Positions 1 through 36,247 of a stretch of 36,247 bases of DNA are shown here, one piece after another; positions within the stretch are counted from its first letter, which is position 1, and each line of letters begins with the position of its first letter. The position numbers were made by a program, and so were the translations under genes. Source of the DNA: Clostridia bacterium (GTDB lineage Bacteria > Bacillota > Clostridia > Oscillospirales > CAG-382); assembly GCA_017381715.1 (NCBI GenBank), contig JAFOBR010000046.1, forward strand, positions 1 through 36,247, read 5' to 3'. The notes below the pieces were generated by a model. It did no database searches and was not told where the DNA came from. It saw only the letters and a program-made list of their open reading frames with translations.

Positions 1-945
1 AACAACACCCTTTCTTCCAACGCACAGCTGGGCGCAACCTACGCACCCGTAGAATTCCCCACTCCTTACCTCAGCATGGCTCTCGTTCCCAAGGCAAAGG
101 GTGATGAAGATAAGATCTCTTCCGGTATTTCCAAGCTTCTGGAGGAAGACCTTACCGTTAAGTACGTAAACAACGCAGAAACCAAGCAGATGTGTCTGTA
201 CGGTCTCGGCGATATGCACCTTGACGTTATCGTAAGCAAGCTCAAGAACCGCTTCGGTACCAGCGTTGATCTGGCAACTCCCAAGGTAGCATACAGAGAA
301 ACCATCAAGCGCTCCAAGTCCGTTCAGGGTAAACACAAGAAGCAGTCCGGCGGACACGGTCAGTACGGTGACGTTAAGATCGAATTCTCCCGTCACGATG
401 AAGACGGTCTCGTATTCACCGAAACCGTTGTAGGCGGCGCAGTTCCCAAGAACTTCTTCCCTGCAATCGAAAAGGGCCTTCAGGAATCCATGCAGAAGGG
501 TGTTCTTGCAGGATATCCCGTTATCGGTCTTAAGGCAAATCTGTTCGATGGTTCTTACCACGACGTTGACTCTTCCGAAATGTCCTTCAAGCTTGCCGCA
601 AACCTTGCGTTCAAGGAAGGTCTTAAGGATAACTCTGTTCTGCTTGAGCCTGTAGGTATGCTTAAGGTTCTTATCCCCGATAATATGATGGGTGATATCA
701 TAGGCGACCTTAACAAGCGCCGCGGCAGAATCGCAGGTACCGATCAGTCTGAAGAGCGTAAGGGTTACACCGTAGTAGAAGCAGAAGTTCCTTCCGCTGA
801 AATGAGCACCTATGCTATCCAGCTCCGTGCTATGACTCAGGGCAGAGGTACATATACCTTCGAATTCCTCAGATACGAGGAAGCTCCCGCAAACATCGTA
901 CAGAAAGTAGTTGAAGAAGCAAAGAAGAATGCTTCCGACGAATAA
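1..945 (+). CDS. Elongation factor G-like GTPase, 3' part (5' end outside window)
   Basis: The frame is open from base 1, so the start lies upstream; 314 codons are visible. They match the C-terminal domains III-V of the EF-G family. The core GGHGQYGDVKIEF and the following GGAVPKNFFPAIEKG stretch correspond to domain IV, and GRGTYTFEFLRYEEAP to the end of domain V. The GTPase domain is not in the window. The sequence KHKKQSGGHGQYGD differs from what I recall of canonical FusA (KQSGGRGQYGHV) and resembles EF-G-like paralogues (EF-G2 or PRK12740 type) of Firmicutes, so it may not be the main translocase. Codon use is biased toward a small set (AAG, GGT, CGT, TTC), as expected for high expression. 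A lipoprotein gene follows after 38 bases with no obvious terminator between. Family assignment is firm; the exact paralogue is uncertain. Confidence 0.9.
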   Translation, partial: NNTLSSNAQLGATYAPVEFPTPYLSMALVPKAKGDEDKISSGISKLLEEDLTVKYVNNAETKQMCLYGLGDMHLDVIVSKLKNRFGTSVDLATPKVAYRETIKRSKSVQGKHKKQSGGHGQYGDVKIEFSRHDEDGLVFTETVVGGAVPKNFFPAIEKGLQESMQKGVLAGYPVIGLKANLFDGSYHDVDSSEMSFKLAANLAFKEGLKDNSVLLEPVGMLKVLIPDNMMGDIIGDLNKRRGRIAGTDQSEERKGYTVVEAEVPSAEMSTYAIQLRAMTQGRGTYTFEFLRYEEAPANIVQKVVEEAKKNASDE

Positions 946-983
946 TTCCACCAGCAATTACCAAGAAATGAGGTTATTTTCAA

Positions 984-2393
984 ATGTCAAGCTTTAAGAG
1001 ATATTCATTGGCAGCTTTGCTTGCGGCGCTTTTGCTCACCGCAGTGTTGCTGACCTCCTGCGTAAACTTCGATAGTTCTTCCATCAATGAACTTCCTCCT
1101 CTTGATTTTTCAGAGGACGAAAACCAGAAAGATGAAGAATCCGAACCTCCTACGGAGGAGGGATATACAGCACGTCCCACCGTTACCGCTATTGTTAACA
1201 CTTCTCCCGAGATAGTTGTTATCAGCGGTACCTGTGAAGAAGGCGCTGTTATCACCGCTACCAGCCCCGTAGATTCCGTAACCGTTAATTCTCTTAATGG
1301 TTACTACATACTTGAGTATGATCTTGACGGCAGAGACTCCCGTTCTCTTGCCCTTACCGCAAAGGTAGATGGCAAGGAAACCAGTACCGCACGTGAGATC
1401 GTTGTTAAGCGTGACGCGATGGCTGAAACCCGTACGGATGAATTTGAAGTTGTTCTCGGTAAAGATGGTTATCTCTTCTTCCGTGAGACTATCGATAATT
1501 ATTGCGGCAACAACCTTATCACTGTTTCCGCAGTAAACAACTTCCTTAACAACACACTTAACGCGCAGATCACCGCCCTTGAAAACCGTGCAGGCGGACA
1601 CGAAGTAGAGCTTATCTACGTTCTTATCCCCAACTCTTCTATGGCATACGGTGAATATCTGCCCGAAGATGCTAAAAAGGAAACCTATAATACTCTCTAT
1701 GACCAGATAGCAGAAGCTCTCAACAAGTCCAACGCTACCTTCATAGATATGAAGAATGTTTTTGAGCAGCATAAGGATGACGGCTACCTTCTTTTCAACA
1801 AGACCGATAGCCATATCACCGATTACGCAGGCTACCTTGTATATACCGAGCTTATGAACCATATCGCTCAGAAGTTCCCTGCAGCAGCTCCTCACGGTCT
1901 TGATCAGTTCACCGTTTCCGAAGAAACTACCGTTAACGGCGGTAACCTGGCTACTTACGGTCAGTTGGATCCTTCTTCTCTCCTGGAGAACTACGTATCT
2001 CTTACCCCCAATTTCTCTATGGATATGGGTGATTCCGCGCACCGTCTTAAGCTCACCACCACTAATCTGATGGATCTTCAGAAGTATGCTGGCAATGGCA
2101 GCTGCCAGATCGTTTCCGATAAAGTTGAAGAAGGCAAGACCAATATTCTCAACCGTCTGTACTTCTGCACCGAGCGTGAAGATCTTCCTTCCGCTATGAT
2201 CTATCGTGACGATAGCTCTGCTATGTTTGCAGATTACCTCGCAGAACGCTTTAACAACTGCATGCTGGGTGTTTCCGGTGACTACGTTGTTAACTTTACC
2301 GATGCAGGCAGACACGCTTCCACCGGCAAATCTATCGTTGATTACGTTATCGTTATTATTGATGAAAACAACCTCGATCAGCTTATAAAATAA
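984..2393 (+). CDS. Lipoprotein with AlgX/AlgJ-like (SGNH-like) domain
   Basis: A 469-residue secreted lipoprotein: basic N-terminus, hydrophobic stretch and lipobox L23-T24-S25-C26. Residues about 45-145 look like a small beta-rich Ig-like or carboxypeptidase-regulatory-like domain (PTVTAIVNTSPEIVVISGTC onward). From about residue 155 it resembles the AlgX/AlgJ and DHHW family linked to exopolysaccharide O-acetylation: GKDGYLFFRET near 160, a central YVLIPNSSMAYGEYLP, and a Asp-x-His motif at D275-S276-H277. In AlgJ-type enzymes as I know them the motif is usually followed by Trp (DxHW); here Ile follows. No membrane-bound O-acyltransferase gene lies nearby, so the acyl donor partner is unknown. 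GAGG precedes the ATG by about nine bases. Function as an extracellular esterase or acetyltransferase-like protein is inferred from weak similarity. Confidence 0.7.
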   Translation: MSSFKRYSLAALLAALLLTAVLLTSCVNFDSSSINELPPLDFSEDENQKDEESEPPTEEGYTARPTVTAIVNTSPEIVVISGTCEEGAVITATSPVDSVTVNSLNGYYILEYDLDGRDSRSLALTAKVDGKETSTAREIVVKRDAMAETRTDEFEVVLGKDGYLFFRETIDNYCGNNLITVSAVNNFLNNTLNAQITALENRAGGHEVELIYVLIPNSSMAYGEYLPEDAKKETYNTLYDQIAEALNKSNATFIDMKNVFEQHKDDGYLLFNKTDSHITDYAGYLVYTELMNHIAQKFPAAAPHGLDQFTVSEETTVNGGNLATYGQLDPSSLLENYVSLTPNFSMDMGDSAHRLKLTTTNLMDLQKYAGNGSCQIVSDKVEEGKTNILNRLYFCTEREDLPSAMIYRDDSSAMFADYLAERFNNCMLGVSGDYVVNFTDAGRHASTGKSIVDYVIVIIDENNLDQLIK

Positions 2394-2408
2394 TCAATAC
2401 AAAAAAAC

Positions 2409-2446
2409 GCTCCCGTTCTTAAACAAGAACGGGAGCTTTGTTTTTT
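2409..2446 (+). terminator. Rho-independent terminator
   Basis: Perfect 12-bp stem (2409-2420 with 2425-2436), AAAC loop, followed by a T-rich tract. It ends the lipoprotein transcript. Confidence 0.92.
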
Positions 2447-2529
2447 GGTATGTGTTGTAGTTATATTTTTAGGCTTTAATTATATTTGCATTCGGGTGCG
2501 CATATAGATTACGGAAAGGAGTATTTAAT

Positions 2530-3717
2530 ATGAAACGAATAATTGTTTTAATTCTTGTTTTTACCTTTTTGTTTCCCGCTTCCGTATGCGCAACCGAAGA
2601 AAGTTCGGTGTTCGATACCACAGAGGCGGAGGATTTCTGGTTTGAGGAAGCCGCCGCTTTTACGGGAGATTTTAAGGTTAAAAGCGCATATCTTACCGAT
2701 TATCTTACGGGTGCGGTATTGTATGCGAAAAACGAGCAGGAGCATCTTCCCATCGCTTCGGTAACAAAGATAATGACCTCTCTTTTGGTTTTTGAAGCAT
2801 TGGAAGCAGGGAAAATATCTTATGAAGAAATGGTAACCGTGAGTGATCATGCGGCGTCAATGGGCGGCAGTCAGGTATATCTTGAGCCGGGTGAGCAAAT
2901 GTCGGTAAAGGATCTTATGAAGGCTATGATGATATCCTCTGCTAATGATGCCACCATGGCGCTGGCAGAGCACGTGGCGGGGAGCGTGGAAACCTTCGTT
3001 AGTATGATGAACAACCGTGCGGCGGCACTGGGAATGGAAAATACCGCATTTAAAAATCCTCACGGTCTGGATGAAGAGGGACATTACAGCTGTGCAAAGG
3101 ACGTTGCTTGTATGACGAGGGAACTGCTGACTCATAAAGACGTGTCACAATTCACTACCGTCTGGATGGATACCATTCGTGACGGAGCTTTCGGGCTGTC
3201 AAACACAAACAAGCTTATTCGCTATTACAGCGGTGCAACGGGAATGAAAACCGGTTTTACAAATGCAGCAGGATTTTGTCTTTCGGGCACGGCTATGCGG
3301 GACGGATTGCATCTTATTGCGGTAGTGCTCGGTGGGGAATCCAGCAACGAGCGTTTCGGCACGGTAAAAAAGATACTGGATTACGGCTTTGCAAATTATT
3401 CTGTATTCACGCCCGAGCATCTTAAGGTGGAAGATATTTTTGTGCCCGGCGGAACGGATAATTATCTTTCTGCGGATTATACGCCGCCTTCAATGCTTAC
3501 GGAAAAAGGCGTGTCAGGGGAGATAACCCAGCGCATATCCGTTTTTGAAGATATTTCTGCTCCCGTTGCTCAGGGCGATAAGGTGGGCAGGGTGGATATA
3601 TACCGTGACGGCAATTTAATAGCTACCGCAGACCTGTTGGCAACGGAGAGTATTCAGCGTATCGGGTTCGGCGAACTGTTTTTGCGAATATTAAAAACAG
3701 CAGTTGGATTTATTTAA
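2530..3717 (+). CDS. dacF: D-alanyl-D-alanine carboxypeptidase (PBP5/DacF family, peptidase S11)
   Basis: A 395-residue exported penicillin-binding protein that trims the terminal D-Ala from peptidoglycan stem peptides. The signal peptide covers residues 1-20 with likely cleavage after VCA. All three active-site motifs are present: S77-V-T-K80 (nucleophile and general base), S137-A-N139, and K240-T-G242. The C-terminal part forms the beta-rich PBP5 domain and ends in a hydrophobic, possibly amphipathic, segment (GFGELFLRILKTAVGFI) that would hold it at the outer membrane face. Length is normal for the family. AAAGGAG lies just before the ATG. The gene stands alone between the terminator at 2409 and the promoter at 3718. 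The symbol dacF rather than dacA or dacB is by likeness only. Confidence 0.93.
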   Translation: MKRIIVLILVFTFLFPASVCATEESSVFDTTEAEDFWFEEAAAFTGDFKVKSAYLTDYLTGAVLYAKNEQEHLPIASVTKIMTSLLVFEALEAGKISYEEMVTVSDHAASMGGSQVYLEPGEQMSVKDLMKAMMISSANDATMALAEHVAGSVETFVSMMNNRAAALGMENTAFKNPHGLDEEGHYSCAKDVACMTRELLTHKDVSQFTTVWMDTIRDGAFGLSNTNKLIRYYSGATGMKTGFTNAAGFCLSGTAMRDGLHLIAVVLGGESSNERFGTVKKILDYGFANYSVFTPEHLKVEDIFVPGGTDNYLSADYTPPSMLTEKGVSGEITQRISVFEDISAPVAQGDKVGRVDIYRDGNLIATADLLATESIQRIGFGELFLRILKTAVGFI

Positions 3718-3746
3718 TTGACAAAAGGCGTAATATAGTATATAAT
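3718..3746 (+). promoter_or_regulatory. Sigma-A promoter for glucose-6-phosphate isomerase
   Basis: TTGACA (3718-3723), 17-base spacer, TATAAT (3741-3746): perfect consensus, starting directly after the dacF stop codon. Confidence 0.9.
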
Positions 3747-3781
3747 ATTTTGAAAATCTTAAAAAGGAAGTTTTTTTAATT

Positions 3782-5116
3782 ATGATACGTTTAGAAGATA
3801 AATACGCATTGTCTTTTTTGAAGGAAGATGATATCGCTTCTCTTACACCTGCGCTCCAAACAGCGGACGGCTATATCCGTAACCGTAACGGTGCAGGAAA
3901 CGATTTTACCGGTTGGATAGATCTTCCCGTAAATTATGATAAAGACGAATTTGCACGCATTAAAGCGGCTGCAAAGCGCATTTGCGAAACCAGCGATGCT
4001 CTTATCGTTATCGGTATTGGCGGAAGCTATCTGGGTGCAAAGGCTGCAATAGATTTCCTTCGCTCTCCCAATTACAACAGCATCAAAAAGGATACTCCCG
4101 ATATTTACTTTACCGGTAATTCTTTCTCCGGTGACGACCTTAAAGAGGTTCTGGATGCCTGCGAAGGCAAGCGTGTTTCCGTTAACGTTATAAGCAAATC
4201 CGGTACCACTACCGAAAGCGCTCTCGCATTCAGATTTATCAGAAGCGAGCTTGAAAAGCGTTATTCCCGCGAAGAGCTTAAAGAGAGAATTTACTGCACC
4301 ACCGATAAGGCAAGAGGCGCTCTTAAGAATTTTGCGGATGCGGAAGGTTACGAAACCTTTGTAATTCCCGATGATATCGGTGGAAGGTTTTCCGTACTCA
4401 CAGCTGTGGGACTTCTTCCCATCGCTGTTGCAGGCTGTGATATAGACAGCCTTATGCAGGGTGCTGCCGCTATGCGTGAGCAGTGCTTTGCAGATGGACT
4501 TAATAACGTTGCATACAGATACGCTGTTCTCCGTAACGCATTTTATAATCAGGGTAAGCGTATAGAAATTCTCGCTTCTTACGAAGGCGCTTTCCGTTCT
4601 ATGGCAGAATGGTGGAAGCAGCTTTACGGCGAAAGCGAAGGTAAAGACGGCAAGGGCATTTTCCCCGCATCCGTTGCTTTTTCTACCGACCTTCATTCCT
4701 TGGGTCAGTTTATTCAGGACGGTTCCCGCACAATGTTTGAAACCGTTGTAAGACAGGAAAAGCCCGTAAACACTCTTACCGTTCCTTTTGATGAGCTTAA
4801 TACCGATACACTCAATTATCTCGCCGGTATGTCAATGAACGAAATAAACGACCACGCTATGACAGGTACTCTCCTTGCTCATCTTGATGGCGGCGTTCCC
4901 AATCTTATGCTCACTTATGACAGCAGATGTGAATATACTCTGGGTGAAATGGTATATTTCTTTGAGCTGGCTTGTGCGGCAAGCGGCTATATTCTTGGTG
5001 TAAATCCCTTCGATCAGCCCGGTGTAGAGGACTACAAGCGCAATATGTTTGCACTTTTGGGCAAGCCCGGCTACGAAAGTCAAAAAGAAGAACTGGAAAA
5101 CAAGATGAAATTATAA
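3782..5116 (+). CDS. pgi: Glucose-6-phosphate isomerase
   Basis: A 444-residue glycolytic enzyme converting glucose-6-phosphate and fructose-6-phosphate. Clear signatures: VIGIGGSYLGAKA near residues 76-88, the phosphate-binding SKSGTTTESALAF near 140, DDIGGRFSVLTAVGLLP near 200 (PROSITE signature 1), and GVNPFDQPGVEDYK near the C-terminus (signature 2) with the catalytic Lys. Length matches the short bacterial form found in Bacillota. It has its own consensus promoter and AAAAGGAAG as ribosome binding site. Strongly biased codons suggest high expression. Confidence 0.97.
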   Translation: MIRLEDKYALSFLKEDDIASLTPALQTADGYIRNRNGAGNDFTGWIDLPVNYDKDEFARIKAAAKRICETSDALIVIGIGGSYLGAKAAIDFLRSPNYNSIKKDTPDIYFTGNSFSGDDLKEVLDACEGKRVSVNVISKSGTTTESALAFRFIRSELEKRYSREELKERIYCTTDKARGALKNFADAEGYETFVIPDDIGGRFSVLTAVGLLPIAVAGCDIDSLMQGAAAMREQCFADGLNNVAYRYAVLRNAFYNQGKRIEILASYEGAFRSMAEWWKQLYGESEGKDGKGIFPASVAFSTDLHSLGQFIQDGSRTMFETVVRQEKPVNTLTVPFDELNTDTLNYLAGMSMNEINDHAMTGTLLAHLDGGVPNLMLTYDSRCEYTLGEMVYFFELACAASGYILGVNPFDQPGVEDYKRNMFALLGKPGYESQKEELENKMKL

Positions 5117-5124
5117 AAAAACTC

Positions 5125-5153
5125 TTGCTTTTTCCGTTAATATCAAGTAAAAT
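5125..5153 (+). promoter_or_regulatory. Probable promoter for the P-loop/membrane protein pair
   Basis: TTGCTT (5125-5130), 17-base spacer, TAAAAT (5148-5153). GGAGG at 5181-5185 precedes the ATG at 5195. Confidence 0.6.
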
Positions 5154-5194
5154 AAGTATGGACACAAAAAGTCACGTATAGGAGGCATATCAAT

Positions 5195-5602
5195 ATGATA
5201 AAAATGTTGGTCGGACTCAAAGGCTCCGGCAAAACCAAAACTCTCATTGACGAAGTAAAAAAAGCTTCTGAGGCTTCTACCGGTTCGGTAGTATGCGTTG
5301 AATACGGCAGAAACCTTTCTTATAATATAGGTTATGACGTACGTCTTGTAGACGCAAAGGAATATGCAGTTAAAGATGCAACCACCCTTTACGGCTTCGT
5401 TTGCGGTCTTCTCGCAAGCAATCACGACGTTACCGATCTTTTCATAGACAGCGCTCTTAAGATCTGCGGCGAGGACGTTCCCGCTTTTGCAGAATTTCTT
5501 GAAAAGTTCAATGCAGTTCTCGGTGAAAACGTTAACTGCATGATCACCGCTTCCGTAGAGGAAGATGCTCTTCCCGAAAGCGCAAAGAAATACATAGGCT
5601 AA
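5195..5602 (+). CDS. Small P-loop (Walker A) protein of unknown function
   Basis: A 135-residue protein starting MIKMLVGLKGSGKTKTLIDE: the glycine-rich loop G7-L-K-G-S-G-K-T14 is a textbook Walker A motif for nucleotide binding. A plausible Walker B is the hydrophobic run ending in Asp at VTDLFIDSAL. No recognition domain or helicase motifs are visible, and the protein is too short for a full AAA+ module. It overlaps the next gene by one base (TAATG), so the two are very likely co-translated; a nucleotide-binding protein with a small membrane partner is suggested. Similar small proteins occur widely in Clostridia, to my recollection, without assigned function. Start is supported by GGAGG nine bases upstream. 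Confidence 0.75.
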   Translation: MIKMLVGLKGSGKTKTLIDEVKKASEASTGSVVCVEYGRNLSYNIGYDVRLVDAKEYAVKDATTLYGFVCGLLASNHDVTDLFIDSALKICGEDVPAFAEFLEKFNAVLGENVNCMITASVEEDALPESAKKYIG

Positions 5603-6000
5603 TGAAAAAAAGTATAAAAGATATTGCCCTTATCGGGTTAGGCGCATATGCCGTCTTGTCCGTAGGGTATATGCTCTTGGTGCTTTCCGGCATCAGTGAT
5701 GAAGCGGTAAAAACAATAGCCCTCCTTTTTGGTAAACAGCTTTTGTTTTTGCTCATCTACAGTATCGTTCTCGGCGCATCTTTTACGGTGTTTGGTTTTA
5801 AGTTTTCCCCCATTGCGGCAAGACTTATTCACATCGCCGTTACGTATGCCGCTACGGTCGGTATAGTTTTACTGCTTGTCTCTTCTGCCGCAAACGCCGC
5901 ACAAAATCTTATTTACATTGTAATAACCACCGTTTTGTTTGCGTTGGTTTACGGTGTAACAGCTTTGGTTGTCTATTTATTTAAAAAGTATAAGTGTTAA
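5602..6000 (+). CDS. Four-helix membrane protein, DUF3021-like
   Basis: A 132-residue, very hydrophobic protein with four predicted membrane helices, about residues 8-30, 42-62, 72-96 and 103-126, ending in a basic FKKYKC tail. Length and topology resemble the DUF3021 family of Bacillota, but this is a topology-level likeness only. Its ATG overlaps the stop of the P-loop gene by one base, which argues for translational coupling and a joint role. A hairpin follows 4 bases after the stop. Confidence 0.65.
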   Translation: MKKSIKDIALIGLGAYAVLSVGYMLLVLSGISDEAVKTIALLFGKQLLFLLIYSIVLGASFTVFGFKFSPIAARLIHIAVTYAATVGIVLLLVSSAANAAQNLIYIVITTVLFALVYGVTALVVYLFKKYKC

Positions 6001-6004
6001 AGAT

Positions 6005-6035
6005 TTAAGCACCTTCAAAAAATGAAGGTGCTTAA
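6005..6035. terminator. Strong hairpin after the membrane protein gene
   Basis: A 12-bp perfect stem (6005-6016 with 6024-6035) and 7-base A-rich loop. No proper T-tract follows, so termination may be partial and the Nudix gene may be read through. Confidence 0.6.
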
Positions 6036-6051
6036 GTTATAAGGACGTATT

Positions 6052-6465
6052 ATGAAAGCTTTAAATATTATCGCCGTTTTTAATAAGGATTTTACCCGTG
6101 TTCTTATGTGCTACAGAAGAAAAGACCCGTATAAGGGCAAGTATAATTTTGTGGGCGGCAAGATAAAAGAAGGGGAGGACAGCCTTTCCGCCGCATACCG
6201 CGAACTGCAGGAAGAAACGGGAATAACCACTGCAGATATAACCCTTAAACATTTTATTGATTTTTCTTATTACCATTATGGATTAAAGCTGGAATTCTTT
6301 GTAGGAAAGCTTGATAAGGATATGCCCGTTTACGGTGAAGAAAACGAGCTTTTCTGGATACCCCTCACGGAAAATTTCTTCGATCTCGATCGTTTTGCAG
6401 GTGAAGGCAATATAGGCCACATGATGATGCTTGTAGAAATGGAAAAAGATAAAATATTTAATTAA
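6052..6465 (+). CDS. Nudix hydrolase (MutT-like)
   Basis: A 137-residue single-domain Nudix protein. The Nudix box is complete: G36-x5-E42-x7-R50-E51-L-Q-E54-E55-T-G57-I58, with the Glu residues that bind divalent metal. The family hydrolyses nucleoside diphosphates linked to another group, often oxidised dNTPs; the substrate cannot be read from the sequence. AAGGA lies upstream of the ATG at a usable distance. It precedes an ECF sigma gene, with 66 bases between, but no functional link is evident. Confidence 0.9.
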   Translation: MKALNIIAVFNKDFTRVLMCYRRKDPYKGKYNFVGGKIKEGEDSLSAAYRELQEETGITTADITLKHFIDFSYYHYGLKLEFFVGKLDKDMPVYGEENELFWIPLTENFFDLDRFAGEGNIGHMMMLVEMEKDKIFN

Positions 6466-6473
6466 TACTTTTT

Positions 6474-6501
6474 TTACACTTTTTCCGAAAAAATCCGTCT
6501 A
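6474..6501 (+). promoter_or_regulatory. Candidate ECF-type promoter of sigma module 1
   Basis: TTACAC (6474-6479), 16 bases, CGTCTA (6496-6501). CGTC is the usual core of ECF -10 elements, so autoregulation by the downstream sigma factor is plausible. On the minus strand the second module has TTACAC (complement of 19001-19006) followed 16 bases later by a weaker GGTACTGC. Confidence 0.4.
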
Positions 6502-6531
6502 TATGGTTGAAGAGCGAATGGGGGGATGCTA

Positions 6532-7107
6532 ATGAACACGCAAAAAATAAACGCATTGTTATCTGATGAGCAAATAATAGAACTATTCTTTCAGCGTGAC
6601 GAAAGCGCAATCAGTCATACGGACGATAAATATGGTAAATATCTGCATACCATCGCATATAACATACTGAACAACGCCGAGGACTGCAATGAATGTCTGA
6701 ATGATACTTATTATAAGACTTGGAATGCCATACCGCCCACCCGTCCCGGTATATTCAGAGGCTTTTTGTCAAAGCTTATGCGCAACACCGCGCTTGACCG
6801 TTATGAGTCGCGTCGGGCAAAAAGGCGCGTCCCTGCTGAAAACTGTTTTCCTTTTGAGGATTTCGAGGGTTTTATATCTGATACGGATCAAACGGATTCA
6901 AAGGAAATAGGCAGGATAATAACCGAATATCTCGACTCAGTTTCGGACAGAAATATGTACTTTTTCATCAGCCGCTACTTCTTAGTAATTCCCATAGCGG
7001 ATATCGCAAAGAAGTCGGGCTGCAGCGTATCCACTGTAAACAAACAACTTGCTGTTATGAAGCGGCAACTGCGAGAGCTTTTTGCGAGGGAGGGTATCGG
7101 TGTATGA
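6532..7107 (+). CDS. ECF-type RNA polymerase sigma factor (module 1)
   Basis: A 191-residue sigma-70 family protein with region 2 (about residues 15-85, including AEDCNECLNDTYYKTWNAIP) and region 4 (about 125-180, helix-turn-helix VIPIADIAKKSGCSVSTVNK). There is no region 1 or 3, as in ECF factors. I chose the ATG at 6532 over one at 6526 because the G-run (6520-6525) then serves as ribosome binding site. Its stop overlaps the next start as ATGA, giving translational coupling with a membrane protein, the usual arrangement of an ECF sigma factor with its anti-sigma factor. It is paralogous to the minus-strand sigma at 18337-18933: both share a DExKIxELxxxRDExAI-like N-terminus, YxKYLxxIAYN, ECLNDTY and WNAIPPxRP. 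Confidence 0.88.
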   Translation: MNTQKINALLSDEQIIELFFQRDESAISHTDDKYGKYLHTIAYNILNNAEDCNECLNDTYYKTWNAIPPTRPGIFRGFLSKLMRNTALDRYESRRAKRRVPAENCFPFEDFEGFISDTDQTDSKEIGRIITEYLDSVSDRNMYFFISRYFLVIPIADIAKKSGCSVSTVNKQLAVMKRQLRELFAREGIGV

Positions 7108-8393
7108 GTAAAGAAAAGTTCATATCCGCCGTAGGCGAGATAGACGAAAGCGTGTTTGCACGATATAACGAGGTGGAACAAAAGATTTTAAAGCGCGCCG
7201 TGTTAAAAAAACGTGTGCTTCGCGTAGTTTATTTCGCCGCATGCTTTTGTGCTTTTGCCGGAATAATGATTACGGCAGTGCGTAGCGGTGTTTTTGGTAT
7301 TCAGGAAGTTTCAAAACCACCTGTTATTCAGGAAGTTTCAAAACCGGCTGTTAATGAAAAATTGTTTTTCACTGCCAAAGAAATTGCATCCATTTTTTCC
7401 GGTTACGAGAGTGAAGGAATATCTTCTTATGAAACGGTGTATGCTCCGGATAACGAATATTTTTCTTCGGATAAGATGCAGTACACCGAATTTGCTACCG
7501 TATACCGAGAGAACGATTATGGTTGTCCCACCGATGAGAAAGAATTTAAGAGTTTCACGGATGATATAACCGGTCGGTTTGCTCATTATATTGACGTGCC
7601 TGTTCCCGAATATGAAATACGGGATACGTTGGATATCTCTATTCAACTTGACGAGTATTTATGCTTTAGCGGTCAGACTGATAAATATAATTCTTTTTGG
7701 CTTGTTGCAACTCTTAACAGTCAATCGAATGGTGCTGTCATATCATTAGAAAACCGCGAAATAACCATTGATCAAACTTGTAGCGATGAAGAGATAATTA
7801 AATCTCTTGAGCAGGTTAAACGCATTCTTTTTGATGTGTTTAATGTCGAGTTTTCGGAAATATCAGTTAACCGAATATATGATAATTCCGCAAACAGAGT
7901 ATCGCAAATAAACGTATTGTTTTATAACGATACGCATCGTAGCTTTATGAATTACAAGGATTTTATTGCTCTGCGCTTTAAGCCATATGACAATTCTGTT
8001 TATAGCAAATACTTCGATTGTACCCTTATCGATTATAAGCAGTACCGCGTCGAAACAGATAAACTCTTATCTTCCATACCTGAAATAAGGCAGATAACCG
8101 TTGAAGAAGCGGAAGAATTACTTTTCGAAGGTTACACATTCGGCGGACATTCTTGTCCGATATGTATGTCGGAACAGAAAAAAGTTAATTTCGAGGATTA
8201 CGATTGCGTAAATATAAAGTATTTCAGCTTTTCTCGTCAAGACTTATTAGAAGCCTATATTCCATTTTACGCCTTTTACAAACAAATAGGTGTTGCTGAA
8301 AACGGTAATATTGAATACGCCGTCACATATGTACCCGCAATAGAAGTCAGCGGATACGAAGAATACTTTGAAAATCAAAAAAAGAATCACTAA
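7104..8393 (+). CDS. Membrane-anchored putative anti-sigma factor with CPxC motif (module 1)
   Basis: A 429-residue bitopic protein: a charged N-terminal segment of about 38 residues (cytoplasmic), one membrane helix (about 39-58, VVYFAACFCAFAGIMITAV), and a domain of about 365 residues predicted outside the membrane. It starts within the stop of the upstream ECF sigma gene (ATGA), so it is probably that sigma factor's regulator; I see no zinc-binding ZAS motif in the short N-terminus. Near the C-terminus is F-G-G-H349-S-C351-P-I-C354-M, followed by a highly conserved tail (IPFYAFY...ENGN...YVPAIEVSGY). The paralogue at 17018-18340 has the same motif. A tandem 27-bp duplication encodes EVSKPPVIQ/EVSKPAVN just after the membrane helix. 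The external domain family is not one I recognise. Confidence 0.75.
   Translation: MSKEKFISAVGEIDESVFARYNEVEQKILKRAVLKKRVLRVVYFAACFCAFAGIMITAVRSGVFGIQEVSKPPVIQEVSKPAVNEKLFFTAKEIASIFSGYESEGISSYETVYAPDNEYFSSDKMQYTEFATVYRENDYGCPTDEKEFKSFTDDITGRFAHYIDVPVPEYEIRDTLDISIQLDEYLCFSGQTDKYNSFWLVATLNSQSNGAVISLENREITIDQTCSDEEIIKSLEQVKRILFDVFNVEFSEISVNRIYDNSANRVSQINVLFYNDTHRSFMNYKDFIALRFKPYDNSVYSKYFDCTLIDYKQYRVETDKLLSSIPEIRQITVEEAEELLFEGYTFGGHSCPICMSEQKKVNFEDYDCVNIKYFSFSRQDLLEAYIPFYAFYKQIGVAENGNIEYAVTYVPAIEVSGYEEYFENQKKNH
7299..7352 (+). repeat. Tandem 27-bp duplication inside the anti-sigma gene
   Basis: Units 7299-7325 and 7326-7352 differ at only two or three positions and keep the frame, doubling a Pro/Lys/Val linker (nine residues) outside the membrane. 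The paralogue lacks it. Confidence 0.9.
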
Positions 8394-8401
8394 TTAAAAT
8401 T

Positions 8402-8441
8402 ACACCGTTTATATCATTTCGATATAAACGGTGTGTTTTGT
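8402..8441. terminator. Bidirectional terminator between convergent genes
   Basis: Perfect 14-bp stem (8402-8415 with 8421-8434), 5-base loop, T-rich on the plus side and A-rich before the stem, so it can serve both the anti-sigma gene and the convergent ADP-ribosylglycohydrolase gene. Confidence 0.88.
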
Positions 8442-9497
8442 TTATTCACTTAAAGCCAATTTTTCGTATCTTACAAGTATATCTTCAAGGCTGTAGCTTT
8501 CGGGGCCGTTGAAGTATGAACCGATCTTATCTCCAAAGCATTCGTACCACTTTTTGTCCAGAGCCTTCATTCCGTAGCAAGCTCCTGCAATAGAGCCTGC
8601 AGTAGCGGCTGTGCAATCGCAATCGTACGCCATAGAAACGGCATTTGCAAACACCTTGCCGATATCTTTTCCGCCCAGATACAAAGCAAATACGGTAAGA
8701 CAAGCGTTATTTATGGTGTGTACGGTGTGCATACCGGGGTAACGCTTGGTTACCAGCTTGTTTGCGTGCTCGGCGTCCCGTACCGTGGGAGCAATACTCA
8801 TTGCCCAGCGTATGCCTTCTGCAAGGGAGCAGTCGGCGGGAATATATTCAAGACCCTTTTCCAAAGCTTCCCAAACGGTTTCACATTCAAATGCAAGGGC
8901 AATAACAGCGGCGAAATACATAGAACCGTATACACCGTTGGCTCTGTGGGAAATAAGCGCATCTGTTTTCGCCATTTCAGCCGCCTTTTTGGGGTCGCCG
9001 GGAGCCATATAACCGTATCCGTCGCAGCGTATATCCGCGCCTATCCACTCTTGGTAAGGATTGTCTATAATAGCCGCCTCTTCGGGCGAAACACCCTTTT
9101 GCAGGTTTTTAAGAGCGATATCCTCTGCCGTCCAGGCAAGGGTTATGTATTTAAGCCACGCATCAGCCACGTCCTGCAGGGTAAAGTTTTTGCCCTTTCC
9201 TTCTTCGGCAATAAAAAGGGAAAGGAGGGTGTATGCAATGTCATCATCTCCGGGGAAGCCGTCAAAACAAGGTTTTGTGTAATCTTTAAAGGTGAATTTT
9301 ATGTATCTCGGCAGATCCGGTTCGGGAACCTTGGGCCAGAAATCCTCGGGAGGAAAGCCGATACCGCATTCCAGCGCATATTTTTTTATGTTTTCAATGC
9401 TCCAGCCCTCTACAGGACAGCCCAAAACGCAACCCGCAAAGCGGCCCAGTATGGCTGCGCGAAGTTTATCTCTGTAAGTTTCAACGGAAATGTTCAT
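8442..9497 (-). CDS. ADP-ribosylglycohydrolase (DraG/ARH) family protein
   Basis: A 351-residue protein of the ADP-ribosylglycohydrolase fold, which removes ADP-ribose from proteins or acts on related substrates using a binuclear metal centre. The N-terminus (YRDKLRAAILGRFAGCVLGC) is typical. Metal-site motifs are variant: G83-D-D-D86-I-A replaces the common TDDT, and AYDCDCTAATAGSIAGACYG near the C-terminus replaces DTDTxAA. This Cys-containing variant suggests a divergent subfamily, so substrate is uncertain. I chose the ATG at 9497 because AAAGGAG sits seven to eight bases upstream; a longer frame to 9539 has no such site. The gene is monocistronic and convergent with sigma module 1. Confidence 0.85.
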   Translation of the reverse strand: MNISVETYRDKLRAAILGRFAGCVLGCPVEGWSIENIKKYALECGIGFPPEDFWPKVPEPDLPRYIKFTFKDYTKPCFDGFPGDDDIAYTLLSLFIAEEGKGKNFTLQDVADAWLKYITLAWTAEDIALKNLQKGVSPEEAAIIDNPYQEWIGADIRCDGYGYMAPGDPKKAAEMAKTDALISHRANGVYGSMYFAAVIALAFECETVWEALEKGLEYIPADCSLAEGIRWAMSIAPTVRDAEHANKLVTKRYPGMHTVHTINNACLTVFALYLGGKDIGKVFANAVSMAYDCDCTAATAGSIAGACYGMKALDKKWYECFGDKIGSYFNGPESYSLEDILVRYEKLALSE

Positions 9498-9605
9498 AAC
9501 ACAAGCTCCTTTTGTATATTTACAAATATATTCTAACATTATTTTTCATAAAATACTACCCTTTTTGAAAAAATGTGGTAGAATACACAGACGGAGGTGG
9601 AGGTA

Positions 9606-10643
9606 TTGGAAAACGTATTCAAGCTTACGGACGGAATTGAATATCTGCGCACCTCGGGAAAAAAGGTTCTGCTTTACGGGATGGGCAACGGTGCGGAAAA
9701 GGCTCACGCTTTGCTTAATTCCCAAGGAATAGAGGTATCCGGTGTTTTCGCTTCGGACGGTTTTGTGCGTGGACATTCCTTTATGGGGTATCCCGTTTTG
9801 TCAATGTCTGCCGCAGAGGAAATATACGGCGATTTTATTGCCGTTTTAAGCTTTGGCTTGGAGGGCAGAAAGGCGGATATACTGCAAAACGTGGCCGCCC
9901 GTCATCATTTGTACGTACCCTATATGGCTGTGTGCGGGGAAGGCGTAACGGATAAAAAATTGATCTCCGAACACCGTGAAGATATAGAAAAAGTTTATTC
10001 CTTGTTGGCGGATGAAAGATCCAAGCGGCTTTATAAAAACGCCATATCTTATTGTATTACCGGTGATATATCCTATCTTACTCACGCCAGAGGGGACGAC
10101 ATTCCGCCGGAGGGATATTTTAATTCATTGGGTGCATATATAGACGTAGGCGCCTACAACGGTGACACGGCGGAGGAATATTACCGCGCCGTGCCGGATA
10201 TAAAAAGTATTATTTGCTTTGAGCCTGATAAACGCTCATATAAAAAAATGCTGGAAAGAAACATACCCTGTCTTACCGCATACAATGCCGCGGCAGGCAG
10301 AAAGGACGGAGAAACCTTGTTTTCCGGCGGGGGAGGCAGAAATTCCTCAACCGGTAAGGGGAATACGGTAATACCCGTAAAAAGCATTGATTCTGCGGCT
10401 GTAAATACGGCGGTGAGCTGTATAAAGATAGATGCTGAAGGGGACGAAAGAGAAGTACTTGCAGGGGCAAGCGAAACAATATGGAAAAACCGTCCTTCAC
10501 TTAACGTTTCCCTTTACCACCGCGCAGGCGACCTTTGGGAGCTTCCACTGCTTTTACACCGCACAGAAGGTAAATATAAATTATATATCCGCAAAAAAGA
10601 ATACGTTCCCATGTGGGATATTTCTGTATTTTGTATGCCTTGA
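9606..10643 (+). CDS. FkbM-family SAM-dependent methyltransferase
   Basis: About 345 residues. The first 90 or so form a Rossmann-like segment (KVLLYGMGNGAEKAHALLNS) that looks like the N-terminal sugar-nucleotide or CoA-binding-like domain seen in front of some FkbM proteins. The methyltransferase domain follows from about 175: YIDVGAYNGDTAEEY (SAM-binding motif I), ICFEPDKRSYKKM (motif II with acidic residue), and CIKIDAEGDEREVLAGA (motif typical of FkbM). FkbM enzymes O-methylate sugars or polyketides. I favour a TTG start at 9606 because GGAGGT at 9593-9598 is seven bases upstream; the GTG at 9597 lies inside that site. A galactokinase-like gene follows after 16 bases, so the two probably share a transcript. 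Confidence 0.82.
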   Translation: MENVFKLTDGIEYLRTSGKKVLLYGMGNGAEKAHALLNSQGIEVSGVFASDGFVRGHSFMGYPVLSMSAAEEIYGDFIAVLSFGLEGRKADILQNVAARHHLYVPYMAVCGEGVTDKKLISEHREDIEKVYSLLADERSKRLYKNAISYCITGDISYLTHARGDDIPPEGYFNSLGAYIDVGAYNGDTAEEYYRAVPDIKSIICFEPDKRSYKKMLERNIPCLTAYNAAAGRKDGETLFSGGGGRNSSTGKGNTVIPVKSIDSAAVNTAVSCIKIDAEGDEREVLAGASETIWKNRPSLNVSLYHRAGDLWELPLLLHRTEGKYKLYIRKKEYVPMWDISVFCMP

Positions 10644-10659
10644 TCGGAGGTTTTTTAAT

Positions 10660-11940
10660 ATGACAGTTACACAGACAATCAATCTTATTACTTCGGGCGG
10701 GTGCGACAATGCTTTCGCATCTCTTTACGGCAAGGAAAGAGTGTCCGTTCAGCGTGAGCGCTGGATAAAACTGGCGAATTCTTTTCTTAGTCTTTACGGC
10801 GACAGCGACGTTTGTATGCTTTCCGTGCCCGGCAGAACCGAGCTTTTGGGAAATCATACCGACCATAATAACGGTAAAGTTTTAGCCGCCGCTGTGGATA
10901 TAGATATTATCGCCATTGCCGCCAAAGCGGAGGATAATTATATCCGAATTAAATCCGAAGGCTACCGTGAAGACGTGGTTTGCATAAGTGATATCTCTCC
11001 CGAAAAGGCGAAAAAAGGAAGTTCTTCTTCCGTTATCTCCGGTGTTTGCGATTACTTTTTGGCAAACGGCGGTAAGGTAGGCGGTATCCGTGCCTGCACC
11101 ACCAGCGATGTACTTACGGGAAGCGGTATATCCTCTTCCGCCGCATTTGAAGTTATGTGCGGAAATATGCTCAACAATATGTACAACGACAATAAGTTTA
11201 CCCCTCTGTTCCTTGCAATGGCAGGCAAGTATGCAGAAAACGTATATTTCGGCAAGCCCTGCGGACTTATGGACCAGACGGCCTGCGCATCCGGCGGTTG
11301 CTCTTTTATTGATTTCGGCGGTGAGGTAGCTTCTCTCCGCAAGATCACTCCCGATCTTGGCGATATGATTTTATGTATTGTAAACACCGGAGGCAACCAC
11401 GCAGACCTTACCGACGATTATGCATCCGTACCCTCGGAAATGCATTCCTGCGCCGCACTTATGGGCAAAAAGACTCTGCGAGAGGTAGATGAAAACGAAT
11501 TTATCTCCCGCATTTCCGTTCTCCGCGCAAATGTTGGGGACAGAGCAATAATGCGCGCTTTGCATTATTTTGCCGAAAACCGCCGTGTTGACAAAGCGGT
11601 AAAATGCCTTGAAAACGGCGATACTGCGGGATATTTCCTTTGTGTTACCGAATCCGGCAACTCGTCTTTCCGCTTTTTACAAAACGTATATACAAACAAA
11701 AACGTATCCGAGCAGGGGCTTTCTCTCGCCCTTGCGCTTACTGAACGTATGGGTCTTACCTGCCGCGTTCACGGCGGCGGATTTGCCGGCACCATACAGA
11801 CCTATCTCCCCGTTTCCTTCAAAGAAGAATACCGCACCAGAATGGAGCGTGTGTTCGGAGAGGGAAGCTGTATGTTCCTTAATATCCGACCTTTCGGTGC
11901 CGCTTTAATAGACGGTGAAAATATTATAGAGGCAAACTGA
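10660..11940 (+). CDS. Galactokinase-like GHMP kinase
   Basis: A 426-residue GHMP-superfamily sugar kinase. Motif 1 is PGRTELLGNHTDHNNG (residues 57-72), the ATP-binding motif 2 is LTGSGISSSAAFE (152-164), the catalytic Asp lies in GLMDQTACASGG, and the C-terminal motif 3 is HGGGFAGTIQ. In classical GalK motif 1 reads GRxNLIGEHTDYN, where the Glu and His contact galactose; here Glu is Asn (N65). This form is, as far as I recall, widespread in Clostridia and annotated as galactokinase family, so the sugar may be galactose or another hexose. ATG at 10660 has GGAGG ten bases upstream; a much longer in-frame extension into the methyltransferase gene is rejected. The next gene starts three bases after the stop. 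Confidence 0.85.
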   Translation: MTVTQTINLITSGGCDNAFASLYGKERVSVQRERWIKLANSFLSLYGDSDVCMLSVPGRTELLGNHTDHNNGKVLAAAVDIDIIAIAAKAEDNYIRIKSEGYREDVVCISDISPEKAKKGSSSSVISGVCDYFLANGGKVGGIRACTTSDVLTGSGISSSAAFEVMCGNMLNNMYNDNKFTPLFLAMAGKYAENVYFGKPCGLMDQTACASGGCSFIDFGGEVASLRKITPDLGDMILCIVNTGGNHADLTDDYASVPSEMHSCAALMGKKTLREVDENEFISRISVLRANVGDRAIMRALHYFAENRRVDKAVKCLENGDTAGYFLCVTESGNSSFRFLQNVYTNKNVSEQGLSLALALTERMGLTCRVHGGGFAGTIQTYLPVSFKEEYRTRMERVFGEGSCMFLNIRPFGAALIDGENIIEAN

Positions 11941-11943
11941 ATT

Positions 11944-12738
11944 ATGGTTTTTGCGTGCACCCTATTTTCATCATCCAAAGGCAACTGCACCTATATTCGC
12001 TCCGGCGGGGATGAATTTTTGATAGACGCAGGTGTTTCCGCCAAGCGTATATGCGATGCTTTGCAGAGTATCGGTACGGATATTAAAAATATATCTGCTA
12101 TCTTTATTACCCACGAGCACAGCGATCATATAAAGGGGCTTCCCGTTATATGTAAAAAATACGGGATTACCGTTTATGCCCCTTATCTTTGTAAAAACTA
12201 CATAAATTCAAACCATCCGGAGGTTTCTCCGTTTATCGTGGAAAATAACCCGGGAAACACCGTTGTACTTGCCGATACTTCGGTTACTGCTTACGCCACC
12301 CCTCACGACAGCCAAGGTTCGGTGTGCTACCGTATAACCACTCCCGACGGCATTATAGGCTATGCTACGGATATCGGCCATGTAAGTGATGACGTTTGGG
12401 AAGCACTCTGCGGTGCGGACAGCGTGGTTATCGAATCCAATCACGATCTTGAATTGCTTGAAAACGGCTCGTACCCCCGCATACTTAAAAACCGCATCCT
12501 TTCGGATTACGGTCATCTTTCCAACTGCGATTGCGGTGACGTGCTGTGCAGACTGGTCTGCAGCGGAACTAATCATATAGTTTTAGCCCACTTAAGCGAG
12601 GAAAACAACCGTCCTCCTCTCGCCCTTGCCGCCGCCCGCGGCACCTTAACGGGAAGGGGAATCCGTGTTGGTGAGCAGGTAACACTCCGTGTTGCCCCGC
12701 CTGACGGTGTCTGCGAAATAATGAATGTAAAGAACTGA
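11944..12738 (+). CDS. MBL-fold metallo-hydrolase, YycJ/WalJ-like
   Basis: A 264-residue metallo-beta-lactamase-fold protein. The metal-binding motif T-H57-E-H59-S-D61-H62 is intact, preceded by LIDAG (residue 26-30), and later metal ligands occur in HLSEEN near residue 218. The N-terminus FACTLFSSSKGNCTYI resembles YycJ (WalJ), a predicted 5'-3' exonuclease-like protein of Bacillota. Here it is not next to walRK; instead it is the last gene of a three-gene operon after the FkbM methyltransferase and GHMP kinase, starting three bases after the kinase stop. Function beyond metal-dependent hydrolysis is inferred. Confidence 0.87.
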   Translation: MVFACTLFSSSKGNCTYIRSGGDEFLIDAGVSAKRICDALQSIGTDIKNISAIFITHEHSDHIKGLPVICKKYGITVYAPYLCKNYINSNHPEVSPFIVENNPGNTVVLADTSVTAYATPHDSQGSVCYRITTPDGIIGYATDIGHVSDDVWEALCGADSVVIESNHDLELLENGSYPRILKNRILSDYGHLSNCDCGDVLCRLVCSGTNHIVLAHLSEENNRPPLALAAARGTLTGRGIRVGEQVTLRVAPPDGVCEIMNVKN

Positions 12739-12742
12739 CTGT

Positions 12743-12797
12743 ATCACCCCAAGCGGCAACGGCTACTTGGGGTGATTGCAATAAAAAATATTTTTTT
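12743..12797 (+). terminator. Terminator of the methyltransferase-kinase-hydrolase operon
   Basis: Perfect 11-bp stem (12743-12753 with 12766-12776), 12-base loop, and a T-run only after a 14-base gap (12791-12797); probable rather than ideal. Confidence 0.6.
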
Positions 12798-12835
12798 AAA
12801 AGTTCCAACCTTTTTCCTTTTTCGGTTACTCAATA

Positions 12836-12860
12836 GGTGAAACAACATGTTGTAAACACC
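12836..12860. promoter_or_regulatory. Palindrome between promoter region and start of the long ECF sigma gene
   Basis: ACAACATGTTGT (12842-12853) is a perfect 12-bp palindrome, flanked by GGTG (12836-12839) and CACC (12857-12860), which extend the dyad. It lies 23 bases upstream of the TTG start, between a C/T-rich candidate ECF promoter (about 12803-12829) and the ribosome binding site, so it could be an operator or a transcript hairpin. Confidence 0.4.
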
Positions 12861-12883
12861 AAAAGAAAGCGAGGTGAAGCGCT

Positions 12884-14503
12884 TTGACAGAAAAAGAATA
12901 TCTTTTGCACGCCTTTGAAAAAGAAATGCTCCCAAAAATATACGGCTTTTGCAGGCTGAAAACGAATGATGTATCCGATGCTGAGGATCTTGCTCAGGAT
13001 ATATGTTTTGAGGTATTAAAATCTATAAACTCGGGTAAGCGTATAGAAAACCTTAACGCCTATGTATGGAGTATTTCCAACCATATGTTTTTTAATCTGC
13101 TTCGCAAAAAGAAGCACGGGGATGCTCTGTATCTCCCCGAAAATACGGTTTCACCGGACGATCCTGAAGCGGAGTACATTCTGGAAGAACAAAAGCGCCT
13201 ATTGCGGCGTGAGCTTTCTCTTATGTCCGGCAACTACCGAAGAGCCGTCGTAATGCATTATTTCGATGAAATGTCCTGCGAGGAGATAGCAAACAAGCTG
13301 GGCAAAAGTGTCGGTACTGTCAAATGGTGGCTTCACGATGCGAGAACAGCTATCGAGAAAGGAATAAATATAATGAGAGATTACGGTGAAAAAAGTTACC
13401 GTCCCGGTTCACTTTTTATGTCTTGCACGGGTCAGTACGGAGCCAACCGCGAGCCTATGTCTTGCGCCGAGAGAAGATCCGCACAGAACATTCTGCTTGC
13501 CGCATACAAACAGCCTCTTACCATATCCCAGCTTTGTGAGGAATTGGGAATATCCGCACCGTATATAGAGGACGAGGTGGAGTTTCTCACAAACAATCAG
13601 CTAATGAAAGAAGTATCAAAGGGGAAATATCAAACAGATTTTGTCATTCTTCCCGGTAATAATTTGGCTCTTGCAAACAAGATATATGAGGAATGCTTTC
13701 CTGAATTTTTTGAAAAACTTATAGCTTTTCTTGAATCCAAAAAGGATTTGCTTACCGAAAAACGCTTCAATACCGCGGGATTTGATTGGAGCCGCTTACT
13801 TTGGGTATATCTACACATCTTCCCCGAAATTCAGATTGGATTTTATACCTACGCCAATAAAATAACCGTAAGGTATGACGATATTCCTATTCGTCCCAAC
13901 GGCGGAAAATGGATAGCCTTGGGTTACGACAGCGGAATGTGTATGGCTGAAAAAATGAAGAGAGAAAAATACCATGCTTTCGACGGTCCCGTACACAAAA
14001 GCGTGACTGCAAAGGTTCAGGGCTTTTACCATTGGTGGAATAATGCCGACAGTTCTGTGTTCTTTGCCACGCCCGAAGCGGTGTTTGAGCTTTGCAGAGA
14101 GATTATAAAAGGAAACGTGAATATTTCCGCTATGAACGACGAGCAAAAATATCTGTTCAGTATTGCTCTCGAGAAAAAGCTTTTTATCAAAACAGAGAAC
14201 GGTTATGCGCAAAACTATTATTATATAAACCGCAAGGAATATCGTGAGCTGGTTTCGATGGGAGAGGAGATATGCAGAGAACTGCTTCCCATAGTTCATA
14301 AGGTCTACTGTATAATCCGCAACGAATACGAAAAGACCGTTCCTGCGCATCTACACTGGCAGATGGGCAACTTCCTTACAAACGGACTTAACTATCTTGT
14401 TACCTGCAGCTTGTTCGAAGCGGAAAAACGGGGTCTTCTTTCTGTTCCCACTGAGGACAACAAAGTGTGGATCAGCGTTTTTGCAACTGAACAGAAGGAT
14501 TGA
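12884..14503 (+). CDS. ECF sigma factor with long C-terminal extension
   Basis: A 539-residue protein. Residues 12-78 form sigma region 2 (SDAEDLAQDICFEVLKSI) and 108-160 region 4 (MSCEEIANKLGKSVGTVKWW). About 375 further residues follow, more than twice the length of the sigma part. The extension begins with a probable winged helix at 197-250 (KQPLTISQLCEELGISAPYI) and continues as a domain of about 285 residues rich in aromatics that I do not recognise; no membrane helix is seen. ECF groups with C-terminal extensions are known, and the extension often regulates the sigma part in place of an anti-sigma factor; that is inferred here. TTG start: GAGGTG at 12871-12876 is seven bases upstream. 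A small winged-helix gene follows after 32 bases. Confidence 0.8.
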   Translation: MTEKEYLLHAFEKEMLPKIYGFCRLKTNDVSDAEDLAQDICFEVLKSINSGKRIENLNAYVWSISNHMFFNLLRKKKHGDALYLPENTVSPDDPEAEYILEEQKRLLRRELSLMSGNYRRAVVMHYFDEMSCEEIANKLGKSVGTVKWWLHDARTAIEKGINIMRDYGEKSYRPGSLFMSCTGQYGANREPMSCAERRSAQNILLAAYKQPLTISQLCEELGISAPYIEDEVEFLTNNQLMKEVSKGKYQTDFVILPGNNLALANKIYEECFPEFFEKLIAFLESKKDLLTEKRFNTAGFDWSRLLWVYLHIFPEIQIGFYTYANKITVRYDDIPIRPNGGKWIALGYDSGMCMAEKMKREKYHAFDGPVHKSVTAKVQGFYHWWNNADSSVFFATPEAVFELCREIIKGNVNISAMNDEQKYLFSIALEKKLFIKTENGYAQNYYYINRKEYRELVSMGEEICRELLPIVHKVYCIIRNEYEKTVPAHLHWQMGNFLTNGLNYLVTCSLFEAEKRGLLSVPTEDNKVWISVFATEQKD

Positions 14504-14535
14504 CCCAAGAAAAAACTTATAGGTAGGTTAGTAAT

Positions 14536-14742
14536 ATGATCTTTGTCCCTCCGTTTCCGCTTATCAGAAAAAATGCAATAATCAAAAAACTGCGGAACTG
14601 CGGCGCAGTATCGGCAGAAACCGCAAAGACATTGGCAGAGGCGGGCATAATAAACCCAAACATCTTGCCCGGCATTACCGAGAGAATGATTGAAAAAGGT
14701 ATCCTAAAGAAAACTACCGATGGTAGATATTATATCTGTTAA
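14536..14742 (+). CDS. Small winged-helix-like protein
   Basis: A 68-residue protein whose core (SAETAKTLAEAGIINPNILP, then ITERMIEKGILKKTTDGRYYI) has the helix-helix-wing pattern of a minimal winged-helix domain. It follows the extended ECF sigma gene by 32 bases with no terminator between, so it is likely co-transcribed and may work with the winged helix in that protein. The ribosome binding site (TAGGTAGG) is weak. Protein-coding status rests on the amino-acid pattern and the terminator just after the stop. Confidence 0.65.
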   Translation: MIFVPPFPLIRKNAIIKKLRNCGAVSAETAKTLAEAGIINPNILPGITERMIEKGILKKTTDGRYYIC

Positions 14743-14750
14743 ACACCAAG

Positions 14751-14780
14751 AAACCGCCGATATTATCGGCGGTTTTGCTC
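14751..14780. terminator. Bidirectional terminator
   Basis: Perfect 10-bp stem (14751-14760 with 14766-14775), TATTA loop, between the small winged-helix gene and the convergent threonine aldolase gene, whose stop begins at 14783. The outer part of the stem supplies a short T-run on either strand. Confidence 0.7.
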
Positions 14781-14782
14781 TA

Positions 14783-15805
14783 TTATACGGCTTCTTTTAT
14801 ATCTCTTATAAGCATATCAACGTGTTCTTCCTTGGTTGACCAGCCTGTGCAGATACGCATCGCTTTTTTATCCCCAAGGTCTGCGATAAATTCAAAAGAA
14901 TATGTTTTTTGCAGTTTTTCCAAAGCACCCATTTCAAAAACAGGAAATATCTGGTTGGTAGGGGAATCGTAATACAATTCAACTCCCGCTTCTTTTAATC
15001 CTTCTTTTACCTTTTCTGCAAGAGCCATAGCGCGGTTGCCCAGCTCGGTATACAGATCATCGGTAAACAGTGTAGCAAACTGAACTCCCAAAAGTCTGCC
15101 TTTTGCAAGCAGTGCGCCGTGACGCTTTATCATATGGCGGATATTGTAAGCAAGGTCAGAGTTGGTAAATACCATTGCTTCCCCGAACAATGCTCCGCAT
15201 TTAGTGCCGCCTATATAGAAAATATCACAGTTTTTTGCAAGAAAGGGAAGTGATACGTCATTTGCCTTTGCCCCCAAAGCGTAGGCAAGGCGGGCTCCGT
15301 CCACAAACAAGGGAACGGAGTACTTTTGGCAAACAGCATAAATACTTTCAAGCTCTTCGGCTCTGTAAAGGGTTCCCGTTTCGGTGGGCTGGGAAATATA
15401 CACCATACCCGGCTTTACTTCGTGCTCGTTGGTGGGAACGGATAAATATTTTTCAAGTCCCCTTGGGGTAAGCTTTCCGTTTACTGCGGGGAGGGCAAGA
15501 ACCTTGTGTCCCGTGGCTTCGATAGCACCCGTTTCGTGCACGTTTATGTGCCCGCTTTCACAGCAAACCACGCCCTCGTACGGACGCAGAACAGAGGATA
15601 TAATAATAGTATTCGCCTGAGTGCCACCTACAGCAAAGTGTACTTCCGCCTGCGGACACTTGCATACTGTTTTTATCTTTTCCTTAGCCATCCCGCAAAA
15701 TTCATCGTTGCCGTAGCCTACTGTGTTAAGCGAGTTTGTTTCGGTAAGTGCCTTTAAAACCTCAGGAGCGCATCCGTCGGTGTAATCACATTCAAAGCGT
15801 ATCAT
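14783..15805 (-). CDS. ltaE: Low-specificity L-threonine aldolase
   Basis: A 340-residue PLP enzyme of the beta-eliminating lyase family that splits L-threonine or L-allo-threonine into glycine and acetaldehyde. Visible motifs: EVHFAVGGTQANT (55-66) near the cofactor site, CESGHINVHETGA (82-94), PLFVDGARLAYAL with the PLP-pyridine Asp169, and IGGTKCGALFGEA with the Schiff-base Lys202. Length is normal. It has its own promoter on the minus strand at 15850-15878. No neighbour belongs to amino-acid metabolism. Confidence 0.93.
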   Translation of the reverse strand: MIRFECDYTDGCAPEVLKALTETNSLNTVGYGNDEFCGMAKEKIKTVCKCPQAEVHFAVGGTQANTIIISSVLRPYEGVVCCESGHINVHETGAIEATGHKVLALPAVNGKLTPRGLEKYLSVPTNEHEVKPGMVYISQPTETGTLYRAEELESIYAVCQKYSVPLFVDGARLAYALGAKANDVSLPFLAKNCDIFYIGGTKCGALFGEAMVFTNSDLAYNIRHMIKRHGALLAKGRLLGVQFATLFTDDLYTELGNRAMALAEKVKEGLKEAGVELYYDSPTNQIFPVFEMGALEKLQKTYSFEFIADLGDKKAMRICTGWSTKEEHVDMLIRDIKEAV

Positions 15806-15849
15806 AACATCGTTTTCCTTTCAAGACCGTAAAGTTAACTACCGCGGAT

Positions 15850-15878
15850 ATTATATCATATTGTAATTTTTCTTGCAA
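15850..15878 (-). promoter_or_regulatory. Promoter of the threonine aldolase gene
   Basis: On the minus strand TTGCAA (15873-15878), 17-base spacer, TATAAT (15850-15855). Confidence 0.75.
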
Positions 15879-15910
15879 TAGCAGATAAAAAAGAAAACAT
15901 CCGAACACAG

Positions 15911-15936
15911 TAAAAAGCCCCGCGCAAGGCGGGGTG
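15911..15936 (-). terminator. Terminator of the XRE regulator gene
   Basis: CCCCGC/GCGGGG stem (15918-15923 with 15929-15934) with a T5 tract on the minus strand (15912-15916), 11 bases after the stop of the regulator gene. Confidence 0.8.
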
Positions 15937-15946
15937 AGAAAGCTAT

Positions 15947-16765
15947 TCATCCTATGAGAAACTGAGAAACGGTATAATTCTTTTTGTTGAGTATATACAT
16001 TGCAGTTAGTACCATGTACGCGGCAATACCGCAATGACCGCAGATTAAATATCCTCTGTCTACCGAACGATTATCCGCAACAAATTCAATGATGCGATTT
16101 TCGGTAAATAAAAGTAAAAGTTCATTCAAACGGGATATTTCAATATTGGCTTTTTCGATTAGCGTTTGTTTTGGTGTTGGAACATCACAGCATAGAGCGA
16201 AAATCAGTTTTTGTCCGTCTTCGCTGCAAAGCGCCTGCATCACTTCTATCGTGCTTTGGTCGAAGGGGGAGAGCTGCTTGATAAGTGATGATTTAATAAC
16301 GCAAGCCACACCTCGATCATCCCAGATTTTCGTACCATATGAACCTATAATTCTAAGGTTCCCTTGCTTCTTACTTTCTTCTTGTAATTCTTTGTTGCCC
16401 ACCTCAGCAAAATATATACCCTTCCACATTTTCCATAGATCTTCTCCAAGCTCTTGACGGAGATTGCTGCTATAGCGGTCATAGTTTGCCTTTGACCAAA
16501 CGAATTCCGTTGAAAGCTGCTCAATCTTATTTGAAACGGCATCAAGATCACCGCTTGATTCGGTTTCAAGAAGAACATCTGCCGAGATTTTGTAAACATC
16601 GCTAATAGCCTTCAGATTAAAGCAATCGGGCAAACAATCTCCTGCCTCCCATTTTGAAATTGCCTGCGAAGATACACCTACCTTTTCTGCAACTTCCTCT
16701 TGTGTCATACCCAGCTTTTTTCTATGATTCCGAAGCTTTTCGCCGAATATCTTTTGATCTAACAT
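15947..16765 (-). CDS. XRE-family transcriptional regulator with C-terminal domain
   Basis: A 272-residue protein with an N-terminal Cro/CI-type helix-turn-helix (residues about 8-62: LGMTQEEVAEKVGVSSQAIS, then KWEAGDCLPD). The C-terminal part is of unknown type; a stretch STIEVMQALCSEDGQKLIFA onward followed by ISRLNELLLLF looks winged-helix-like and could be a second DNA-binding or sensing domain. TGGAGGA precedes the ATG by seven to eight bases. A palindrome just downstream of its -10 element suggests that it represses its own promoter. It stands alone; its targets are unknown. Confidence 0.85.
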   Translation of the reverse strand: MLDQKIFGEKLRNHRKKLGMTQEEVAEKVGVSSQAISKWEAGDCLPDCFNLKAISDVYKISADVLLETESSGDLDAVSNKIEQLSTEFVWSKANYDRYSSNLRQELGEDLWKMWKGIYFAEVGNKELQEESKKQGNLRIIGSYGTKIWDDRGVACVIKSSLIKQLSPFDQSTIEVMQALCSEDGQKLIFALCCDVPTPKQTLIEKANIEISRLNELLLLFTENRIIEFVADNRSVDRGYLICGHCGIAAYMVLTAMYILNKKNYTVSQFLIG

Positions 16766-16788
16766 ATTCTGTCCTCCAAGATTTTTTT

Positions 16789-16802
16789 AAGATAGCTATC
16801 TT
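16789..16802. promoter_or_regulatory. Probable operator: perfect 14-bp palindrome
   Basis: AAGATAGCTATCTT at 16789-16802 lies just downstream of the XRE gene's -10 element, across the expected transcription start, a typical place for an autorepressor site. The link to this regulator is inferred. Confidence 0.6.
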
Positions 16803-16810
16803 GTGAATAT

Positions 16811-16839
16811 AATATAGCACGAAATAAATCAACTTACAA
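16811..16839 (-). promoter_or_regulatory. Promoter of the XRE regulator gene
   Basis: On the minus strand TTGTAA (16834-16839), 17-base spacer, TATATT (16811-16816). Confidence 0.65.
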
Positions 16840-16953
16840 TAGTAAGAACGTTGAGTTTTATTGTGTTAATTCTACCTAAGGTTGAATACTTTGAATTTTC
16901 AAGCATAGCGCGTGGACGTTCTTTCACGATAGGGATAAATGTGAATCCGCTAA

Positions 16954-16980
16954 AAAAGCAAGGCTTTTCAACCTTGCCTT
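16954..16980 (-). terminator. Terminator of sigma module 2, left copy of a 26-bp repeat
   Basis: GCAAGG/CCTTGC stem (16960-16965 with 16974-16979) with a T6 tract on the minus strand (16954-16959), downstream of the module 2 anti-sigma gene. The 26 bases 16954-16979 recur exactly at 19122-19147. Confidence 0.8.
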
Positions 16981-17017
16981 TTCGCGTTATAATTAATTAT
17001 TCAACTTTATCAACTTA

Positions 17018-18340
17018 TCAGTTGTTCTTGTGATTATCCTTTTGACTTTCAAAATACTCCTTATATCCACTAACCTCTATCGCTGGTACATAAGTTTTTG
17101 CGTAGATGGTGTTTCCGTTCTCAGAAATGCCAATATTCTTATAGAATGCATAGAACGGTATTCCGATCGAAGGTGTTTCGTTTTTGTTACTATATTCGAA
17201 CACATATTCAATATCAACAAAATCATAGCCTTCAAAGTCTATTTTGTCTTGTGCCCTCATACACAAAGGACAAGAGTGACCTCCAAAAACATACCCATTA
17301 TACAACAATGCCTCAGCCTCGCTTATGGATATTCTTTTTGCATTTGCGATAACATCGTATTGGGTGTCGCCGATATCGCTTCGATTTTTAAAATAGTGTA
17401 CACCGGACACCGTAAGTATGCTGTCACTTACAATATCACCCGAATAGTTGGATAAATTATCGAAACTGATATATATATAATCCGTTATTGGTCTGGGTTG
17501 TAATGAGTTGAGGTCGTGTGCACTCTCATCATAGAAGTAAATATAGACGCGCTCTACTCCATGCTTGGTATAGGAACCAAAGTTTCTGACTACTTTTGCA
17601 TTAGAAAAAGATATACCGAAAATTCCGAATAGCTTGTTCTTTATTGAATGAATAGAATCTAATATTTCTTCATCCGAGAGACGTTGATCAATCTGAATTG
17701 TTTCTCCGTCTATAACAATTTGCCTGTTACCTTCCAACTTGCTTAATCCTAATGAGTTTTTTTGAGGATATTGAGATGCTGATAGATAATAAGAACCGAT
17801 GTCGACACTGGCAGATAGCGTATTGTTGCCGGTACTATAATTGTTTTCTTTGATGCTGTATTGGGGTATAGGCGCATCGAGCGATTCGGCCAGCTTAGGA
17901 AGAAAAGCATCAATGAAAGCCTTCAATTCCACCTCATTCAATTCTTTGTCTATCTGTGTGTGCTGATACAATTTAAGGTATTCATCATCAGTCATATTAC
18001 CGATATATAAATACTTGCTATCAGGAACATATATCTTCGTATAAGCATTAGTCGCCACACCGTCAAGTTTCATTGAGTCGAACAATTTGGCTATGTCTTC
18101 TGCTGAATATTGCGCGGTATCCCAAGTAGGAACATCGGGCAAATTGGCTTTTTGTAACATAGGAACAGCGATAACCGCGCTTACAATCAGCAAGAAACAA
18201 GCCGCGATTGCTCCAAAGCGAAGCCATACGCCTTTTTGCTTTCTGTTATTCTGTCTGAGTTTATCTTTTTGTTTAACATATTTTTCAACAAGGTCGGGAG
18301 CAATGTGATTCAGACCTTCGTTCCATTCAATCTTTTTCAT
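17018..18340 (-). CDS. Membrane-anchored putative anti-sigma factor with CPxC motif (module 2)
   Basis: A 440-residue paralogue of the protein at 7104-8393. Same build: about 40 charged N-terminal residues, one membrane helix (about 41-60, WLRFGAIAACFLLIVSAVIA), then a domain of about 380 residues predicted outside. Conserved blocks include PDxxYxxxxxMxxxEY near residue 110-125, and F-G-G-H355-S-C357-P-L-C360-M followed by IPFYAFYKNIGISENGN and TYVPAIEVSGYKEYFES at the C-terminus. The start overlaps the sigma stop (ATGA), as in module 1. The predicted job is to hold the upstream sigma factor at the membrane and release it on an envelope signal; the paired external cysteines could be a redox switch or metal site. 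The signal is unknown. Confidence 0.75.
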   Translation of the reverse strand: MKKIEWNEGLNHIAPDLVEKYVKQKDKLRQNNRKQKGVWLRFGAIAACFLLIVSAVIAVPMLQKANLPDVPTWDTAQYSAEDIAKLFDSMKLDGVATNAYTKIYVPDSKYLYIGNMTDDEYLKLYQHTQIDKELNEVELKAFIDAFLPKLAESLDAPIPQYSIKENNYSTGNNTLSASVDIGSYYLSASQYPQKNSLGLSKLEGNRQIVIDGETIQIDQRLSDEEILDSIHSIKNKLFGIFGISFSNAKVVRNFGSYTKHGVERVYIYFYDESAHDLNSLQPRPITDYIYISFDNLSNYSGDIVSDSILTVSGVHYFKNRSDIGDTQYDVIANAKRISISEAEALLYNGYVFGGHSCPLCMRAQDKIDFEGYDFVDIEYVFEYSNKNETPSIGIPFYAFYKNIGISENGNTIYAKTYVPAIEVSGYKEYFESQKDNHKNN

Positions 18341-18933
18341 ATAGAATAACCCTCACTTTCAAGTCTTTCTTTCAAGGCACTTCTTATGGCGGCAAGCTCC
18401 TTGTTCACCATTGAACGGCTCAAGTTCAGATCGCTTGCAATCGTATCAATGGGATCGGATACATAATACCTGCTCATAAATATGAATTGTTTGCGTTCGG
18501 AAAGCGAGCGAACAAAGTCGCTGATGACGTGTCCAAGTCTTTCAGCGTCGAAATCTGCACTGAAATCCTCATCACCTGCGATGAAATTTTCAAGTTCAGA
18601 CAAGGATACGGTCATCTCGGAAGGTATTACGTTCTGCCGCAGCTTACTGTGGTAGCGTTTGATTGCAACCCTGCGTGTGATAATAATAAGAAATGCTTTA
18701 AGCACATTTGGTCTTGCTGGCGGTATTGCGTTCCAAGCCCCAAGATATGTATCGTTCAAGCATTCTTCCGAGTCAAGTCTATCGTGAACCACGTTGTAGG
18801 CAATGGAAAACAGATACTTTCTATATTTGAAGTCGGTTTCCTCAATCGCTTTTTCATCGCGTTTCCAATAAAGCTCAACGATCTTTTCATCGCCCATAGG
18901 CGTTCTCGCCGTTTGTTTGCTTTGAAGTTCCAT
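18337..18933 (-). CDS. ECF-type RNA polymerase sigma factor (module 2)
   Basis: A 198-residue sigma-70 family protein with region 2 (SEECLNDTYLGAWNAIP and flanks) and region 4 (DPIDTIASDLNLSRSMVNKE), lacking regions 1 and 3. I chose the ATG at 18933 because AAGGAGG lies upstream at good spacing; a longer frame to 18987 lacks that support. It overlaps the downstream putative anti-sigma gene by four bases. It is the paralogue of the sigma factor at 6532-7107. Regulation is probably autogenous; a TTACAC motif on the minus strand (19001-19006) is shared with module 1. Confidence 0.88.
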   Translation of the reverse strand: MELQSKQTARTPMGDEKIVELYWKRDEKAIEETDFKYRKYLFSIAYNVVHDRLDSEECLNDTYLGAWNAIPPARPNVLKAFLIIITRRVAIKRYHSKLRQNVIPSEMTVSLSELENFIAGDEDFSADFDAERLGHVISDFVRSLSERKQFIFMSRYYVSDPIDTIASDLNLSRSMVNKELAAIRSALKERLESEGYSI

Positions 18934-19062
18934 AACTTGCCTCCTTCCTCGCGTTTTTGAAAGGCCCTTCATAAATAGCAGTACCAAAAAAATTGAAAGT
19001 GTGTAATGATTTTTGAAAGTTTTTTGTTTTTTATTTTATACTATATTTCTTTAAATTTAAAT

Positions 19063-19103
19063 AAGCGATCGCTTAAAACGCTTACGCCGGGACAAAATCC
19101 GGC
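19063..19103. other. Intergenic palindromes upstream of sigma module 2
   Basis: Between the sigma start (18933) and tRNA-Glu lie 368 bases without a gene. They hold a perfect 12-bp palindrome AAGCGATCGCTT (19063-19074), a GCCGG/CCGGC hairpin (19086-19090 with 19099-19103), the right copy of the 26-bp hairpin repeat, and hairpin array A. No coding sequence is credible here. Confidence 0.6.
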
Positions 19104-19121
19104 AAAAGTGCGAATCTACCG

Positions 19122-19147
19122 AAAAAAGCAAGGCTTTTCAACCTTGC
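19122..19147 (-). repeat. Right copy of the 26-bp hairpin repeat
   Basis: Identical over 26 bases to 16954-16979, in the same orientation. On the minus strand it is a hairpin followed by T6, so it can act as the final terminator of the tRNA/hairpin-array transcript. Confidence 0.85.
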
Positions 19148-19208
19148 TTTAATTTGTTTTCAATATAATCATCACGGAGTGGTGGATAGAATCACGCTGA
19201 CTGAGATA

Positions 19209-19300
19209 CACGCAGGTGCGTGATGATATACGCCTTTGGCGATGATATACCAATGCTTTCGCATTGGATAAAAAAATCCAAGTCTTTCGACTTGGATTTT
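19209..19300 (-). repeat. Hairpin array A, downstream of tRNA-Glu
   Basis: Read on the plus strand: hairpin CACGC/GCGTG (19209-19222), linker ATGATATA, hairpin CGCC/GGCG (19231-19241), linker ATGATATA, hairpin CCAATGC/GCATTGG (19250-19267), an A-run, and hairpin 19277-19296 (8-bp stem, TTTC loop), which with its T-run is the tRNA terminator on the minus strand. On the minus strand the order is tRNA-Glu, terminator hairpin, then three hairpins joined by TATATCAT. The same arrangement follows tRNA-Arg at 35.6 kb. Confidence 0.85.
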
Positions 19301-19301
19301 T

Positions 19302-19376
19302 TGGTGACCCGTAGGAGAATCGAACTCCTGTTACCGCCGTGAAAGGGCGGTGTCTTAACCGCTTGACCAACGGGCC
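19302..19376 (-). tRNA. tRNA-Glu (anticodon TTC)
   Basis: Cloverleaf on the minus strand: acceptor GGCCCGT/ACGGGTC, anticodon stem CCGCC/GGCGG with loop CTTTCAC (anticodon TTC), T-stem AGGAG/CTCCT with TTCGATT loop, discriminator A and encoded CCA (complement of 19302-19304). It lies six bases downstream of tRNA-Met. Confidence 0.96.
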
Positions 19377-19382
19377 ATGGAA

Positions 19383-19459
19383 TGGTAGCGGAAGTGGGAC
19401 TTGAACCTACGACCTGCCGGGTATGAACCGGATGCTCTGGCCAACTGAGCTATTCCGCC
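19383..19459 (-). tRNA. tRNA-Met (anticodon CAT, elongator type)
   Basis: Minus-strand cloverleaf of 77 nt with encoded CCA. Acceptor GGCGGAA/TTCCGCT, anticodon stem CCGGT/ACCGG region with loop containing CAT, T-loop TTCAAGT. It lacks the initiator features (C1-A72 mismatch and three G-C pairs in the anticodon stem); elongator Met is the best call, though CAT could also be an Ile tRNA modified to lysidine. Confidence 0.93.
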
Positions 19460-19501
19460 ATTTTATTCCGCTTTTCTCGCCATCTCGCTGACAGCTTGCT
19501 T

Positions 19502-19530
19502 ATTATAGCAGGCTTTTTTCTATTTGTCAA
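19502..19530 (-). promoter_or_regulatory. Promoter of the tRNA-Met/tRNA-Glu operon
   Basis: Minus strand TTGACA (19525-19530), 17-base spacer, TATAAT (19502-19507): perfect consensus, about 43 bases upstream of tRNA-Met. Confidence 0.92.
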
Positions 19531-19574
19531 TAGTTTTTTTTATTAAATTATCATTAATTTAAAAATAATGTTTC

Positions 19575-19603
19575 TTGAAATGTTAATAAGTATATGATAT
19601 AAT
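19575..19603 (+). promoter_or_regulatory. Promoter of the pgeF-dusB operon
   Basis: TTGAAA (19575-19580), 17-base spacer, TATAAT (19598-19603). GAGGTG at 19610-19615 then serves the TTG start at 19623. Confidence 0.85.
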
Positions 19604-19622
19604 TTTTGTGAGGTGATAACGG

Positions 19623-20459
19623 TTGAACCAACAGTTCGTTTTACACAATGACAAAGCGTTGTATTATACCTCTCCGCTTTTGGATTCATATAATATTCCC
19701 CATGCATTTTTTACCCGTCACGGCGGGGTAAGCACCCCTCCTTTCGATACACTTAATTTTGCGGTTGGAACGGGTGATATTAAAGATTCTGTCGAAAACG
19801 TACAAGCAAACCACCGTATCGCCGCATCTATATTTGATTTGGACGAAAATTACGTCTGCCGCACTTATCAGACACACAGCACCACCGTTGTTTTCGCTTC
19901 GGAGGAAGACCGCGGCAGAGGCACGGTAAAGCCCCCTTATGATTTTGATGTGGACGATCTTGTTACCTCCTGTGAAGATACCGTTCTTTCCGTAAGAAGC
20001 GCAGATTGCGTTCCTATTCTTTTTTACGATATTAAAAAAGATATTTGCGGCGCCGTTCATTCCGGCTGGCGGGGAACGGCAGGGGAGATATCCGCCGTCG
20101 CCATAAAAATGATGACAGATGCGGGAAGCGATAAAAAGGATATAGTTGCCGCTATCGGACCTTGCGCAGGCGTGTGCTGTTACGAGGTAGGGAGCGAGCT
20201 TTACGATATTTTCACAGAGTCCGATCATAATAATTCAAAATATTTTGTACCCAAAGAAAACGGGAAATATTTTCTCGATCTTACGGGGTTAAATACGGCG
20301 GTGCTTTTAAAAAACGGAATTTCCGCAGAGAACATTTCCGCCTGCAATATATGCACCTGCTGTAATACGGATATGTTCTTTTCCCATCGTATGCAGGGAA
20401 AGGAACGCGGCACCATGGCATCGTTCATAATGAAAAGGAGAAAATCTGATGAGCGTTAG
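19623..20459 (+). CDS. pgeF: Peptidoglycan editing factor PgeF (YfiH/laccase-domain family)
   Basis: A 278-residue purine nucleoside phosphorylase-fold protein of the YfiH family. In E. coli the family member removes misincorporated L-Ser from UDP-MurNAc peptides; other members act on nucleosides. The three metal-site residues are present: H85 (YQTHST), C129 (RSADCVP) and H146 (VHSGWRG), together with the N-terminal FTRHGGVS signature and GPCAGVCCYEVG. TTG start with GAGGTG seven bases upstream. The stop overlaps the next gene by 11 bases. First gene of a five-gene run with recG and dusB. Confidence 0.93.
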   Translation: MNQQFVLHNDKALYYTSPLLDSYNIPHAFFTRHGGVSTPPFDTLNFAVGTGDIKDSVENVQANHRIAASIFDLDENYVCRTYQTHSTTVVFASEEDRGRGTVKPPYDFDVDDLVTSCEDTVLSVRSADCVPILFYDIKKDICGAVHSGWRGTAGEISAVAIKMMTDAGSDKKDIVAAIGPCAGVCCYEVGSELYDIFTESDHNNSKYFVPKENGKYFLDLTGLNTAVLLKNGISAENISACNICTCCNTDMFFSHRMQGKERGTMASFIMKRRKSDER

Positions 20460-21573
20460 AATTATACATACTGCGGATGTCCATTTGGATTCTCCATTTA
20501 CCGCTTTCACTCCCTCGGGAGCTGAAAAACGCAGAGAAAATATACGAAAGAGCTTTCTTGCACTTATAGAAAAAGCCCGTGAAGAAAAAACACAGCTTTT
20601 CCTTATATCAGGCGATCTGTTCGATACCGAATTCGCAACCCGTGACACGGCACTTATGCTTAAAAACGCATTTCTTTCTTTGCCGGATTGTAAGTTTTTT
20701 ATATCCCCCGGTAATCACGATCCTTTTACACAATCTTCGGTATATGCCACCGCCTCTTTCCCTTCAAACGTACACGTTTTCCGTGAAAGAGAGTGTGTTG
20801 AATTACCCGAATTGGGTGTCCGTGTGTTCGGATACGGTTTTGCATCCTCTATTTGTAACGAAAGCACCGTTTTGGGATACGAAGTGCCCAATGATGATAT
20901 GATAAACATCCTCGTTTGCCACGGGGATACGTCGGGCGCGCTTTCAACCAACGGTCCCGTTACCAAAAGAGATATAGGTGAAAGCGGATTTGATTATGTG
21001 GCTCTCGGTCATATACACAAAGGCACGGGCGTTTGCTTTGAAAACGGAGTTGCTTACGCATATCCCGGCTGTCTTTGCGGCAGAAGCTTTGACGAAACGG
21101 GGGTAAAATCCGCCCTTATCGGCGAAATAGAAAAGAATAATATTACTCTGGATACTGTTTCCGTTGCCTATATGCAGTACGAAAGCATTGTGTGCGATAT
21201 CACGGGAACAGTCAGCAGAAGAAACGCACTTGAAAATATACGTAACGCAGTTTCCGTATTTCCTGCAGGCACGGTAGTACGTGTTACCGCAGAGGGAAAC
21301 ACGGCGGAGGAATATTTACTTTCTCCCGACGAGCTCGAAGGTCAGACCGAGTGCGAGGTTTATATAATCGATAACACCAGACCTGTAATCAGCTTTACCG
21401 ATATAGAAAGCGAAAACACCCTACGCGGCGCCTTTTACCGTATAATGGAAAAACGTATTGCCTCTGTCAGAAGCGGAAGCGAAGAATACAATACCCTTGT
21501 AAAGGCGCTTAAATACGGACTTACGGTGCTTGATGAAAAGAATATAGCAGATTTCGGGGAGGATGAAAGATGA
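20449..21573 (+). CDS. Metallophosphoesterase, SbcD/YhaO-like DNA exonuclease subunit
   Basis: A 374-residue calcineurin-like phosphoesterase with every metal motif: TADVHLD (residue 8-14), SGDLFD, PGNHD, VCHGD and GHIH. The order and spacing match the Mre11/SbcD family; the size and the partner gene fit YhaO of Bacillus subtilis. It overlaps pgeF by 11 bases and the next ATPase gene by four (ATGA), so subunits are probably made in balance. The complex should process DNA ends or unusual structures; recG downstream supports a DNA repair role. Confidence 0.9.
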   Translation: MSVRIIHTADVHLDSPFTAFTPSGAEKRRENIRKSFLALIEKAREEKTQLFLISGDLFDTEFATRDTALMLKNAFLSLPDCKFFISPGNHDPFTQSSVYATASFPSNVHVFRERECVELPELGVRVFGYGFASSICNESTVLGYEVPNDDMINILVCHGDTSGALSTNGPVTKRDIGESGFDYVALGHIHKGTGVCFENGVAYAYPGCLCGRSFDETGVKSALIGEIEKNNITLDTVSVAYMQYESIVCDITGTVSRRNALENIRNAVSVFPAGTVVRVTAEGNTAEEYLLSPDELEGQTECEVYIIDNTRPVISFTDIESENTLRGAFYRIMEKRIASVRSGSEEYNTLVKALKYGLTVLDEKNIADFGEDER

Positions 21574-23792
21574 ACGCAGTCGTTATAGAAAAATGTGAAA
21601 TAGTCTCCTTCGGCTGTATTTCCAACACCGTTATCACTCCTGCTGCCGGAATAAATCTGATTACCGCACCTAACGAAAGCGGCAAGACCACTCTTGCTCA
21701 TTTTATAAAGTTTGTGTTTTACGGCTTTTCGGGGCAGCGTGTTTCCACCGTTTCGGATAACGAAAAAAAGCATTACGTCCCCTGGGATAACCCCCGCACC
21801 GCAGGCGCAGTGGAGTTTTCTCTCGGCAACACCAAATATCGCGTTGAACGTGAGTTTCTTGCGGGTAAGGATATCTGCGTGGTTACGGAAAAACTTACGG
21901 GAAAAGAGATTTTAAAAGGTCTTGTTCCCGGCGAATGCTTCTTTGGAGTAAAAGAAGAGATATTTACAAAAACTGCGTTTTTCCGTCAGCTTTCCTCTCC
22001 CGGCAAAAAGGATGATGAGCTTGCGGAGCAGCTCAGGAACCTTGTCGCATCCGCTGACGAAACTGTTAGCGCCGCAGATGCCTTGAAGCGTCTTTCCGAT
22101 GCAAAGAACCGTCTTCGCAGCCGAGTAAAGGGCGGAGGCTTGATTCCCGCTTTGGAAGAAAAACGGGGAGAGCTTGATAAAACGCTGGGTGCCGCAGTTT
22201 CTCTTTCCGGTGAATTGGGAAAAGTAGAAGCGGATATAAAAGAATCCGAAGCAGGATTGAAATCAAATGCAGAGCTTCGTGCACAGGTAACCGAAGAGCT
22301 GAACGGTATAGAGAAATACGAAGCGTCCTTAAAATATGAAGAGCTTAAGGAACACGCCCGCAAGGTAACGGAATCGGAAACGGAGTATAACGAATCCGTG
22401 GAGTGCTTTGGCGGCAAAGAGCCGGATAAAGATGCGGTTGCTGCGGCGCTTAAGCTTGTTTCGAAAAGGAGCGCTTATATTGTAAAGAGAGACGAGCGTA
22501 AATCCGCATACGAAAATGCGGAAAAAGACGTGGAAAACGCTCGCAAGGAAAGCTTGTTTGACGGTAGAAATGTTATTGCTATACGCAAAAAAATAAGAGC
22601 AATCACCTCCGCAAAGGCGCTTATGGTGTTCTTAATAACACTTATGCTTCTTGCGGCGGGAGCTACTGCGGCGTTTAATTTTACAGATCTGTTCGGCAAC
22701 GTGGAATTTCTGCCTTGGCAGTATATCGTTGTTTTTGCAGGTGCGGCATTGATTATAGGCATTATTTTAATAATTCTTAATTCCGCCGCCTCTCACTTTG
22801 CTACCAAAAACGGATTTTCATCTATTATAGAGATGAAATATATGCTGGGGCAGTATCCTGCGGCGCAGCAGGAAATTGCAGATCTGGAGCTTAAGGCTTT
22901 CAACGCAAAGACACTTTATGAACGTGCCGATGAAGAATTAAATGCTCTGGACAGAGAAATATTCACTGTTACCGAAGGTATGCCGGGCGATGCCGAGAAT
23001 GTGGAAAAACGTGTGGCGGATATTGTTGCCGCTACCGAAACGGCGCTTAACGCCCGTACCAAGCTTGAAACCGCAAAAGCGGTGCAGGAAGCGGCGTTTG
23101 CCGGTTGTGATCTTAAAAAGATCAGCGAGCTTGCGGAAAACGCATCACAGCCTTTGCACACCCGTGAGGAACTGGAAAAAGCCTTGCGCTTTTTAAAGGA
23201 TGAAGACGAAAAGCTGCTCGGACTCCTTCGTGAAAGAGAGGGCGAAAGAGGCAGAATTATCGGTGCCGGAGGCGAGCCTGCTCTTATTCAGGCACAGAGA
23301 GATTCCGTTGCCGCACGTATACGCTATCTTGAGCAATCATATAATGCGGTAAATATAGCCGCAGAAGCCCTTAATGAAGCGGATAAATATATGCGCAGCA
23401 TTGTTTCTCCCGCCCTTTCCCGTCTTGCAGGCAAATATATGTCTGCGGTTACCAAGGGAAAGTACGACAGAGTTTCCTTTGATACGTCGCTTATAATGTC
23501 TTATGAAACCGATTCGGGAACAAAACATTCCGACTATATGTCCGCAGGTACGAGAGACAGCGCATATATGTGCCTCCGTCTTGCACTTATAGACCTTGTA
23601 TTTTCCGAAACACGTCCTCCCTTGGTGCTTGACGATGCGTTTGTCCGTCTTGACGGCGACAGGCTTTTGAATATGCTTGAGCTTGTAAAAACGGTTTCGG
23701 AAAAGGGACAGGTATTTATCTTTTCCTGCCACGACCGCGAAGAACAGATTTTGAACTCTGCGGGCACCGAATATAACAGGATAGTGATCTGA
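21570..23792 (+). CDS. SMC/Rad50-like ATPase, YhaN/SbcC family, with membrane-like segment
   Basis: A 740-residue ATPase with an N-terminal Walker A (A33-P-N-E-S-G-K-T40, first Gly replaced by Ala), long coiled-coil arms, and a C-terminal ABC head: signature MSAGTRDSAYMCLRLAL and Walker B LVLDDAFVRLDGDR. Midway, where Rad50 has a zinc hook, there are instead two strongly hydrophobic stretches (about residues 350-370 and 385-410) that would form a membrane hairpin. I recall a similar feature in B. subtilis YhaN but cannot verify it. It is short for an SbcC (usually about 1000). Partner of the SbcD/YhaO-like nuclease just upstream; overlaps recG by one base (TGATG). Confidence 0.85.
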   Translation: MNAVVIEKCEIVSFGCISNTVITPAAGINLITAPNESGKTTLAHFIKFVFYGFSGQRVSTVSDNEKKHYVPWDNPRTAGAVEFSLGNTKYRVEREFLAGKDICVVTEKLTGKEILKGLVPGECFFGVKEEIFTKTAFFRQLSSPGKKDDELAEQLRNLVASADETVSAADALKRLSDAKNRLRSRVKGGGLIPALEEKRGELDKTLGAAVSLSGELGKVEADIKESEAGLKSNAELRAQVTEELNGIEKYEASLKYEELKEHARKVTESETEYNESVECFGGKEPDKDAVAAALKLVSKRSAYIVKRDERKSAYENAEKDVENARKESLFDGRNVIAIRKKIRAITSAKALMVFLITLMLLAAGATAAFNFTDLFGNVEFLPWQYIVVFAGAALIIGIILIILNSAASHFATKNGFSSIIEMKYMLGQYPAAQQEIADLELKAFNAKTLYERADEELNALDREIFTVTEGMPGDAENVEKRVADIVAATETALNARTKLETAKAVQEAAFAGCDLKKISELAENASQPLHTREELEKALRFLKDEDEKLLGLLREREGERGRIIGAGGEPALIQAQRDSVAARIRYLEQSYNAVNIAAEALNEADKYMRSIVSPALSRLAGKYMSAVTKGKYDRVSFDTSLIMSYETDSGTKHSDYMSAGTRDSAYMCLRLALIDLVFSETRPPLVLDDAFVRLDGDRLLNMLELVKTVSEKGQVFIFSCHDREEQILNSAGTEYNRIVI

Positions 23793-25837
23793 TGGATTTT
23801 AAAACACCGTTACAATACGTAAAAGGTATAGGCGAAGCACGAAGCAAGTGCTTCGCCAAACTTGGTTTATACACGGCAGGGGACCTTGTATCCTTTTATC
23901 CCCGTACATACCAGTACAGAGGTGAAAACAAAAAGGTTTCCGACGTTATTGACGGTGAAGTATGCTCGCTTCTGCTTACTGTGGATTCTCCCGTAAAAAG
24001 CGGCGGAGGAAAGGTACAGTATATAAAATTTACCGCAGGGGACGATACGGGTACCGTGAATATAACCTTTTTTAACCAGAAGTGGCTTTTAAAGGTGTTT
24101 TCCCAAGGGCGTGCTTTTCGTTTTTACGGTAAAGTAACCTTTGGCTTTTACGGAAAAGAAATGGTCTCTCCCGAGGTGGAACCCGTTCTCCACGGAAAAA
24201 AATTAAAAGACGTTATTCCCGTGTACCCCCTTACAAAAGGACTCACCCAAAAAACGGTGTGCTCGGCTGTAAACAACGTGCTTCCGTTATCCGAGGATAT
24301 TAAAGACGTTCTGCCCGAGGATATACGTAAAAAATATGCACTCCTTTCAGTAAAGGATGCGGTAAAGCTTATTCACGCTCCCAACTGCAGGGATGACGTT
24401 GCCAAGGCGCGCCGTACTCTTGCCTTTGAAGAACTTATAGTTTTTCAGACAGCGCTTCGTATTTCCCGCAGAGGTGTTTCAAGCTCCAAGGGAATAAAAA
24501 TGACCTTTAAAAACAGCGGTGTAAAATCCTTTTTTGAATCTCTGCCGTATTCTCTTACTTCTGCTCAGGAAAGAAGCGTTAAGGAAATACTGGGCGATAT
24601 GTGCAAGGATACCCCCATGACCCGCCTTTTGCAAGGCGACGTTGGCAGCGGAAAAACCGCAGTAGCCGCGGCGGCTGTGTATTTTGCCGCCAAAAACGGA
24701 TATCAATCCGCCTTTATGGCTCCTACCGAGATACTTGCTGCCCAGCACGCAAAAACTCTTGATAAAATGCTGTCTTCCTTTGGTATAAGAGTAGGTTTGC
24801 TTACGGGCGGGCTTACAAAAAAACAAAAGACAGTTTTGCAGGAAAATATCAAAAACGGCGCAGTTGACGTTATTGTGGGAACGAACGCCCTTATTCAGGA
24901 TGCGGTGGAATATCAAGCACTGGGACTCGTTATAACCGATGAACAGCACCGTTTCGGCGTTATGCAGAGAGCACGTCTTACGGAAAAAGGCGGAATAGGG
25001 GATATAAAACCTCATATGCTGGTAATGTCGGCTACACCCATACCGAGGACACTGTCTCTTATCGTTTACGGCGATCTTGATATAAGCGTGCTGGATGAGC
25101 TTCCTCCCGGAAGACAAAAGGTGGATACCTATCTTGTGGGAAGCGAAATGCGAGAGCGCGTGTTCAGAATGATACGTGCCCGTATCGACGAGGGAAATCA
25201 GGCATATATAATCTGCCCTCTGGTAGAAGAAAACGAAGAAAGCAGTAAGCAGAGCGCAGAAGGATATGCAGAGGCTTTGCGCAGAGGCAATTTTTCGGAT
25301 ATTAATATAGGTATGCTTCACGGCAGAATGTCACCTGCGGAAAAAGACGAAGTAATGCGCGGCTTTTCCAAAGGGGATATTAAAATACTCGTTTCCACAA
25401 CCGTGGTAGAGGTAGGCGTGGACGTACCCAACGCAACGGTAATACTTATAGAAAACGCAGAATGCTTCGGCCTTTCACAGCTTCATCAGCTCAGAGGGCG
25501 TGTGGGAAGAGGAAAGGATAAAAGTATATGCGTGCTTTTGTCCGACCATGCTCACGGCAAGACAGAAAACCGCCTTAAAATAATGTGCGAAACCAACGAT
25601 GGATTTAAGATAGCCTCCGCAGACCTCGAGCAGAGAGGTCCGGGAGATTTCTTTGGGGAAAAGCAATCCGGCGAGCTTGTTTTCCGTGTGGCTTCCGCGG
25701 CGGATATGAATATGCTGGAGGAAGCGAAAAAGCTTTCAGAAGAGCTGTTCGCAGGCGGACAGGCAAAATACCCCGAATTGTTTGAAAAAGCAAAAGGTTT
25801 TGCTTCGGGAAACGAAAGAGGTAATAAGATCAGTTGA
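23792..25837 (+). CDS. recG: ATP-dependent DNA helicase RecG
   Basis: A 681-residue branch-migration helicase that remodels stalled forks and Holliday junctions. The N-terminal wedge/OB region starts at PLQYVKGIGEARSKCFAKLG; helicase motifs follow: I LLQGDVGSGKTAVA (near 280), II DEQH (near 382), III SATPIPRT (near 412), VI QLRGRVGRG (near 568). The C-terminal GPGDFFGEKQSG is characteristic of RecG. Length is normal. It is translationally coupled to the YhaN-like gene before it and to dusB after it by TGATG overlaps. Confidence 0.97.
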   Translation: MDFKTPLQYVKGIGEARSKCFAKLGLYTAGDLVSFYPRTYQYRGENKKVSDVIDGEVCSLLLTVDSPVKSGGGKVQYIKFTAGDDTGTVNITFFNQKWLLKVFSQGRAFRFYGKVTFGFYGKEMVSPEVEPVLHGKKLKDVIPVYPLTKGLTQKTVCSAVNNVLPLSEDIKDVLPEDIRKKYALLSVKDAVKLIHAPNCRDDVAKARRTLAFEELIVFQTALRISRRGVSSSKGIKMTFKNSGVKSFFESLPYSLTSAQERSVKEILGDMCKDTPMTRLLQGDVGSGKTAVAAAAVYFAAKNGYQSAFMAPTEILAAQHAKTLDKMLSSFGIRVGLLTGGLTKKQKTVLQENIKNGAVDVIVGTNALIQDAVEYQALGLVITDEQHRFGVMQRARLTEKGGIGDIKPHMLVMSATPIPRTLSLIVYGDLDISVLDELPPGRQKVDTYLVGSEMRERVFRMIRARIDEGNQAYIICPLVEENEESSKQSAEGYAEALRRGNFSDINIGMLHGRMSPAEKDEVMRGFSKGDIKILVSTTVVEVGVDVPNATVILIENAECFGLSQLHQLRGRVGRGKDKSICVLLSDHAHGKTENRLKIMCETNDGFKIASADLEQRGPGDFFGEKQSGELVFRVASAADMNMLEEAKKLSEELFAGGQAKYPELFEKAKGFASGNERGNKIS

Positions 25838-26793
25838 TGAATGTAAAAAATCACAATTTTAAATACGGTCTTTTCCTGGCGCCTATGGCAGGGGTTACCG
25901 ACCGTGCATACCGCGCTCTTTGTGTACGGTACGGTGCAGAGCTGGTTACCACCGAGCTGGTTTCCGCAAAGGCGGTTACAATGGGGGATGAGCGCACCTT
26001 TAAGCTTGCTTCTCTTACAGAAGATGAGCATCCTGCGGCAATACAGATTTTCGGATCTGACCCTTTGGTAATGGGTGAAGCGGCGTACAAGCTTATGAAG
26101 CTTTCGCCCGAAATGATAGATATAAATATGGGTTGTCCCGTACCGAAGATCGTTCGAAACGGCGAAGGCTGTGCATTGATGCAAGATGTGGAAAAGGCTG
26201 GCAGAATCGTAGAAAACGTAGTCAAAAGCGTATCTGTGCCCGTTACCGTGAAGATGCGTATTGGTATGGATGAAAACAGCCTTAACGCACCTCTGCTTGC
26301 AAAGGTGTGCGAGCAGGCGGGTGCTTCCATGATAACCGTTCACGGCAGAACGAGAAACAAAATGTATTCGGGCTTTTCCGATTGCGGTGAGATACGCAAG
26401 GTAAAAAGCGCTGTTTCCGTTCCTGTTATAGCTTCCGGTGACGTAGGGCTTACTCTCGAGGGTGATGAAGCATATTCGCTTACCGGCGCAGACGGACTTG
26501 CCGTAGGCAGAGCCGCTATGGGTGCGCCTTGGATATTTGCGTATCTTAAGGACGATATAGACGGCGTTCCCCGCCGTGTTATCACCGACACGGAAAAGCT
26601 CTCCGTAATAAAAGAGCATATAGACAGACTGTTATTCTACGAAGGTGAACGAGCGCTTTGCCAGATGCGTACCCATCTTGCCTGGTATACCAAGGGCCTT
26701 AAAGGAAGCGCCGCTTTGCGCAGAAATATCAATACCGCTGTTACCAAAGATGATTTTTATACCCTTGCCGAAAGTATTTTTGCGAAGTGTTGA
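25837..26793 (+). CDS. dusB: tRNA-dihydrouridine synthase
   Basis: A 318-residue FMN-dependent enzyme that reduces uridines in the tRNA D-loop. Motifs: FLAPMAGVTDRAYRAL (FMN barrel start), DINMGCPVPKIVRNGEG with the catalytic Cys, VKMRIGMD, and ITVHGRTR. I prefer the ATG at 25837, which overlaps the recG stop as TGATG, over a TTG one codon earlier. Last gene of the pgeF run; the terminator at 26901 probably ends the operon. DusB is the usual family member in Bacillota; the position modified is not deduced. Confidence 0.93.
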   Translation: MNVKNHNFKYGLFLAPMAGVTDRAYRALCVRYGAELVTTELVSAKAVTMGDERTFKLASLTEDEHPAAIQIFGSDPLVMGEAAYKLMKLSPEMIDINMGCPVPKIVRNGEGCALMQDVEKAGRIVENVVKSVSVPVTVKMRIGMDENSLNAPLLAKVCEQAGASMITVHGRTRNKMYSGFSDCGEIRKVKSAVSVPVIASGDVGLTLEGDEAYSLTGADGLAVGRAAMGAPWIFAYLKDDIDGVPRRVITDTEKLSVIKEHIDRLLFYEGERALCQMRTHLAWYTKGLKGSAALRRNINTAVTKDDFYTLAESIFAKC

Positions 26794-26875
26794 CATAACA
26801 TTCGGCATATTACACTACATTACTTTTTAACCTTTGTGCAGACTGCTAAATTGCGTTTTGCATGGGTGAAAATTG

Positions 26876-26904
26876 TTGACAAATAATGAATAAACCGTTA
26901 AAAT
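26876..26904 (+). promoter_or_regulatory. Promoter of the purine permease gene
   Basis: TTGACA (26876-26881), 17-base spacer, TAAAAT (26899-26904). The -10 box overlaps the 5' arm of a terminator hairpin. Confidence 0.85.
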
Positions 26905-26945
26905 ACCGTTATGGGTGATTATACACTCGGGCGGTATTTTTTTTA
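26901..26945 (+). terminator. Terminator overlapping the permease promoter
   Basis: Stem AAATACCG (26901-26908) with CGGTATTT (26932-26939), inner stem GGGTG/CACTC (26913-26917 with 26924-26928), then T-rich. Complete only in RNA entering from dusB. Confidence 0.75.
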
Positions 26946-26975
26946 CATGCCTAAAATTAATTCAGGAGGTCTTTT

Positions 26976-28400
26976 ATGGACAAGTTCTTCAAAATCTCTG
27001 AACGCGGTTCAAACGTGAGAACAGAGATAATTGCAGGTCTTACTACCTTCTTCGCAATGGCATACATTGTAGTTACCAACCCTAATCAGGTAGTAGGCTT
27101 TACCTTCGGCGGCCCTTACGATACTATTTGGAATGCTGTTTATATTGCATCCATACTCGTAGCGGTTGTTGGTACTTTGCTTTACGCACTCTACGCAAAA
27201 CTTCCTTACGCACAGGCGTGCGGAATGGGTCTTAACTCATTCTTCTTCGTTTCCTTTATTCTTCCCGCACTTCTTTCCGAAGGCGACCCTATAAAGGGAT
27301 ATCAGGAAGGTCTGTTTATTATTCTCCTTTCCGGTTTTGTGTTCCTTATACTCTCTATTACCGGTGCAAGAGAATACATTGCAAAAGCACTGCCCGATTG
27401 TCTTAAAAAGGCTATTCCCGCAGGTATCGGTCTGTTTATTGCCTTCATCGGCTTCAAGAACGTTGGCATTATTCAGGAAAACCAGTATACTTTCGTTCAG
27501 CTTTTCGATTTCCACGGCGCTATGTACAACGAAGCAGGCGAATTCCTCGGCGCTTTCGAAGCGTGGAAGGTTATGGCACCCGTTGTTCTCGCTCTTCTCG
27601 GCTTGTTCCTTATAGCTGTTCTTGATAAAAAGAAGGTCAAGGGTTCCGTTATTATTACCATAGTTGCCGTTACCGTTCTTTACTATCTCACCACCTGGAC
27701 CGCTCCCTCCTTTGACCTTGGCAAGATCGGTCAGTCCTTCAAGGATTTCGGCGAAATCGGTATTATCGGCGCATTCAAGGGTTATACCATCTTCTCCGGC
27801 GGCGCAAGCGCAATTATAAACGCAATCGTTCTCGTTGTTACCTTTACTCTCGTAGATATGTTCGATACTATCGGCACTCTTTACGGTACCGCTTCCCAAG
27901 CAAATATGCTTGACGAAAACGGCGACCCTATCGACGTTAACAAGGCTATGGCTTGCGACTCTATCGCAACCTGCGCAGGTGCAGTATTCGGAACCTCTAC
28001 TTGTACCACCTTCGTTGAATCCGCAGCAGGCGTTGCAGCAGGCGGCAGAACCGGTCTTACTTCTCTCGTAACCTCCATCTGCTTCTTCGTATGCTTGTTC
28101 CTCACTCCTCTTGCAGCTATCGTTCCCACATGTGCAACCGCACCCGCTCTTATCTATGTTGGCGTTCTTATGCTCAAGAACTTCGCAAAGGTAGATATGG
28201 ACGATATCGCATCTGCAGTGCCCGCATTTATGGCACTCATTATGATGCCTCTTACTTACTCTATCTCCAACGGTATCGCAGTAGGCGCTATCTCTTACGT
28301 TCTTATCCGTCTCTTCACCGGTAAGTTCACCAAGAAGGATATAGTTGTTACCATCATCGGCATCCTCTTTATTGCGAGATTCTTCCTTGTAACGATGTAA
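26976..28400 (+). CDS. NCS2-family purine (guanine/hypoxanthine or adenine) permease
   Basis: A 474-residue polytopic membrane protein of the AzgA-like branch of NCS2 transporters. The N-terminus FKISERGSNVRTEIIAGLTT and FFAMAYIVVTNP is diagnostic; further blocks include GMGLNSFFF, the FVDMFDTIGTLYG-like TLVDMFDTIGTLYGTAS, and GTSTCTTFVESAAGVAAGGR. These match PbuG/AdeP-type proton-coupled uptake of hypoxanthine, guanine or adenine; which base cannot be decided. GGAGGTC lies upstream of the ATG. The codon bias (GTT, CTT, AAG, GGC, TTC) suggests strong expression. Own promoter at 26876. No purine riboswitch recognisable upstream. Confidence 0.93.
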   Translation: MDKFFKISERGSNVRTEIIAGLTTFFAMAYIVVTNPNQVVGFTFGGPYDTIWNAVYIASILVAVVGTLLYALYAKLPYAQACGMGLNSFFFVSFILPALLSEGDPIKGYQEGLFIILLSGFVFLILSITGAREYIAKALPDCLKKAIPAGIGLFIAFIGFKNVGIIQENQYTFVQLFDFHGAMYNEAGEFLGAFEAWKVMAPVVLALLGLFLIAVLDKKKVKGSVIITIVAVTVLYYLTTWTAPSFDLGKIGQSFKDFGEIGIIGAFKGYTIFSGGASAIINAIVLVVTFTLVDMFDTIGTLYGTASQANMLDENGDPIDVNKAMACDSIATCAGAVFGTSTCTTFVESAAGVAAGGRTGLTSLVTSICFFVCLFLTPLAAIVPTCATAPALIYVGVLMLKNFAKVDMDDIASAVPAFMALIMMPLTYSISNGIAVGAISYVLIRLFTGKFTKKDIVVTIIGILFIARFFLVTM

Positions 28401-28412
28401 AACCGTTTTTTC

Positions 28413-28454
28413 ATATCCCGTTTGGTGAAAAAATCCCAAACGGGATATTTTTTT
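28413..28454 (+). terminator. Terminator of the purine permease gene
   Basis: Perfect 13-bp stem (28413-28425 with 28436-28448), 10-base loop, T6-7 tract. Confidence 0.93.
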
Positions 28455-28455
28455 G

Positions 28456-28484
28456 TTTACTTTTGGCATTATTTTTGGTATAAT
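28456..28484 (+). promoter_or_regulatory. Promoter of tex
   Basis: TTTACT (28456-28461), 17-base spacer, TATAAT (28479-28484), immediately after the permease terminator. Confidence 0.65.
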
Positions 28485-28515
28485 ATACCTATCAATTTCC
28501 AAAGGGGAAAAGCAA

Positions 28516-30666
28516 ATGGATATTATTGCAAGAATAGCCGAAGAACTCCGTATTAAAGTAACTCAGGCGGAGGCGGCTGTAAAGCTTATTGACGAAGGAA
28601 ACACCATTCCTTTTATAGCTCGTTACCGTAAAGAAGCTACCGGCTCTCTTGACGATACCGTGCTTCGTGATCTTGATGAAAAGCTCCGCGCTTACCGCGC
28701 AGTAGAGCAGAGACGAGAAGAAGTCCGCCGTCTTATAACCGAGCAGGAAAAAATGACGGATGAAATAAACGCAGCTTTGGATAAAGCAGTGACCGTTGCG
28801 GAAATAGACGATATTTACCGTCCATACCGTCCCAAGCGCAAGACCCGCGCTTCCGTTGCGGCAGATGCAGGGCTCACACCTCTTTCCGAGCTTATGCTTG
28901 CTCAGGAGAAGGATACGGATATTGTTCTGGAAGCGGAAAAATATCTTAATCCGGAAAAGAAAATAAACACCGCAGAAGACGCTCTTCACGGTGCTATGGA
29001 TATTATTGCCGAAGGCGTTTCGGATAACGCATCCTTCCGTAAATGGATACGTGAATATACTATGAAAAACGGCTTCCTTGCCACAAAGGCAAAGACGGAG
29101 GAGGACAGCGTTTACCGTATGTATTACGACAGAAGCGAGCCTCTTAAAAAGCTGGTTTCCCACCGTATTCTGGCTATTGACCGCGGAGAAAAAGAAGGCT
29201 TCCTTTCTGTCAAGGTTGATGTAGATAAGGATTATATCGAAGGATATCTTATAGGACAGACCGTTTCCAAGCAGGTATGCTCCTCTACCCAGTATGTGAA
29301 AGACGCAGTTATAGACGGTTATGAAAGACTTATCGCCCCTTCTATTCAGAACGAAGTGAGAAGCGATATTACCGCATCCGCCCAGGAGCAGGCAATAAAG
29401 GTGTTTGGAGAAAACCTGCGCAATCTTTTGATGCAGGCACCCGTAAAGGGCAAGGTAGTAATGGGCTTTGACCCTGCATACAGAACCGGCTGTAAAATCG
29501 CTGTTGTTGGTGAAAACGGCGAGGTTCTGGATACCACCGTGGTATATCCCACTCCTCCCCAGAACCGTACCGAGGACGCAGAGCGTGTTCTTTCCGCTTT
29601 GGTAAAGAAATACGGTATTGATATAATTTCTATCGGTAACGGTACTGCAAGTAAGGAAAGCGAAATTTTCGTTTCTTCCCTTCTTCCCAAGCTCAACCGT
29701 CCCGTAAGCTATATTATGACAAACGAAGCAGGTGCTTCCGTTTATTCCGCATCCAAGCTGGGCGCAGAAGAATTCCCGCAGTTTGACGTTTCCTTGCGCA
29801 GCGCCGTATCTATCGCCCGCCGTGTGCAGGACCCTCTTGCGGAGCTTGTAAAGATCGACCCCAAAGCTATCGGCGTGGGACAGTATCAGCACGATATGAA
29901 CCCCAAGGAGCTTTCCGCTTCTCTTGACGGCGTGGTGGAGGATGCGGTTTCCTCCGTAGGTGTAGATCTTAATTCCGCTTCAGTTTCTCTCCTTTCCCGT
30001 GTTGCGGGTATATCCTCCAAGACTGCAAAGGCTATATACGATTACAGAAATGAAAACCGCCTCTTTAATTCCCGTGAAGAATTAAAAAAGGTAAAGGGAA
30101 TAGGTGATAAGGCGTTTACCCAGTGCGCAGGCTTTTTGCGTGTTTCCGAAAGCGCAGAGGTGCTTGATAACACCGCAGTTCACCCCGAAAGCTATGAATC
30201 TGCCCGTGCGCTTCTTAAAAAGCTGGGCTACAGCGAGCAGGATGTAAGAGAGCGCAAGCTTGAGGATATTAAAGCAAAGGCTAACCTTGTAGGTCTGGAT
30301 TCGTTGGCAGAGTCTATCGGTGTAGGCGTACCTACGCTTACCGATATGATGAACGAACTTACCAAACCGGGACGCGACCCTCGTGATGAACTTCCCAAGC
30401 CTATCCTTCGCACCGACGCTATGGATATTTCCTCGCTCAAGCCCGGTATGGAATTTGTGGGTACCGTACGTAACGTTGCGGATTTCGGCGCATTCGTGGA
30501 TATCGGCGTGCATCAGGACGGACTTATTCATATTTCCAAGCTGGCAAAAGGCTTCGTGCGCAGAGCGCAGGATGCCACTAAGGTAGGCGAGATAATCAAG
30601 GTCCGCGTTATCGAAGTGGACGTTGCCAAAAAACGCATTTCTCTTGAACGCGTTTTTGAAAAATAA
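28516..30666 (+). CDS. tex: Tex-family RNA-binding transcription accessory protein
   Basis: A 716-residue Tex protein. Domain order: N-terminal helical Tex domain (DIIARIAEELRIKVTQAEAA, IPFIARYRKEATGSLDD), YqgF-like RNase H fold (about 300-430, VMGFDPAYRTGCKIAVVGE), helix-hairpin-helix region (about 475-560, VKGIGDKAFTQCAGFLRVSE), and C-terminal S1 RNA-binding domain (about 635-705, GTVRNVADFGAFVDIGVHQD). Tex homologues bind nucleic acids and affect transcription and toxin expression in other bacteria. The frame is open back to 28453, but the ATG at 28516 has AAAGGGGA upstream and gives the standard N-terminus. Monocistronic. Confidence 0.95.
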   Translation: MDIIARIAEELRIKVTQAEAAVKLIDEGNTIPFIARYRKEATGSLDDTVLRDLDEKLRAYRAVEQRREEVRRLITEQEKMTDEINAALDKAVTVAEIDDIYRPYRPKRKTRASVAADAGLTPLSELMLAQEKDTDIVLEAEKYLNPEKKINTAEDALHGAMDIIAEGVSDNASFRKWIREYTMKNGFLATKAKTEEDSVYRMYYDRSEPLKKLVSHRILAIDRGEKEGFLSVKVDVDKDYIEGYLIGQTVSKQVCSSTQYVKDAVIDGYERLIAPSIQNEVRSDITASAQEQAIKVFGENLRNLLMQAPVKGKVVMGFDPAYRTGCKIAVVGENGEVLDTTVVYPTPPQNRTEDAERVLSALVKKYGIDIISIGNGTASKESEIFVSSLLPKLNRPVSYIMTNEAGASVYSASKLGAEEFPQFDVSLRSAVSIARRVQDPLAELVKIDPKAIGVGQYQHDMNPKELSASLDGVVEDAVSSVGVDLNSASVSLLSRVAGISSKTAKAIYDYRNENRLFNSREELKKVKGIGDKAFTQCAGFLRVSESAEVLDNTAVHPESYESARALLKKLGYSEQDVRERKLEDIKAKANLVGLDSLAESIGVGVPTLTDMMNELTKPGRDPRDELPKPILRTDAMDISSLKPGMEFVGTVRNVADFGAFVDIGVHQDGLIHISKLAKGFVRRAQDATKVGEIIKVRVIEVDVAKKRISLERVFEK

Positions 30667-30696
30667 TTGACAATACGTATTAAAATATAGTATAAT
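30667..30696 (+). promoter_or_regulatory. Promoter of the hydrogenase maturation operon
   Basis: TTGACA (30667-30672), 18-base spacer, TATAAT (30691-30696), beginning right after the tex stop. Expected start of transcription near 30703. Confidence 0.85.
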
Positions 30697-30702
30697 ATCT
30701 TA

Positions 30703-30801
30703 TCCTGACAGAAAGATTTGCTCTGACTGAAAGGCAAAGGTAAGAAATATATCCATATTCTTTTGCCGCGCCTTTCTTTTTGAAAGAGCGCGGTATTTTT
30801 T
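30703..30801 (+). promoter_or_regulatory. Attenuator-like structured leader of the hyd operon
   Basis: The 99-base leader holds a direct repeat CTGACAGAAAG (30705-30715) and CTGACTGAAAG (30723-30733), a hairpin GGCAA/TTGCC with inner AAGAA/TTCTT (30733-30767), and the sequence GAAAGGC (30729-30735), which is the exact complement of GCCTTTC (30770-30776) in the 5' arm of the following terminator. Terminator and antiterminator would exclude each other. I do not recognise it as a known riboswitch class. Confidence 0.6.
30766..30801 (+). terminator. Intrinsic terminator just before the first hyd gene
   Basis: Eleven paired bases with one bulged A: 30766-30776 pairs with 30782-30793, loop T5, followed by TATTTTTT that runs up to the ATG at 30802. 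No Shine-Dalgarno sequence is visible between stem and start. Confidence 0.8.
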
Positions 30802-31059
30802 ATGGAAACGAGAATTGCAGTAATAAGTATAATTGTGGAAAACAGCGAGTCTGCGGAAAAGATAAACTCCATCCTCCACGAATACGGTGAATACATTATC
30901 GGCAGAATGGGTATTCCTTACCGCCGCAGAGGTGTGAGCATTATCAGCATTGCTATGGAAGCGCCTCAGAATACCGTTGCCGCCCTTTCCGGCAAGATCG
31001 GAAAGATAGAAGGCGTAAGCGTAAAGACCGCATATTCGGGAGCTGTTTTCAATGACTGA
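30802..31059 (+). CDS. TM1266-family regulator of the [FeFe]-hydrogenase system
   Basis: An 85-residue protein of the TM1266 (iron-only hydrogenase system putative regulator) family, which has an ACT/NikR-C-like ferredoxin fold. The sequence starts TRIAVISIIVENSESAEKIN and has the typical GRMGIPYRRRGVSIISIAME. It is commonly encoded next to hydE, hydF and hydG, as here: its end overlaps hydE by eight bases. It has no DNA-binding domain, so it may sense a small ligand. The ATG directly follows a terminator U-tract and lacks a visible ribosome binding site, so translation may be weak or controlled through the leader. Confidence 0.92.
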   Translation: METRIAVISIIVENSESAEKINSILHEYGEYIIGRMGIPYRRRGVSIISIAMEAPQNTVAALSGKIGKIEGVSVKTAYSGAVFND

Positions 31060-32092
31060 ACTGGCATTTAAGCTTTTAAAAGAAAAAAAGCTTTCCCAAA
31101 AGGAATATAAAACCCTTATTTCTACTTATACTGCGGAGGACGCAGATGTGCTGGCAAAGGAAGCCTGCCGTATACGGGACGAAGTGTACGGGAAAAAGGT
31201 TTTTATCCGCGGACTTATAGAAATAAGCAATATTTGCCGCAACGATTGTTATTATTGCGGTATAAGAAAAAGCAATGCCCACTGTGTCCGTTACCGTCTT
31301 ACCCACGAAGAGATACTTGAATGCTGTGAGGAAGGTTATGATCTTGGCTTCCGCACATTTGTGCTTCAGGGTGGGGAGGATGGATATTATACCGATAAAG
31401 TGCTGTGCGGAATACTTGCGGAAATAAAATCCCGTTTTCCCGAATGTGCCGTAACATTATCTTTGGGAGAGAGAACGTACAAAAGCTATCTTGCCCTTTT
31501 TAACGCAGGAGCAGACAGATATCTTCTCCGCCACGAAACTGCGGATGCCGAGCATTACAGCCGCTTACATCCCCAAAACTTAACTTTGGAAAATCGTATG
31601 CGCTGTCTTAATGATCTGCGTGATATCGGTTATCAGGTAGGTGCGGGATTTATGGTGGGAAGCCCATACCAGACTGTGGATCACATAGCAAAAGACCTTT
31701 GCTTTATTCAGGATTTTAAACCGGATATGTGCGGTATCGGTCCTTTTATCCCGCATAAGGATACACCATTCGGTGATTTTTCCGGTGGAAGTGCCGACCT
31801 TACCTGCTTTTTGCTTTCGGTAATACGCATTATACATCCCTGCGTGCTTCTTCCCGCCACTACTGCATTGGGTACTGTTTCTGAAGACGGAAGGGAAAGA
31901 GGTATTCTTTCCGGCGCAAACGTAGTAATGCCCAATTTATCACCTGCGTCTGTACGCAAAAAATACCAGCTATACAATAACAAGCTTTCTGACGGAGCCG
32001 AATCCGCCCAATGCTTGCAACAACTTAAAGAACGTGTCGCTTTAACCGGCTGTGAAATAACGGTTGACCGAGGCGACGTTAAGAAAGGATAA
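31052..32092 (+). CDS. hydE: [FeFe]-hydrogenase H-cluster radical SAM maturase HydE
   Basis: A 346-residue radical SAM enzyme needed to build the dithiomethylamine bridge of the H-cluster; recent work points to an iron-cysteine complex from HydG as its substrate. The radical SAM [4Fe-4S] motif is C62-x3-C66-x2-C69 in ISNICRNDCYYCGIR, followed by VLQGGEDGYY. The biotin synthase-like barrel continues through the LSLGERTYKSYLALFNAGAD region and VGSPYQT. It overlaps the TM1266 gene and precedes hydG by five bases, so the four genes form one operon. Confidence 0.96.
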   Translation: MTELAFKLLKEKKLSQKEYKTLISTYTAEDADVLAKEACRIRDEVYGKKVFIRGLIEISNICRNDCYYCGIRKSNAHCVRYRLTHEEILECCEEGYDLGFRTFVLQGGEDGYYTDKVLCGILAEIKSRFPECAVTLSLGERTYKSYLALFNAGADRYLLRHETADAEHYSRLHPQNLTLENRMRCLNDLRDIGYQVGAGFMVGSPYQTVDHIAKDLCFIQDFKPDMCGIGPFIPHKDTPFGDFSGGSADLTCFLLSVIRIIHPCVLLPATTALGTVSEDGRERGILSGANVVMPNLSPASVRKKYQLYNNKLSDGAESAQCLQQLKERVALTGCEITVDRGDVKKG

Positions 32093-32097
32093 ATATT

Positions 32098-33546
32098 ATG
32101 GCAAATTATAATCCCGCATCGTTGGATCCCGCAGAGTTTATTAACAACGAGGAAATTCTGGCGACCATCGAATACGCGGAGCAAAACAAAAACAACGTTC
32201 CTCTTATAGATTCTATTCTGCAAAAGGCACGCCCCGTTAAAAACGGAAACGGTTGTACATGCCAAGGACTTACCCACAGAGAGGCATCCGTGCTTCTTGC
32301 TTGCGATATTCCCGAAAAGATAGAGGAGATATACAAGATAGCAGAGGAGATCAAGCAAGCCTTTTACGGAAACCGTATAGTTATTTTCGCTCCTCTCTAT
32401 TTGTCCAACTACTGCGTAAACGGCTGTGTTTACTGCCCTTATCACCTTAAAAACAAGCATATCGCACGTAAAAAGCTTACACAGCAAGAGGTAGAAGCAG
32501 AGGTTATCGCTTTGCAGGATATGGGACATAAGCGTCTTGCCATAGAAGCAGGGGAGGACCCCAAGAATAATCCCATAGAATACATACTTGAATGTATAAA
32601 CACCATTTACAGCGTTAAGCACAAAAACGGAGCTATCCGCAGAGTAAACGTAAATATTGCCGCTACTACCGTGGAAAACTACCGCAAGCTTAAGGACGCC
32701 GGTATCGGCACTTACATTCTGTTCCAGGAAACATACCACAAGGAAAGCTATCTTAAGCTTCATCCCACGGGCCCCAAGCACGATTACGATTACCACACCA
32801 CAGCTATGGACAGAGCTATGGAAGGCGGTATAGATGACGTCGGTTTGGGTGTGCTTTTCGGTCTGGAGCTTTATAAATACGAATTTGCAGGTCTTCTTAT
32901 GCATGCGGAACATCTTGAGGCGGCTCACGGTGTAGGACCTCACACTATAAGCGTACCCAGATTAAAGCGGGCTGACGATATCGATCCCGATGAATTCGAT
33001 AACGGTATTTCCGATGAAATGTTTGCAAAGATCACTGCCTGCATTCGCCTTGCCGTGCCTTATACCGGTATCATTATTTCCACCCGCGAAACAGAGGAAA
33101 CCCGCAGTAAACTCCTCCGCTTGGGTGTTTCTCAGGTAAGCGGCGGATCCCGTACCTCTGTCGGCGGTTATACCACAGAAGAGCGTCCTCACGATACTGA
33201 GCAGTTTGACGTATCCGACCAACGCTCTTTGGATGAAGTGGTTAAGTGGCTTATGGACAACGGACACATTCCTTCCTTCTGTACCGCTTGCTACAGAGAG
33301 GGCAGAACGGGCGACCGTTTTATGAGCCTTTGCAAATCGGGACAGATAATCAACTGCTGTCATCCCAACGCACTTATGACACTTTCCGAATATCTTGAAG
33401 ACTACGCTTCCCCCGAAACCAAGGCTGTGGGCTACAAGATGGTAGAAACCGAGCTTGAAAAGATAACCAATTTTAAAGTAAAAGATATAGCAATTCAGAA
33501 TATTACGGATATCCGTGCTTCCAACAGACGTGATTTCCGATTCTGA
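32098..33546 (+). CDS. hydG: [FeFe]-hydrogenase H-cluster maturase HydG (tyrosine lyase)
   Basis: A 482-residue radical SAM enzyme that cleaves tyrosine to supply CO and CN for the H-cluster. The SAM-cluster motif is C106-x3-C110-x2-C113 (NYCVNGCVYCPYH). The C-terminal auxiliary-cluster motif CX2CX22C is complete: CTAC in SFCTACYREGRTGDRF, with the third Cys in NCCHP. GSRTSVGGY and the YHxExY-like ETYHKESYLKLHP are also typical. Length is normal. It lies five bases after hydE and 13 bases before hydF. Confidence 0.97.
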   Translation: MANYNPASLDPAEFINNEEILATIEYAEQNKNNVPLIDSILQKARPVKNGNGCTCQGLTHREASVLLACDIPEKIEEIYKIAEEIKQAFYGNRIVIFAPLYLSNYCVNGCVYCPYHLKNKHIARKKLTQQEVEAEVIALQDMGHKRLAIEAGEDPKNNPIEYILECINTIYSVKHKNGAIRRVNVNIAATTVENYRKLKDAGIGTYILFQETYHKESYLKLHPTGPKHDYDYHTTAMDRAMEGGIDDVGLGVLFGLELYKYEFAGLLMHAEHLEAAHGVGPHTISVPRLKRADDIDPDEFDNGISDEMFAKITACIRLAVPYTGIIISTRETEETRSKLLRLGVSQVSGGSRTSVGGYTTEERPHDTEQFDVSDQRSLDEVVKWLMDNGHIPSFCTACYREGRTGDRFMSLCKSGQIINCCHPNALMTLSEYLEDYASPETKAVGYKMVETELEKITNFKVKDIAIQNITDIRASNRRDFRF

Positions 33547-33559
33547 TAGGAGAAAATAT

Positions 33560-34753
33560 ATGTCTTTAAACCAAACTGTTTCGGGAGAAAGATTGCATAT
33601 AGGTTTTTTCGGCAAAAGAAACGCAGGCAAATCCAGCCTTGTAAATGCTGTTACGGGGCAGGAACTTTCCGTGGTTTCTGATGTGGCGGGTACCACCACA
33701 GATCCCGTTAAAAAGGCAATGGAGCTTTTTCCCATAGGACCGGTGCTTATTACCGATACTCCCGGATTTGACGATATCGGCGAGCTGGGCGAAAAACGTG
33801 TGGAAAAAACCTTGCGCACCCTTGCTTCCACCGATCTTGCGGTGCTTGTTGTTGACGGAACCGCAGGCTTTACTCAAGAAGACGAGCAAGTGCTTGCCCT
33901 GATAAAAGAACGGGGCGTGCCCTATCTGGTGGTGTATACAAAAGCCGATCTGGGCAAAGCAAATATTACTCACGATGGTGTTTCGGTTTCTTCTCAAACC
34001 GGCGAAAATATAGAAACGCTTAAAACTCTATTGGGCAAAACAAAGGCAAAAAAGCAGGAAAAATATATTCTGCGGGATCTGGTTTCGGAAGGGGATACGG
34101 TAGTGCTGGTTATGCCTATCGACGAATCCGCCCCCAAGGGAAGACTTATCCTTCCTCAGCAACAAACCTTAAGAGAACTTTTGGATAACCATTGTATTCC
34201 CGTTTGCTGTCAGGATACGGAAGTTAAAGCAACGCTTTCCGCTTTGAAAAATCCGCCCAAGCTTGTTATAACCGATTCCCAAGCCTTCGGCAGAGTTTCA
34301 AAGGATGTGCCCGAGGATGTTATGTTAACCTCTTTTTCCATACTTTTTGCCCGTTATAAAGGGGATCTGCTTTCCCTTGTTTCGGGAGCAAAAGCGTTAA
34401 AAGCCTTGAAGGACGGCGACAAAGTGCTTATCTCCGAAGGCTGTACCCACCACCGCCAGTGCGGTGATATAGGCAGTGTGAAGATACCCGCGTGGATACG
34501 TAAATACACAAACGCGGAGCCTGAACTCGTTTTTTCTTCGGGAAATGATTTTCCCAAGGATTTATCACAGTTTTCTCTGGTTATCCATTGCGGCGGATGT
34601 ATGCTTAACGAAACCGAGATGGGGTACAGAATGTCCCTTGCAAAACAGCAGGGAATACCTATGGTCAACTACGGTGTCGCCATTGCGTGTATGAACGGTA
34701 TTCTGAAACGCTCTTTGCAGCCGTTCCCCGACGTGCTTAAAATGCTTGATTAA
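33560..34753 (+). CDS. hydF: [FeFe]-hydrogenase H-cluster maturation GTPase HydF
   Basis: A 397-residue GTPase and scaffold that delivers the H-cluster precursor to HydA. G domain: G1 G18-K-R-N-A-G-K-S25, G2 threonines in DVAGTTTDP, G3 DTPGFDD, G4 TKAD. The C-terminal [4Fe-4S] site has Cys-x-His in EGCTHHRQCGD and His-Cys-x-x-Cys in VIHCGGCML, the known HydF pattern. I chose the ATG at 33560 with TAGGAGA just upstream; a frame back to 33515 overlaps hydG and lacks support. The structural hydrogenase HydA is not in the window. Confidence 0.96.
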   Translation: MSLNQTVSGERLHIGFFGKRNAGKSSLVNAVTGQELSVVSDVAGTTTDPVKKAMELFPIGPVLITDTPGFDDIGELGEKRVEKTLRTLASTDLAVLVVDGTAGFTQEDEQVLALIKERGVPYLVVYTKADLGKANITHDGVSVSSQTGENIETLKTLLGKTKAKKQEKYILRDLVSEGDTVVLVMPIDESAPKGRLILPQQQTLRELLDNHCIPVCCQDTEVKATLSALKNPPKLVITDSQAFGRVSKDVPEDVMLTSFSILFARYKGDLLSLVSGAKALKALKDGDKVLISEGCTHHRQCGDIGSVKIPAWIRKYTNAEPELVFSSGNDFPKDLSQFSLVIHCGGCMLNETEMGYRMSLAKQQGIPMVNYGVAIACMNGILKRSLQPFPDVLKMLD

Positions 34754-34767
34754 TATTTTTCAAAAGA

Positions 34768-34804
34768 AAAGGTATCCGTGTTATGTTAACGGATACCTTT
34801 ATTA
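34768..34804. terminator. Bidirectional terminator between hydF and the PAP2 gene
   Basis: Perfect 12-bp stem (34768-34779 with 34789-34800), 9-base loop. A-rich before and T-rich after. The stop codon of the convergent PAP2 gene (34786-34788) lies in its loop. Confidence 0.85.
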
Positions 34805-35451
34805 CTTTTAAATTTTAAAACTATAATATAACCGATGTGAAGTACGGTAAACAGCAACAGCGCAGATGCAAAATCAATTACCGAATGTTGTTTTATAAAC
34901 ATTGTGGAAAGGCAGATAAGTGCGCTTAAGGTCACGCTTGCAATGTTCATCCAAAGCTTTGCCGCCTTGCATTTAAGCATTGCCGCCGCAAGCACTACGG
35001 AGCCGTATACGTGCATGCTGGGGAATACCAGTCTGGGAGGATCGTCGCATGAATAAATAAATGCGGTGAACTTTGTAAGTATGTTGCTTCTGCCGAGGTT
35101 TTCGATGAGGTTTTCGTCACGTATTATTTCCGTGGGGAAGATCGTGTTACCGCCCATGCATATTACCATACCTATAATGGTCATAAGAGCAAGGTACATA
35201 TATTCCTGCTTTTCGCCTTTTCGGGCGAGATACACGTTTACGCACAAAATAAAGGGATACCATAATACGTATGGAATAATAAACCACTCGCAAAAAGGAA
35301 TAAGATTATCTATACTGTTGAAGGGTATCATAATAACTTCGTTTCCGAATATCGAAACCTTCAATGCTATCTGATACCAAGCGATCTGAACGAACCAATA
35401 TAACGAAAGCAGAGTATAGGGCTTTTCTTTGAAAAATCTATATAACTTCAT
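34786..35451 (-). CDS. PAP2-superfamily membrane phosphatase (inositol phosphorylceramide synthase-like branch)
   Basis: A 221-residue protein with about six membrane helices. The catalytic motifs fit PAP2 in its Aur1/PAP2_3-like form: FPSMHVYGSV (PSxH, here PSMH) and KQHSVIDFASA (His plus Asp of the third motif). The first motif (KxxxxxxRP) is not clear. Members dephosphorylate or transfer lipid phosphates at the outer membrane face. Its start is followed on the other side by the tRNA-Arg gene, divergently. Substrate unknown. Confidence 0.82.
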   Translation of the reverse strand: MKLYRFFKEKPYTLLSLYWFVQIAWYQIALKVSIFGNEVIMIPFNSIDNLIPFCEWFIIPYVLWYPFILCVNVYLARKGEKQEYMYLALMTIIGMVICMGGNTIFPTEIIRDENLIENLGRSNILTKFTAFIYSCDDPPRLVFPSMHVYGSVVLAAAMLKCKAAKLWMNIASVTLSALICLSTMFIKQHSVIDFASALLLFTVLHIGYIIVLKFKSNKGIR

Positions 35452-35510
35452 TTTTATTCTCCTTGTCGAAAAACATTATAACTCCGCTTTCTGTAAAAAT
35501 CAATATCAGG

Positions 35511-35539
35511 TTGACAAATTACATCCTTTGGTGTAAAAT
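35511..35539 (+). promoter_or_regulatory. Promoter of tRNA-Arg
   Basis: TTGACA (35511-35516), 17-base spacer, TAAAAT (35534-35539), 11 bases upstream of the tRNA. Confidence 0.9.
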
Positions 35540-35550
35540 ACACAAAGCAC

Positions 35551-35625
35551 GCCTGCATAGTTAAATGGATATAACAAGCCCCTCCTAAGGGCTAGTTGTG
35601 GGTTCGATTCCCGCTGCGGGTGCCA
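35551..35625 (+). tRNA. tRNA-Arg (anticodon CCT)
   Basis: Cloverleaf of 75 nt with encoded CCA: acceptor GCCTGCA/TGCGGGT, D-arm GTT...AAC, anticodon stem AGCCC/GGGCT with loop CTCCTAA (anticodon CCT), T-stem GTGGG/CCCGC with TTCGATT loop, discriminator G. The acceptor holds G-T pairs at the first and fourth positions and a C-G-rich remainder. Confidence 0.94.
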
Positions 35626-35627
35626 AA

Positions 35628-35659
35628 AAATTCCAAGTCTGCGGACTTGGAATTTTTTT
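35628..35659 (+). terminator. Terminator of tRNA-Arg
   Basis: Stem AAATTCCAAGTC region: TTCCAAGTC (35631-35639) with GACTTGGAA (35644-35652), TGCG loop, T7. The stem closely matches that of the tRNA-Glu terminator (19277-19296), with a different loop. Confidence 0.92.
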
Positions 35660-35661
35660 AT

Positions 35662-35838
35662 CCAAGCCGCAGGCTTGGTATATCATCCGACGCAAGTCGG
35701 TATATCATCAAAGGCGGGTTTCCGCCTTTGCATCTCATCACGCATCAGCGTGCATCTTCCTGCGGCTTGATGATATACAACACTACGTGTTGATGATATA
35801 CAATGCTTCGCATTGATGATATACACGCCTTTGGCGTG
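35662..35838 (+). repeat. Hairpin array B, downstream of tRNA-Arg
   Basis: Seven perfect short hairpins: CCAAGCC/GGCTTGG (35662-35678), CCGAC/GTCGG (35687-35700), CAAAGGCGG/CCGCCTTTG (35709-35730), CACGC/GCGTG (35739-35752), CAACAC/GTGTTG (35778-35792), CAATGC/GCATTG (35801-35815), CACGCC/GGCGTG (35824-35838). Linkers are TATATCAT after hairpins 1 and 2, CATCTCAT after 3, and ATGATATA before 5, 6 and 7. The linkers thus invert across the middle. CAAGCCGCAGG (35663-35673) is also complementary to CCTGCGGCTTG (35759-35769). The 337 bases from the tRNA to the next gene hold only this, the terminator and a promoter. Confidence 0.92.
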
Positions 35839-35876
35839 ATTGGGATTCGAGATTGCGTAACGGAGTGGAGCAACAT

Positions 35877-35905
35877 TTGACAAACAACCGATTTTATGAT
35901 ATAAT
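35877..35905 (+). promoter_or_regulatory. Promoter of the DUF4091-like gene
   Basis: TTGACA (35877-35882), 17-base spacer, TATAAT (35900-35905): perfect consensus. A GCAGGG/CCCTGC hairpin (35923-35928 with 35935-35940) lies in the leader. Confidence 0.88.
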
Positions 35906-35962
35906 AAATTCAATACAAGCCTGCAGGGATCCCCCCCTGCGGCGCAGATCACGGAGGGGACC

Positions 35963-36247
35963 ATGTTCAAGACTAAGATCGTTTCGTCTCAGCAGAAGGC
36001 GTTTTTGGATGATTCCATCGATTCCTTCCCTCGGTTGGAGAAAATTTCCGTTCTTCGGGGGGAGAGGCTCTCCTTTCAGCTTCTTTACGTGGATGAGGGG
36101 GAGGGATATCTTCCCTCCCGTCCCTATTGCGGGCTGACGGTCGAGGGAGCGCTTTCGGAGCATGTTACCGTCCGCGACGTGCGAAACGTGCCCGTGGACC
36201 GTCCCCTGCATCCCGATCGGGCGGACGAATATTATCTGCGCCGAACC
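35963..36247 (+). CDS. DUF4091-like putative glycosidase, N-terminal part (runs off window)
   Basis: Open from ATG 35963 to the last base: 95 codons without a stop. GGAGGGG sits just upstream at good distance and a consensus promoter further up. The N-terminus (FKTKIVSSQQKAFLDDSIDS, then GERLSFQLLYVDEG and VRNVPVDRP...DEYYLRRT) resembles the start of DUF4091 proteins, a family predicted to act on glycans, whose members commonly begin with a strand-rich domain of this sort; this is from memory and moderate. The codons are visibly richer in G and C (GAG, TCC, CGG, GGG) than those of the upstream genes, which may mean recent transfer. Sitting next to a tRNA and hairpin array fits that idea but no integrase is in view. 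Confidence 0.65.
   Translation, partial: MFKTKIVSSQQKAFLDDSIDSFPRLEKISVLRGERLSFQLLYVDEGEGYLPSRPYCGLTVEGALSEHVTVRDVRNVPVDRPLHPDRADEYYLRRT

Follow-up and report, generated by a model that had tools for sequence, protein, structure and literature searches.

The window, the whole stretch of 36,247 nucleotides that was analysed, is one entire contig (C62) of the 1.8-Mb host genome, which comprises 102 contigs. Toward its end lies a tRNA-Arg(CCT) gene whose 3' end, ..GGGTGCC/A, is the insertion point of the tail (here and below, a slash marks the junction). The tail consists of a perfect intrinsic terminator (H0) and an array of seven hairpins (H1 to H7) arranged about a centre, and it is followed by a promoter and the start of a presumed cargo ORF, which is cut off by the contig end and has no Pfam match (Table 1). 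An earlier note on this DNA had taken all of 35628-35838 to be array, but the 5' part, to 35659, is the intrinsic terminator of the tRNA and contains no array unit. This terminator reads as bidirectional and is present at the same position in other copies. The earlier note overlooked a second, decayed element of the same family, which we call type A, behind a tRNA-Glu.

Table 1. Features of the window array and its surroundings
Feature	Position	Strand	Basis
Second, decayed type A array with terminator, behind tRNA-Glu	19170..19296	-	
tRNA-Arg(CCT)	35551..35625	+	ARAGORN; Rfam tRNA 60 bits
H0, perfect intrinsic terminator AAAAAATTCCAAGTC-TGCG-GACTTGGAATTTTTTT with A-tract and T-tract	35625..35659	+	Inverted repeat
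H1 hairpin CCAAGCC-GCA-GGCTTGG	35662..35678	+	
Left linker 1, GTATATCATC, reverse complement of GATGATATAC	35678..35687	-	
H2 hairpin CCGAC-GCAA-GTCGG	35687..35700	+	
Left linker 2, GTATATCATC	35700..35709	-	
H3 hairpin CAAAGGCGG-GTTT-CCGCCTTTG	35709..35730	+	
Left linker 3, degenerate form CATCTCATC (GTATCTCATC in sister copies)	35731..35739	-	
H4 hairpin CACGC-ATCA-GCGTG	35739..35752	+	
Centre segment a'', CCTGCGGCTTG, complement of segment a (H1 5' arm and loop, 35663-35673)	35759..35769	+	Inverted repeat; coupled variation in 89 elements
Right linker 1, GATGATATAC	35769..35778	+	
H5 hairpin AACAC-TAC-GTGTT	35779..35791	+	
Right linker 2, GATGATATAC	35792..35801	+	
H6 hairpin CAATGC-TTC-GCATTG	35801..35815	+	
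Right linker 3, GATGATATAC	35815..35824	+	
H7 hairpin CACGCC-TTT-GGCGTG, array end	35824..35838	+	
Promoter TTGACA-17-TATAAT of presumed cargo gene	35877..35905	+	Sequence; such sites enriched behind arrays, same strand
Presumed cargo ORF start, cut off by contig end, no Pfam match	35963..36247	+	

The seven perfect hairpins with different stems described in the earlier note stand well clear of chance. The segment 35659-35840 contains exactly seven perfect hairpins with a stem of at least 5 bp and a loop of 3-4 nt (stems 5-9 bp), whereas 2000 shuffles averaged 0.32 and never gave more than 3, and other 182-nt stretches sampled in the window away from the array never contained more than four. 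The RNA fold of the array has an energy of -97.8 kcal/mol, with z-scores relative to shuffles of -7.7 (+ strand) and -9.2 (- strand). The hairpins are joined by linkers that we write as GTATATCAT(C) in the left half and GATGATATAC in the right half; with at most one mismatch allowed, the window has 13 occurrences of GATGATATAC where 1.7 are expected. The left and right linkers are inverted, as had been proposed, GTATATCATC on the left being the reverse complement of GATGATATAC on the right. The fixed left 8-mer of the proposal, TATATCAT, is exact at two of the three places, but the third reads CATCTCATC, and the conserved linker is really 10 nt long. The centre reads CATCTTC followed by CCTGCGGCTTG. 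We concur that the array is neither a CRISPR, a coding feature nor a plain terminator: the repeat is only 10 nt, the 'spacers' are self-complementary and the halves are inverted, while H1 to H7 lack a U-tract and are each followed by a linker, so that a GC-rich hairpin with a U-tract is found in H0 only.

A search for the linker in the host genome and its relatives, a check that the earlier note had suggested, returned many further copies and bears out its guess of a repeat family. The host genome contains 37 exact linkers, against one for the reversed control, and most of these fall in about ten arrays of the same layout whose stems differ from copy to copy. The host arrays lie mostly 40-70 nt behind a tRNA, directly after its terminator, and the common layout is terminator, H1, linker, H2, linker, H3, linker, H4 and centre, followed by inverse linker, H5, inverse linker, H6, inverse linker and H7. 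Tandem linkers were present in 20 of 63 genomes of the family (control matches, 0). The matches listed from GTDB genomes exceed 120 stretches and came mostly from Clostridia/Oscillospiraceae MAGs, many with ruminant-gut titles, and also from Candidatus Ruminococcus equi. Viral contigs gave 24 matches to the type A tandem linkers. We counted 128 distinct type A units, with conservation confined to the linkers. Some arrays lie away from any tRNA and some have a tandem-only layout; in G168, the arrays at non-tRNA places sit within another dispersed repeat. At least five families with other linkers have the layout of the window array. The linkers of families in the same genus, besides Gut-1 (see below), are GTGAAGT with ACTTCAC, ATGAAG with CTTCAT, AACATCGTTT with AAACGATGTT, and a TGATAT type.

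Unforeseen by the earlier note, the class includes the Rfam RNA Gut-1 (RF01706). Both consist of tandem variable-stem hairpins joined by a fixed short linker (UGAAAU in Gut-1), and the window array, like Gut-1, has hairpins three in a row with a short linker repeated between them. It is nevertheless not a member of RF01706: its scores of 17.1 and 16.9 bits (E 0.45-1.5) fall short of the 50-bit cut-off, and its linker and hairpins are different ones. Of 197 genomes of the order, 81 contained genuine Gut-1 matches. A single genome often had 10-20 of them or more, and one congener had 40. In its full context, Gut-1 is the left half of an element with the layout of the window array: a tRNA or tmRNA, a terminator, H1 (CCACCC-TTGC-GGGTGG), GTGAAAT linkers, a centre GGGTGGATTTA that is complementary to TAAATCCACCC, and an inverted right half with ATTTCAC linkers. 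The Rfam model covers the left half only. The Gut-1 report lists the family as certainly RNA and from the human gut only, and its main text gives no description of the tRNA and inverted-half context (PMC2864571). Among open-licence papers, our searches on the linker, RF01706 and tRNA-adjacent hairpin cassettes found nothing beyond that report.

What is kept across the units is pairing and not sequence, as the earlier note supposed, and the covariation test that it had outlined gave a strong signal. Of 476 units parsed, 413 were perfectly Watson-Crick. Among 35 distinct 13-nt hairpins, 98.3% of cells were paired and 63 double changes were counted, against 13.2 in shuffles; the signal was lost when the partner was slid. 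Long-range pairing is supported as well, other than the tree of paired linkers that had been imagined: the 5' arm and loop of H1 (segment a) covary with the centre. Examples of such complements are AAGCCGCAG with CTGCGGCTT, AAGTCGCAG with CTGCGACTT, ATTGCGAAAG with CTTTCGCAAT, and ATTACGGAG with CTCCGTAAT. Over 89 elements, the match of the H1 arm to its own complement averaged 8.7 nt, compared with 5.6 nt when permuted (maximum 6.1 in 200 permutations). The H1 hairpin and the pairing of its arm with the centre are mutually exclusive, and this geometry was seen in every family inspected by eye.

The arrays are strongly associated with the 3' ends of tRNA genes. We found that 58 of 114 inverted type A arrays follow the 3' end of a tRNA within 150 nt. 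The tRNAs concerned have many identities, and chance would give about 2 of 114 (111 tRNAs in 872 kb). Where array and tRNA are near each other (66 cases), the array is always on the 3' side and the distance is nearly always 40-70 nt; for more distant tRNAs the 3' end faces the array in 21 of 21. The base before the A-run of the terminator is C in 60 of 60 tRNA-adjacent arrays and in 31 of 37 others.

We compared what follows orthologous tRNAs in three congeneric genomes and found turnover of the tails at some of them. Many of the tRNAs are followed by an ordinary short terminator in each genome; others have a different array family in each species, with the switch falling exactly after CC/A and the terminators differing too. 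For example, the tRNA-Val tails of the congeners are of type A, Gut-1 and type D. The tRNA-Arg of the window is followed by type A in the host and by an array with GTGATGT linkers in G028, and it is interrupted in G027 and G029. One tail in G028 (group 27) is reduced to a terminator and H1. At the decayed element at 19.2 kb, G028 has lost the element, and in the G027 orthologue all left linkers now read GTATGG(C/A)ATC or similar, indicating that linkers can change in concert.

Turnover of this kind bears on the possibility that terminator and array form a bidirectional transcription barrier, useful to the host, which insulates highly transcribed tRNA units from the genes on either side and has no role in mobility. 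Such a barrier would accord with the A-tract/T-tract terminator that begins every tRNA-adjacent copy examined, with a layout of left and right halves that looks alike from both directions, and with the location of the arrays between the tRNA and the promoter of the next gene. We consider it unlikely, however, because H1 to H7 have no U-tracts, many tRNAs of the three genomes manage with just an ordinary short terminator, arrays at orthologous tRNAs are swapped, truncated or absent, and arrays reappear between stacked cargo genes.

Direct evidence on the nature of the arrays comes from four clean pairs of filled and empty sites, all in draft metagenome assemblies, in which the arrays are the left ends of cassettes of 0.8-1.2 kb with the order terminator, array, promoter, small ORF(s) and right end. 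The insertions fall precisely between the CC and the A of the tRNA, and in all four filled sites each of the two junctions has a CA dinucleotide. In group 18, the empty site in the host genome (G000) reads CACC/AAAAAACAC, while the filled site in G028 reads CACC/ATGTAAAA, then 1.0 kb, then TTTAAGGC/AAAAAACAC. The group 28 insert, of about 0.8 kb, ends TTTCGC/AAAATAAACG (G000 filled, G027 empty), and that of group 21, of about 1.2 kb, ends GTTCCC/AAAACAAAAC (G027 filled). In all three groups the old tail is kept from its first A. The fourth pair is from the host itself, where comparison of C78 with C34 at tRNA-Trp reveals a 798-bp insert carrying a type A array, a 147-aa ORF and a right end that we call m2; the insert ends GTTTAAGGC/ACGCAGAAAACC, and the homology blocks of the two contigs overlap by exactly CA. 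The tRNA-Trp before the array on C78 (L033, about 1366-1510) has an aberrant 5' half and is a rearranged gene or an assembly join. Stacking is seen on C101, where a type A array, a gene and a GTGAAGT-type array follow one another before synteny resumes. That the arrays are left ends of cassettes at tRNA CC/A was not foreseen by the earlier note; its suggestion of a recombination site is plausible.

Right ends were recognized for a minority of arrays. The motif m2, GACACCTTTTGTTCGTTTTTACCTCTGTTCAGACACCTTTTCACTCGTTTAAGGC and close variants, closes cassettes with unrelated ORFs at many loci in several genera, including host C78 and G028, and is nearly always directly before a C/A terminator; a search of 394 genomes of the order found it in just 5, and a search of viral contigs found none. 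A second motif, m1 (..TTTGTATCAAAATTA..GT.A.TT.CC), closes other cassettes (L089, L097 and L334) and is present in two viral contigs; its region was not found in plasmids, and phages held only a 40-nt stretch of it. One of the two viral contigs, L388, encodes two large serine recombinases in tandem (PF00239 and PF07508, CcrB-like), the first of them about 46 bp away from m1. The link to a recombinase comes from this one contig, where the m1 end was not seen beside an array. No recombinase genes were found inside the cassettes. The CA at the cassette junctions is consistent with exchange by serine recombinases, which takes place at a 2-bp core.

The filled sites also speak to a second alternative, a selfish repeat of the REP/BIME or MITE kind that spreads by itself with no fixed relation to cargo genes. 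The arrays are dispersed and multi-copy, their abundance is species-specific, they contain inverted hairpins as BIMEs do, and nearly identical half-elements occupy non-tRNA sites of G168. Nevertheless, the filled sites contain array, gene and right end and never an array alone, and the stems are not conserved as those of REPs are: no palindrome sequence is conserved across the 128 distinct type A units. Mobilisation by a Y1/RAYT transposase was rejected on the finding that no PF01797 gene is present in the 3 congeneric genomes (search controls were positive). We regard the selfish repeat as quite improbable. Insertion of an isolated array was likewise rejected, all four informative filled sites containing both array and cargo.

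The units have a strand polarity. Departures from pairing are A.C on the strand carrying the TGA..-type linker (17:3 in type A, 9:1 in Gut-1 and 6:2 in type D, counts of few departures in related hairpins that are not independent) and, on the opposite strand, G.T or G.U in the same three families. Loops behave similarly in three families: C-TNC-G or TNNC on the TGA..-linker strand is C-GNA-G or C-GNNA-G on the other, and d(C-GNA-G) loops form exceptionally stable DNA mini-hairpins. Inversion of the halves puts the favoured strand on top in one of them and at the bottom in the other, so that one transcript can never have both halves in the favoured form, while a DNA end can. A structured non-coding RNA conserved for RNA function, as proposed for Gut-1, would account for the strong covariation of the stems, for the sister family that is an Rfam ncRNA judged 'certainly' RNA (PMC2864571), and for the G-U wobbles on one strand of each unit, but it is very improbable given that no transcript has both halves in the favoured sense, that wobble cells are rare even on the favoured strand (1.8-2.6%, against 6.5% G-U in tRNA acceptor stems), that the array is located behind a strong terminator, and that orthologous sites turn over rapidly.

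We consider it probable that the array is the structured left end of a small, non-autonomous gene cassette at the 3' end of tRNA-Arg, mobilised in trans by a serine recombinase. The window copy would belong to such a cassette, with a right end that is unseen because the contig ends inside the cargo gene. In such a cassette, a bidirectional terminator and an inverted mini-hairpin array would be followed by a promoter, then by a small gene or two, and finally by a short motif at the right end. Entry would be between the CC and the A of a tRNA gene, with CA left on either side of the insert. The tRNA would gain a new terminator and its old tail would be displaced downstream, so that cassettes would stack. 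The 2-bp core, together with the one recombinase-encoding element with a shared right end, suggests that cassettes are probably moved by serine recombinases, with large enzymes of this class acting in trans. Each hairpin would be kept as a folded single strand on the ..TCA..-linker strand, most likely to allow the DNA end to fold and be recognized by the recombinase. For protecting the tRNA, the H0 terminator by itself could be enough.

The proposed cassettes resemble several known systems, and each comparison has its limits. Integron gene cassettes are small, with variable cargo and a structured, sequence-variable end (attC); the newest lies nearest a fixed entry site, and they stack. The array cassettes likewise have variable cargo beside a structured end, the newest next to the entry site, and stacking, but they enter at the CC/A of tRNA genes, have a CA core and carry their own promoter, and no attC R or L boxes were recognized in them. 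With tRNA-targeted islands and large-serine-recombinase elements of the SCC/Ccr type, the array cassettes share insertion at tRNA 3' ends, the restoring of the tRNA by a tail, and a 2-bp core (CA, at both junctions of the four filled sites); the recombinase beside m1 is CcrB-like. In contrast to islands and SCC, the array cassettes are only 0.8-1.2 kb, contain no recombinase, use tRNAs of many identities and have a multi-hairpin left end. REP/BIME sequences with RAYT are inverted hairpin repeats of intergenic DNA as well, but the arrays have variable stems, conserved linkers and, in the 3 congeneric genomes, no Y1 transposase. The double-hairpin elements of fungal mitochondria are mobile mini-hairpins with compensating stems, like the array units, but belong to another type of genome and have no inverted linker array, tRNA target or cargo.

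The arrays probably represent a large and barely described family of structured DNA ends on mobile cassettes of gut Clostridia. We would go further only tentatively, to a widespread and undescribed integron-like system in gut Clostridia in which shared serine recombinases might bring cassettes with structure-defined, sequence-free array ends to the CC/A of almost any tRNA or tmRNA. The arrays would then serve as recombination ends, folded and polar with respect to strand, which diversify in concert, and what is listed as Gut-1 RNA would be one fragment of them. If true, the orphan Rfam family Gut-1, described in gut metagenomes alone, would find its explanation as a piece of a DNA element, and the cassettes would be a very common source of small-gene turnover beside tRNA genes in uncultured Clostridia. 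The arrays offer a natural test of whether structure alone, without sequence, can define a recombination end, and the cassettes a set of tRNA-targeted insertion sites that is independent of tRNA identity.

We also examined the genes behind the arrays. Of 80 such genes, 63 are on the same strand as the array and 17 on the opposite strand. A promoter-like site was present behind 57% of arrays, against 4% on the opposite strand and 5% in shuffles, which differs from the promoterless cassettes of integrons. Most of the cargo tested had no Pfam match. Ten of about 80 cargo genes belong to one family, the four-helix-bundle protein PF05635, so named by Pfam; G000, G027 and G028 contain 13 genes of this family, about half of them directly behind a tRNA tail or array. 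The PF05635 genes are of the 23S-rRNA-intervening-sequence type. A cDNA or tRNA-primed model, with the 3' CCA of the tRNA as template-switch point, was hinted at by this Avd-like cargo and was set aside for want of reverse transcriptase evidence.

Several further tails and rearrangements were observed. Long-palindrome tails, some with PF05635 genes, repeat the terminator arm in the centre and have no linker array (G027 C1, C3, C9 and C10; G028 C9:2505; G000 C30). In another tail family, a conserved hairpin block (GGGTTGGTAGTGAATGACAGCCCGGTGGGCTGTCAGAGCCAACCCTGACCGAGCCCGCAGGCGAGA) lies between inverted copies of a tRNA 3' end (tails on G000 C14, G028 C11 and C24, and G027 C30; L176). In G027 and G029 (L186 and L188), inserted DNA breaks the tRNA-Arg(CCT) gene at its anticodon loop (CCTCCTAAG). 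The inserted DNA has further tRNA-Arg-like copies, and the arrangement resembles an attachment site of another integrating element. In the host, contig C80 (L031) starts within a type A array, and its right flank is the DNA that follows tRNA-Arg and array in G028 (L187), suggesting that an island or rearrangement separates two array copies at tRNA-Arg. Positions 1-161 of L078 hold tandem copies of GTATATCATCCGCTACTGTAGGGGC, the type A linker with a single repeated, non-variable unit. Finally, a palindromic insert (GGGGTTCCCCGAA..GGGGTTCC) lies within the loop of H1 or of another array hairpin (L045, L050, L086 and the G027 C35 tail), so that one hairpin element nests in another.
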